Assembly (NCBI RefSeq): GCF_002994745.2
Contig: NC_037088.1
Span: 56,500,397 to 56,564,396 of the forward strand
Reading direction: 5' to 3'
Origin: Rosa chinensis
Lineage: Eukaryota > Streptophyta > Magnoliopsida > Rosales > Rosaceae
DNA length: 64,000 nucleotides
This document shows, in pieces, positions 1 to 64,000 of this stretch. Every line of letters begins with the position of its first letter. The stretch's first letter is position 1. Under the pieces are notes generated by a model. That model made no database searches. It was not told the origin of the DNA and was given only the letters and a program-made list of their open reading frames with translations. Both the position numbers and the translations under genes were made by a program.

Positions 1-3000
1 TGTTGTGTATTTCTGTAAACAGTGGTACCTGGGAGACGCCCCAAGACAGCTGCAACATAAAAGAAACTATTAAGGATGCTTGAGTTTAATAAAATTGAAT
101 CTTTATTCCAGATACAAACTACAAACAAGGAAGAAATTATCCTTTCAGCATCATTTCCAATCCTAAAAAGGGGAAAAACCATAGCGGTAATATCTAATTA
201 CATCAGTGTACGAAACATGCAATGGTTTGACAGTTTATCAATAGATGCATTTTTTGTATCTCCCTCTTAAAGGCTCTAAGAGACCACGGAAAGGTAGTAT
301 TGGTAACCAACCAATAAAAGTTTAGAACTTAACAGATGCATTGGTTTTTGGATAGAGTATAGAGAGGAAAGAGAGTCACTGCCATCCCTTCCCAATTGTA
401 TAAAATACAAAAGCATCACCAAGATAAAACAAAGATGATGGATAACAACAACAATAGACATGAAAAGGATAGCAGGATGCACCTTACCTCTAGAACTATT
501 GAAAGTTAAAAATGAAGCATAAAGGAATAATGTGCAGTGATACAGGAAGCGAAGAACTTGGAACATCAACTTATATGCATAATTTTATAATAAATTGAGT
601 ACACTTACCAATATGGGGATTTGCTGATTCATATATAACAAATGCAAGTGAAACACCAACCTGCAATCACCAACATACATTAAAACTAAATAATTACAAA
701 AGGAAAGGATACACAGAAAACGAGAGAAGGAGACAAGAGAGCTTCTTTCAGAACTTCATTCAGGCAATTTGTATAATACTCGATTGTTCCAAGCTACTAA
801 CCCAATAAGAATCGATTCACAAAGCTATACCTGTCAGGCTAATGCAAATAAACCCCGAATACGTGTATTGAAACGGATACATGAGTTACTACCAGAGCAC
901 TTGTCTTGTGGATATATGTGGATCTTTAAGTATATAAGCTAAACAAGGAATCCCGAAAATAATATTTCCTTTCTATTGCCCGAATAACTATTTCTATCCC
1001 AGTAAAACCAATAAATATAACTGCTTCAAGTACTCACCCCAACAAGGACGCCAATCTCAATGCCAAGGAACAAAGTTGTACTGCTTGTGATGGTCCAAAG
1101 AAGAAAATCTTTCTTATCAACTCGCCATAAAAATATAGCCTCCTCATAATCCACCTGAAGTTCAATAGAAAAGGTCGCTTCTAAGAAATGGTGGTATAAC
1201 TGGTTCAAGTTTTCATGACAATATTTAGTGCACAAACACACAATCACAATTATCTACAAAATGAAACCAAGATACCCCCATCATTCATGAGTTTATGCAT
1301 GATAACTGTATTAGTGTCATTTCTTTGAGCCAATGAACTTTTCCTTTTGCATAATATGCATGAATACCAATTCGCAACTAAAACAGATAAGATGGTAGCT
1401 TCTTACTTTTGAGAATCTCACGGATAGAGTTTTACCAGCAGGGTAATGTTATGCATGCAAGTCTAACCAGATAGATAATACTTTGCAAAAAAATGAAGAG
1501 ATCAAAATCCACTACTGATATGTCAACTCATTAGTTGCTTACATTATAAAAATGTTGAAAGCATAACGAAAGCTAGAAAATGTAAGAACAGCTCCTTAAA
1601 ACTGTAGAATACTCACCAGGCCTATTACAGCAGAAATGACAATGGCAGCTAGAGCACACTGATATAGAGAAAGAAACTCTATAGTTAGCGCAAAAAAAGT
1701 AATTGTTTGCAATTGAATGACAAAATAGAATTAAGTAAACAATCCAATCCGACAGAACATACAATCAAACAGTTTGCATCTTATTTTGTAAATTCCAATC
1801 CCACAATAAATTACTGATCAAATGTAATGAAGAAGAAATATTGTTTCAAACAGAATTTTAAAGGAGACAGCAAAAGCCAACAGATATGGTGTTCGAGCCA
1901 CACATATGGCTTGCAGAAGATTACATTCCCAAACAAAAGACAAACAAACATATTAACCTGGACATACCTGGGGTATGGATTCAAACAGTGTAGTCATAAA
2001 TAGGAGGGCACACCCCATTATAAATCCCATAACAATTCCAGATAAGCCAGTTTTTGCTCCACTTTCATTATTCACAGCTGACCTAGAAAAGGAACCTGCA
2101 TGACATGGAAAATATAAAAATGTTAAATATACATGAAGCATATTATGTGCAAATCAGGGCTACAGTTCTTAAAGACTCATATAAATCTTACCTGTTGTAG
2201 GGTATGCAGAAAAAAATGAACCAAAAATATTTGCCACCCCAAGACCGAACAACTGTTTAGAAAGAAACAAGACTCATTAGATATAGTCTATAGATAATAG
2301 GTTCTTGCTAGCCGGTAGCCACCACCAAGCAGAATATATCTAACAAGCAAAAATGATGAAAAGACTGGAAGAGAAACATGCAGTCAACATGTGAGGTTTG
2401 ACTACAAAGTGCTTCCTTCAACTAATATTTTTGTTTATAATTGTTAAGTTGTTAAATAACAGCTTTAGTTATGAGTCTATTACACATCTAAATTTTTCCA
2501 AAATCATACCTCTTGATTTGAATCCAACTCATAGCCATTCTTTGCTGCTAATGCTTTTGCAATGCCCACAGATTCCTAAAGTTCAAAATGAATTACCAAT
2601 AGGATCAATAGAAAAGAAAAAACAAAACAAAACCTGAATTGATAAATGGAACTCCTTTTACCAAAATAGCTACACCAGTAATGAGAAGCGCAGTCGGAAT
2701 CAAAGATGTAGCATATCCAAAAGCTTTAGGGATGGAAAATGATGGAAGGCCCTGCGGTATGTCTCCTACCTAAAGACCACACAATGTCCTTTATAAACTT
2801 ACTACTCACATAAAATAATGTAGAATTACGTACTATTGTAAAACTAACATATACATGAAAACAGATACAGTCTGAAGTATGTATTTAGTATTTACAAAGT
2901 CCATATAGGAAGATATAATTCTAGTCAATCAATTATCTAGTTAAAGTTGTTTTTGAAATTTCATGGATGATACATTCATTAGCATTCACAAGCTAGAGTT

Positions 3001-3313
3001 TCAGTTCATATGCATAGCAGACTTCTGGTTGACAAAATGTAGACAAAAACTGACTCCAGTGACTCTACTTGCCAGTTGCAACTAACATTTAATGACTGCC
3101 TTATTAAATTGATTAGACCAATAAGTTATAATTAAAACTTGGTCTAAAATATGCATCACTTACCAAGGATATGGAAGATGGATTAAATATTTTTACAAAA
3201 ATAGTGCCCAAAAGGACTGCAGTGAGGGGACCTGCTGCTCTCAGGAAACGCAAGCGTTTCCTTGTCTTTCCCTGAATGTATAGAATCAAAATGAGAAACA
3301 GAATTCTGGTATA

Positions 3314-3353
<40 letters not shown>

Positions 3354-6300
3354 CAGCAAAACTAAAACAATAAGCTCATACCAAGTGTTTCATGGTCAAT
3401 AGTATCGCAAGAATGACAGATCCCATTACGAAAGGGGGCCATGAAAACTACAAAAGGAAAAACCTGATGTGGTTAAGAAATGAACTGATAAGTATAACAC
3501 AAGCCAACACATTGAACCTAATAAGTAACAAAACAGATGTGGTTCAAATGTTGGGACAAAAAACCGAGACAACCTAGACAGACGTCTTATATCTACCCCC
3601 TGTAGAATTTCTTCCTAAACTGCTGTAAAGTAACTACAACTGAGACTTGCTTGCTTAAAAGATACTAATAGAAGTTGAAAACTAATATACAACATTTCAC
3701 TGAACAGAACATATGAAATTTGAACATTCCACGAAATGCAGAATCAATTTGCCAATGTATATGAAATTCATAAGGAATATTAATAACCACCTAAGTTGTA
3801 AAACAGCCAAGTTACCAAATAGCTGCAAAGTCACATGAAAAATTGTAAACTCAAATTTGAATATAATAACTTGGGCTGGCAAGGAAAGCATACCGCATCA
3901 ACTCCAGATATAATGCTCTTAATCAGTGGCACAATCTCGCTACTTCGTTCTACATCATATCCCAAGAAGTATTTTGCTTGAGATAAAGCAATCACAATGG
4001 CTGAAGCAGTTGTAAAACCAGAAATGACTGAGTGGCTGATGAAGCGAATAATCCATCCAAGCCTGGACAGGAGAAGAATAGAATGTAAATGAAACTAAAA
4101 GACCAACTTAGGAAAAAAATAAAACAGGACAAGAGCTTGAGGGTTGTTTTCCAGGAAGAATACTGTTTTACTTACAGTATTTCATCTACCTAGAGACAAT
4201 GCTCAAACACCCTAAAGTCGCTTCTTTGGGAAAAATGATATCATACAGTATTCAATTAGTTTTTGATAATGTTAAGACCAGTACAAGCTAAATCTAACAT
4301 TGTGGTTGGATTGTAGTTTGAACATCCTGTGATTCAGGATTAGCTACAATTTCCAACATCATAACTGATAGGCTCCAACCTTCTTCAGATGTCAGAACAG
4401 AATGCATATAGTTGCTAAGTAATGCATAAGTACATCTACATGACCATGATACTAAACAGAAGAAAATCGCAGGTACCTTAAAAGCCCCAAAATGCATTCC
4501 ATGATCCCAACCATGAGTGCCAATAATATTGCCAGCTCAGTGTATAACGCATCGGAAGAATCAACGATGCCACTTAAAACATTGGAGACTAGGAGTGAAA
4601 CCAACGCTACTGGACCAACAGCTAGCTGACGAGATGAGCCAAATATAGCATACACAAATAAAGGTACAAAACCAGAGTCTACCTTGCAAAATCAGGGTAA
4701 CATTCAGATTTAAGACATAAATATAACAAAAGCCATAACCAAAATAAAATAAGATAAATTAAGATAAATATTTGAGCGACTCAGAATACCAAAATAAGTA
4801 GGACAATCAGCAATTTAGCTAGGGTGGAAACAGCCACATTTTTGTCATAGGATCATTATAGATAAGTACTCTTTTTTCTGACTGCAATGGCACAAAACTG
4901 TCTCATACTCTCTCATGAGCATTTTGTACAGCCTTCAACACTATTCAGAATTAGACTGAAATGGCATGTTCTAAAACTTCCCTATTCAGCTCAAGGAGAC
5001 CAAAGCTAAACTAAAATACCAATAGAAAGCTTTGCACTTTTACCCCACTTCCCACCAAAGGGAAAAAATAAATAAATAGATAAATAAAAAATAAAAATAA
5101 AGCAAAAGAAAACTATTGAAAAGAGAGGACTCCTGGTTCAAAATTATAGAAATCATAATAAGAGAAAACAATAACTCAATAAAATTGTAACAGAAAAAAA
5201 AAAAACTTAATAAGATTGGGTGAACTTACAAAGTCCGTATATGGGTTCAAGCCCAGCCAATTTTGCATAAGACATTGCCTGCCATTTCACAGCAAAGGAT
5301 CAACAAAGGAACTAACAGCCAAACATTGGACATGAAATAATTAGATTCAAACACACTCATTGCAATCAAGAATTAGTAATATCTTTTTCTATGAAATAAT
5401 TAGATTCAAACACACTCATTGCAATCAAGAATTAGTAATATCTTTTTCTATGAAAAGAAATTAGAAAATCTCATATATACCGCATTCGGTACATTATAAT
5501 TTATACGAAATTTACAGCCATGTATAAGTTCAGTAAAACCTTGTTCTTAAACACTTATTACTCAAATTTTATCGAGTACAAATTCAAAATTAAGTAATAT
5601 CTTTTTAACTGCATCATGCAGAGTAGGCCTAAATACTCCAAATTAAAAAAAATGACAGTGGACAATTTCTCTGGTTCCAAGTGAATGAACAGAAAGAACA
5701 ATTTTTTAGTCGATTCAAAACAGAATCCTATACGAGATTCATTAGTTAATTACCAATGTATCAATTTACACCCAAAAAAAAAATTACCACTGTATCAATA
5801 ATTCCTAATAGGCAATAATTAAATAAATTTATTCAATCAACAACAGTTGAATACATGATTGCTTACATCATGAACAGTAATATTATATAGATTGAGAAAT
5901 TATGACCAGAATGAAGACACGTGGTTAGAGAGAGAAACAAAATTAATATGAAATTACTGTTTTACAGTGCCAAATTATAGAAATCTTGCTTTGGTTAATC
6001 TGAATCAAGCATTGAATTACAGCGTTAAAATCGGTTTGTTTTTCATTTCTTACTTGATTAACACCACTGTAGTAGAAGCCAAACTGACATTAAAAAAATA
6101 ATAATTAAAAAAAAAAAATTCCGTGTTCGATTTTGCTCAGCATTATCTTCAATTATCTCATCAACCATGAAAACGACGACGTTTGACTGAAAGCGAAAAC
6201 AGACCTGAGGAACGAGCATGACGCCGACGGTCATTCCGGCCATGAGATCGACCTGGAGATACTCGCGCCATTTGTAGGTCCGAATCCACCGGAAGCAAGG

Positions 6301-6528
6301 CAGAAACAGCTCCAGCCACTCAATCCAGGTCATGCTGACGACCTTCGATTTCCACCTCGACAGCGCGGCCCACAGCGGCGACGCATTTGAGGAGGAGGAG
6401 GACGACGACGACGACGACGCTTCCGGGTGCAGCAAGGGGATAATCCGGACGGGTCGGGTCGTCATCGGCATGGAGGAGGATCCGCCCGCGAAATCGGAGT
6501 TGCTTGGGGATGCGTAGGTTATCTCCAT
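1..6528 (-). CDS. SULTR4: Sulfate transporter 4 (SULTR4-type), 3' end beyond window
   Basis: SLC26/SulP sulfate transporter; the SULTR4 subgroup exports sulfate from the vacuole and is also described as plastidial. Fourteen exons fit by GT/AG junctions and conserved protein: 6205-6528, 5230-5278, 4477-4678, 3894-4062, 3382-3447, 3164-3271, 2662-2769, 2510-2575, 2192-2252, 1968-2095, 1617-1658, 1038-1154, 609-660 and 1-49 (cut). They code for about 513 residues. Visible are the N-terminal WIEWLELFLPCFRWIRTYKW block, LMAGMTVGVMLVPQAMSYAKLAGLEPIYGL, GSSRQLAVGPVALVSLLVS, and SFSRSAVNNESGAKTGLSG. The C-terminal STAS domain lies off the left edge. The ATG at 6528 is used; the reading frame extends upstream only with a GTG. 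A poly-Ser stretch near residue 40 comes from a trinucleotide repeat. The exon series shows no breaks, so the gene is probably functional. SULTR4;1 versus 4;2 cannot be decided. Confidence 0.93.
3322..3351. repeat. (TA)n microsatellite in SULTR4 intron
   Basis: About 15 TA units preceded by an A run, between the exons at 3164-3271 and 3382-3447. Simple repeat with no other role visible. Confidence 0.9.
5332..5449. repeat. Perfect 59-bp tandem duplication in SULTR4 intron 1
   Basis: The 59 bases beginning ATGAAATAATTAGATTC occur twice head to tail (5332-5390 and 5391-5449) with no difference I can see. The duplication lies inside the 0.9-kb first intron, near its 3' side. Confidence 0.9.
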
Positions 6529-7737
6529 GCGCACCACCGCCGCATTTGACTATATAAAAAAAACCGTTATTGTGCGCGCGCGCGGCGTTTGGTGGTGGTG
6601 GACCACTGCCTGTGGTAAAAATGGTAATTTCAAAAAGCGAATGGGATATTTTTTGTTTTCCGGGGAATTTAGATTTTTCTCTGGCTTTTCGTTGGTGGAG
6701 ATTTAAAGAGGGCCAGAGCTAAAGAGAGAAAGACTCATGAGTGTAATTTTCCAATTACTGATGGCTTCTATTATTTCGTTTCATAATTATGTAAATCTCG
6801 TTCGCAAAGCGAAAAAAGGGGAAAAAAAAAAAGAAACTGGGTAGAAAAAATATATTTTAGTGTTTTCCTATAAGTGAATCACATTTACAAGCTTTATTCT
6901 TCGTTCTGGTTAATTGGAATTAGATTTTGTAAATCCTCAGGATAAAAAAGTTAGATTCGGTGATCAATGGTTTTGGTAATTTTACAAAAGTAGAGAGTTT
7001 ATATGAAACTTCCCAAATAGAAACAGATACATAGAAGGTTGGTGGGTCAGAATGGATGTGGACGAGAATATGGTGAAGTTCAGGCCTTCAATCATTGAGG
7101 TCCAGGTACGTACACGGAATCGTGGTGCTTGCCACGTGGATGAATCAAACTCGTCAGCATGTGCGTTGGGGTGAGTAGTAAAAAAGAATTACTGAGAGTC
7201 ATGTATCTGTGTAGCAAAAGAGAATCATATCCGGCCGCCGCCGTGGCACGTAATCTATAAATTATATTTTTAGAGATATGTCCAACCCATCCGAGACCTT
7301 TCCACGAACATGTGCGTATTGAATAACATGATCGTGTTTAAGCGTCTAAGGTATAATATCATTGCAATAAGAAACCAAAAGAGAAGATGCTTTTGTACTA
7401 ACCCTTTGTTTGGTATGAGAGTCATGAGTCATGACCATGTGTCCATGTGATAAAAACATATAAGAAACAGTAGAATGAGAGAGGTCAACTATGCGTGGTA
7501 AAAAGATGTTGTAATCATTTAAATTAATAGCTATGTCTTGCTACAAGGTGCACGGACCAGCATTCATCGGCATCTTAGTTAGCCAGTGTTACCAGAATCC
7601 AACCTGTCCTCGACAACAAAATATATACATGTACATTTCCAGTTTTGATATTGCCTACCATTCAGAATCAACTTTAGCATTCAAGTTGATACACAGAATG
7701 ATCGATCAATCAGAATGATGATATACATTCCATCTTT
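6529..7737. other. Intergenic: SULTR4 promoter side and MTP11 3' side
   Basis: About 1.2 kb between two minus-strand genes, so it should hold the SULTR4 5'UTR and promoter and the MTP11 3'UTR. A short GC dinucleotide run lies at about 6571-6583. No coding region or transposon ends were recognised. Confidence 0.5.
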
Positions 7738-10700
7738 CTAAGAGTGTGATTGTGCATGCTCGGGCTTGTGACTGAATTCATAGTCTAGATGGACAAAGGC
7801 ACGCTCGATTTCAGGCAGCAGCTCCAGCTTCTCCTGCAGCGCTTCCCCTATGTCATGAGCCTCTTGTAAGGGCATGGTTGCTGGCAGGACAATGTCAACC
7901 TCGACAAAGTAGTGTGAGCCAAAGGTGTATGCACGGACTGTGTCGATATGGCGTATCGCCTTGTGATGGTTCCAGCAAAGGTATGTCAGTTTTTGTAGGT
8001 ATTCTGGAGCAGCTGATTTTCCAACTAGGGAATTCACATTTTCCAAGACAGTCATTGACCAGGTGCGAATGGTGTACAAAGCCAGCTGCAGAAAATCCAA
8101 GAGTTACATGCAAGTATTACTACCAAAAAGACCAAGAATAATGCGTTCAAACAATGGATACAGCAATCACAAAAGGCCAGGCTTACAGTCAGATGGGAAC
8201 GGTAGTGATCATTATATTCACATAATCAATCTCTTGATCAGGATCATGAACCCCATAGAGGGAACTCAAGAACTGCAAGTTCATTTTAAGCAGAGTATGC
8301 CATAGCAACAGGTGACCTCAGTTGTATAGCAAGCTTTTATATAATATCTGATGTTCTATCACTCAATTTCTACGTAAGATTCGCCACTGCGTAAAACCTA
8401 TATAACACCATCCCTTTTCATTAAGGAGCAAGACTCTACGCCCTTATAGGCTTATGAGTTCTGAGTCTTTAAATTATTTGATTTGGATGAACAAAGAGTG
8501 AGGGCCAGGATTGAAAGGAAAACCACTTACAATTATAGCTCCAACAGGGTCCATCCAATCATCAAAGTAATTAGCAAGGAGCACAGCAACCAGACCAATG
8601 ATGTTGGTGATAACATCAAAGAAATGATCTTGGGCATAGGCTTTAACAATTTCGTTGGTGAAAGTGCGGCAATAAAGCATCAGAAGCAATTTCACCAAAG
8701 TGACACTGAGCATAATACCCACAACCCATCGCTCTTGATCTTTGGTCAAGCTGAACACATCCTCCTGGTCAGACATATAAATATGGAAAGCAACATGATA
8801 TGAGTGTTCTACTTCAGAAAAAAAATAATAATAAAAATAAAAAAAAACAAGAAGCCATATTTTGTAATAAAAGCCCAAACATTTTAGATGCTTACAATAT
8901 CAGGTCATAATAACTTACATCTGAAATCAGGGTGCGCATAGACTCTAAGATGATCTGCAGTCCCAGTGTTGCCATAACAGAAGCAAAAACTAGGATTCCC
9001 TGCATTTTTTTTTAAGTTTCAGAAGTATCATTAAGACAAATACAATAACTCAAAAAAGAATCAGAAGACAGGCAATGAAATGATTCAAACAAAATACTTC
9101 TTGACTCAGTTCAATGCTAAGCAAGAGGGCTTGCTCAGCCTCACAACCCTAACACAAACCATAAGCTGTTTCATTTGGCAAATGCCCAGATGAACTTAAG
9201 GGATCAGCTTAGAGAGATGCGCGAGTTGGTTTGCAAGTCTTAAATATAATTATACACGCTCGTAAAAAATATGTACTAATCCTCCAGACACACTATTAAA
9301 TTCATCCTAACAAATACCAAACGGCAACCCTTGCAGACCAGATAAGCTGGAACAGATTTCTCCTTTATCATGCGGACAAGGAAAAAGAAAAGAAAATGAA
9401 AAGGAAAAAAATCATAGTATATTCTAGTCAAAAATAGTAAACGATCAAGATATGCCAATAAGAAATTGATATAGGAAATAACCACACTAAACATGGTCAA
9501 GCAGTAAGCATATGAAGTTGGATATAAAGATTGCATATAAGACATGCACATACATTGAAAGCAGTATTGAACATCTTGCAAGAGGAAGCATTTTAAAAGG
9601 AAGTCTAGAAAAAATAATTATAAGTTTCCTCTAGTTACACATTATATGAACAAGTAGGGAAATTTAAAAAGGGCAAAGATATATCACTTCCTAAAGAGAA
9701 ATGTGAAGTTTCATCCAATCTGAACATGTCAACAGTTCAGGATGAGATTAGATAGCCACAAGATTATCCAAGTTGCAAGACTAAGCCTAGCAGCCCTGCA
9801 TGTTTGACTACTGATTACACCTATGGTATCATGTATGAGTAACATGTTATCACTACATCTATGAAGATTAGCAAGAATACAAAAGTTTGCATGTGCAACA
9901 TAACTCAAACCTATAAAATAGAAACGAGCTTAAAGCGGATTCCAGTTGCATGCATCAACATCAGACGTGACGCAGAACTGTGATTCTATTGCAATGAAGA
10001 ATAATTTTACAGACACATACCAACGGCTGCATACGTCTCTTCCCAATTGGATACTGATAAGGGTTCGGGGTTTGCATGGAGAATGCAGTAAACCACAGGA
10101 TGAAGCCAGACAAAAGATCAAGCAATGAGTCCAGTGTGGATGCAATAATGGCTAATGAACCACTTCTGTAAGACGCATAAACTTTAGCTGCAAAAAGAGC
10201 CATGTTTGCAACATTTGATATTCTGATGGCGAAGGTCTCACTTTTAGCCAAACTGTCCCGCTCTTCCTGCAATCAAATATTTCTACAATCAGTTAAAAAG
10301 TATACCGACTATACTCATCTTGTTTATAGATAGATAGAACGTGATGCAATATCAAACCTTTGACATTCCAGGAATAAAACCCCGCTCCGCTAAGGCATCC
10401 ATTTCGTTAAAGCCCTCAAGCATTTCTACCTGCTGTTGATAATACTCTGCCACATTATCCTCCGGGCCTGAATCCATTAAGCAGAACAGTTAATATTGCA
10501 GCTCTACATCGACAATAAAAACACTTGGAACTCTTAGTGTCTATTTCCTCTTTGCCTCTTTAACCCTTCACATAAGTTCTCCTACTCCCCGCCACGAAAT
10601 TTTATAATTTCTCAGACTGAAATATAAGGACCCCAAGGGTGGAATATATGAATATAATCCCTCTCCATTAGTATCACAAAACGCACATTAAGAACCATTG

Positions 10701-11196
10701 AACTGGAAAGCCTTCCACTCCAGCACACTCCCACTAAGCATTTCCAATCCACCTCTACTTTAAGCTTTGAAAAGTGCTTCTTTACAGAGCAAATTGAAAG
10801 CTCAAACCACCATTGGAATCAAAAAAAAAAAAAATTTAAAAAGGAAAATCCACACCGCACAAATCAATTTGACTTGTTTAATAAGCACAAAAGAGGCAAA
10901 ATTCCCATAGACCAAAACACTGAACATAATATTGCCATTTCTAACCATACAAATGGAAAAAGCCAAAGATCACGAACAAAAATATATATACATAAGAACT
11001 AGTTTAAACGATGAAGGGTGGCGAAATTACCTTTAACTCCAAGACAGTCATGGAAGGCCGCCCGCGGTGGCTTCTCCTTGTGCTCCGAGGACACCTGGAA
11101 GCTCTCGAAGTTCAACCGCCAGGAGCCGTCGACATTGCCGGAATCTCGCAACAGCGACTGCTCCTCTTCGTGGTCGGAGGTCACCGATGACGCCAT
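7738..11196 (-). CDS. MTP11: Metal tolerance protein 11-like (Mn-CDF cation transporter)
   Basis: Cation diffusion facilitator of the Mn subgroup; MTP11 moves Mn2+ into Golgi/prevacuolar compartments for tolerance. Six exons: 11031-11196, 10358-10467, 10021-10266, 8919-8999, 8531-8764 and 7738-8085. All have GT/AG ends and phases add up to 394 residues, the length of Arabidopsis MTP11. Key parts seen are the N-terminal [18 protein letters not shown], the metal-site motif DSLLD in the second membrane helix ([11 protein letters not shown]), the second DxxxD in [11 protein letters not shown], and the C-terminal cytoplasmic domain ([18 protein letters not shown], ending [11 protein letters not shown]). 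Two DxxxD motifs are typical of Mn-CDFs, whereas Zn-CDFs have HxxxD. No disruption seen. MTP9 and MTP10 are close paralogs, but the N terminus fits MTP11 best. Confidence 0.95.
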
Positions 11197-11677
11197 TTCC
11201 AGGACAGAGAAAGAGAGGAGGCCCCGAGGATTGTGCGGCGGCGATTAGCACCGGGGTCCCGTACTGGAAATTTGGAGAGAATCTGAGGGCTTTCACAAGT
11301 AGTCGGAGATTTTAAGTGTGTCGTAGGGAGAGGATCCTCTGCTAAGCTTCTTACCTGCTTAACCTGCCTAAGCTTTAAACAACAGAGTGACAAGTGTATA
11401 TAATTACATCTAGCGGACGGTATCAATTTCTCGCCACTATACTTTTATTTTAATTTTTTAATCCTTTGCTCATTTCTCATTTCACGACCAAGTACAGCGC
11501 TCCTTTGTCTTCTTCATCTAGTTCAAACCCAGGCTGGCCCTTTCATCATCTTCCTCTAAAATCGTGATCTTAGCAGAGCTAACCTTCAATTGTTCCCTTC
11601 CTGATTTTATATCACTCTTGCAATTATTTTTCTTTGTTCTTCTTATTTGATGTTTTTTATTTTTCTTTGCAGTCCAA

Positions 11678-11910
11678 TTTTTTTTTTTTTTTTGAAATAA
11701 GGGATGGTGCAGCTGCCCTTAAGTCTTCATTAATGAAACTGCTGAATACACAGGGGGGACATAAAGCCTAAACCCCAAACAATTAGTAACGAGAGAATAT
11801 CCTGAATAATAACGGGAACTCCCACTAATCCTATGTATTCAAACATGCACCAACTAGCAATGGTTGACATACTAGATAACTGGGCAACTCCATAAATAAA
11901 TAAAAACACC
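11678..11910 (-). mobile_element. Possible 3' end of a poly(A)-tailed retroposon, inverted
   Basis: A run of about 16 T is followed by low-complexity-free sequence with no ORF, as expected for the 3' end of a LINE or other retroposon on the minus strand. The family and the 5' end were not identified and no target-site duplication was found. Confidence 0.3.
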
Positions 11911-14814
11911 ACAAAGTTTCAATCTTTCAATTTTCCGACGACACACAGAACACCAAAACCAGTTTTCCGACCGGCCAAAGGTGAAAGCTCTCACCTTTAA
12001 CAACCTCTGGCCTTTACGATGAAGTCCCCATCCCCTTTGGTGAATTGGGTGTCGCCGGGAAATTGAGGAGGGTTTAGTGTGTTTTTTCCTTAAGGTTTAG
12101 TGGGTGAGCTTTGGTGAATTGGGGACCCAAACGTTCTCTCTTCTTCGAGTGTTTGGTACTTGATCTGGGTCTTGTTCCTATTTGATTATTTTGCGCAAAT
12201 ATTGAGAAAGTTTGAATTTTTTCCAGCGTTTGGCCAAGTGAGGAAGGTTTAGTGGGTTTCTTCTTCATCACAAATACAAACAGCAACTAATCAATATTTA
12301 TTTGAGATGACTGGGGTCAGGGTCGGGGCCAAATTATGATATGTAAATTATGTATGGTAAAGAAGAACATAAAGGGAGCTGACAAGAAGAGAGAGTTCTT
12401 CAAGAAAAGAATTAAAGAACCGGAGAGGAGGAGAAGGAAAGAAGAGAGAGAGATAGAGTAGACAAAAATTTAGAAAGGGGTTATTGCAAAATTAGTAATT
12501 CAGGAAGATTTGGATCATTAGATGTTATATTAGTCATGTGTCTAAATCTAGTGAAAAGTTTAGGCAGGGTAGGAGAGAAAATAAAAATAGAGGATCCGAG
12601 CCAGTGTAATAACTACGAAAACGGAAACTGATCGCCATGTGGTGCCACGTGTACGGACGAGATGGTGTGATGCGGAGAAAGGGACAGGAGTCCGAGTTGA
12701 ACGGAGAAGGATCACGAGACATGAGGGCCACGGATTCTGAGTGTGGTAATGAATGTGGTGGTCCCGGGTTTGGACTGGGGATTCTGGGTCGGGTTATCGG
12801 GTGTGGATGAGGTGCACCGGAGCATTTGGATTTTAAGCCGTTGGATTTTTGTCGTGTGGGTGAGATGGAGTGAAGTGTGCGCGCAGTCAAAGTTGGTAGG
12901 GTTTTTTGTTTTTGTTTAGTAGAGGTTGGTGGGCTGTGCGTGGTGGATTGGGGAATGAGGATATCTAACTATATGAGATTTATGGGCCCACTTTTGGCCC
13001 CAATTATGGAACACCTTTGACCCACGATGAACACTAGTTACTTGCGAAATACGGAAATAATACTTTTCAATAAAATTTGGATATACTTGTTCAAAATTTA
13101 AAGATTCGATCTTTTTTTTTTTGTGTGTGAAAGGAAGATTCGAACATATTTTTCGGATACAGAGTTTGATCATGTTTTTCGAATACATGCAGAATGTGTT
13201 TGAATGAATTATTTTAGACGGGATTATTTTATATTTTACAATATTTTGAAGTATTTGATTCGATAATAAAAGTTATCTTGTTTGACTATTAGGATAGACG
13301 ACGAAACTCCTCTTTTGCACTAGAGGAGAGAGAGTCATCATAAGCTAGATATCACTCTGAGATAGTTAAAATTATAATTTGTGTTGGCCTATGAGTTATT
13401 TATTTATGTTACCGCATCGCATCTTTTTAATATACTCTGGTGTTCTAAATCAACCACATCACTTCATAATATGTCATGTCACACATGCACAAAGTGACGA
13501 ATTGGGAACATGTTAATTATTTAAGATATGAAATTTTGCATGACAATTTATACGAAAGGATTTGCAAAAACGAAAATTGTTATGTACTTGCATGTATTTA
13601 CATGGTAGTTTTTTCATTGTTGAACTTGTGGCATTGGCGGAGTGTGAGGGCATGTGGTGTGCTTGTGGGAAGCTAGGTTGAGCGTGTGGCTTCATGAGTT
13701 GTAGTAACGTGTACTCATCGTTTTCTTTCTTGGATGAGACGTAGCGTCTGTATCAACTTTTATGGAAATGGAACCCTGGGCCATAAGCTAGGCTGCTAGA
13801 CCATTCAATTCAGAATTTCAAACAAATACAAAAACTTCATTCAGTAGTAAACAGTACTAAGCAGAGTTTCTATGTCAAATGGGATTCTCTAGGAAAACGG
13901 TGGGGAAGAACCTCCTAAGTTCTATCTGTAAAACCCAAAATTCAGAAGCAATGTCAGCAACAAAAGAATACAAATTCAGAAAAACCCAGAAGCTACCCCA
14001 TTTTTCAAAACCCATCTGAAATTTGATCCCACTCAAAACCAAAATCCACTGCTACCCCATTTTTCATAATACAATTTTACAATCCAATTTCAAAATTTTA
14101 AGCAGAAACATTCTCAAATACCTGAAACCAACAAATCAAAATCACTAGTAACCAAGACCGCAATGCAAAGAAGCTATCAAAAGCAAAAAACCAAAAACAC
14201 CCATATGCGAAATCGTGAGAAGAGAGTTTGATTTCTAATGGAAGATAAGAAATTGGAGCCGATTTTACTATGATCGGTGGTGTTCTTTGCGATGGGGCTC
14301 AAGCAAGCGGCATGCATATGCATGGATGATGTGAAAATTGGAGAATGAAAAACAAAAGAAGAAGACGACTTCGCCAAGGAGGTACAACCAATAGCATGGG
14401 ACAACGTTATAAATCATTAAATCTCGTAAAACTGGAAGGGCAGAAACATTATGACACAGTTCACTAAACATCAATGAACAGTATTTAGCGTCAATTCTAT
14501 TGAGACCTCAGTGATTAATTGAACGATCTTTATTTCAATTTTTCTTATTTTCTCTCAAATTTCTCAACGGATGCATTGATTTGGATTTTTTTTTTTTTAA
14601 TAACTTCAAACTCCGGCAACCTCTCTCATCACAGTTCGAGTGAGACTCAGATGCTCACTCTGTTCGCTTTCTCATCTACGTGCTAGCAACCCAAAAATTC
14701 TAAGTCAGTGAGAAGAGAAGGTGACATTGAGTCATTGACACAAGTAAGATATTGGAGACAAATCGAATATACACGGGATAAGAGACATCATGGTGGCCAC
14801 AAAGCTTGACGAAT
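11911..14814. other. Intergenic, no gene recognised
   Basis: Short ORFs here (for example 12534-12890 minus and 13476-13676 plus) have composition typical of chance frames and no family resemblance. The segment 12640-12870 is GC-richer than its surroundings and could be a decayed retroelement, but nothing diagnostic was seen. Confidence 0.4.
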
Positions 14815-15485
14815 AATGAGTTCTTTTTACAAAAACACCAACGTTCATTTTATGGTGTTGGAAATGTTCATATTTCTCTTATGCAGACGAATAAATTATT
14901 GAAGGTTTTCCAACCCGTGATATTTTTCTATCATAAAACTTTTGTGGCAATGATACTCGACGAAATAAACGACAATTCTATTTAAGAGATGCAAGAGACG
15001 TGAGTTCTATTCCAATATATGATCCAATCTAATCCATTTCAACTTACACTACGGGGCCAGTGAATCAGTGATACTCAACGAATTAAACAACAATTTTATA
15101 CAAGATTGTAATCGAAACAAATAATTTCATGCAAGAGATACGAGTTCTATTTTAAGGTCCAATCTAATCATTTCTTCAACTTCCACTGAAAACAATAGTT
15201 GCAAATTGTTCATTTTTAGAAACTGTAAATCTTACTTTACGTTATGCCTATCCCCTTTCTCCTTTATTAATTTTGATAAAATCTCTTCATGATGTGCAAG
15301 AATTTGCCTCTTCATAATTCACTATAGTTTTTCTAAAAAAATATAAGACATTTAATTCCTTCGCATTTCAGCAACACGCAAAAAGGACGAGTCTCATTTT
15401 TATAAACCATTTACGTGTTTCAATACAGTGTATATATAGAATAATTTCAGAAACTTTTAATTTAAATACCATCAAAAGCCAATAT
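14815..15485 (+). repeat. Left arm of tandem repeat unit 1 (interrupted)
   Basis: Matches 25366-25915 in order and orientation. Shared blocks include TTCATTTTATGGTGTTGGAA, the AAACAACAATTTTATACAAG region, the AATAGTTGCAAATTGTT region and the GATGTGCAAGAAT region. Unit 1 stops at the Pack-MULE target duplication (15486-15494). It resumes after the copia element at 23351-23410 and after the LINE at about 25203-25365. Family unknown; no coding capacity. Confidence 0.7.
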
Positions 15486-15843
15486 ATAATTTTAGGATTA
15501 AATACTTGTTACTCCTCAAACTTTTGCCTGAAAAATAGTTTAGTCTCTCGTCTTTCAAATTAAACTGGATAGTCTTTATTCTCTCTAATTCTCACACATG
15601 TCCAAAACAGGACTAAAATGACTATTCTACCCCCAAGATCCTTTTTTTATATTTTTTTCTCTTTTTTTTTTTATTTCTCTCTATTTTTTTATTTATTTTT
15701 TCTGCTTTTCTCTCTCTCCCTCTCCACAGATCAATCTTGTCCTCTTCACTACTCTCAATCTCTTACATTCTCATCTTCATCTTCTTCTTCAACTCTCCAG
15801 AACCCACCACTAAATGGGTCTTCGTCTTCCTTTATCAGAATGC

Positions 15844-16212
15844 AACTCCGGCGCCGGCAGAGTGCTGTACTAGAAGCCCGTCCGCTTCAAGCAACCCTCC
15901 ACTCCGTTTCCGGCTAGCTTCTCCACATTCTCCGTCAGCAATTTGAACTCCTCCTCGATCGGCGGCGGGCTGGCTTTTATCATCTCGCCGGACGATGAGG
16001 TTGTCGGAGACGCCGGTGTGTTCTTGGGGCTCCAGAGCATGGAGGACCCGGGTTCGGGTTCCTGGTTGAGGTTCGTGGCGGTGGACCTCGTGAATTGATG
16101 GATCGAATTCGGCGGGTCTTCAACATATCCTTTTCATATTCGAATCTCAAACCTAGAGACCCGTTCTTCTCCTTCCATCTTGATCTTGATCAATACGTCA
16201 ACGACTTGGGTG
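15844..16212 (+). pseudogene. L-type lectin receptor kinase (LecRK-VIII-like) lectin-domain fragment inside Pack-MULE
   Basis: Conceptual translation across frame changes gives recognisable lectin-domain pieces in order: NSGAGRVLY, KPVRF, PASFSTF, then NSSSIGGGLAFIISPDDEVV, GDAGVFLGL, VAVDLVN, a stop, WIEFGG, ISNLE, and after a frameshift FFSFHLDLDQYVNDLG. The order matches the extracellular legume-lectin domain of subclade VIII L-type lectin receptor kinases. Parts between are missing, and there is no signal peptide, transmembrane segment or kinase, so it is not a functional gene. It was presumably captured from a chromosomal paralog and has decayed since. Confidence 0.75.
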
Positions 16213-16546
16213 TTTCTGGGTGTTTCTGATCTGGGTTGTGTGTTGTTATTGCTCGATCTGATCTGGGTGTTTCTGATTATTCGTAATATGTTGGATGATG
16301 ATAGTGAGGTGGCTTATTTGTGGGAGTGGTGGAGGATGAGGAGGAGGAGAGGTGGCTGAGCTTAGTGGGGACGACGATGGAGGTGGAGATGGAATTGTGG
16401 CGGCGGAGCTTCCATGAGGGGTGGAGGGGGCCCACCAAGCGTTGCAGAGTGGTAGTGAGTGCGGTGGATCGAGTGGATAAACTCGAGGTCGGATACAAGC
16501 TTGGAGAGATGGATTGAGTGGATAAACTCGAGGTCGGATACGAGCT

Positions 16547-16548
<2 letters not shown>

Positions 16549-16604
<56 letters not shown>
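16549..16604. repeat. (GA)n microsatellite
   Basis: About 28 GA units just inside the right terminal repeat of the Pack-MULE. A matching CT-rich run occurs in the left arm, so pyrimidine/purine tracts belong to the repeat arms. Confidence 0.9.
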
Positions 16605-16606
<2 letters not shown>

Positions 16607-16835
16607 CAGCTAGAAAATAATAAAAAATAAAAAGAGAACAAAAAATAGAGAGAAATTAAAAAAAAAAAAAAAGATCTTGGGGGTAGAATAGTCATTTTAG
16701 ACCTGTTTTGGACCATATTGTGTGAGAATTAGAGAGAATAAGGACTATCCAGTTTAATTTGAAAGGCGAGGGACTAAACTGTTTTTCAGGCAAAAGTTTG
16801 AGGAGTAACAAGTATTTAATTCATAATTTTATATT

Positions 16836-17048
16836 TGTTGCAGAGAAACTGAAATTGAGAGGAAATCGCTGTGTATTCTCATTAATAATAGGGGCCTCTT
16901 TATATAGAACAATGTATAGAATCTCAATCATACAAGGAAAGTAATCGTACATTGAATAAGAATCTAGATCCTTCTAATTTAACCCTATTACCACTAGGTC
17001 AAGTAACCTAGAGTTTGGGCTAAACACAAATAAGGGTTTACTTGATCA
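16836..17048 (-). repeat. 3' LTR of copia element
   Basis: Begins TGTTGCAGAGAAACTG and ends TTTACTTGATCA on the plus strand. Just inside it, the minus strand reads a purine-rich AAGAGGGAG, a likely polypurine tract, which sets the element's direction. Confidence 0.85.
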
Positions 17049-17289
17049 CTCCCTCTTGTGTTGCCCAAACGCGGTGCTTCTCTCGTTGCCTCGTTAAAAA
17101 CCTTGCAGAGTAACAAAAACCCAGTGAGACAAAAATAACCTCGGTCGAAGGGAAAAAAGAGCACAACACACTCTTCACATTTCGAGGTGAACATGTAGAC
17201 ATCTTCCCCTGATGACTACGATCATGGGAGTTCAGATAATTTCCGCAAGCCAATTCTTGCCACATGTTTCTCGAACGTGGATTTGGGCA

Positions 17290-20200
17290 ATGACTTAGTA
17301 AACAAGTCTGCCACATTATCCTCAGATCGAACCTAGTTCACTTTGGTATTTGAGGAGAGTCTGTTGTTGCTGATTATGCTTGGTGTTGTCGCTTTTGATG
17401 TAGCCTTGCTTCATTTGTTCAAAACGAACAACATTATCCTAAATGCTCGTAGGTTCATCTTGTGGTAGACTTCAAACCACAATTGTTCGAACATGTGTGA
17501 TTATGGATCCAATCCATAAACATTCACGAACCACTTCATGAAGAGCAATAATCTCTGCATGGTTCGAAGATATAGCGACTACGGTCTGTTTTATAGACCT
17601 CCAAGATATCACGGTCTTTTCTCATGGTGAACACTTAACCAGTTTGGGAGCGACCTTTGTGTGGGTCAGAGAGGTATCCAGCATCAGCAAAACCTTCCAA
17701 AAAACTTATATCGTTTTGGGATGAGGATAGAGAAAGCAGGCTAGCGTTGGCGGCGTTTCTGGTGTGTGATGGGTCCGAATCCATCTTCTCTCTGTATGGA
17801 TAGAACAGGCCCATATCAATTGTACATCTCAAGTACTGAAAGATATCTTTTACACCAATCAAAAAGGTGTCGCGTTGGCGCAGAGTTATACCTTAGCTAA
17901 CAAGTTTACTGCAAATGAGATGTCTGGTCCTATGCATTGAGCTAAGTACAATAATGTACCTATTATACTCAAGTAAGGCACTTCTGTTTCTAGCACATCT
18001 TCGTCATCATCCTTCAGACAAAGAGGATAATTTTCAGAATCAAGACTACGGACGATCATGGGGGTGCTTGAAGCTTTGATCTTGTCAAAATGCCTAAGCA
18101 TCTATCGACACAATGCTCAAGTTCCAAATTGAGACATAATCGAGTTCTCCCATAATCCTTCATCTCAAAATCGGATTTCAAGTGTTCAGCGGTTTCCCTT
18201 AACTCTTTAAAGGCTTCTAATGAAGATCATGTCCAACATGAACCGCGATGGAATCTGAAACTTATTATGGAAACGCGTGGGCATATCCCTTCCCAATCAA
18301 GTAGTCATTTTAGCAAGCGTTTTAACCTCTTTGTAAAAGCGCTCCGTGGGCTAGAACCACTTGACTTGGGTAAATGAAGTTCACCATGAACCTTCATGTA
18401 TATTCCGTATCTAGATCCCTATAGAGATACGTAGTGACCACATTTGTAAGCTGCATGTTCAGTTATTCGAAAACTACCAAACTGACAGGGTAGTGGAGTG
18501 CAATGACATCCGTTACGAGAAAATATATCTCATCGTAGTTGATTTCAGGGCGTTTTATGAGAAGCCTTGCGCCATAAAGCGAGATTACCATATCTTTTTC
18601 TCACTACGCTTTCTAAAGAAGACTCATTAGTCAATAAGTTTTATGTTAGGAGGTGTTGGCATCACTAGCTCGAAAACTTTTCTCTTCGATAGAGAATCCA
18701 TCTGAACCTGGATCGCATATTTCCATTTAGGCCAAATTTCTCTACGTTGGCATTCATTCATCAACGGAGCGTGGTTCAATATCATTTGACTCAACAAACT
18801 CATGTGCAACGAAATGCGTAACTACATCATCAATTATGATGGAGTTTCTATCCCACGTCTCATGTACACTAGTGTAAGTTTCATAGAGCTCTATATTCTC
18901 AGAAATAGGTTCTGACGTTGAGGCGTCCCCCAACGATAACCCTAACCCGGAAGATTCTCATGAGATGGATTTTAAGTCTTGATGATCAAAGGATTGGAAT
19001 GTGCCAAAATGTCCTTCGAACCTACGGGCCTCCCACGCATCCTAGCTGGGGCCATGGCCTGTAACGCCAGAGTGCTACTCTCTTTGGCGTTGGCGCCATG
19101 CCTACATCCGTGTAGGGTGGAACTACGTCCTCTCGTAGGGACGTTCTTCCTTGCAGGCTTGTTTGCAACATATTTGTGTGATCTCGTCACTTTAACAGGG
19201 ATCGAGATGAGACATAGTGGGGACAGGCCATGACAATTCCTATCGTTCTTGCTGAACATCCGTGTTCTTATCTCCCCCTAATGACGGAAAGACTGTCTCA
19301 TCAAATTGACAACCAGCAAATCTAGCGGTAATGAGATCGCCTTGCAAGGGCATTAAGTGGCAGACGATTGTTGGAGTCTCATTCTTACATAGTTGCCCAT
19401 TCGTCTGTAAGGACCCATCATAGAGCGTTGTGGCAGTATAAATGGCTCACTCAAATATGCGTAAGTACGATACTTGTACCCAGTCACTAGCTGTAACGCA
19501 GAGGTACATTGAGTGGCGGTGGGTCGTAGACGAATTAGCATAGCTGCATGCGATATTGCATCACCCCAAAAGGATATAAGGAGATTAGTTTTCATTACCA
19601 AAGTCCGGACTATCATCATAGTCGTTTCCATAAGACCATTTGGGTGTGTACATGGAAATATGATGTCCAACATCAGTCCTATTGCAATATCCATCGAAAG
19701 TCTTTCGTTGTAAACTCTCTAGCATAGTCAAACCCAATTGACTGAATAGGGTGATCTGGGGAGTGAGTCTGTTGTCATATGACATGTGCTAGGAGTGTAG
19801 CATAAGCAGCATTTATAGTGGACAATGGCACAACGCGTGACCAGCGTGTTTGCGTGTCAACCAACATCATGAAATATTTAAGCGTCCGCAAGTTGGTTGA
19901 ATCAATCCACAGAATCCCCATGGATTCTATGTAAGAACAGAATGAGTATATTCATTTCCTTTGCATAGGACGGTCTTAGTCCTAATTTCCCTAAGGAATG
20001 GGCTTTGTAAAACGAGCAAGAGGCTTTAGAAGCAACCAATGGGTATTTTGGTTAGGCCTGAGCGTCTAAAACGCTATTTGAATCAAGTTGGTGATTGCAG
20101 CATCACCTGGGGCGCCATCACCATGATGGACGCTATCCATGGAGTTATGGATAGGGACTGCGCCAGCCCTAGGCTCATGGTGGACTGAGGCGGTGCCCTA

Positions 20201-20440
20201 GGCAGCTGCGTCGGTCACACTTAATCCAAAAATCAACTTTTGATTTATGCTTCGTTTCGCTCGAAAGAAATGATGTCCATGTGAAGTCTTTAGTAGATGG
20301 ATCATCATATCATGACTAGGATGACCTATCCTGTCATGACAAAACCAATATATGTCTAAATCCAAGAGATCTTCTCTCATAACTTTATTGGATTTAATAG
20401 CTCGAATAGTGACATAAAGTCCACTAGAGAGACACATAAA
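17290..20440 (-). pseudogene. Copia pol remnants (integrase, reverse transcriptase, RNase H)
   Basis: Separate open pieces read in order from right to left. GAG-pre-integrase is at 20198-20437 (YWFCHDRIGHPSHDMMIHLL). Integrase-core pieces are at 19353-19785. The start of reverse transcriptase is at 18627-18809 (IWPKWKYAIQVQMDSLSKRK). Late RT is at 17886-18101 (VPYLSIIGTLLYLAQCIGPD), with RNase H-proximal pieces at 17635-17862 (CTIDMGLFYPYREK). Multiple frameshifts and stops separate them, so no functional polyprotein is encoded. Confidence 0.75.
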
Positions 20441-21080
20441 CTTCTCTAAGATGTGTCTTTATTCACAATCATTAGAGGTATTGCAAAGGAACTCATTTCC
20501 GTTCTCTACATGAGTTTTCGCATGGAATCCGTCGGCTATTCATAGGTGTGATTCACATTTGAAGCATAGAGAGTTTCTGTGACAGTAATTAAGGTGTCAT
20601 TTGGCAAGTGGAACTTGGGCTATTCCATGTCCTTGAATTAATACTGATGGCCCAACCATCGTAGTCACAAAAGTCATATGCTCAGAATCAAAATGGAGTC
20701 ATAAAGAACTCGAAATTTTATTCATAAGCCAACGGAGTTACTTCATTGTCTCTTTGACTAAACAAAATGTAATCCAAAATGATAGCTAATGCAAAACAAT
20801 GGTAGTCGTCTAACTTCTTTCGGTAATTCCAAAATAAATGTGACCAGGTGAGTAGAGAGATGTCGGTGGAGCAAGGCTCGTTTAAGTACCACTAATCTCA
20901 GAACCTTCCTAGACATCACACTTACTTTGAGTGAGCTTACTTTGAAGAAAAGCCAAACCATTGGCATTTACTACAAAAATATATGGTAATTGCCTATTAC
21001 ATCTCTTGGAAAAATAAAGACTTAAACAGAATTGGCGATCTATTAATCCCAGCCAGATTTGTAGTCTTTAACCCTTCACT

Positions 21081-21266
21081 CTAGATCATCTTCTTGATCT
21101 TCTTGTTCCATATAGTGAGCTTCTCTTCCTTCACAATATGCTTTTTAGGAGGTGACAATTTCTTCACGAGCTCTACAAATGTGTGCCCAATAATCAGACA
21201 CTCCACATTAAGAACATACATCTCTTTGCTAAAACTCCATTGATTGAGGTGCTTTGAAAGCGTCAT
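21081..21266 (-). pseudogene. Degenerate CCHC zinc-knuckle region of copia gag
   Basis: The open piece contains ECLIIGHTFVELVKK, where a retroviral-type knuckle would need further Cys residues, so the motif is damaged. It sits between the gag core and the GAG-pre-integrase piece, as expected for copia. Confidence 0.5.
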
Positions 21267-21546
21267 TTAGATGGCTCTTAGTGTTGGTGGAGCCACCAAC
21301 ATGGCCAGAGGCGTTGCCTCCCTCTCTCTTTCCACTTTTACCACTTTGGTTCCGCGTTCGCCTATTTTGGCAATTACCTTCCCAAGTAGAGCGATTATAT
21401 GGACCATAACGTCCAAATGTATTCCTAAGATTAGGGTTTCCCTCTTGGTGCCCTCTCTTTGGGGTGCGACTATAATTGGATTCCAGAATATGCTATGGTC
21501 CCACGGATCTCGAATTATAGTTATTCACAAGGATGTTGTCATGCTT

Positions 21547-22134
21547 TTAAGCCACATTCATAACTCCAATGAGCTCATGAAACCTCGTGATTCGTCTTGC
21601 AGTAACATCAATTCGATAGTTCTTAGCAACCATCAATGCAGAGACGGGGAAAGTAGAGAGAGACTTCTCAATCAACATCGCATTTGTGATCTCTTTACCA
21701 CAGAATTCCATTAAGGATTTAATGCGAAGTGCTTTCGAGTTGTAGTCAAGAACTGACTTGAGATCACAGAAGCGGAGGCTATGCCATCTCACTTCTAGGT
21801 CAGGAAGTAGGGAGTCACGGACATTGCCAAATCTATCTTCGAGTGAGACCCACAGCCTTCTGGGGTCTTCTTCATTCATACACTCGTACTGGAGCGAATC
21901 ATCCATATGACGAGTCATTAGGATGATGGCTTTCGCCTTATTTGCCTCTAAGGCTGCTCTATTTGCTTCCAAAGCTTGAGCTTGCTCAACAGTTAGCACA
22001 TCCTGGCTAGGCTCGAGAATCGTATCAAAGATTCCATCGGCCTTGAGATGCTGGCGGATATCACGAACCCACCTGTGATATTCAGAGCCAGTTGTTTCCA
22101 ATGGAGCAAAGTCTAATTTGTTCAGGTTACTCAT
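21547..22134 (-). pseudogene. Copia gag (UBN2-like) remnant
   Basis: An open frame from the ATG at 22134 begins MSNLNKLDFAPLETTGSEYH and continues WVRDIRQHLKADGIFDTIL, then LWVSLEDRFGN and LRFCDLKSVLDYNSKALRI. This is the nucleocapsid-type gag domain common to plant copia elements. The frame runs 196 codons with no stop, then continues only in other frames. It is the best preserved part of the element. Confidence 0.75.
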
Positions 22135-22558
22135 CCTGTTAGAGAACAAGAAATTAGGGTCAGTTTCGGAGCGAAAAAGGCTACCACGAAAACAAATAAA
22201 ATTTCTGAGCGTAGTCGCTTCCAAGAAATTCGATTCCAAGAGGGGTTGGATTGGATAGAAACAATGATGTTTGCGGTTGATCGTTTTATCTCAACAAACT
22301 CTAAGTTTGGAGAACTCTAAAGCTCCAAGCTTGGAGTGAGCACGAACCCCCACAGTTCGGCTTAATTTGGTCTCCCCTATGATAAAGAAAGGGGGGTAAA
22401 AGAAGGGAGATTGCAAGTCCCCGAAAAAGAAGAGAAATTAAATTCAAAAACTCTAAAAAAAAGGGAACGTTTAGTAAAAAATACCACGAAATAGGTCGCC
22501 GGGAAATTTGACCGGAAAAGTGGCAATAAAAGTCGCCGGAAACGTCGTTGACCGGAGG

Positions 22559-22680
22559 GATGGCGTGGCAATGGGTCCTTCTGCTGACATGGCAGTGGGT
22601 CCTACTGCTGACGTGTAGTGATGACGTGGCAGTGTTGACGTGGCATTGGGTCCATGTGCTGACGTGGCAGTGGGCCTCTA
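22559..22680. repeat. Degenerate tandem repeat in copia leader
   Basis: Units of about 20-27 bp built on GACGTGGCAGTGGGTCC repeat five to six times in the untranslated leader between the LTR and gag. No further function is visible. Confidence 0.6.
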
Positions 22681-23132
22681 CCTTGGGCTTGGTCTTGGGC
22701 TTCTTTTCCTTTCCCTTTTTTTTTTCCTTTCTTTTCTTCTCTTCTTCTTTTCTGCCGGTTCAAGACATAGGTGTTCAGGTGGCCAGTTCACATATTTTTA
22801 GGCCGGTTTTTGAACTTTTTCTTCCGGTTCTAGAAACCTCATATCAATGGGCTTCTGCTATCAAAATTTGGTGGAAATTGGAGATCCGGAAGATGGTGAA
22901 CTGGTGTAATATTTGCTGCGAGATGTATGGAGCTTCCGGTGGCCGGTTTGGTAGGTTTCCGGCCGGTTCTTGGGGTGCCGCCGCCAGTTCTGGATTCCTG
23001 GAATCGAGTTCTTCAATGTGTGAGGTGGAGGCAAAAAAAGGCTTCAAGGTTTTGTATTCGATTCAAGGTTGTTAGCTTCTTGAATCAGAGTTTGGCTATT
23101 TGTTTTAGGGTTAGGGTTTTGTGCTGATAACG

Positions 23133-23350
23133 TGTTGTAGAGAAACTGAAATTGAGAGGAAATCGCTGTGTATTCTTATTAATAATAGGGGCCTCTTTAT
23201 ATAGAGGATTACAATGTATAGAATCTCAATCATATAAGGAAACTAATCGTACATTGAATAGGAATCTAGATCATTCTAATTTAACCCTATTACTACTAAG
23301 TCAAGTAACCTAGAGTTTGGGTCAAACACAAATTAGGGTTTACTGGAACA
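23133..23350 (-). repeat. 5' LTR of copia element
   Basis: Begins TGTTGTAGAGAAACTG and ends TTTACTGGAACA. Immediately inside, the minus strand reads CGTTATCAGCAC, a likely primer-binding site resembling those complementary to initiator tRNA-Met in plant copia elements. Confidence 0.85.
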
Positions 23351-23410
23351 ATATCTTACTTTTTGATGCCCCTCCAACCCCCGATGGTCGCTTTCCAATT
23401 GTTCTTCAAC

Positions 23411-24864
23411 ATTTCCAATGGCTGATTGTCTTTGTTGGCACTATTCTAAAAGTGGTCTGTTTTATGTGAAAAGTGGTTATAGATTGATACAAGATATTCA
23501 TGACAGAGATAATGGTGGTGTGGGAGGGTCAGTTTCTCAAGATGCTACAATCTGGAAATGTGTGTGGAGTCTCAAGATCCCAAATGCAGCAAGAGTTTTC
23601 ATTTGGAGAGTCTTAGAAAATATTCTCCCTTGTAATTCTTCCTTATTTAGACGGCTTATAACTTGATGCAAGATTGAAGTTGAAACATCAATCCATGCAC
23701 TTTGGTTGTGTCCTAAAGCAAAAGCGGTTTAGTGTTTATCCCCCTTCAAAGCTGCAGTTGGAAATTGGAAATTTGGTTCTTTCAAGGAATTGTTCTGTTT
23801 TGCTGCCTCCATCTTGTCTGCTGCAGGTTTGGTTTTGGTGGTGCTAATTTGTTGTCGTATTTGGCAAGCAAGAAATGAAGAATTCCATCAACGCAAATTT
23901 GTAAGCCCTGATTATATTTTTTTTTCTCAAGTTCAGACTTCTTATGCTGAATTTCTGAAGGTACATCAGACTCATTAATTCCTTACCTCCTAGACCTGTT
24001 GGTTTTACTAATAAATGGGTTAGCCCACAGCTCCCTTTCGTTAAGTTAAATTTTGATGGTGCTTTGGATGATACGAATGGAGTCAGAGGCTTGGGAATTA
24101 TCCTGCATAATGAAAGGGGTGATATGTTATTGGGTAAAGCTATGGTATGTTAATATTTCTCATACATCAACTATTTTTACTCCTGTAAGGACTCATGTTA
24201 TCACTTTGAGGACTAATATTACTATTTTCATGACTCATATGGTAAATTAAGAAAATTTACCACTTTAAGGACTCATGTTACCACTTTGAGGACTAATATT
24301 ACTATTTTGAAGACTCATGTGGTAACTAAGAAAATTTACCACTTTAAGGACTTATGTTACTACTTTGAGAACTAATATTACTATTTTGATGACTCATTTT
24401 ACCACTTTTAAGGCAATTGTATGTATGCATGTCATACGTTAACACATTGTAGAATTTTCCTATGTTGTTAGCAGCTTCAAAAGGGATGCCTGGCAGGTTT
24501 AATGCAAAGACAACTGAAATATATGCTGCAGCTTTGGGATTGCAGGTGCTCTCTCAATCCGGGTTCCAATCTGCTTAATTGATTCTTGAATTTGATGCTC
24601 TTGCTGTAGTCAAGAATTTGGCTAAAGAGAAATTAGATTGGTCTGTTGAAAGCATGTTAATAGAGGAGGTGAAAACTATGTCTCATTTCTTCACTTCAGT
24701 TTTTTGTACATTTTGCCCACAAAAATGTAAACGCGCTTTTGTTTCCTGCATTTCGAGTTTGGGTTGCGGATGCATCACAATGGCTATCACATGTACTTAG
24801 AACTGATGTAACTATCTAAATTGCGTTTTAATGCAATTCATTTCTTTCTTCTAAAAAAAAAAAT
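23411..24864 (+). mobile_element. LINE-type non-LTR retrotransposon remnant (3' part)
   Basis: 23418-23666 encodes the zinc-binding domain that follows LINE reverse transcriptase (SGLFYVKSGYRLIQ, then WKCVWSLKIPNAARVFIWRV and ENILPCNSSLFRRLI). Downstream, 24000-24145 and 24478-24790 encode parts of the RNase H domain (VKLNFDGALDD, GLGIILHNERGDMLLGKAM, then GMPGRFNAKTTEIYAAALGL and DALAVVKNLAKEKLDW). Stops interrupt it, a 330-bp repeat splits the RNase H region, and an A-rich tail is at 24854-24864. It is inactive. Confidence 0.75.
24145..24464 (+). repeat. 330-bp repeat element, copy 1 (inside LINE RNase H)
   Basis: Built of degenerate internal units of the type TTACCACTTTAAGGACTCATG / TTTGAGGACTAATATTACTA. 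It begins GGTATGTTAATATTTCTCA and ends near GTAGAATTTTCC. It interrupts the LINE coding sequence between GGTAAAGCTATG and TTGTTAGCAGC, which read as one frame when it is removed. No ORF or classical terminal repeats were seen. Confidence 0.7.
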
Positions 24865-24883
24865 TGAAGCTATAAAGCTATGG

Positions 24884-25194
24884 TATGTTAACATTTCTCA
24901 TACATTAACTATTTTTACCACTTTAATGACTCATGTTACCACTTTGAATACTAATATTACTATTTTGAGGACTCGTATGGTAAACTAAGAAAATTTATCA
25001 CTTTAAAGACTTATGTTACTACTTTGATGATTAATATTACTATTTTGAGGACTCATGTGGTAACTAAGTAAATTTACCACTTTAAAGACTCATGTTACCA
25101 CTTTAAGGACTAATATTACTATTTTGATGACTCATTTTACAACTTTTAAGGCAATTTTATACATGTCATACGTTAACACATTGTGAAATTTTCC
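24884..25194 (+). repeat. 330-bp repeat element, copy 2
   Basis: Same element as 24145-24464, in the same orientation and roughly 85-90% alike by eye. It is flanked on both sides by ATAAAGCTAT, which looks like a target-site duplication of about 10 bp. Copy 1 is also preceded by AAAGCTAT, suggesting a target preference or that these bases belong to the element. Confidence 0.7.
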
Positions 25195-25365
25195 ATAAAG
25201 CTATAAAACTAAGATTATCTCCGACACTCTATGTAACCGTTAATAAAATCTCTCTCACCTCTTCCTTGTCAAAAATGCACTATAACTCTCACTTTACTAT
25301 AATGATAATGATAGCTCCACTCCAACGATCCCCTACTACGTCAAAGTACCAAACTGAAAAAAATC

Positions 25366-26215
25366 CATTACATGCTTATGTTCATTTTATGGTGTTGGAA
25401 ACATTCATATTTCTTTTATGGTGTTGGAAATGTTCATATTTCTTTTATACAAGATTACCTAACCAAATCCCCCATATGCCTGGATACATACTTCACGAAT
25501 CAAACAACAATTTTATACAAGATTATAATAGAAAAAACAATTTTATACAACAGATGCAAGACACATGAGTTCTATTTTAATGATCCAATCTAATCATTTT
25601 AACTTACACTGCAAACAATAGTTGCAAATTGTTTGTTTCTAGATCGAAACTGTTTGTAATTAGATTTTTCTTTTACATATTACTTTACGCTTTGCTCACC
25701 CCTTCCTGATGTGCAAGAATCTGCCCCTTCACAACTCAACTATAATTTTTCCAATAAAATACAAGACGTTTGGCTCCCTCGCAACATGCAAAAAAGACTA
25801 CTCTCTCATTTTATAATTCCATTTTGATACATTAATTTGATATAGTAAGTTCAATTTATTTATTTTATTTAGGTAAAGTGTCAAATGTTATTTTTTTTTA
25901 AATTTCTTTTTTGACATATATATCTCACTTTTTGACGCTCTCTCTCATATGCGATGGTCACTTTCCAATAATTATTCTAGATGTGTTGTTTGTCTACACT
26001 GAGTTAAAGCTACAAATTGACAACCAAAACATATATATTCTCAAAATTAGAAACCACAATCATCCCCGATCCTACACTATGAAACTTTTAATAAAACCTA
26101 GCTCACCTCTTCCTTGTTGAAAATGCACCCCAACAGTCACTTCACTAATATTGAAGGTTCGATCCCGACGATTCCCTATTGAAGTACCAAACCATAAAAT
26201 TCCATTACTGTTCTT
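25366..26215 (+). repeat. Tandem repeat unit 2 (uninterrupted)
   Basis: Collinear with unit 1, which is spread over 14815-15485, 23351-23410 and 25203-25365. Near its end, CTCACCTCTTCCTTGT and a following AAAATGCAC match 25256-25281. It encodes nothing recognisable and gives the pre-insertion structure of unit 1. Confidence 0.7.
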
Positions 26216-26233
26216 GAATATAATAGCCAATTA

Positions 26234-26518
26234 GAGCAACTCCAACAGCTTCCCTATAATTTTTGTATTATAGGGAACCAAAAGTCAAAGCTTTAGCTAT
26301 TTTTTCTTCTCTAACTCCAACAGATTCCCTATTTTGCAGCAATCTCTAAAATCTCCATAATTCTTCCTTAAATTCTGGAGTTTGCTGTAAATATAGGGAA
26401 TTTGGTTTTCTCTCTCCTCACTTTCCCTAAAATAGAGATGGTTATAGAGAATCTGTTGGAGCAAAAGAGGCTTATTTTTCTCTAAAATCAAAATATAGGG
26501 AATCTGTTGGAGTTGCTC
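26234..26518. mobile_element. PIF/Harbinger-type MITE
   Basis: Terminal inverted repeats of about 25 bp: GAGCAACTCCAACAG at the left and CTGTTGGAGTTGCTC at the right. They are flanked by TTA on both sides (26231-26233 and 26519-26521), the 3-bp TWA duplication typical of this superfamily. The 285-bp element has internal inverted copies of the CTCCAACAGATTCCCTAT motif and no coding capacity. Confidence 0.85.
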
Positions 26519-26521
26519 TTA

Positions 26522-27035
26522 TATCCCAAGCCAAAAACAAGTCTCAGAACGCCGGAGCTACCTCCATTCTCACCCTCAACAACAATGCAAGAAAGACAGA
26601 TTCCCATTTCAACCATGCACTTCAAAATCTCTACACACCACGCCAAAACAAACTAAAGATTCCAACGTACTTTTCCATCAAATTTAAGACATCCCGTCAT
26701 TTACCCCTTGTCTTGGCGGTTGGTCCAAAGATGGCTATAGCCTATCGAAAGTACCAACTGTCACAACCTTCAGCGTAAAACATTAGCTTTGCCTTTCTCG
26801 CCGTAAAAACAGCATCAGAGTAACAATAAATTCCGGGGATTTCTCTCTCTATTTCTCACCCCATGCATTTTAATTACTTACCGAGCAAAACAACCCCACT
26901 TTGCGATCAGCATCAGAGACCACACCACTGTGTTTGTCTCTACTCATCATCATCTTCCAAATGTTCCACCCACTATAAGAGCTCTTACTAATCAAACATT
27001 CAAACCCAACAATCCCCATCTGCCCCAGACCATCC
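26522..27035 (+). promoter_or_regulatory. HEXO1 upstream region
   Basis: About 510 bp between the MITE and the HEXO1 start codon. No clear TATA box was assigned. The MITE lies close enough to be part of the promoter region. Confidence 0.4.
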
Positions 27036-30000
27036 ATGGCGACTTCCTTTGTCTTGTTCCTATTCGTTTTCTCGACCGCGCTCTGTTTTTCTCAGGCCAA
27101 AGTCAAAGGGCCCATCACGTATTTATGGCCGTTGCCGGCGGAGTTTTCTTCCGGCAACCACACGCTCACCGTCGACCCGGCGCTGTCGCTCGTCGTCGGC
27201 GGGAACGGGGGCAAGTCCGTCATTTTGAAGGAGGGGTTTGATCGGTACAAGGCGATTATATTCAAGAACAGTAATGGGGTTACTGGGATTGATAGAATGA
27301 AGGCCAAGGGAGAGAGCTATGATATTAGTAAAGTCAGAGTTGTGGTGCAGTCGGAGAGCGAAGATGTGAGTTGGGTTTTTGGTGGAATTGGGATTGGTTT
27401 ATCCATTTATGGAAATGATTTTGAGATTTTGATACTGGGTTTGTCTGTGGTTTTTGCTTTTTGCAGCTTAATCTTGGTGTGGATGAGAGCTATACTCTGT
27501 TTGTGTTGAAGGAAGATGGGAAAGCTATTGTTGGGGAGGCCACTATTGAGGTCAGTTGGTGTTTATTATAGTAATTTGTTGCTGATTTGAAGATTAAAGT
27601 GTTAGTTTTGTTGTCTTGAAGGCTTGAGCTTTTTGTAGAATGAATTAGCAACGTGTATCAAGCTAGCAGCTTTTCTTTATATGAGTGTTTTAGTTTTTGA
27701 CTTCTTTGGTGTTTGATGAAAATTTTAGAGGCAGATGCATAGTTTGTTGCTGATGTGAAGATTAAAGGGTTAATTTTGTTGCCTTAAAGGCTCAGGTTTT
27801 TTGTAGAATGATCCACAATGTGAATCAAGATGGCAATTTTCTGTTCGGTTTGATTGAAGATAATATAGATAAGAGTAAAGGTCTCCATTGTATCTTGCAA
27901 TTCTGTGGGACTACCTCTGGCTCTGACTAGTACAGTTTAATTTTAGATCAGGTTTAATTAATCTGGACTTGCATTTAGACTAATTTCATAACAATATGTT
28001 ATGGTTATGCTGTGATGTTGATTTGTGTTTGCTTTTTGTTTGCAGGCAAACACAGTGTATGGTGCGTTGCGGGGGTTAGAGGTATGTGTGGCTATTACAT
28101 TGCATTACTAAATAGGCATGTCGATTTATAATACCAAATCTCTCATTTTGCTTATTATTGTTATGTATTGTGAAACCTCATTGATTCTTCTCTTCTACTA
28201 TGTGCTAGACTTTCAGCCAATTGTGTACTTTTAACTATGAAACTAAATCCATGCAAGTACATAAGTCACCATGGAACATACGAGACAAACCAAGGTTTGC
28301 ATATCGAGGGCTTTTGCTTGGTAAGCTACAAATTTTCATATGAAAGAATTGAATTTTCTGTGAAGCTCATTGACTAGTTTGTCCTATAATGTATCTTAGT
28401 GGCCATCTTATTGAAACTTCTGCAGATACATCAAGGCACTATTTACCAATTGATGTAATTAAGCAAGTAATTGAATCGATGTCATATGCTAAACTTGTAA
28501 GATCTTTCACCCAGCTTTGTTTCCATACTAAAATCCATCTAAGCACGTTGACCTGGATGTGTTTCTTTCTTTTTTCCTTTTCTCCTCTTTTTTATGTAAT
28601 ACTGATATTGAGAATTACATTAAGTAGAATGTTCTTCATTGGCACGTCATTGATAGAGAGTCATTTCCTCTAGAAGTACCTACATATCCCAAATTGTGGA
28701 AAGGTGCATATTCACAGTGGGAGAGATACACCATTGAAGATGCATATGAAATTGTCAAGTAAGATTTCTGTATATTATTCAACCCTCCTTAGCTTAAGAA
28801 CTTTAATTGCTCAAACAGACTTGTTTGTTCACTTTCTAATATTTGCTTTGAAGAGTTGAAGATTATTTTCTAATCATTGTATTTTATCTGTTGAAAAAAT
28901 ACAAAGTAATGTGATACATAGTCGTATAGTGGATAAAGAACCTGATCTGAACTTATTTAAAAGTGATAAGGACACTGATAACAGTTCTCCTATTAGTTGA
29001 TTGACAACCGCTATAAAATACTGCTTATAAGGGAAAAAAAATGGTGTATTTTCAACTACTATACTTTATTCACAGCCTTCTAAAATAATGGTGATCTAGA
29101 TACATCTTTTTGTTTTATCTGAGCATCTTAGTATCTGATATAGACTGTATGCTCCCTTACTCTTACATAGACTAATATTGTGTTTCTTTCCACATTTCAA
29201 CATGTTAACGTGAAGCTTTGCGAAGACTAGAGGTGCGTATAATCTTGATTCCTTTTATGGGCAAGAAAATAACTTGTACACTTTACTTTTTCCATTTGTT
29301 TCTTAGCCTGGGCGTAAGACATTCTTTTTTGTCACCTTCACAAGATTGTGTGTATTTTACTTAATCCTTTCACATTTTTTGTAACAGGCATCAATGTTAT
29401 GGCAGAAGTAGATGTCCCTGGTCATGCACAATCATGGTAAAGCCTCCTTAATATCAACTGTTGTCGTAAGCTAATGTGTTGAACATATTATTGTTGCTCA
29501 GAAAGTTTCAGTATGAGGAAAAGTTTCCAATTTCAAACATTTTGTCTCTATAGGCTTCTAGCTATTTTCTCTGAGCCAGGATTGATGCATTAGTAAGTAT
29601 GATATTTGAAAAAATAAAGCTTTACTGCCCTCTGGTTTCTTCAGTACTTGGCTGTAAATCTTATTTCTTTATATGCAAAGTACTGTCCTTTTTATGCGTA
29701 CCATATTGTAGTCTTGGTTAACTTCCCACTACCAAAACTTGCAGTGGTTTTTTTATGATAAGAGGAAATAGAAAATGAAGTGAGAGAAGGTGAGTGTACT
29801 CACTGCAGACCACTATCTAGTAACGTCTATACGAAAAAAATTCTTTCTCATTCACCACTAGGTCAAAGTGAACAAAATTGTTTTTTTTTTTTTGGCAATT
29901 TTTTTCTGTGCATCATGCACTTTCAGGAAACATAAAATTAGAACAGCAAAAAGTTCAGAGTTCATCTGAAATTTCATCCTTATTTAGAAAATCATTCTTT

Positions 30001-32293
30001 TGCATCATCTTCTGAAAACCGCTAATTCATGGAATGCAAACCTGTTCTTAATCCTCTCAGGGGCACTGGATATCCTGATCTCTGGCCTTCCTCTTCCTGC
30101 ACAGAGCCTCTTGATGTTTCAAAGAATTTTACTTTCGACGTGCTTTCTGGCATTCTGACAGGTAAAGTTTGTGAAAACATTTTGTTGTTCTTGGACAAAG
30201 ATGTTTTCTAATTGTTTTATTTATTTATTATGTGCTTATAGTGGATTAGTTGTCATATAGGATGTCAAGAACTTTCTCTCCTTCTCACATAAGAAAACAA
30301 GGGATATGTATTTAGCACTTGCACATGATTATGCTCAGGGACTTTGTCAGGAGCATATTAGCTAAATGTCCACTAATTGATGTATATAGGTAGGAGTAGG
30401 ATTGTCTGCAAATCATGAATGTCATATCTGCTTGGGATTTATTTTATAACTCTGTTTATAGTTTCTATGGAAAATTTTATATTTACCTTACATATAGTTA
30501 TGAAATTTTAACTTCTATTATGTAGATTTGAGAAAGATTTTCCCCTTCGAGCTTTTCCACTTGGGTGGTGATGAAGTTAATACAAGTCAGTTTGAATTCT
30601 AGTTTTTATTTCAAGCTAAGATTCTGCAGTTATTTAATTGACAAAATTATCTTATGCTGTTCCAATATTTTACAGCTTGCTGGGAAGTTACTCCACATGT
30701 AAAGAAATGGTATTCACTTCATTTGGTTATATTTATCATCTTTCAAATGCTATATTATCAATTTCAATTTCAATTAATCTTACAAAGTAAAAGGAAACAC
30801 AAAGCATCTAAGTTTTTGCCAGCCTCTAAATGTAGATTTTTAGTATTTGACACATCTTCAATTCTTGACATGGTATACCCATCTTCTGGATAACTTTCCC
30901 GAAGCACATAATGTGGGCTTCTGTTTTCCCCATCATCTATCTGTGACTAATTTTACTTAGTAGTCAGGTCTAAGATTTCAACTGATTGAGGTAGCATAGG
31001 AACTAAGCTATGATTGGATCACTCCACTCTATAAAGTAGTTATTACGTTAATGGTATCTTTGGAAATTAGTAAAGGAAGTATGGCCACTGAAGTCAGATC
31101 TCATACTATCTAAGAGTTCTGTTTCGAACTTTTAGTAAACCTGAAGGCCTGAGCCAGTGGAAGAAATATTTTTGTTGGCATGTTTCATGTCTCAAATAAT
31201 TTTACCTTGCAGGATTTCTGTTTGATATGTGTACTGCTCTTTTTTTTTTTTTTTTTTTTTTATATATAGGCTTAAGCAACAGAACATGACTGCCAAAGAC
31301 GCCTACCAATATTTTGTTCTCAAAGCACAAGAAATAGCAATTTCCAAAAATTGGACCCCGGTCAACTGGTATGTCTAAGATTATATCAAGTTTTTTATCG
31401 TCATTTTACTGTTGGCCGTTTCCCTTTGCATTGGTCTGCATGGGAAGTTTGCAGATTGCTGTTTCCTTGTATTCTCTATGATCTTGACAAGGTTAAAGTT
31501 ATGAAACAGCAGTTTCTCAATACTGTAAAAGTTAATGTGACAGACTTAAGTTTTCTTACCTCAGGGAAGAAACCTTCAACACCTTCCCAACGAAGCTCAA
31601 TCCAAAGACTGTAGTGCATAACTGGTGATTTTCGTCCTCTGTGTAGGTTTTTAATAGTATCAAGTGAAGATATAGTTGTTTTAAGCACTTTCTCATCTTC
31701 CAAATTTTGCATAGGTTGGGCGGAGGGGTTTGTCCAAAGGCTGTTGATCAAGGTTTCAGATGTATTTTCAGCAATCAAGGTGTTTGGTATCTTGACCATC
31801 TAGATGTCCCTTGGGATGCTACATATAATGCTGACCCACTTGAAGGAATAGATGATTCTTCCAAGCAAAAGCTTGTCCTTGGAGGAGAAGTATGCATGTG
31901 GGCTGAGACTGCTGATCCATCAAATGTTCAGCAAACAATATGGCCTCGAGCTGCAGCAGCTGCAGGTATAATATATGTAGTGAAAAGTAGATTATCACTA
32001 CAGCAAATGTTTAAGTTGTTAGCATATGAGCGCAAATGAGATTGGAGATCCAAATTGGTTATATCTTTCTTGCTGCTCTTAAGCTTGAGACTGAAGGTCA
32101 TTTTGTTTTCTATGTAGAGCGCCTGTGGAGCAGAAAGGAGTCAACTTCTGGAAAAAGTAGTAATGAAACTGCGCTACCTCGGCTACACTACTTCAGATGC
32201 CTCTTGAATAGGCGTGGAGTTCAAGCCGCTCCAGTTGAAAACTTCTACGCTCGAAGTGCTCCAACTGGTGCTGGCTCCTGTTATGTTCAATAA
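27036..32293 (+). CDS. HEXO1: Beta-hexosaminidase 1 (HEXO1-like, GH20)
   Basis: GH20 enzyme that removes terminal GlcNAc/GalNAc from N-glycans; HEXO1 acts in the vacuole. Fifteen exons: 27036-27365, 27467-27550, 28046-28081, 28209-28320, 28426-28496, 28628-28758, 29216-29232, 29388-29436, 30061-30161, 30526-30585, 30676-30709, 31270-31368, 31565-31624, 31715-31965 and 32118-32293. Phases sum to 536 residues, near the Arabidopsis length of 541. It has an N-terminal hydrophobic signal peptide (MATSFVLFLFVFSTALCFSQA), the GH20 N-domain (YLWPLPAEFSSGN), LHWHVID, and the catalytic Asp-Glu pair in HLGGDEVNT (about residues 326-327). The C-terminal end is FYARSAPTGAGSCYVQ. Exon 7 is only 17 nt but restores VNFAKTRGINVMAE. 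The gene appears intact. Confidence 0.95.
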
Positions 32294-33775
32294 TTCTTCC
32301 ATCCATCATATAATGTGATTTCATGTATTCAGAAATGCAACATTTATCTATTTCGATTAAATATACATGCCTTTTTATGATAGTTGTTATTAGCTTACAA
32401 TAAATGCAAGCATTCCAGAAATTCAGCATTTCTCTTGTTTAATAAAAAAGAGATGGCATCAAATTCTGCTCTACTTATTTGACCAATTTATGCAATAAAA
32501 AGATCCCCTCACATGCTGGTAGATCCTTGACGTTATCTTTTTAAAAAGAAAATGTTTATTTTTTCCTTTGTCATTATATTTAGAAAGTGGAAAATGCCAC
32601 TTGGAACCCATCTAATGGAATATGATTTTGTTGGCTTGTAGTTTTAGTGGTAAAAATTTACAAGGTCCCGAGTTATATCCCCCCGTCTCTAAACCATAAG
32701 TCTTAATTCATGTATGACAAATTTCTTCTCTTTTCATTGAATCACAATCCAAGACTCTGACATCCTAGCGGGACACACATGGATCAAAATTGCAATTGAC
32801 TCTAGAGACTATCCTTAAAGAAATCTGATCAATGTATTTCCAGGAGTTCATATAACATTCATATGGGACAATTGCTTGAACAAGTTTATTAAATTCAAGT
32901 CTATGCTTAACTTGTCAAATAATCAAGAAAAGAACCATGAAAGATGCTAATATTGACTAAACTCCCCATATTCTTTGAATTTCCACAAAGACATTGACTT
33001 CAAGTTTACATTTTGAGGACTAAAATTTGTTAGGCAAGAATGCCAAAATCCATAGCCAATCCAACGCAGGTTTATGCTTGTGGGCAACAACTAGTAACAA
33101 CATTTGTTAGACTGAGTTCAAATTTTTTGTCTAGTTCTACCACAATTTCAAAAGTTGGAGACTTTGGCTTGAAAACTTGAAAGTGTCACTTTCTTCATTA
33201 ACTGTGAAAATTATCAAGTACTAGCAAACTAACAATCATCATTTCTCCCAAATCTAGGCCCTATTTAATGGTCATTTTCAATGCATAATGTACATGTCTT
33301 TCTTGGCCCCCCTTGTGGTTTAACAACTTTGTCATTTTATACAGCAGCATTTTTTAAATAATTATGAAACTTTTTCTTTCCAAATCTGAATTATTAATAT
33401 TACCTACCAAAGTTGTTTTCTGAAAGTTTAGTCAAAATTTATGTTTAGTCCTAACTAGGAAAAAGATTAGATTTTTTGAATCCTATGCTAGTCAAAATTC
33501 AAAATTACTAATTTCGAGTTTTGACTGTCAAACCATTAACAACCAAATTTACTAATTCAGAATGTGAAGACCATCAAAATAAAACCAAAAGTTTCAAAGA
33601 GCAAAAACCCAATGTATAACACTCTAAATTCCAAATCTTCTTGCCTTAAATAAAATGGTCAAACAAAAAATGAGGTCAAGGTAAGCAAGATCAGTATCTT
33701 TACCAAAACAAATCAAACTTGTTTAAGTAAAAAAATTAAATCAAAGCATAAAATCGATCCGGGTTCGGGTCGAAA
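32294..33775. other. Intergenic, HEXO1 3' side to MKP1 5' side
   Basis: AT-rich with no gene or transposon ends recognised. The HEXO1 3'UTR probably ends within the first 150-200 bases, where AATAAA-like signals occur near 32399 and 32440. Confidence 0.4.
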
Positions 33776-34420
33776 GTGGATCCGTCACACTCTCTGAAAC
33801 AGTCAAATAAGAAAAGGAAGCAATTGAAACCCAGTGGCTTACTCCATTCTTCTTCTCCTCCTCCTTCTTCTTCTTCCCTCCTCTGCTTCGCTTCGTCTTC
33901 TTCTCTCTCTAAAACGCCTGAAGCTTTTCACAGTCGCAGCTCTGCTCTGGGTCTCGCACACTTAGGGTTTCTGGTGTCTCAATCTGTAAGTCATAAATCT
34001 AATCTCTTTCTAAGTTTTGCATCACGTTAAGAACCCTAGGACTGAAATTGCGTCGTTTTTTATTCAATTTCTTGTTAAAGATGACAAATTTATGCTTTAG
34101 CTGAAGATGGGTATGTTCCATTTTTATCATTTCCCATACCCAATATTGTTTGTACCGATTTTTTTAGTGCTTGTTGATTTGGTTTTACTGCAAATTTAAG
34201 AGCTTTTTGTTGTTTGGTAGTTTAAATTTTTTATTGTAGTTTTTGTTTCTGTGTCAGTGTGTTTGTAGCTGATGCTTGATCTGATACGGTTTTGATTTCT
34301 CACATTCTTGGTAATTGAAACCCAACTGTGTAATTGGAGCATAGAAAAGTGAGAAATGGAAATGAGATAGGGGTTTTTTTTCAGATAGCTGGGTTTTTGG
34401 AGTAAGAATTTCTGTTGGGA
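33776..34420 (+). other. Likely MKP1 5'UTR with an intron
   Basis: A CT-rich leader (33840-33985) ends at a good donor, ATCT|GTAAGT (GT at 33986-33987). A T-rich tract ending TTTTTTCAG (AG at 34383-34384) makes a plausible acceptor 36 bases before the start codon. This layout is common for plant genes, but transcript data would be needed to confirm it. Confidence 0.5.
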
Positions 34421-37400
34421 ATGGTGGATAGTGAGGATGCCTCTGCTAGTTCTCGGGCTCCGGTCCCGCTTTCCGGCTCCCGGAAAATGTTCTGGCGCTC
34501 GGCTTCGTGGTCTGCTTCGAGGACCGCGGCTCACAACCCTGAGACTGAGGAAAAGGACCTTGCAGATCCAAATGCGGCTGCAGGGAACAGTAATGGGCAG
34601 AGTCACCGTAGGTTTCCTGTTCCGTTGACCCCGCGGTCTCAGCAGAATAGCAAGGCTAGGTCTGGTTTGCCGCCCTTGCAATTGCCTATTGCTAGGCGTA
34701 GCTTGGATGAGTGGCCCAAGGCAGGTTCAGATGATATTGGTGAGTGGCCACAGCCTCCTACTCCGAGTGGGAGAGGTGGTGGGGAGAGGTTGAAACTTGA
34801 TTTGTCAGCCATTCAGAACAACCCGGCAAAGAATGGTGGGCTTGTGAGGAGGGATAAGATTGCTTTCTTTGACAAAGAGTGTTCGAAAGTGGCTCAACAC
34901 ATTTATCTTGGTGGGGATGCCGTTGCGAAGGACAGAGACATTCTTAAGCAGAATGGGATAACCCATGTTCTGAATTGCGTGGGTTTTGTTTGTCCTGAGT
35001 ATTTCAAGGCAGATTTTGTGTATAGAACTCTATGGTTGCAGGATAGTCCTACAGAGGATATTACTAGTATTCTATATGATGTTTTTGATTACTTTGAAGA
35101 TGTTAGGGAACAAGGTGGAAGGGTTTTTGTTCATTGTTGTCAAGGGGTGTCTCGGTCCACATCATTGGTGATTGCTTATCTTATGTGGAGAGAAGGACAA
35201 AGTTTTGATGATGCATTTCAGTATGTGAAAGCAGCTAGAGGTATTGCTGATCCAAATATGGGCTTTGCTTGTCAGTTATTACAGTGTCAGAAGAGAGTTC
35301 ATGCTTTCCCTCTTAGCCCAAGTTCACTATTGAGGATATACAGAATTGCCCCACATTCGCCATATGATCCTTTGCATCTCGTCCCCAAAATGCTGAATAA
35401 TCCCTCACCTTCTGCTCTGGATTCTAGAGGTGCTTTTATTGTTCATATACCTTCTGCAATCTATCTTTGGATTGGTAACAACTGTGAGCTTATCATGGAA
35501 AGGGATGCAAGAGGGGCTGTTTGTCAGATTGTTCGGTATGAGAGAGTGCAAGGCCCAATAACAATAATCAAGGAAGGGGAAGAGCCTGCTTACTTTTGGG
35601 ATGCTTTTTCAAACCTTTTACCCTTGATGGATAAATCTGGCAATGGAGTAGAGGTTGGGGAGTCAAAAGATAAGATTCGTCCAGGTGAAAGGAAGTCAGA
35701 CACATATAATATTGATTTTGAAATTTTCCAGAAAGCTATTATGGGAGGTTTTGTACCTCCATTTGCATCCTCGCAAAATGAACATGAAACTCATCTTCCT
35801 GCCAGAGAGAGCAGCTGGAGTGCACTCAGGCGTAAGTTTGCCTCAGGAAACATGAAGGAGTTTGTCGCAGCACCCCGGTTATCTCTCACCAGGGTCTATT
35901 CAGATTCAATGATGTTTCTTCAGTCTACTAAAAGTTCTATATCACCTTCAGTTGCACACTCTTCATCTTCATCGTCCTCTACTTCCTCACCTCCATATCT
36001 GTCACCAGATTCCATCTCTTCTGATTCAAGCACTTGTTCAAAGTACTTTTCAGAATCCTCTCTGGATTCTCCATCTGCAGCTTCCTGTTCCCTTCCGGTA
36101 TCATCAACATTGCCAAATTGTTCTGACATGTGTCTCCTCTCCCCTAGATCGTCTTATCAACCCATGTCTAACCAAGAAAAAGTTGTTTCCAATTTTAGTT
36201 CACAGGCCAGTTCTCGGTCAACCCCAATACCATCTAAAAAGTTATCATCTTCACTTGCAGAGCGTAGAGGTAGCTTGTCGAAGTCTCTCAAATTACCTGT
36301 GATGAGTTTGAATACTTCCTCGAAAATTCTTCCTAATGAAGAAGGTGGTGTAGGGATAAATGATAGTACTTGTTTTGTACATGGCAAGAACAATGTTGGC
36401 AATGTATTACAGTCAAAGGATGGTGTTGAAAATGGCGGGGAAGATTCAACACCACAATGCAACATAGTGCTGGGTAAGGCAGATCGTATTGACTCGTGCC
36501 AAAGGGAAGCTTCTCTTATCAAACATAGTGCTGAACCTTGGAGAAATTGCCTTCCTGGAGGAGCTGCAGAATCCTCCGCCTCAAAGAAGATGGGGGCAAG
36601 TTGTCCTGTGCAATCTAATTCTATGCAACCTTTTGTATGCCGGTGGCCCAGTTTAGAGAAGCTAGCAACATTTGGTGCAAGTGAACTAGATTCTAAAGCT
36701 GTGTTTGCTATTTTCTCACCAAATAGAGACTTAGGTAAAAGTGAAGGCAGGATTTTGTATCTATGGGTAGGAAGGTTTTTTGACAATGGTAATCTTCAGA
36801 TTCAATTAGAAAGTGACAAAAACAGAGCTGATATAGAAGAGATTGACTGGGACCAAGTTGGTTCTGATGTCCTCATCCAAACGGGTCTGCCAAAGGACAC
36901 AATCATTAAGGTATGGACTCTATAATTGAAATTTTACTTTTACCTTTTGCTCATTTCATCTTTACTTTTTAAGCTTGCACCTTTAGGGCTCAGTTGATGT
37001 GGGTTCTTGCAAACTATGAAGGGTTTGTAAACTGGGGGAGAGATTGTAGCACCATTTACTAGTGTCTATTTCTCAAAGGCATTCAGCTTTTGATTGTTAA
37101 GTGAGCTGTCAAGAGTTTTTCTATCGAGTTTATCACAGAGCTTGGGTATTTTTTCTATTGTTGAAGTTTTAAATGCTGTACGTAATTATTTTGTACAAAC
37201 CTCAACTTCGTTTAGCTCAATAATGTCTTTATAACGAGTGATTGAATCTGAGCTTGAAAGTTTATTGCACTAGAAAATCTGGTTCCTTTCTTTTCTCCTG
37301 AATGTTCCAGCATGGCCCACTTGCAGTTTTTAACATTTTCCCCATTGATTCTGTCCGTTTCATGCTAATGTGTTTTTTTGTCTGGATTTGATGCTAATGT

Positions 37401-37645
37401 TTAATTCCTTTCTCTTTTATAATGTGTCTTATGTTCAATATGATTCTTACTTTCTTTGCGTTCTTTTTGTATTTCATGCACTACGATATTCTCTAGGACC
37501 AAAACCTGTGAAATGCATATGCTTGTCGCCTCTTGTGCAATCTTGCAGGGTTTGTAACCATATATACTTGATATTGTTTCTGAAACAGATTGTTAAAGAA
37601 AATGAAGAACCGGTGGAATTTTTTGCGTTGTTGAGTCCATTGTAG
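34421..37645 (+). CDS. MKP1: MAP kinase phosphatase 1 (dual-specificity phosphatase, MKP1-like)
   Basis: Dephosphorylates stress-activated MAP kinases (MPK3/6 in Arabidopsis) in UV-B, salt and pathogen signalling. Two coding exons, 34421-36910 and 37589-37645, give 848 residues; the splice AAG|ATTGTTAAA restores the conserved end IVKENEEPVEFFALLSPL. The phosphatase domain (about 150-300) contains VHCCQGVSRSTS, a CX5R active site with the first Cys (about residue 239) as nucleophile, and the general-acid region LQDSPTED. It is followed by a gelsolin-like segment (GAFIVHIPSAIYLWIGNN) and long Ser-rich stretches. The C-terminal LYLWVGRFFDNG and IEEIDWDQVGSDVL match the family. The ATG at 34421 (MVDSEDASAS) is chosen; the frame extends upstream only with a TTG. 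The gene appears intact. Confidence 0.95.
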
Positions 37646-39303
37646 CGCCAATGCAAATGAGGGATAGATTCTTTATCCCTAGTGCGTAAATCAATTTTCT
37701 CTCTCCAGCTGGGTTAATTTGCAGTCCAACTTTTTCAGACATCAAGATGAACTCCCGTGGTAAAAACCACCGAGGTAATGGCCTAGGCAGCACCCTTTAC
37801 TGTACTTGTGTCCATATGTATGCCAGTCTAGTGTTTGTTTGTTTTTTTTTTTTTCCTCTTCTTTCTTTTGGGAGGGGGCAAAGTTCTACCGCATTTCTTT
37901 CACACATGAAACATAGATGAGCCGTTAGTAAGGAGTGGGATTAGGATTACACTGTTGTCACGGTGATGTGTTAGGCCACTAGGAATTCAACCCTCTAGTC
38001 CGACCTTATTATGCTGTTCTATAATATTAGATCTTTCTAAAGGAGCATTGTGCATGCTTAATTTTATTACATTTCCTGCATTGAAACATGATGTTTCGAT
38101 GGGGATCATAGTGTATGCTATGCTAGTAGAATTCTGTGTTCAACTTTTGCTCTGTGTTAAAAATATTCTATTTGAAAGGGTCGCAATGTATGTCTGTGGA
38201 CAAAGAGAAAGGAGCTTAGACAAGCTCTTTTGTCTCAACAAACTCGGACCAATCAAGTGAAATATTCATTAATATGCAGCAATTAAAAAGTGAGGAAAAT
38301 GAAAAGAAATGTGCCATTTTGCATTAGCTTGAATAAGGGTTGTTGATTAATGTTTTCGTTTATAAGCATCTTTTTTTTTTCTTTTGTTTTGTTAAATTCT
38401 TTTGGACATGTTGTGTACAGGAGGAGGCTGCTTTCTAACTGCATCGTGGCTAGTCAACTGGTTGTACAGTGCTGTAATACCTTGGTAACTCAAAAATCAG
38501 ATTTTCTTGTATATTCAATCATATAAGGAATCAAATCCTGAATGCCTTTCAGGACAAGCAATTTACATTAAACTTTCCATTCTAAAATGTTACTTCTCTC
38601 TTCTCCTTCCACGTTATCGCAATGCCATGACTAAAAATTGGTTGCAACCAGTTTCTGTTGTGATAATTTGATTCTATTGAGCACTCATTTTGGTCATCAG
38701 ACATACTATGTTAGCGTCTATTCAGCCTTTAGGGTGTGTGACTAGACTGAATCATCACAATTGAAATTGGGTTTTTAAATCCAAGATCCTTGTTAGGTCA
38801 GTCCATGATCAATGTGCCCCCCAAATGAGTATTTGTTTCTGAGACGAGTAATTCATTCAAGTAATTAATGAAGATAAATCCTCAAAATGGGATGAAGATA
38901 GTCACTCGCTTGAGGAAGCAAACTTGAGATAAGCAATGTACCTCATATTATAGAACAGTTATCCAACCAAGTGACCAATATATGGGCGCAATGAGATGAG
39001 CAAACTTGAGGAAGTTAAGGTGATGGTAACTTATCTTTCAAATATACAAACATTCACGAATGTCTTTGCCCTGAATTTTAACAGACACTGAATGAATGAA
39101 TCTTTGACGGAGGTACTTAAACGGTGCACTTTTGTACTTGGAACAATTTTCTTAAAAATATGGGTACCATCTAGTTTAAGATGGTTTAGACCGTACTCAT
39201 AATAATATGTTAAGAGAAACAAAATATGATAAAAATCCTTTGAATTACTAAAAAAAAAAAATCCTTTGAAATATACAGATAAAAAAATTTGTTGGACTTT
39301 AAC
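37646..39303. other. Intergenic, no gene recognised
   Basis: Contains the MKP1 3'UTR at its left end. The remaining ORFs are short and unlike any family I know. No repeats with clear ends were found. Confidence 0.4.
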
Positions 39304-39321
39304 AAATCCTACAACTTTAGA

Positions 39322-40517
39322 GCGTGAAAGTCTAGAATGATACATTGTTATACCACAGGGGGGGGGGGGTTTGAGCAGAGAGAGACGGCAGCACTCTTCT
39401 GAGGATCCGCTGGTACCAGAGATGCGGTGATGAAGGCATTGATTGTGTCTTTGATCGTGTTATTGTTTAGCGTTGGCCGGTCTGGAGTAGATCTGAGTTG
39501 GGGTTCGTCGGGGTTCGTCTTTGATTTCGGATTTGCGATACTGCGTTTGGTACAACAGGCTGGGTTCGATGGGATTTGATTTTGATCGCGTGCTGTGGCG
39601 ATGGGGTCGGCCACCTGAGTTCGGCGCGGCGAGGTTGACGACAAAGGTTGGGATGTCTGTCGCGGGGAGGGTTCGTGGCTATGGCTGTCGATACTTGGAT
39701 CTGGGATTGGCGGTTGAGGAGCGAGGAGTGCAAGCACTCCCGGGCGCGGTGATTCAGGGCAGTTGGACGACGGAGTTGCAGCAAATGACGGCGATGGGCC
39801 AAGACTTCGGCACAGCGAGCTTGCTGCTGGTGATGGGGACGGCGGTATCGATTCTCTCTTTCTGCACCGGGTTCTGCCTTGATTGGGTGCCCATATCAAT
39901 TTTTTGAGTGCCCAGTATAAGGTCGTGGGCTTGGGGGCTGGGCTGGCTTTGGGCCCAAAACAGAGCCCAATGGTTGGGCTTGAGTTCTCCACAAATTTGG
40001 ATTAATTTGGGACCCAGGAGATGTTTTAGATACTTGCTTGCTTAAATATGTTCTTCTTATTATTTTGGGACCAAACGTGCAGGCAGATTGCTCATTGCTA
40101 TATTCTACAAAAGATCTATGTATAATCACGTTGTGAGTACCACAATTGCTTGCCTGGTGAGTAGTGTTAATTGTTTTTGAGTTATCTACCGATCTCTTGC
40201 ATGTCCAAATTATAGATTCTGATGGTTTGGTCTCCAAATCTCAAGATCGTGGCAATGGTTTCATTGTTGGTAATTATCTTGAGGAGGCTGAGAATTTATC
40301 CTCAGTTTTCTATTAGTTTCTCTATAAGTGATTCAGAGCAGTATTTTATTGTACATGAACTTCCTGTTGGTGTAGTACACCTTCTGGTTTGTTCTAGCTT
40401 AGCTCTAGCTTTAAGCCGTCTATGGCTTGTGTCTGCTCCCAAGGTTTTTCGGGATGCCATTCTAAACTATTATAATCGTTAAAAGTTTCAATGAATTCAC
40501 TTTTCAAACCAAAAAAA
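39322..40517 (+). mobile_element. Poly(A)-tailed retroposon with 18-bp target duplication
   Basis: Flanked by AAATCCTACAACTTTAGA (39304-39321) and AAATCCTTCAACTTTAGA (40518-40535), which differ at one base, with an A run immediately before the right copy. This is the product of target-primed reverse transcription. The 1.2-kb body is GC-rich at the 5' end (a run of 12-13 G at about 39358) and AT-rich toward the tail. It has no reverse transcriptase, so it is a truncated or internally deleted LINE, or a retrocopy. A 214-codon frame on the opposite strand (39348-39992) is low-complexity and judged spurious. Confidence 0.7.
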
Positions 40518-40535
40518 AAATCCTTCAACTTTAGA

Positions 40536-41082
40536 AACCCTAGAGAAAAATAGAGAGGAAACGTTGGGAATAACCTGTGCAGACTTTTTCAAGTCTTGCA
40601 CTCCTGCTTTTCAGCACGGTACATAGAGTGCACAAACTTTAGATTACATAATAGTAGATTACAATACCCTGATCAGTGCGACTATATACAGTATTTCCTC
40701 TTGGCTCAATTGTTGCTTCGTTTGTTTAGGCTTGCCTGTTTTGGGCCTTGGTCTTTGCTCTTTATTGTCTGTATTCCTAGTGGTTTTTTTTTTTTTTTTT
40801 TTTTTTTCTGGATTTGGCTCTTGGAAAACTCCTTCTGTGTTTAGTTTGGTTTTTGTTTGTGTATTTGGTTCCAACCCAGTTGCTGGGTTTGGTTGTAAAC
40901 TTTCTTTGGTTTAACGCAAGTTTGATAGCTTATTCGGCAATAAAATATAAAATATAAAAAAATAAAAACTGATAATTGCTAGGCTCGATGGTACTATAAA
41001 ATAAAGTAATAAACACACTGAAAAATAATAGTTAATGTTTAACATTACAAAGGCAAATACTTAATATAATAAAGCACCAAAC
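40536..41082. other. Interval between two retroposons
   Basis: Holds a long T run (about 40786-40808) and A-rich sequence near 40942-40968. It may be a further retroposon 3' end, but no duplications were found to define it. Confidence 0.35.
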
Positions 41083-41351
41083 AACAAGTCCAAACAGCAC
41101 CACACTATCAAAAGTATTTCTCCACAAAACTCGGACCGTACCTAGGGTTTTTTTTTTTCAAGATCTCCTAGCCTTCTCGTCCGACGGCGCTTATCGGTGG
41201 TGGTTCGCCATGCCGACTGGGCTACTGCCGGGCGGGTTTTGCAAGCTATGCCGGTAGTCTCATGAGTGCGGTGTGGCTCGAGGCTTTGTGCGGAATGGGT
41301 GATGATGGAGTCTGGGTTTTTCGGATTTCGGATTGTACAGGTGGTGCTTGT

Positions 41352-43621
41352 TGATAAGTGCATTTTAATGCGACGTTTTACTTGCTTTTCCCTACATTTC
41401 TTGCGTTATTTCCTTATTAAAACCCTGTTTAGGAAAGTTTTCATTCTTTGATTGGGAAAGTTCCTATTTGTAGAAAGTTTCTATTTTTATAGTTTCTATT
41501 TATCATTTTTAGTAAGTTTCCATTTTCGGTAGTTTCTATTTTTCAGTTTAGGAAAGTTTCTATTTTTCTTATTAGTTTCTATTTTCAGGACCTCCGAGCT
41601 AAAATATGGAAATGAACTCATAAATGGAAAGAGGAGCTTGCGAACACCAAGGGGAGCAAAGATGAAGGTACATTGGAGTAGAAAAATGGAAATGTACTAA
41701 AAGATCAATTTTACACATATTCCTACTCCGGCTAGGAGAAACCAAGCCAAGCAAAGAAGAAGGAGCGGCCGCCTGACCAAATGAACTTCAAATGAGTTGA
41801 AACCTTCCAGATCCATTCTAGACACCCAAAGGATCATTTCTTATGAAGAGTGCCAGAGAAAAATATGAGTGGAAGGCCTTCAAACAATCAACCCAATTTT
41901 CTACAGAAGCAAAACTGGAAAACTGGACCTGTAAGAGGTCCAGCAGCATTTCCGGCCCAACCACATGGCAATAAATTCTGAAATTTTACCACAGTAATCT
42001 ACACTCATGGTGGATAATTTCATATGAAGAAGTCGAAGGCTAAAATTAAGTTCTTAGTGGAGATAAAAATTGAAGGAATAAAGGGGCAGAAATTCACCTC
42101 CAAATCTGCTAACAACCTCTGTCAAACTTGAAGTGGAAAATCTTGAGGAGGAAAATCAAAGTTGCAAGGAAGTGGAAAATCTTGAGGAGGAAAATCAAAG
42201 TTGCAAGGAAGTGGAAAATCTTGAGGAGGAAAATCAATTCAAGTTGAACAAGTGATAAACAAGTGGGAAGATATTTTTTACAAATTTGTCTAACATATCT
42301 AGCCCTTCATTTATGTTCATCTCCACCCTCCATTCATCATTTTTTGGGCTATAAATACACTTCTCCTCTCACTCTCAAAATACCAATTCCTTCATCCATC
42401 TCATCTTCTTTATTTCTCCATTTCTTCTCCATTTTCCTTAGTCACCAATTCCTTCATCCATCTCATCTTCTTTATCTCTCCATTTCCTCTCCATTTTCCT
42501 TAGTCATCAATTCCTTCATCCATTCCATCTTCTTTGTCTCTCCATTTCCTTTCCATTTTCTCTCCATCCTCTAATGCATTCAACATTTCAAGCAAGGCCA
42601 AGGGAGAAGAAGAATTGCCGTGAGCATCATCCTCCATCACCATCCTTGAAGCTTGCTTTCGAGATTCAAGAGACCACATCCTCAATTCGTTCATCTCATC
42701 TCCATCTCACGGTGTAATCCGATTCTCCTTTGTAACCTTTGCTTTGATTTCGTTGGTTTTGTTCTAGTTGACATATGTGTTTGAATGAATATTAATTTCT
42801 GGAATTTTATGATTAATTGAGAATTTTCAGATTCATATTATTGTGATTCGAAGGTTGCTTATGTGGGTTTGTTTAATTAAATTTGCGTTATAGATAACTT
42901 TTGTATTTTAATCTTATGTGGTTGCAAACACTTAGGGTTTTGATATGAATGGTGCTAGGTTTAAGAACATGAAATCGACTTTTCGTTTTGTGTAAACTTG
43001 AATCAAAGTAGTAAAGGTTTTGTGCAAAGACCGAATTTAATTAAAGAGAATTGCAATTAGGTGGACTTTTCCATACTAAGTTGTACACTTGAGTTGATAG
43101 CCTTTCACTATGTGTAATGCGTTAAACATGACATGATTGACTAGCTTTCTAGGGTTTGATTGCATGTTTGATAGGATTAATCTAGGTGCTTGCGCTTAGG
43201 TTAATTAGCATTGAAAAGTAAAAAATGGGAATTCATTTGCTTTCGAATGTTTCACATGATCAACTCCTTTCTCATGACTTAGATGAACAATATTAGGGTT
43301 TGAATCAATTTTAATCATATGTTTCGGTTTTTGATCTTTGTTCTCTCACTCCATTTGTATTTTTATGTTTTTGCATTTTAATTATTTTGTTAACTTAGTT
43401 TTATTTTCGAAAATCCAAAAACAAAATCCTCTCTTTTTTCGTAAATAATGTTTATACTTGTGAATATATTTGTAAATATTATACTTTGTTTTAATTTTAA
43501 TTGTTTAATTGTTTAACAATGACAGATGTACCCTCAATCCCCGGAATAGAACGATCCATATTTGCTTATACTACTAACGATATTTCAGGGTTAAATTATG
43601 CGCTTGCTTTGAGCGACATCA
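41352..43621 (+). repeat. 5' LTR
   Basis: 2270 bp. Contains tandem GTTTCTATTTTT-type units (about 41460-41590), a 39-bp repeat in 2.7 copies (42130-42237), and about three copies of a roughly 60-bp CT-rich unit around CCAATTCCTTCATCCATCTC (42380-42565). Confidence 0.92.
42130..42237. repeat. 39-bp tandem repeat within the LTR
   Basis: Unit starting GAAGTGGAAAATCTTGAGGA, 2.7 copies, present in both LTRs (second set at about 49612-49719). Confidence 0.9.
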
Positions 43622-43626
43622 ATTTT

Positions 43627-43644
43627 TGGCGCCGTTGCCGGGGA
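43627..43644 (+). other. Primer-binding site (tRNA-Asp type)
   Basis: TGGCGCCGTTGCCGGGGA lies five bases inside the 5' LTR and is complementary to the 3' end of plant tRNA-Asp. It fixes the element's orientation as plus. Confidence 0.85.
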
Positions 43645-44410
43645 TTGAAAAATCACTTGCTAAATTGTGTCATTTATTGTATATATTTGTTGTATATAAA
43701 TTGTTTAAAACTTAGTTTAAATATTATTTTTATTATTGAACACGAATTTTAATTGTAGGTTGTAAATTGAGAGGAATATGTGAAGTCTCTTTTGTTAATA
43801 TTGGCCTAAACCCCTTACTGGTACCTAGCTCAGGTCCCTTAAGGTTGAGGGCGGCCTTTATTAACACTTGTTGAACTGTCTTCACACTTATGACCTTTCT
43901 CATCTTAGTAAGAAAGCCTATGTGAAATGGTGTCTAGGAAGGGGACAACGTTCATGACGGGTTTTTGAATCCAGAAGTGCTTGCAAATGGGCATAAACCA
44001 CAATGTGGGAGTAGCTCATGCCAAAATGGATTTTTCCTCTCGTGTTCGCCCTCCCCCACCTGGCCATTTCAGTAAGGTTGCCCAAACGATTTGAAAGGGA
44101 GTGTGTGTCTAGGCCGCACGTTCACTTGGGCCGCACGTTCACTTGATTTACCGCTTGGAATTTGATTCGATATCAATAATGTTTATAACAAAAGAAATAC
44201 TTGTGAATACTCTATACGTGTAAATTATTTTGTTGTTTCACACTTTAAACTTGTAAAAATACTTTTCACGTTTTAGACTCACTTGAGTACTTAACTTGTG
44301 TCTTATGTACAATATACTTGTTAATTATACTTGTAGTTTGTAATTAATAGTTATACTTATTTTTATTTTGTATTTCTTTGTTAATTATAGTTACTAACTT
44401 TATTTAATGT
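43645..44410 (+). other. Untranslated leader of the LTR element
   Basis: No ORF of note. Contains a short direct duplication GGCCGCACGTTCACTTG (about 44111-44144). This is where gag would normally start in an autonomous relative. Confidence 0.5.
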
Positions 44411-44652
44411 AGGTACCGTCTGGCTGCAAGACGTAAAATACAAGCGCTACTTGGGAGGCAACCCAATTCAGAATATAATCAGATTTGCTTTCTCTTTCCC
44501 TATTTCTTTTTATTTTTCAATTTTTCTCTATTGTTTTTATTTTAGGATTTGTTTTCGTAAATGTCTTCTATCTATGCTTACTTATTTCATTGCATGCTTT
44601 TAATTGATTACATTGAGGATAATGCAATATTTAAGTGTGGGGGAAGGGATTT
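44411..44652 (+). repeat. Internal module A of the LTR element
   Basis: Contains GCGCTACTTGGGAGGCAACC, later ACATTGAGGATAATGCA, and ends TAAGTGTGGGGGAAGG, which resembles the polypurine tract. The same series recurs at 46661-46902. Confidence 0.65.
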
Positions 44653-44714
44653 ATATTTTTGTCTTTCATTTTGAGTCCTATATATATTTTTGAGTCCTAT
44701 ATAAGTATATATAA

Positions 44715-44715
<1 letters not shown>

Positions 44716-44751
<36 letters not shown>
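44716..44751. repeat. (AAT)n microsatellite
   Basis: About 11 AAT units between module A and the 3' side of the antisense WUSCHEL-like ORF; followed by A-rich and (AAAT)n tracts at about 44799-44829. Confidence 0.9.
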
Positions 44752-44758
<7 letters not shown>

Positions 44759-44841
44759 TTGCATTCATTCAGTCTTATTAAATTCAGCTATTTACAAAAG
44801 AAAAAAAAAAAATAAATAAATAAATAAAATTATACACTATA

Positions 44842-45504
44842 CTAAGCCATGTCTGCATCTCCGTAGGAGTTGAGGCTGAGCTCAAGGGAAATGCGAGAGC
44901 CACCGCCATAGCCGCTACCTCCCTCGGAAGTAGTCTTCATGTTGCCAAAGATGTCCTCACCATGCATGGGGAATAGTGGAAGGGTTTCAATCTCCTGGTG
45001 ATATTTTCCTCGTTGTTCCATGATCGATCCATCAACACCATAGCCGACACGTAACCCAAAATTTAGATCAATGGATCTGTCAGTACTAGTAGAACCAGTG
45101 GAACCAAAGTTCAGATCAATGGACCTACCATCATCAGTAGAACTAGTGGATCCAAAATTGAGATCGAGAGATCCACCAACCCGAACGTTCCGAAATTCCC
45201 TCAACTTCTGCCTCTCACAAGCCTTGAGGTTCTGGAACCAAAAGAAGACGTTCTTGTTCTCGATCTGCCCATACGGTTTCAGATGGAGACAGATCCCTTG
45301 AATCTGCTCTGGAGTTGGGTTCTTAAGCGCCCTGTCGTAGTAAAGCTCCTGGAGGATTCTTAGTTGATCTGGTGTGGGAGTCCACCGGTTATTGGTCGGC
45401 CTGATAGGCGTGTTGGCACTACTCCCGGCTGCTTGGATGCTTCCTCCCTCCTCGGTTGGTTGCTGGGTTTGTAACTCCATTAGTTGCAGAGTTCGTGGTT
45501 CCAT
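44842..45504 (-). CDS. WUSCHEL-like homeobox protein, intronless, inside the LTR retrotransposon
   Basis: An intact 220-residue frame. WUS-type homeodomain at about residues 38-102 (NRWTPTPDQLRILQELYY, then PYGQIENKNVFFWFQNLKAC). The long WOX-specific loop and helix 3 WFQN are present, but the usual NHKARERQ reads NLKACERQ. Three exact-period 16-residue units each carry (L/I)DLNFG (residues 112-150). The WUS box TLPLFPMH is at 174-181 and an EAR-type LELSLN at 207-212. These C-terminal motifs define the WUS clade, whose members specify stem cells and act as nuclear repressors. WUS-clade genes normally have introns, whereas this copy has none, which suggests capture of a spliced RNA; no poly(A) trace was found. 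Expression is unknown. Confidence 0.85.
   Translation of the reverse strand: MEPRTLQLMELQTQQPTEEGGSIQAAGSSANTPIRPTNNRWTPTPDQLRILQELYYDRALKNPTPEQIQGICLHLKPYGQIENKNVFFWFQNLKACERQKLREFRNVRVGGSLDLNFGSTSSTDDGRSIDLNFGSTGSTSTDRSIDLNFGLRVGYGVDGSIMEQRGKYHQEIETLPLFPMHGEDIFGNMKTTSEGGSGYGGGSRISLELSLNSYGDADMA
45055..45171 (-). repeat. 48-bp in-frame repeat within the WUSCHEL-like ORF
   Basis: Two full units and a partial third, each coding for S(L/I)DLNFG plus a Ser/Thr/Asp-rich spacer. The period is exactly 16 codons, so the frame is kept. Confidence 0.85.
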
Positions 45505-45960
45505 GTTGATGAAGAAAGGATTTGAGTTTCGAAAGAAAGGCTGAAGGGTTGAGAGAGAAAGGCTGGAACTCGGAAGAATTTTCTTTTGGAGTGAACAGTC
45601 GCTCCCTCAGAATGCACCTATTTATAGAACGAGTGAGCAGATCTCCACCGTTGGATGGACGATCTCTGAGATTAAATCTACGCGTTGGATTAAAGTCACC
45701 CAAAAACACGGAAAAGCTGTTGACGCGTGGAGGACACGTGGGGGAGTCAAACGAATCTCGAGGATCCGTGACAGACAAGCTACAGCCGAAAGCAGGTTTA
45801 ATTGCCGTGAATCAAGGAAAAGAAAGGACGCGTGGGGGAATCAAACGAATCTCGAGGATCCGTGACAGACAAGCTATAGCAGAAAGCATGCCATAAATCC
45901 AGGAAAAGAAAGGAATATTTACACGTGGGGGAGCTTCTTGGGCCGTGAACTGTCATAACT
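45505..45960 (-). promoter_or_regulatory. Apparent promoter of the WUSCHEL-like ORF
   Basis: On the minus strand TATAAATA (45619-45626) lies about 115 bp upstream of the ATG, a normal spacing for a plant TATA box and short leader. Further upstream a segment of about 62 bp (CGTGGGGGA, then TCAAACGAATCTCGAGGATC) occurs twice (45734-45795 and 45829-45889). It is bordered by CACGTG-type and ACGCGT motifs, with another ACACGTGGGGGA at about 45921. ACGT-core motifs of this kind bind bZIP/bHLH factors in general. Function here is inferred. Confidence 0.55.
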
Positions 45961-46111
45961 CTTCTCCTTCCCGGAGAAGCTTTGTTAAAACCGTGTGCCT
46001 GTTGAGATTTCTACCCTATTTTGTGCTTTACATATACATCCTTTTTTTGTCTCCTCCAGATTTTACTAAGGTTTGTCTAAACGTGCAGTTTCAAATTCCT
46101 TCTACTTCCTC

Positions 46112-46642
46112 ATGGCTCGAACCAAGGTTACCCCTCGCAGGGGCGTCAATCAACGCCGTGTTCTCTCTTTGGAAGAAGAAGGTCGTCAAGCGGCCACTAG
46201 AGCTGGGCTTACTCGTCCATGGGACCATCGTCCTATCCATGAGCGTACCCGCAGTCCCCCTCCTCTGCCTCGTCGCTCTCCCAGACTGCATCCCGGAGAG
46301 TCTTCTTCCTCACCAGCTGCTCGTGCTCCTCGCCCTATGGCCACCCTGGAAAGCTTGTCGGATTCGATTGATGATTTGCGTTCCTCTCTCCGCGATGGTA
46401 TTATGGTGACAGACTGGAGAGTCAATTGCATGATCGATTACATCTCTGAGATGAACTGCTCTTTGATCCGCTGTCACACTGCAATAAACAAGCTTGCTCA
46501 GGAAGTCAATAACTTGCAGAGTTATCCTCCTGGGTTTCCTCGCAAGGACGCTACTGCATCACAACATGAGGACCCGCCTCCGAAGGCTGAAACCAGCAAG
46601 AGGGCTGCCACTCGCCCGCATACCGCTCCTCCAAAGGAGTAA
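46112..46642 (+). CDS. Sense ORF of the LTR element, unknown function
   Basis: 176 residues from the ATG at 46112 (MARTKVTPRRGVNQRRVLSL); the frame extends 13 codons further upstream to another possible start. The N-terminal half is Arg/Pro/Ser-rich (RTRSPPPLPRRSPRLHPGES). Then comes a predicted helical part (LESLSDSIDDLRSSLRDGI, then RVNCMIDYISEMNCSLIRCH and INKLAQEVNNLQ) that could form a short coiled coil, and a charged Pro-rich tail. No CCHC knuckle, protease or polymerase motif. It could be a diverged gag-like or accessory protein. It is sense to the element and is followed at once by module B. Confidence 0.55.
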   Translation: MARTKVTPRRGVNQRRVLSLEEEGRQAATRAGLTRPWDHRPIHERTRSPPPLPRRSPRLHPGESSSSPAARAPRPMATLESLSDSIDDLRSSLRDGIMVTDWRVNCMIDYISEMNCSLIRCHTAINKLAQEVNNLQSYPPGFPRKDATASQHEDPPPKAETSKRAATRPHTAPPKE

Positions 46643-46660
46643 ATGGAGGTACAAGTCTAG

Positions 46661-46902
46661 GCTGAAAGACTTTAAACATTAAGCGCTGCATGGGAGGCAA
46701 CCCATTTCAACTGTAGCTGTGGAGGAGACATCAAACGCAGATTTGCTTTCTTGAACTCTTCCTTCTATTTTATTTTCATGAATTTTAAGTTGTTTTAGGT
46801 TTCGTTGTGTTAACTTTTTCTTCTATGCTTGATTTATGCTTTGCATGATTTATATTTGTTTATACATTGAGGACAATGCATGAATTAAGTATGGGGGAAT
46901 GA
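46661..46902 (+). repeat. Internal module B of the LTR element
   Basis: Shares with module A the blocks AGCGCT...GGGAGGCAACCCA, CAGATTTGCTTTCT, ACATTGAGGA(T/C)AATGCA and AAGT(G/A)TGGGGGAA in the same order. It directly follows the sense ORF's stop codon. Confidence 0.65.
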
Positions 46903-48818
46903 TTATTGCTTTATTGTGTTTTTAGTAGTTAGTATATAAAAAAAAAAAAATGAATGAAAAATAGTTGATGTTGGATTGTGTTTTTATTGTGTTTTTAATT
47001 GATGTTGTGATACACTAAGGTATATTGGATTAAACATAGTCTTGAAAAAGGGTAGCTGTTTCAGTCCCATTGCACATCGAGACTCCCTGTTTCCTTACCT
47101 AAGTGTTGAAATTAAATTAATTTAAAAAAAAAAAAAAATTTGGTTACTTTTGTTTTTGTTTTTGAGTCTTAGAATGCCCTTTCAACTGTCTAGGATGATT
47201 CTATATCTCTGAAATCATGATTAAAAGAGGATCACAAAATTGAGATAATTTTTAAAATTGTATTCTTTGGTTAATTGAGATATATGAAAAATGCATGCAT
47301 GTGTAGTGGATATGGATTTCGTAACCTTGGTACAGAATATGAGCATGTTAGGATGAGTTTTGATTCATAAAAGCTCATGTGAGATATTTGAGCCATGTCC
47401 CTTTTTCTTGGAGTGATAAATGAAAAACATATTCTTAATTTCTTGGCGATGTTTTGATGATCTCATTATTCTTTCATCTTGATTGATTGCTCGCCATAGA
47501 TTAAGTTTAATGGACTAGAGAATGCTAGAATTCACTCTTGTGCTTGTTGAAACGTTATATCAATACATGGCCCTGATTCTGGAAATGATAGAGGCACCCT
47601 AGGAATTACCACCATTGCCATATAAACTTGTGTCCCTATTTGTGCCCGTCGTGGGACCCCCCTAGATAAGCCCCTTTGAGCCTACATTAAGCCTTTTCAT
47701 TCATCACCCTTAAAACCCTTAACCATGAAACTTAGTATAGTTACAACCCTACCCTTTGTTCTAAGAACTTAGTGGAGCTATCTTTTGAGACATACTACGT
47801 GGGTTTAGTGCTAAAGATGAAAATTGAGAAGAGGTGAAAGTTCAAGTGTGGGGGTAGACTTGTCCATAAAGAAAAAAATATGTGAAAGCCGTGAAAAATG
47901 AAAAGAAAAAATTGTGTACGGCTAGAAAAGAAAAGAAAGAAAAATGTTTATGGATTTTAGTCCCCCATACTTAGTGATTTTGGAGTTTACTTTGAACTGA
48001 AGGCCCACTACAGAAAAATTTGGCCTTTGTCCATTCCACTATAGTTCTAGGGAAGTTTACAATGAAGATTTGGCCCAACATGAAGACATTAGGACCTTTT
48101 ATGTAACCTCTAGGGAAAGTGACGTTTTTGCAATGCCTTGGTGGATTTCTTGAGGTCTCTACATCTACATGTGCTCTGCTAGGTTTTTAGGACACTTTGA
48201 TAAATCCTTACCTTTCAATTCTTGAAACCTTGAGCCTTAGCCCCACTACAACCCTTGATAAGACCTTCTTGATCCTTAAGATGGGACAGCCTTTGATTTG
48301 TGGAGATGAGTTACAAGAGTTGAACCTATGGCTTGGGTCCATCCGTGCAAGTAGTTGATATCCTTCATGAGATCTTTTCAAAAAAAAATTATATTCACAA
48401 AGTGCTTTTCGTTTCTTATATATGTGAGCTATTTGATTGCCTCAAAATATTTTCTCTCACATATAATTGAGTGATTATAAGATTTTAAGCATTGTCTTGA
48501 ATTCTGAGAGAAGAAAGAGTGGATATACCTTGTGAGGATATGAATCATACTTGTTCGAAGCATGCTTAGCAGAAACCATCACCATTGTCACAACCAAGTC
48601 CTACTTGTGTATGTGTGGATTATATGTTTTAATTAACTCTTGAATATCTACATATTGATTCTTGGTTGAGTGCTCTAATCTTGATGTTGTGAAAGTAGGG
48701 GATTTCTGAGACAAAAAGTTGAAGGGCAATAGAGTCATTGTTTTTGTAGAGTCTTTAATTTTCGTTGAGTGTTAGTGTGTGTCTTAGTGTGATTTTGCTA
48801 AGGGACTAGCAAAAGCTA
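46903..48818 (+). other. 3' non-coding interior of the LTR element
   Basis: 1.9 kb with no ORF of note. Another polypurine-like AAGTGTGGGGGTAG sits at about 47842. It corresponds in position to the pol/env region of autonomous Gypsy elements, but no coding similarity was seen. Confidence 0.5.
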
Positions 48819-48832
48819 AGTGTGGGGGAATT
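48819..48832 (+). other. Polypurine tract
   Basis: AAGTGTGGGGGAAT-type purine run immediately before the TGATAGG start of the 3' LTR; the expected primer for plus-strand DNA synthesis. Confidence 0.75.
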
Positions 48833-51098
48833 TGATAGGAGCATTTTAATGCGACGTTTTACTTGCTTTTCCCTACATTTCTTGCGTTATTTCCTTATTA
48901 AAACCATGTTTAGGAAAGTTTTCATTCTTTGATTGGGAAACTTCCTATTTGTAGAAAGTTTCTATTTTTATAGTTTCTATTTATCATTTTTAGTAAGTTT
49001 CCATTTTCGGTAGTTTCTATTTTTCAGTTTAGGAAAGTTTCTATTTTTCTTATTAGTTTCTATTTTCAGGACCTCCGAGCTAAAATATGGAAATGAACTC
49101 ATAAATGGAAAGAGGAGCTTGCGAACACCAAGGGGAGCAAAGATGAAGGTACATTGGAGTAGAAAAATGGAAATGTACTAAAAGATCAATTTTACACATA
49201 TTCCTACTCCGGCTAGGAGAAACCAAGCCCAGCAAAGAAGAAGGAGCGGCCGCCTGACCAAATGAACTTCAAATGAGTTGAAACATTCCAGATCCATTCT
49301 AGACACCCAAAGGATCATTTCTTATGAAGAGTGCCAGAGAAAAATATGAGTGGAAGACCTTCAAACAATCAGCCCAATTTTTTACAGAAGCAAAACTGGA
49401 AAACTGGACCTGTAAGAGGTCCAGCAGCATTTCCGGCCCAACCACATGGCAATAAATTCTGAAATTTTACCACAGTAATCTACACTCATGGTGGATAATT
49501 TCATATGAAGAAGTCGAAGGCTAAAATTAAGTTCTTAGTGGAGATAAAAATTGAAGGAATAAAGGGGCAGAAATTCACCTCCAAATCTGCTAACAACCTT
49601 TGTCAAACTTGAAGTGGAAAATCTTGAGGAGGAAAATCAAAGTTGCAAGGAAGTGGAAAATCTTGAGGAGGAAAATCAAAGTTGCAAGCAAGTGGAAAAT
49701 CTTGAGGAGGAAAATCAATTCAAGTTGAACAAGTGATAAACAAGTGGGAAGATATTTTTTACAAATTTGTCTAACATATCTAGCCCTTCATTTATGTTCA
49801 TCTCCACCCTCCATTCATCATTTTTTGGGCTATAAATACCTCCTCTCACTCTCAAAATACCAATTCCTTCATCCATCTCATCTTCTTTATCTCTCCATTT
49901 CCTCTCCATTTTCCTTAGTCACCAATTCCTTCATCCATCTCATCTTCTTTATCTCTCCATTTCCTCTCCATTTTCCTTAGTCACCAATTCCTTCATCCAT
50001 TCCATCTTCTTTGTCTCTCCATTTCCTTTCCATTTTCTCTCCATCCTCTAATGCATTCAACATTTCAAGCAAGGCCAAGGGAGAAGAAGAATTGCCGTGA
50101 GGATCATCCTCCATCACCATCCTTGAAGCTTGCTTTCGAGATTCAAGAGACCACATCCTCAATTCGTTCATCTCATCTCCATCTCACGGTGTAATCCGAT
50201 TCTCCTTTGTAACCTTTGCTTTGATTTCGTTGGTTTTGTTCTAGTTGACATATGTGTTTGAATGAATATTAATTTCTGGAATTTTATGATTAATTGAGAA
50301 TTTTCAGATTCATATTATTGTGATTCGAAAGTTGCTTATGTGGGTTTGTTTAATTAAATTTGCGTTATAGATAACTTTTGTATTTTAATCTTATGTGGTT
50401 GCAAACACTTAGGGTTTTGATATGAATGGTGCTAGGCTTAAGAACATGAAATTGACTTTTCGTTTTGTGTAAACTTGAATCAAAGTAGTAAAGGTTTTGT
50501 GCAAAGACCGAATTTAATTAAAGAGAATTGCAATTAGGTGGACTTTTCCATACTAAGTTGTACACTTGAGTTGATAGCCTTTCACTATGTGTAATGCGTT
50601 AAACATGACATGATTGACTAGCTTTCTAGGGTTTGATTGCATGTTTGATAGGATTAATCTAGGTGCTTTCGCTTAGGTTAATTAGCATTGAAAAGTAAAA
50701 AATGGGAATTCATTTGCTTTCGAATGTTTCACATGATCAACTCCTTTCTCATGACTTAGATGAACAATATTAGGGTTTGAATCAATTTTAATCATATGTT
50801 TCGGTTTTTGATCTTTGTTCTCTCACTCCATTTGTATTTTTATGTTTTTGCATTTTAATTATTTTGTTAACTTAGTTTTATTTTCGAAAATCCAAAAACA
50901 AAATCCTCCCTTTTTTCGTAAATAATGTTTATACTTGTGAATATATTTGTAAATATTATACTTTGTTTTAATTTTAATTGTTTAATTGTTTAACAATGAC
51001 AGGTGTACCCTCAATCCCCGGAATAGAACGATCCCTATTTGCTTATACTACTAACGATATTTCAGGGTTAAATTATGCGCTTGCTTTGAGCGACATCA
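48833..51098 (+). repeat. 3' LTR
   Basis: 2266 bp, nearly identical to 41352-43621. The main difference is a 4-bp deletion near 49840 relative to the left copy. Confidence 0.92.
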
Positions 51099-51888
51099 CT
51101 TGTCGACGGCTTCCATGATCTATGGGGTGGGCATCTTCGGCAGGGAACCTCTTGGACCTGTGACGGCGTGGCCATGGATGTTTTCTGGCAGATTGGTGGG
51201 GCGGCCGGGCTTTGGTGGTCTGGGATGATCGCTAGGGCAACGTGGCTATGGGGAATCTGCTCGGAATGTGGTGGCAGCGTTTAGGCGGTGTTTCTGCGCG
51301 GTTCAGTGGGGGAGGTCGCTGCCGTCGTGGGTCGGGCAGCGTAGTCGATGGCTGGAGGTGGGAGGTAGTGGCAGGCTCGGGTCATCCTTTGGCTGCTGGG
51401 CCTTGTGCTGGGCCTATTCTCTTGGGACTGCTCTCTATGGGCTGGGGTGTTTTGCCCTCCGCCCATCCTATGTTTTTTAGTTTATCTAATTACAATAAGG
51501 TTCCATTTTCAGGGACAATCTACCCACCTTTGTGCATCTAGTTTTAGTATTTGGTCTTGGTCTTGTCAACTTAATTCTCAGTGTCTCTAGTTGTACATCA
51601 ATTGAGGTCTCTAGGCGACTAGCTTTACTGGTTATGAGTTAGATTGGGCAGGCCGGATCTTTCTAGCACCTCCAGCGTAGTACCAAAGGGGGATCCTGCC
51701 ATGTCTAGGTATATTTGATTGTACAATGAGTAAGTTTATTTCTGTGTACCACTGTGGATACTACCACTATCTTCTTGCCTGTCTAGATGTCAACGGAAGG
51801 GTATGTAACGGCCTATTCTGGCTTTTGATGAATATATATTCGCCCACCGGCTCTTTTTATAAAAAAAAAAAAAACAAGCCCAAACAGC

Positions 51889-52517
51889 TTGAGAAACAGA
51901 GCAACCGCGTCCAACGTCAGGTAACTTTTGATTATCTTCATGGCCTAATTGACAAGATGTTAAGAAACGGATGATTAGCCACGTCCATGTATATAAGTGA
52001 ATATGAACACTGTAGCATGTTTCTCGGTTTCCAGATTTCTACAAATTAACAACAACATTATAAATCTAACATCCAGAAGTAAACCCCCAAATGTTTTGGA
52101 AACTAAAAAGAGTTTTCTACATCATGGTAATTCTTTGCATCTAAAATTAAAAGTTAAGGAAAATTTTAATTTAAGTTTGTTCATACATATAGTGATATAG
52201 CTAGCTGGCTAATTAGAAAGAAGCTAATTAACAGACATATATATTGCTGCGGTATCTAGGAACACGTTGATGCAGCTAAGTTAAACTACAATAACTTATC
52301 ACCTGTAGTTCTTAATCATGCAGATTCATCCTTCATCAGCTCTTCCAGAAATAACTCGGTCAGGACGGTCTTTTTCTCCACACAAGATTTGAGCAGCGAA
52401 CGAGTCTACATTTAAACAAAACAGAAAATCAGCATCGATCATAATTAGTTCCAGACTTCCAGCACCAAAATAATAGTATAATACCTGCTAAAAGAAACGG
52501 AAAACAAGCCTGCCAAT
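51889..52517. other. Intergenic, no gene recognised
   Basis: AT-rich sequence between the retroposon and the first copia fragment. Only very short frames are present. Confidence 0.4.
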
Positions 52518-53213
52518 TGTTAAAGTAAAATTGAGATGGAATTGGTCTACTCATTTAATTTCATAATCCCTTTATATAGGGATAGAATTACAACAGAAAT
52601 ATATATTACATTAATGATACTAAATGCTGATTGATCCGTAATTGCGCTGATTGATGGTAATCACTGATTCCTTGATTCCCTCTCCGTCAGTTGCTTTGAC
52701 GAAGGCACACAATATGTTTTTCCTTTAACACTCCCCCTTGTGCCAAGTCAAAGACGAAATGGTGCATGAGTTATTACCTCACTAAAAACCTTGCCAAGTA
52801 ACAATAAAAACCCTGTGGGACAAAAAATATACCTTGGTTGAAAAAAAAAGAGCACAACGCACCTTTTACATTTGAGGATGACATGTGTGTGTTAGACTCC
52901 CCCTAACGTCTACACCTCTCCCTGATCCTTACATTAATCAAGGGAGCTTGGAAAGTCTTCACAATCCTATCATTTTCACATGTTTCTCAAATATGGCCTT
53001 ACGCAATGATTTGGTGAACAAATCTGCCACATTCTCTTCAGACCTTACTTGATTCACTTGAATTTTGAGGAGGGTATGTTGTTGCTGATTATAGAAAAAC
53101 TTTGGCGATATGTGTTTTGTATTATCACCCTTGATATATCCTAGCTTCATCTGTTCGATGCAAGCTGCATTATCTTCATAAATGCAAGTAGGCTCTTCAG
53201 TGGTAAAACTCAA
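52518..53213 (-). mobile_element. Truncated Ty1-copia fragment: LTR plus RNase H end
   Basis: LTR at 52518-52730 (TGTTAAAG to CTTTAACA, 213 bp). On its inner side the minus strand reads the purine tract CAAGGGGGAG. 52959-53213 encodes the last part of RNase H ([20 protein letters not shown], then TKHISPKFFY and VRSEENVADLFTKSL). The sequence is cut at about 53213, where it meets a copia fragment in the opposite orientation. Confidence 0.8.
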
Positions 53214-54137
53214 AGATTATCTGATAAGAGTGAGCCACTCAAAGATCCAGGGCAATATAGGCGGTTAGTTGGAAGGTTGATATACCTCACAATTTCAAGG
53301 CAGGATATTACGTACTCTGTTTATATATTGAGCAGGTTTATGCACCAACCTCGAAAGGCTCATTGGGAGGCAGCTTTACGGGTTGTGCGTTATTTGAAAT
53401 TTGCTCCTGGGCAAGGCTTATTCTTCTCCTCAACAAGTGATCTGCGGCTGCGAGCATTCTGTGACTCAGATTGGGCAGGATGCCCACTTACGAGAAGGTC
53501 TACTACAGGGTACTGTGTGTTCTTAGGCCCTTCTTTGATTTCATGGCGGTCGAAGCGCCAGAAAACAGTCTCTCCGAAGCAGAGTATCGTGCAATGACAG
53601 AAGCTTGTTGTGAATTGACATGGCTTCGCTATTTACTCAAAGACTTGGGGGTTTTGCATCAAGAAACTGCATTGCTATATTGTGACAATAAGGCTGCATT
53701 ACACATCGCATCAAATCCAGTGTTTCATGAACGTACAAGGCATATAGAAATGGATTGTCATTATATCAGGGATAAGATTCAAGATGGTTCGGTGGAGACA
53801 AGGTTTGTGAGTTCTGCAAATCAACTAGCTGACATTTTGACCAAAGCTCTTAGCAAGGAGATCTTCATGCCTATGATTCACAAGTTGGGAGTGCAAGACA
53901 TCCACTCTCCAACTTGAGGGGGAGTGTTAGAAAGTATAGCAGAATATGTTAGAATAGCTGTCATATATCATTATGCATCCTTTTGTATCATTACACTTCC
54001 TTTATCTAGGACAGCTCTCCTTACTTTCCTCCTTGTTTTATGGAGACCTTTTCACTGTAATTGCTGTACATATTGCACACGGCTGAATAGAAGAAATCAT
54101 TCCAGCAAATTCTCTTTTCCACTTATTCTCTTTCACA
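53214..54137 (+). mobile_element. Truncated Ty1-copia fragment: late RT, RNase H and 3' LTR
   Basis: Encodes the end of the polyprotein: [98 protein letters not shown] and [13 protein letters not shown]. There is a frameshift near 53570, where the motif before AEYRAM is shortened. It stops at a codon followed by the tract TTGAGGGGGAG and an LTR at 53925-54137 (TGTTAGAAAG to CTCTTTCACA). The 5' two-thirds are missing. Confidence 0.85.
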
Positions 54138-54556
54138 TGTGAGGTACCTCTTCGAAACTCTCTCTCTTTCTCGCTCTGAGGTTTTAGTATAATTCTCTAA
54201 GCAATAATTATACGAATTTCTGGAACTGAATTTGGACTCTAAATTGAGCTCTTTCCTGTTTTCTTCATCCTTGTTGTCAAATGTTCATGAATTCTTTTTC
54301 TTTCTTCATTGGTCAAATGAAATGTTCATGTATTCCATTCGTGAAAATGTCCTTAATTAATTTGATTCGTCTATTTTTTGGTAATACATGTGTGTGTATC
54401 TTCAGCTAATTTTGTCCAATTTTTATATCATCACTAGAAAAAAAATTGTGATGATGTTCATATGCTCTTCTGATTCATTCTCTGCATAATGCTTGTCAGG
54501 TCAAGTTTTTGGAGTTTTTTTTTTTTTTTTGAAGTGTTTGTAAGGTTTATTGGTCA
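54138..54556 (+). promoter_or_regulatory. Upstream region of DUF674 gene A
   Basis: The last ~150 bp (from about 54405) are strongly similar to 63625-63775 upstream of the truncated copy at the right edge, including CTGATTCATTCT and ATAATGCTTGTCAGGTCAAG. The duplication therefore included promoter sequence. Confidence 0.5.
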
Positions 54557-55677
54557 ATGGCAACCACCAGCACCCCCACCACCAATGTTACTTTGAAGCT
54601 CTTGATTGATACAAAGGGCCACAAAGTTCTGTATGCTGAATCAGGCAAGGAATTTGTGGACTTTCTTTTCACCATTATGTCTTTACCCGTCGGCACTGTC
54701 ATTAGGCTCCTCAGCAAGGATAGCATGGTTGGTAGCTTAGGCAAGCTTTACGATAGTATCGAAAACATTGGTGACATTTACATGCTACCAGATTGTAACA
54801 AAGATACTTTGCTCAAACCAAAAGCGGTTATAGGCAGTGGGGATGCCTCTCTTTTGTTAACCAATGATGAGTCAGTGGAGGAAAAAAAGCTTTTCATGTG
54901 TGTGAACTACCACCGGTATGTGGCTGATGACCCTAGAGCCATATGTCCACAGTGTAGAAACCATCTCTCCACCAAAGTGCCTTATGTTGCTCCACAGGCT
55001 ACTACTGCTGGATCTTCTGGGGGTGGTCATGGATATGTGAAAGATGTTGTGACATACATGATTATGGATAATTTGGAGGTGAAGCCTATGTCTACCATAT
55101 CTTGTATAACTATGCTCAACAAGTTCAATGTTAAGGAGGTTGGTTCCCTTGAAGAGAAGGTGGTTCATCTAGGCATGGATGAGGTATGAATCCCAATATT
55201 TCCCTCATACTGTCTGTCTTTCAAAATTAACTGTGTAACATGTTCTTCATAATTCAAATAGCTTGTGCCTGCTAAGTTCTTTTCCAACTGTTTTGAGAGG
55301 TCAACAACTTCTGATACAATTGTGATTCTGATTACTGAACGTTGAATCTCCGTGTATTTAAATATTGCTTTCGAGTTTCGATTTTGTGTTCTTGAAATAG
55401 ATTCACAGTGTGGAAGAGGTGATAAGTTAACGTTTAATGTTATTTTTACATTTGTGATCCCTCAAGTAACGTTATCTTCAATTATATAACTTCATCAATC
55501 AACTATAAACAGGTGTTCTCTCACTGGTATCAATTCAATTTGGCACAACTATACAACTGTTATAAACGTGCAATGATCACTTTTTCTTTCCATCCTTAGG
55601 GTTTGAAACTGTTGAAGGCATCATTGGAGTCAAATTCTGTTCTCACCAATGTTTTCCTTGGGACGAAAGAAGCATAA
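54557..55677 (+). CDS. DUF674 family protein, copy A (intact)
   Basis: Two exons, 54557-55183 and 55600-55677, give 234 residues. The N-terminal half carries the family signature VTLKLLIDTKGHKVLYAESG, EFVDFLFTIMSLPVGTVIRL and MVGSLGKLYDSIENIGDIYM. A Cys/His-containing middle follows (CVNYHRYVADDPRAICPQC), then GYVKDVVTYMIMDNLEVKPM. Exon 2 supplies GLKLLKASLESNSVLTNVFL. DUF674 is a plant family of unknown function that often occurs in clusters; the CPxC and nearby Cys/His suggest, but do not prove, metal binding. The shared two-exon layout with copy C supports the model. Confidence 0.88.
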
Positions 55678-56092
55678 ACATCTCAATGCCCTGCAAGCGA
55701 AAATGACATTCTGGAGCTTCTATGAGATCCTGGCCTGGTTGCTAAGTTGTAAGAAGGCGTTCAGGAGGCTAAACTTTTGTGAACAACTAGTCATTGTAAA
55801 AGTTCGTTGTCACTTTGATGTCTTTGTCTTGTTGAATCAGTAGTTTTAACAGTAGTTAAGCAGGAATCATGAACATTTTGTTGCATGAGTATCTCAACTT
55901 AATTTGCACCGTAATTGTTGGAATTGACTTGCTGAAGTGTTTACATATGTTTGTTCTTAGTTGGGATTCTTTTGCTTCTCATACATGTTTGAGACCTCCA
56001 TAACTCTTTCTTGGAAGAAATGAAAACTAGCTTAACCTCTCCATAACTCCATAACTCTTGTTCTTAATTAGTTGGGATTCTTTTGTTTCTCA
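55678..56092. other. Spacer between DUF674 copies A and B
   Basis: Probable 3'UTR of copy A, then AT-rich sequence without a recognisable start for copy B. Confidence 0.4.
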
Positions 56093-56609
56093 TACTGTCA
56101 TTAGGCTTCTCCCCAACGGTGGGATGGTTGGTAGCTTTGGTAAACTGTATGAGAATTAAAAGTCTTGATTATACATATATCCAACCCACACTAAACAAGG
56201 ATATCCTGGTCAAACCGAAGGCACCAGTTGCTGGACCTAATATCCTCAAGTTGGCCGACAACGTTGAATCAAGACATCAAGTGCTCGAAAGGAGCTCTAC
56301 TTGTGCTGTTATTCAAATAATTACACTAAATCCCACCCATACGTGACTGAAAACCCCAATGAAAAATGTCCATCGTGTTCAGACCCCATGAACCTACGAA
56401 CTACTTATGTCGGTCAGCCCACTACCACGGAAGCAACTTCTGGTGCCGGCGCTGCTGGATATGTGAAAGGCGTTGTACCATACATGATAATGGATGATCT
56501 GGAGGTGAAGCCCATGACCACCATTTGAAGGATCACTATGCTTGGCAGGCTCAATGTCAAGGACGTTGGGGCCCTTGAAGAGAAGGTTGTTGAACTTGGC
56601 ATGGATAAG
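56093..56609 (+). pseudogene. DUF674 copy B, truncated and disrupted
   Basis: Begins in mid-family sequence (TVIRLLPNGGMVGSFGKLYE equivalent) with no N-terminal part. It carries several stops and frame changes, then recovers CCYSNNYTK, ENPNEKCPSC, GYVKGVVPYMIMDDLEVKPM and, after a stop, NVKDVGALEEKVVELGMDK up to a donor site at 56610. No matching second exon follows within reach. Its last ~50 bases and intron start are nearly identical to 62345-62540 (copy F). Confidence 0.8.
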
Positions 56610-57009
56610 GTAAAAATTTCCATGTGAAGACATGGTTGTGGTATATCCGTTTGTTTGTGTCTATGATAATACGTATATGTGTGTGTGTGTCTCTCTCTCT
56701 CCGCCCCCCCCCCCACACACACACACATAGTGATTGATCAGTAATTTTTCCTGCCGTATGAAAATCTCTTCATCCCCTTAGCTAGCTAGTACCTCATCAA
56801 TTCATCAAGAACTGGAATTGAAATTTTGAAGCTTCTAAATATGAGGTTCATTAAATTAGTTTTTTCACGAATTCTCAGGATTCATTGTTAATTATATCTG
56901 ATGAGCTTCTGTCGGATTGAAAGGGTAATTTGCCAATTGAGATTTGATGTAGCTGCCGTCTCAGATTCCGACTTTTTTGAGTGGTAATGGTGGTAGCCTG
57001 GTGGGATGG

Positions 57010-57045
<36 letters not shown>
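56610..57045. other. Copy B intron remnant and (TA)n tract
   Basis: Contains GT/CT/CA dinucleotide runs (56676-56727) shared with copy F, then unassigned sequence, ending in a (TA)n run at 57013-57044. Confidence 0.5.
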
Positions 57046-57046
<1 letters not shown>

Positions 57047-57415
57047 CCCGATCAAGAGCGGATGTCCACACTTTCGCTAAAGTGCGGACGTCGATGCAAC
57101 AAGCGGCTTCCAGGATACGGCGGCGGCGTGGGGCAGGCCATAGGGAGGCCGGAGGCATTCCAGACCTCTTCTTAGCGACGTTCGAGGTCGGAGGAGGTCA
57201 GGCTTGCCGGTTTCTGGGCAGCCAACTCACCTGCAGTTGCAGGTTCTGTGCAGCACCGCAGAACCGTCGCTGGTGACTCCACCGGACCGCAGACCCCTCT
57301 GCACGACCCCCAGCGTCCCTCCGGCAAGCAACGCCACGCCGTCGCACCTCGATCGAGGCCGGAGGAGGGACATCCGCACTTTTTCTGGGTTGCGGACGTC
57401 CGCTCTAGAACGGTT
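57046..57415. mobile_element. GC-rich MITE, copy 1
   Basis: Imperfect terminal inverted repeats of about 45 bp: CAAGAGCGGATGTCCACAC at the left matches the reverse complement of the right end, which contains GCGGACGTCCGCTCTAGAAC. Within each arm GTCCGCACTTT pairs with AAAGTGCGGAC to form a hairpin. It follows a (TA)n tract directly. The GC-rich interior has no credible ORF. Family not assigned. The remaining 57416-57620 before the next (TA)n tract is AT-richer and unassigned. Confidence 0.65.
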
Positions 57416-57651
57416 CCGATTCGACAGATTCGGTTCGTTCGTATAAATTGCAGTTTTGGACGCCTTAACGATCACCAAATTGGCTGAAATTTTGCAGAGG
57501 TGATCCATACATTCGGACCTAAAAACTAAACGGTTAAGATGTGAAAATGTGATCGGAAAGTGGGTGAAAACAGTAAATCCGTTCCATAAGAAAAACTAAG
57601 GACATCCTTACCTGAGAAAAATCATATATATATATATATATATATATAGAG

Positions 57652-57983
57652 CAGGGCGTTCTGAAGAGGACGTCCGCACTTTCGCTAAAGTGCGGATGGC
57701 GCTGCTGCAGCAACTTTCAGGCGGCGGGGCTTATTGGACTAAGGTCAGGGGTCGGACGGACTGGTCTGCAGTCTGGTGGAGTCACCGGCGACCAGGTTGC
57801 AGTGCTGCCCAGAACGTTGCAGTTGCAGGTGAGGTCGCTGTCCAAAACCTGCAACATTGATCGCTGCCCAGAAGCGGTCTGGGATACCTCTGCCTCCGTC
57901 CGGCAAGCCCCGCCACCTGAAAACTGCTGCAGCAGCTCCGTTCGTACTTTTGTGAAAGTGCGGACGTACTCCCTAGAACCCGC

Positions 57984-57986
<3 letters not shown>
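57652..57986. mobile_element. GC-rich MITE, copy 2 (opposite orientation)
   Basis: Terminal inverted repeats of about 50 bp (CAGGGCGTTCTG...GTCCGCACTTTCGC and its complement near 57940-57986). It sits between (TA)n tracts at 57625-57648 and 57987-58036. Its interior (GGTGGAGTCACCGGCGACC, then CAGTGCTGCCCAGAAC) matches the reverse complement of copy 1, so the two copies form an inverted pair. Confidence 0.7.
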
Positions 57987-58038
<52 letters not shown>

Positions 58039-58287
58039 CTTGGTGGTTTGCTTTGTTTCTTAATATTTTACTGAGGATGAAAAGTGAAATTTTGAGTTAA
58101 ATTTTTTGTGGGTGTCCTAAGCATTTGGTAGGGTGATGATAGCCCAACCCAAACTGTGCCTAGACTGCTTTAAGTAGACCACTTTCTAATACACACTAGA
58201 ATGACCGATCATTTCTCATAAGTCAAATTGATTTGTGGGAAATAGTGCTCTAGTTACAATTGGGAGATTAGGGTTTGCGCCTCGTCA

Positions 58288-61096
58288 ATGGAAACCCCCA
58301 ACTCTAAAACCCTCACCGTGAAGCTCCTCGTCGACAAAAGAAGCCAGAAGGTTTTGTTCGCCGAAGCCGGCAAGGACTTCGTGGACTTTCTCTTCGCTCT
58401 TTTATCTTTCCCCGTCGGCACTCTGGTCCGGCTTCTCTCCAAAAACGGCATGGTCGGAAGCCTAGGCAAACTCTACGAGAGCTTCGAAAATCTCAACGAC
58501 ATGTATATGCAACCCAATCTCAACAGAGAAATCCTCCTCAAACCCAAAGAACCAGCCGGTGTTCCTAATAACCTAGGCTTGTTGACCAACGTGGAATCTC
58601 CAACCATCTATCACTGTTCAAGAAGAGGCTATTCTGATAATCACCAATATGTTTCCGACGACCCTAAAGCTACATGCCCGTCGTGCCCGTGCAAAATGAG
58701 TGCCAAGGCGAGTTATGTGTCTCCAGCCGGTGTTACAAAGACAGAAGAAGGGTTTGTGAAAGGGGTTGTTACATATATTGTAACCGATGATTTAGAGGTG
58801 AAACCTAATGTTACCATTGCCAGTATCCTTCAGCTGGAAAGGTTCAATGTCAAGTGTATTTGTGACCTTGAAGAGAAGGTCGTCAATGTAGGCATGGATG
58901 AGGTACGTATTTCTTCTCATATTGGATATTTTTCTTTTTCAACTTCTCTTCGGCCATACTTAGTATTTTCAATCATCAAATAGTTTTTATCTCAATGGAT
59001 TAGTGGTTAATCATGTGATGATTATATATGGTTTAGGGTGTGGTATATATATTTGTAATGATTGAATAAGTATTTGGATGAACCCCCTCCTTGATATTGC
59101 CCAAAAAAAAAAAGAGTACCTGGTACTTTAACCATATCAAAATTTTACCGTAGGGAGTAACCGTTATATATACAGTTATACACCCAATGCATAATACACA
59201 TTGAGAATACTATACGTAAATGTGATTGTACATTTCTTAGGATCACTCGAGCTCTTAGATAGTTAGGTAGACCCGCCTGGTTGTTCACTTCAATTTGATC
59301 CTAAGATCAATCATTCATTTATTTTTTTTAAGCAATCTTATAGATTATCACATGCAAACTAAATCAATTTGAATACCATCATATACTGATCTACTCATTT
59401 CACTACATCAAACAAATACACAATCTTGATAAAAATCAAGACTGTAACGTGACTACAAAAATCTCTTGTTTGATTGACCTTTAGTAAATATGATATTTAA
59501 ATTATGAATTTCTAGTCATCATCATCCCTACTTAACTTAACTGTAATAGTTAAATAAATTATATATTTATATACAGCAATGGCATATGTAGTATAGGACT
59601 GACGTACAGCGAATTAGCTTGATCGCTATATCTTAAGTTCAGCCCCCCCACCACACACCCCCCCCCCAATGTGGGTTTGATATACAATATTAGCGTCAAT
59701 ACAACAGCTAACCTCACGTACTTAGCTTTATATTTCACAATCTAAAATTATCTTACGAGAATTTGTGAGAATTTTAGTATTAAACTAGTTTTGATATTTT
59801 ATTCTTAATAATTGGAAATCAGCACCTCTACTCATTCTCCATCAATCTATTCTCCATAATTCATCTTCCTCTATACTCCATTCCAAGTCAGCTAGGATTC
59901 ATACCCTGAATTCTCGGACAAGTTAGTTTTGTTATCTTCATTTGTGATTGTATTGTACTTTTCTCATATAATGTTCTCCTTGATTAGGGATTTTTTTGTT
60001 TACAAAGTACACTAATTACCGATGTCATCCGCGGCTTTCCATTTGCTTGAAGAAATCTAATACAGATGTTCTTTTTTTGAATAGGAATTGATTACATTAG
60101 TAATCAAGCCATGAAAACAAGCCAGAGTCTAACATAACTTACATAAGAAATCCCGAGACAAACCGGGTAACCTATCTAAGCCACAACTAAACTCATTAAA
60201 GTCTAAAGGGACGCTCGCTGAACAGCAAGCCTAATCTATGCAAGAATAATCTCGCTCTCCGAGGAAAAAATATTCATCTAGTCTAATCTACCAAGCACGC
60301 AACTGTGGTACAAATAACAACTAAAAACATCTTAGAAAAGCTTATAGAAATTACCCCTACTTCAAAAGGCTTGAGTCCAGAATGTCTAAAAGCTTTGAGG
60401 ACTTACAACAGCGCGAGTCCCTTCCCCGTAGGGTTGGAACCAGCACCATATGCAGTCTCCTCTGTAGCCGACAACCTTAGCATCAGGTTGCTCCTCGGGC
60501 TCTTCTTGAGAGTTTGCAGCATATAGCCCCCATTTTCATATTTGGACCAAATAGGCCCAGTCCCTGCCTTCAGCCCAATCCTTGCGAACCAGAAATGTTC
60601 TATCTGTATGAGAAAACAAAAACAAAAAATAAATAAATGAAATATGACAATGCTAGATATTGTACTGCGAACCAGATGCTATGATTTTCACATTAGACAT
60701 TGGCAGGAGACCATATGATCTTAGCAAATGTTTTTGTTTTTCCTCTTCTCTTTCTAATCCCCTTTCGACACTGTATTTAATACCACATCATGGTGTATAG
60801 ATGTGATGTGGATCATGAAAATGTGAGAAATTTTCAAATATTGTCAGTCTTATGCGCTATGCGTTTAATTACCAAGCAAGATACAAGGTGTATATATGCT
60901 CTAGTTTTCGTAGTGAAGCTATTTTGATGCAAGGGCCTTGCCATTTTTTTTTCAGATGAATGATATTCTTTTCCCTCTCTTTTCATTCAAATTTCAGGGT
61001 GTGAAGTTGCTTAAGGAATCCTTGCAGTCAAAGTCAGTTCTAACCAATGTGTTTCTGAGAGGAATGACTATATCAGATCTAAAACCAGTACTTTAA
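58288..61096 (+). CDS. DUF674 family protein, copy C (intact)
   Basis: Two exons, 58288-58902 and 60998-61096, give 237 residues. Exon 1 has LTVKLLVDKRSQKVLFAEAG, DFVDFLFALLSFPVGTLVRL, MVGSLGKLYESFENLNDMYM, the Cys-rich YVSDDPKATCPSCPCKM and GFVKGVVTYIVTDDLEVKP. It ends GMDEV at a good donor (GAG|GTACGT). Exon 2 gives GVKLLKESLQSKSVLTNVFL and ends DLKPVL. The 2.1-kb intron is much longer than that of copy A and holds a likely retroposon fragment. The Cys pattern differs slightly from copy A (CPSCPC). Function unknown. Confidence 0.85.
60071..60510 (-). mobile_element. Possible retroposon 3' end in copy C intron
   Basis: Begins with a short T run, then about 430 bp unlike the surrounding intron (more GC, no DUF674 similarity), in the style of an inverted retroposon 3' end like that at 11678. 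No target duplication identified. Confidence 0.3.
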
Positions 61097-61459
61097 CTAC
61101 AGAATTGACAGGCTTTAGTTTATGGGGGAAATGTTTCTGTTTTTTTTTTTAACTGGATTTATAATTTGCTTTGCTTAAAAGAACTGCAATGACTTTCAAT
61201 TTCAGATTCCATGTTCTTAATTATTTCAACTTCTAATATTTAGTGCGTGTCTTTAAAAAGTAAAGATTATTGTTTCGCTGGTCGATCATATAGTCTGGTG
61301 AAAAAAAAACATGCATATACTAATCTCAAGTTCTCAACAAATATATCTTACGCTGACCTTCATGAATCAAATGACAATGATCGATCAGTTTTACATATAT
61401 ACGTGCGTTCTGTTAGAGTTACGCCAAAAAGATCTCCTACAACTAACATTACACCTATG

Positions 61460-61720
61460 TGGTTGTTGGCCCCAGAGCCATTGTCCAAGACTCCAAGGTG
61501 CACTGCAACTGTATCTATGCACCCATCTGACTTATGCAGCTCCACCTGATGCTAAAGAAAAGAATCTTCCAAATGTCCCAAAAAAAGATGTTGCTTACAT
61601 AATATAAATGATTCGGAAGTGAACCCTATATATATCACCTACGTCATCCATATCAAGTAGAGGTGCTTAACAAATTGAAGGTTAATATTAGGGATGTTGG
61701 TTATACTACGTACTGATCTC
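61460..61720 (+). pseudogene. DUF674 copy D, heavily decayed fragment
   Basis: In broken frames one can read CNC, TYAAPPDA, KKDVAYII and VLNKLKVN-like pieces followed by IRDVGY. They are in the order of the Cys-rich middle to the end of exon 1 of the family. No start, donor or second exon is visible. Recognition rests on short matches only. Confidence 0.45.
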
Positions 61721-61930
61721 GCACAGGATTATTGGGAGATCTTATCCGCGTTACATCTCCAAGTTTGTTGTATTAACCGCTTACTCATTTATCATATATT
61801 CTCCCAGGGTTGGAAATTAAGAACATAGAAAAGGTTCCAAATCCAAAAGCAAGTCAATACGATTCTTTAAAAAAAAAAAAAACATCTCTAAGAGAACCTT
61901 AACAATATAATGTCAGATCTAGTATGAAAG

Positions 61931-62029
61931 CTAATTTGTAGAGCTGTGATCTTCATGCGTCACTCCTTCAAGAAACACATTAGTAAGAACTGACTTTGAT
62001 TGCAGTGATTCCTTGAGCAATTTCACACC
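61931..62029 (-). pseudogene. Orphan DUF674 second exon, inverted (copy E)
   Basis: On the minus strand an acceptor (TTTTAG, AG at 62030-62031) leads into 33 codons: GVKLLKESLQSKSVLTNVFL, then EGVTHEDHSSTN and a stop. It is closest to exon 2 of copy C. No first exon is found upstream on the minus strand as far as 64000. It is either an orphan exon left by an inverted duplication or the end of a gene whose first exon lies beyond the window. Confidence 0.75.
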
Positions 62030-62344
62030 CTAAAATAGAAACAGAAGATCAAAACTTACTATTCATCTGAAAAAAATGGCATTAGCATCATTTTGAAACC
62101 ATCTTGACACAAATGCATAGCACACATGTACTGCATTTCTCACGTTTCTGTAAGCAAACTCAGAGAAAAGATATGACTAAGTGTTTCCTTATTTGCCTTT
62201 CTCATCAGAAACGTCAATAAACTAGAGAAAAACGAAGATAAATGAAAATTTATAACATTAATCAACACCGTCTGAAGTATTGAATCCAGTTATGCTATTT
62301 AGATTATCAATTGAAGCAACAAATAATGGACTACGGAAAGCTAA

Positions 62345-62660
62345 AAGGTCCTTGAAGAGAAGGCTGTTGAACTTGGCATGGATAAGGTAAAAATTTCTAT
62401 TTGAAGACATGGTTGTGGTATATCCGTGTGTTTGTGTCTATAATATACATACATATATATATATATATATATCTGTGTGTGTGTGTGTCTCTCTCTCTCT
62501 CCCCACACACACACACATAGTGATTGATCAGTAATTTGTTTTGCTTTGGTAGGGTGTGAAGCTGTTGAAGGAGTCTCTGCTGTCCATTCTGTTCTAACAG
62601 ATGCCTTCCTTGGGAAGAAAGCTGCTGAAGGACTGCTGTCCTAACAAATGCCTTCCTTGG
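62345..62660 (+). pseudogene. DUF674 copy F, 3' remnant
   Basis: Contains the end of exon 1 (VLEEKAVELGMDK, donor at about 62387), an intron with GT/CT/CA runs nearly identical to copy B, an acceptor at 62551-62552, and exon 2 (GVKLLKESL). A one-base loss after SLLS puts the rest out of frame and brings an early stop. The segment GCCTTCCTTGGGAAGAAAGC is then duplicated. The N-terminal four-fifths are absent. Confidence 0.75.
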
Positions 62661-63775
62661 GAAGAAAGCTGCTGTATGAACATCTCTTCATCATCCACTT
62701 AACTTGCACATCATAAAGGACTGGCATTGACATCTTAAAGCTTTGCTGAGCTGTTTGTTTCTAAAATGGGTTTGTTTTGCTTTTTACCAACCCATTGTTT
62801 TGGAGCACAACTATGTGATGATGTGATTTCATGCTTTTGGATTTCATAACTTCTCTATTGGAGTCCAATGTATGAATGAAAATTTTCTTATGTAATATGC
62901 TTTTTAAGCAGTGTGCTAGTTGAATGTTCTAATAAAACTATGTGGCTATCTTCAATCAGTGTTTTCATAAAATTTGTGGATTCATTTTCAATTGGTTTAT
63001 TGGTATCGGACCAACATCATATGCTCTTAAGGTGCACTGAGATGTTTATGTATTTAATTAGCTAAGAATCCCCAAACGTTTTTTTACCCCTGCATGTGAT
63101 ACTGAAATGCCATTGAATCTTAGTTCTTAGTAAGCATCACTTATATTGTACCATTGATCTGTCTTTTAACATTTGATCAGTCCAAAGAATCCCACTACAT
63201 TACTTTATGATCAAACTTTTAAGGTTTGAGATCTGAGTGCAAGCCGGGAGCTTTAATTTGAGTGAGGATTTTATCAAAGACCTAGTAAGACCAAGACTTG
63301 AAAAGGTGGAAAAGAGTATAGTGTAAAGAACAGATAAAATCCTTTTGGCAAAATAAAAGATACACATACCTAGTCATCTCTTGAAGAAAAAGAAAAGAAC
63401 CACAAGGGCTGGTCCAAATCTTTGAAGATCAAAGTCAGGTCTATAAATAGGTCTTTTACTTCAATTATAAATAAGCGATTTGCTGAAGATCAAGTCCAGG
63501 TCTGTAAATAAGTCTTTCAACTCTTTTAGGAATTTAAGTTCTCATAATTTTTCAGTACATCTTCTTTAAACTTTCCAACTTAATATAATGGCACATAGTG
63601 ATGGTGTTCAATCTTCTTCAAAGCTAATTTTGTCCAACTTTTAAAATAGCAGCAAAAAATAAATTGTACGTGATCATGTTCATATGCTTTTCTGATTCAT
63701 TCTTTACATAATGCTTGTCAGGTCAAGTGTTTTGGAATATTATTTTTTTTGGAGTATTTGTAAGGTTTAGTGTCA
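62661..63775. other. Spacer, ending in duplicated promoter of copy G
   Basis: No gene recognised to about 63600. A short direct duplication (GATCAAAGTCAGGTCTATAA and its near copy GATCAAGTCCAGGTCTGTAA, about 63428-63510) is present. The last ~150 bp match the region upstream of copy A. Confidence 0.5.
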
Positions 63776-64000
63776 ATGGAAACCACCAGCACCCCCACCA
63801 CGGATGTTACTTTGAAGCTCTTGATTGATACCAAGGGCCACAAAGTTCTGTATGCTTAATCAGGCAAGGAATTTGTGGACTTTCTTTTCACCATTATGTC
63901 TTTACCCGTCGGCACTGTCATTAGGCTCCTCAGCAAGGATAGCATGGTTGGTAGCTTAGGCAAGCTTTACGATAGTATCGAAAACATTGGTGACATTTAC
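63776..64000 (+). pseudogene. DUF674 copy G with early stop, cut by window end
   Basis: Nearly identical to the start of copy A (METTSTPTTDVTLKLLIDTK, then GHKVLYA). Codon 28, GAA in copy A, is TAA here (63857-63859). Beyond it the sequence keeps the copy A frame without further damage to the window edge (EFVDFLFTIMSLPVGTVIRL). One recent nonsense change therefore separates it from an open frame. The rest of the gene lies to the right. Confidence 0.85.

Follow-up and report, generated by a model that had tools for sequence, protein, structure and literature searches.

A rose LTR retrotransposon family carries an antisense WUSCHEL-like gene that probably serves the element

The WUS clade controls the identity of meristem stem cells, and WUS itself acts in cells that give rise to the germline. 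What, then, is a WUS-like gene doing between the LTRs of a retrotransposon? Where did it come from, how far has it spread, and does the element make any use of it? These questions are raised by a locus in the genome of Rosa chinensis, found in a 64,000-nt stretch of contig NC_037088.1 (hereafter the window).

Self-alignment of the window delimits a 5′ LTR (41352..43621, + strand) and a 3′ LTR (48833..51098, + strand), each starting with TGATA and ending with CATCA. Both are 2.27 kb long and they are about 99% identical (2244 matches, 23 mismatches and 22 gap columns in a pairwise alignment in which one mismatch and the majority of the gap columns fall just beyond the LTR ends). The same 5-mer, CTTGT, abuts their outer edges as a perfect target-site duplication (41347..41351 on the left and 51099..51103 on the right). 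The PBS TGGCGCCGTTGCCGGGGATTG (43627..43647, + strand), which we take to be of Athila/Tat type, and the polypurine tract AGTGTGGGGGAATT (48819..48832, + strand) complete the outline. With near-identical LTRs, PBS, polypurine tract and target-site duplication, all of which had been named in the preliminary description and are confirmed here in sequence and alignment, the stretch 41352-51098 is an LTR retrotransposon. It lacks the gag and pol between the LTRs that mark an autonomous Ty3/gypsy element: no interior ORF exceeds 220 aa, a Pfam scan of the two main interior ORFs returned a homeodomain in one and nothing above cut-off in the other, with no match to gag or pol, and RT is absent from this copy.

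The ORF without a Pfam family runs in the sense direction (176 aa; 46112..46642, + strand). The other, intact, intronless and 220 aa long, is antisense to the element (44842..45504, - strand). This cargo is flanked by the two copies of a direct repeat (44406..44645 and 46642..46899, + strand), which are 69% identical to each other in the self-comparison, and a further pair of 64-nt direct repeats, spaced by 94 nt, lies upstream of the ORF (45731..45888). Its homeodomain (45202..45390, - strand) is recognized by Pfam at 3.9e-9 and by the solved WUSCHEL homeodomain at 1.1e-22, and it is followed by a WUS box, TLPLFPMH (44962..44985, - strand), and an EAR-type motif, LELSLN (44869..44886, - strand). 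An intact 220-codon antisense ORF with these three features, as first described, is thus borne out, and a WOX-type homeodomain, WUS box and EAR-type motif together place the predicted protein in the WUS clade. Between the homeodomain and the WUS box, alignment to the rose WUS gene (RcWUS) reveals three linker repeats, each with DLNFG (45055..45177, - strand), which are absent from RcWUS. Of the base-reading residues, the window copy keeps R38 and N90, whereas codon 96 (45217..45219, - strand), aligned to Arg94 of Arabidopsis WUS, encodes Cys. R94 of the WUS homeodomain is reported to have a role in reading the G of TGAA (PMC7203112), and the protein of the window's own copy may be impaired because this Arg is lost. 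The helix-3 Arg-to-Cys change is private to the window copy; Arg occupies the position in 66 of 70 copies compared.

How many such copies are there? A 26-mer spanning the WUS box, allowing up to three mismatches, is found at 479 places in the genome and the reversed 26-mer, used as control, at 0, so that the count is far above chance. A protein-scored genome search gave 713 first-look candidates, of which 150 were scored, with 151 matches. At least 150 copies are listed, on nine contigs, which excludes an assembly join as the source of the ORF. In all of the 30 best-scoring loci, element sequence flanks the ORF on both sides and LTR sequence lies on its 3′ side. The preliminary description had made clean LTR-to-LTR inclusion in other family members a test; five further two-LTR copies with WUS, C2:45886384 included, all carry perfect 5-bp duplications (CCTGT, TATAT, GGTAC, GGCGG and CCCGC), so that with the window the count is six of six checked. 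The spread through the genome that had been anticipated is therefore real, with dispersed copies in target-site duplications of their own. Among 70 copies the WUS box TLPLFPMH is exact in 57 and recognizable by a looser pattern in 66, LELSL is retained in 66, and N90 with the adjacent W and F is invariant. A search of viral contigs found no relative.

Could these be ordinary host genes? Duan et al. (2024; PMC11405225) counted 381 WOX genes in rose and found no collinear pairs among them. Of these genes 364 are rose-only and their expansion unexplained; almost no expression during rooting was reported for 359 of the 364. Their clades I-V, presented there as genes of unexplained expansion, resemble the mobile copies in their excess on chromosome 2 and in reaching high numbers in Rosa only, and the reported motifs of the 'RcWOX' clade V are closely matched by the mobile-copy C-terminus (PMC11405225). 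The main text of that paper contains 0 occurrences of 'transpos'. On the reading that WUS was amplified by whole-genome, tandem or segmental duplication, with LTRs as incidental neighbours, genome duplication is the hypothesis offered in that paper, and the concentration of 84 of the 150 listed matches on contig C2 could be cited in its favour. Yet there are 0 collinear genes within rose according to the same source (PMC11405225), the copies are intronless, they have LTR, leader and upstream region in common, and their target-site duplications vary from place to place. Whole-genome and tandem duplication are ruled out by these duplications and the dispersed contexts, and amplification as host genes is, all in all, scarcely credible. 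The 364 rose-only 'WOX genes' are likely to be explained by the mobile WUS family, in which case retrotransposition instead of genome duplication is the likely answer to the published puzzle, with the caution that annotated 'WOX genes' in their hundreds may be cargo of mobile elements. That some copies now work as host WOX genes in rose development is improbable, even if, for five of the 364 rose-only members, counts exceeded 10 in at least three rooting stages (PMC11405225).

The donor search and intron comparison proposed at the outset point to RcWUS (locus L035), which has two coding introns, both GT-AG. In L043, an older mobile copy, both are missing to the base, and in alignments L032, L033, L034 and L044 lack these two stretches as well; in the subfamily of the window copy, the part with the intron junctions was itself lost later. 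In the mobile copies, homology stops short of the WUS stop codon, and L032, L043 and L034 run into one common foreign 3′ flank, ending GCTTA(G/A)TATAGTG, which is also present at the end of the window ORF. In a tree with WUS-type outgroups only and supports recomputed as bipartitions, the mobile copies group with Rosaceae WUS proteins and form a single clade beside true WUS (UFBoot 100 for the mobile clade and 99 for the Rosa clade; one split inside the mobile clade has a value of 84). Both R. chinensis and R. rugosa have members in the mobile clade, those of R. rugosa being represented by protein sequences alone. By these comparisons the cargo descends from a processed copy of rose WUS, with rose WUS mRNA as the donor. 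The preliminary description spoke of capture of a WUS gene by an LTR retrotransposon; the capture is real, but it is ancestral in the genus Rosa and was not made by the window's young copy. A LINE-type retrocopy with polyA was considered as a possible route; polyA is lacking in L032, L034, L043 and the window, and the cDNA end is truncated. L032 and L043 also have an upstream gap of 338 bp (RcWUS -559 to -222) that resembles a third intron; it may be a deletion, since its borders are not GT-AG.

Which kind of element received the cDNA? At a locus represented by the pieces L091-L044-L092, Retrotrans_gag, RVT_1, RVT_3/RNase H and Integrase_H2C2 are followed after pol by an antisense WUS ORF of 265 aa, and an antisense PMD ORF is also present. 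This locus and the window element have an LTR stretch and a leader stretch in common, at 81.5% and 89%, respectively. Gene order and Pfam content fit the Tat/Retand type, with the 3′ LTR looked for in L092 and not found there. In Tat/Retand Ty3-gypsy elements (Grande gene23, RIRE2, Retand, PvRetro13), an antisense gene, aORF-3R, lies between pol and the 3′ LTR (PMC7264820, PMC11963269); the WUS ORF of L044 is likewise antisense after pol, and that of the window copy is antisense too. Where an aORF-3R has a known domain, TRP28 is described as by far the usual one, with Smc next and a small number of other domains behind it, TRP28 being found in 97% of clusters (PMC11963269). A scan of four antisense ORFs, WUS and L044:5877-6512 excepted, gave no TRP28 (PF04195); one of the four matched PMD. 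No clear similarity of aORF-3R to other proteins is described (PMC7264820), whereas the rose cargo is a traceable host developmental regulator.

Other known systems offer partial likenesses. Maize Bs1 and other transduced host genes of plant LTR elements are, like the rose cargo, spliced host mRNA within an LTR element, but they are described as usually sense and in one or few copies (PMC7264820), while the rose WUS cargo is antisense, constrained and present in hundreds of copies. An orchid Ty3/Gypsy element with an m6A demethylase domain (PMC9289625) likewise joins a host-type functional domain to a plant Ty3 element; judged by its description, it differs in protein, which is not a transcription factor, and in plant group. 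In the rose genome paper itself, a Gypsy Tat-like family is reported that is likewise very abundant with an ORF after pol. That paper names the ORF a class II transposase domain, and its main text has 0 occurrences of WUS, WOX or homeobox (PMC6786968).

Is the ORF kept because it is useful, or does it merely ride along? Not every member carries it: the search for other copies of this LTR, suggested beforehand, found 16 exact-match LTR pairs, of which six contain a listed antisense WUS and 10 do not, so that the LTR family, which is in part WUS-less, possibly does not need the gene. One of the 10 is a recombinant and another has gag in place of WUS; among the loci without WUS, L110 is one with gag in its place and L085 one that has lost it. 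Such members are what would be expected if a WUS retrocopy simply rode a successful LTR family to no benefit of the element, its ORFs intact as the insertions are young. The LTR divergence of about 1% in the window copy fits this passenger reading, as do the near absence of expression of rose-only WOX genes in rooting (PMC11405225) and an N-terminus evolving as if neutral, both in codon ML and in the C1 set described below, and high ORF intactness may merely reflect young age. Against it, homeodomain residues, WUS box and EAR motif are mostly kept in divergent subfamilies, the ORF is retained both at the locus with gag and pol and in the form that lacks them, and most tests put omega on internal branches below 1. 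Codon ML gave omega of 0.62 for internal and 0.54 for terminal branches, both below 1 (2dlnL 15.6 and 35.9), and showed constraint on the linker and C-terminus as well as on the homeodomain; there is no clear relaxation of terminal branches relative to internal ones. For the C1 set (23 copies, 14 picked solely by the WUS-box 26-mer), omega was 0.72 for the whole set, 0.61 for internal branches (P = 0.034) and 0.47 for the homeodomain (P = 0.040), and in event counts 0.76 for the C-terminus, where constraint is not significant (P = 0.077). These values are lowered by the choice of most tested copies from a list ranked by protein score, and short-ORF copies (2 of 20 older ones and 3 of 17 on C1) had been removed before the tests. 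The dN/dS comparison called for earlier thus yields an omega near 0.6, which indicates moderate purifying selection, and we regard a pure passenger as possible but doubtful.

We favour, as the somewhat more probable account, a gag-pol-less two-LTR rose family with an intronless antisense WUS cargo at hundreds of places, whose protein likely acts as an accessory transcription regulator for the element. Spliced WUS mRNA would have been reverse transcribed, and its cDNA, truncated at the 3′ end, joined into a Tat/Retand-type element, behind its pol, in a Rosa ancestor; the cargo would then have passed into a gag-pol-less form, gag and pol being supplied by relatives. The WUS homeodomain binds TGAA-type sites, and WUS box and EAR motif recruit TOPLESS-type corepressors. 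If the WUS-like protein does both, it might tune transcription of element or host in meristem cells, the lineage yielding the plant germline. The bolder claim, that a retrotransposon lineage stole a host stem-cell regulator and keeps a working mobile WUSCHEL acting in germline-founding meristem cells, is tentative and rather unlikely as it stands; were such an element-owned WUSCHEL true, rose genomes would carry hundreds of selfish WUSCHELs. Since WUS is at work in germline-founding cells, whether the element gains by controlling stem-cell transcription is testable, as is the exposure of Rosa meristems to a pool of WUS-like repressors, and the rose family is a tractable example in which a master regulator of development has been made into a transposon gene.

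Transcription of the ORF would start from its own TATA-type antisense promoter, for which TATAAATAG (45618..45626, - strand), 122 nt upstream of the WUS ATG, is the candidate; in 27 of 30 copies it lies within the 260 bp that precede the WUS ORF. As for possible targets within the element, the interior has an excess of TGAATGAA sites (3 against 0.48 expected, P = 0.010) and the LTR does not (P = 0.365), so the apparent WUS-site enrichment is a partial signal only. Mild enrichment of the same sites is also seen in the remainder of the window (11 against 6.3 expected, P = 0.033).

The capture of a host WUSCHEL (WUS) gene by an LTR retrotransposon, proposed in a preliminary description of this sequence, is now established as regards structure, family and origin. 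The element spans 41352-51098 as described, with matched LTRs at 41352-43621 and 48833-51098 (both on the + strand, from the LTR alignment), CTTGT at both ends, a PBS, a polypurine tract and an intact antisense ORF of 220 codons (44842-45504, - strand). Aligning the two LTRs gives 23 mismatches over 2267 sites (10 transversions and 13 transitions, with one mismatch falling immediately outside the LTR) and a K2P distance of 0.0102; with literature values for the substitution rate (1.3e-8 or 7e-9 per site and year), the insertion would date to 0.4-0.7 million years ago. No ORF in the interior exceeds 220 aa. The two main ones are the antisense WUS-like ORF, which encodes a homeodomain (Pfam PF00046, 3.9e-9) and has the WUSCHEL homeodomain as its nearest solved structure (1.1e-22), and a sense ORF of 176 aa (46112-46642, +) with no Pfam family above cut-off. 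The latter is free of stops or breaks in 28 of 30 copies and has six database matches, the two with a species name both being from R. chinensis. Self-comparison reveals direct repeats, 69% identical, at 44406-44645 and 46642-46899; they lie either side of the WUS and sense-ORF cargo, each with a purine tract as well as a TGGGAGGCAACCCA stretch, and may be where recombination exchanges cargo. The sequence TGAATGAA, a tandem site tested for WUS (PMC7203112), occurs at 42782, 44764, 46951, 47696 and 50259, and is over-represented in the interior only.

The WUS-bearing element is a family rather than a single event. A search of the R. chinensis genome (515,083,735 bp in 53 contigs, the window being C1:56500397-56564396) gave 713 candidates; scoring 150 of them gave 151 matches, and the 150 listed fall on contigs C2 (84), C3 (22), C1 (17), C7 (13), C4 (9), C6 (2), C5 (1) and two small contigs. 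A WUS-box 26-mer is found at 479 genomic places with at most three mismatches, and its reversed control at none. The search for further LTR copies, suggested earlier, placed an LTR-start 26-mer at 3194 sites (control, 0), and the LTR family hence extends beyond its WUS-bearing members. At all 30 loci around the best-scoring matches, a few with internal gaps (L014, L019 and L028), the ORF is flanked on either side by element sequence, with LTR sequence on its 3′ side. Among 100 exact LTR starts listed, 16 pairs of same-strand neighbours are separated by 4.5-9 kb, and at least six of these pairs, a minimum because the WUS lists used were incomplete, enclose a listed WUS, antisense each time and never sense. 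LTR-to-LTR inclusion of the ORF, on which the preliminary description had staked its reading, recurs in all five further WUS-bearing LTR pairs, each with a perfect 5-bp duplication (CCTGT, TATAT, GGTAC, GGCGG and CCCGC; the 3′ LTR end of the CCTGT copy has diverged). One WUS-bearing copy (L086, C2:40015450-40025449) is broken by same-family LTR sequence in the opposite orientation, apparently a nested insertion.

The 150 listed young copies are restricted to parts of chromosomes: all 22 on C3 lie within the first 16.4 of 49.7 Mb, all 13 on C7 within the first 18.6 of 70.3 Mb, those on C1 mostly beyond 55 Mb and those on C2 at 26-88 Mb. Matches to Fragaria WUS, mostly older copies, are on all seven chromosomes. 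Given the interspecific hybrid origin described for 'Old Blush', the patchy range of young copies raises the possibility that the element marks segments from one parent.

Where did the cargo come from? The donor gene and the intron comparison sought earlier are both at hand. The host WUS gene, RcWUS (L035, C2:11710600-11714600), carries two GT-AG introns in its coding sequence (borders TCAAG|GTAATC...TTTTTAG|GAGTT and TTTAGG|GTAAGC...AACCAG|GATTGT), and a full-length mobile copy, L043, lacks both precisely at these borders. In L032, L033, L034 and L044, alignment shows both stretches to be absent; because the window's subfamily no longer has the region of the two junctions, its intron loss is deduced through these relatives. 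Homology to RcWUS extends at least 144-221 bp 5′ of the ATG in L042, L044, L043, L032 and L034 and stops short of the WUS stop codon in mobile copies, where L043, L032 and L034 have a common foreign 3′ flank ending in GCTTAGTATAGTG (with one change in L034). The window ORF ends in the same GCTTAGTATAGTG as the flank of L043 and L032, and no polyA run is seen at the cargo 3′ junction of L043, L032, L034 or the window element. The absent introns, truncated 3′ end and common flank indicate a spliced, 3′-truncated cDNA, most simply captured once. A protein tree (42 sequences, 199 columns; three ENA proteins are grouped under the R. chinensis label) unites the mobile copies with UFBoot 100 and places RcWUS as their sister; all Rosa sequences group together with 99 (both values recomputed as bipartitions), and R. 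rugosa and R. chinensis sequences interleave; the simplest reading would be a single capture in a Rosa ancestor. Among 120 of 198 matches listed in a protein search with the WUS-like ORF, 65 are from R. chinensis or R. rugosa and three have no species name; Fragaria, Argentina, Prunus and Malus are represented by WUS proteins. Three close relatives (P0010, P0038 and P0062) are from short ENA contigs (1138-3015 bp), which might be transcripts.

A relative bearing gag and pol is found at L044. Its pol, with a frame split over several ORFs, includes reverse transcriptase (RVT_1, 1.4e-15), RNase H (RVT_3, 3.5e-21) and an integrase zinc-binding domain (Integrase_H2C2, 9.5e-9). After pol come a WUS ORF of 265 aa and further ORFs of coiled-coil look, judged by eye, all of them antisense. 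The stretch upstream contains gag (4.6e-12) and matches the window LTR over 395 bp (81.5%) and the window leader over 367 bp (89%); that downstream contains an antisense plant mobile domain ORF (2.7e-18). No 3′ LTR was located in the neighbouring piece L092. The window element thus probably descends from an L044-type lineage, as a derivative without gag and pol or as a recombinant. Other members lack WUS. L085, a complete element with GTCAC on either side, has kept no more of WUS than 27 bp from its 3′ end, fused to gag-like sequence, and hence derives from a WUS-bearing form; in L110 (LTR spacing 7574 bp), a 437-aa gag (Retrotrans_gag, 6.3e-22) stands where others have cargo. L085 is apparently a recombinant of a WUS-bearing form and a gag-bearing form of the L110 type. 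Together, they indicate that WUS is the cargo of only part of the LTR family and is exchangeable via recombination.

Is the ORF kept open, as had been supposed? There is no in-frame stop in 24 of the 30 best copies. A fairer sample, the full set of 28 exact WUS-box matches listed for C1, contains 23 intact copies: 14 of 17 outside the 150 scored matches are full-length with a homeodomain, and 9 of 11 within them have no stop. Codon maximum likelihood was applied to 70 mobile ORFs (30 best, 20 of 40 mid-ranking, 18 of 20 older, two with ORFs below 130 codons being left out, and L042 and L044). Omega was 0.615 on internal (2dlnL 15.6) and 0.539 on terminal branches (2dlnL 35.9), each rejecting 1. 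By part (internal/terminal), constraint is seen in the homeodomain (0.58/0.39; 2dlnL 25.4 for 2 parameters), linker (0.72/0.48; 16.0) and C-terminus (0.44/0.66; 16.4) but not in the N-terminus (0.89/0.69; 2.0). Event counts in 84 ORFs, with neutral placement preserving mutation type and CpG context, mostly agree: 0.63 internal (0 of 2000 simulations as low), 0.72 terminal (P 0.001), 0.61 for the homeodomain on internal branches (P 0.0065) and 0.98 for the N-terminus (P 0.53); unlike in codon likelihood, the C-terminus (0.76, P 0.077) is not significant. Internal omega is 0.61 (P 0.034; homeodomain 0.47, P 0.040) for 23 C1 copies, nine of them from the score-ranked list and 14 new ones left after three short ORFs were dropped; on their terminal branches it is indistinguishable from 1 (0.78, P 0.28; homeodomain 1.43, P 0.82). 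The 30 best copies have a pooled pairwise pN/pS of 0.39 and, by events, 0.51 internal and 0.71 terminal. Because ranking copies by protein score biases omega downwards, the constraint suggested by these comparisons is taken as moderate and not as proof of need. We favour, with moderate confidence, the WUS-like protein as a regulator serving the element; in the main rival reading, the ORF is passenger cargo that does nothing for the element.

W, F and N90 are invariant in all 70 copies and R94 is retained in 66. In Arabidopsis WUS, R94 reads the G of TGAA, and R94K compromises binding (Sloan et al., 2020, PMC7203112). At this position the window copy carries a Cys that the other 69 lack, so its own protein is predicted to be impaired.

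In 27 of 30 copies, the 260 bp preceding the ATG contain TATAAATAG, a candidate TATA-type antisense promoter. In rose, 381 WOX genes have been reported, 364 of them in rose-only clades I-V, with 226 WOX genes on chromosome 2 and no collinear genes within rose; 359 of the 364 are almost unexpressed during rooting, and the authors ask for further evidence on the expansion (Duan et al., 2024, PMC11405225). The window ORF is a close match to the motifs that they give for clade V (SIMEQRG...TLPLFPMHGEDILGNMKTTSEGG and SHISLELSLNSYRDADMA). From motif, species range and chromosome distribution, we infer that the 364 genes are likely to be mostly element cargo. Full-text literature searches, covering titles, abstract starts and few subscription papers or preprints, returned no description of WUS inside a retrotransposon.

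The element's neighbours in the window are a dual-specificity phosphatase gene with an MPK1-type gelsolin domain (34415-36925), a fragment resembling by eye a copia RNase H region (53277-53917), and a DUF674 gene (54557-55189) with a neighbour similar by look rather than by domain scan (58288-58983).
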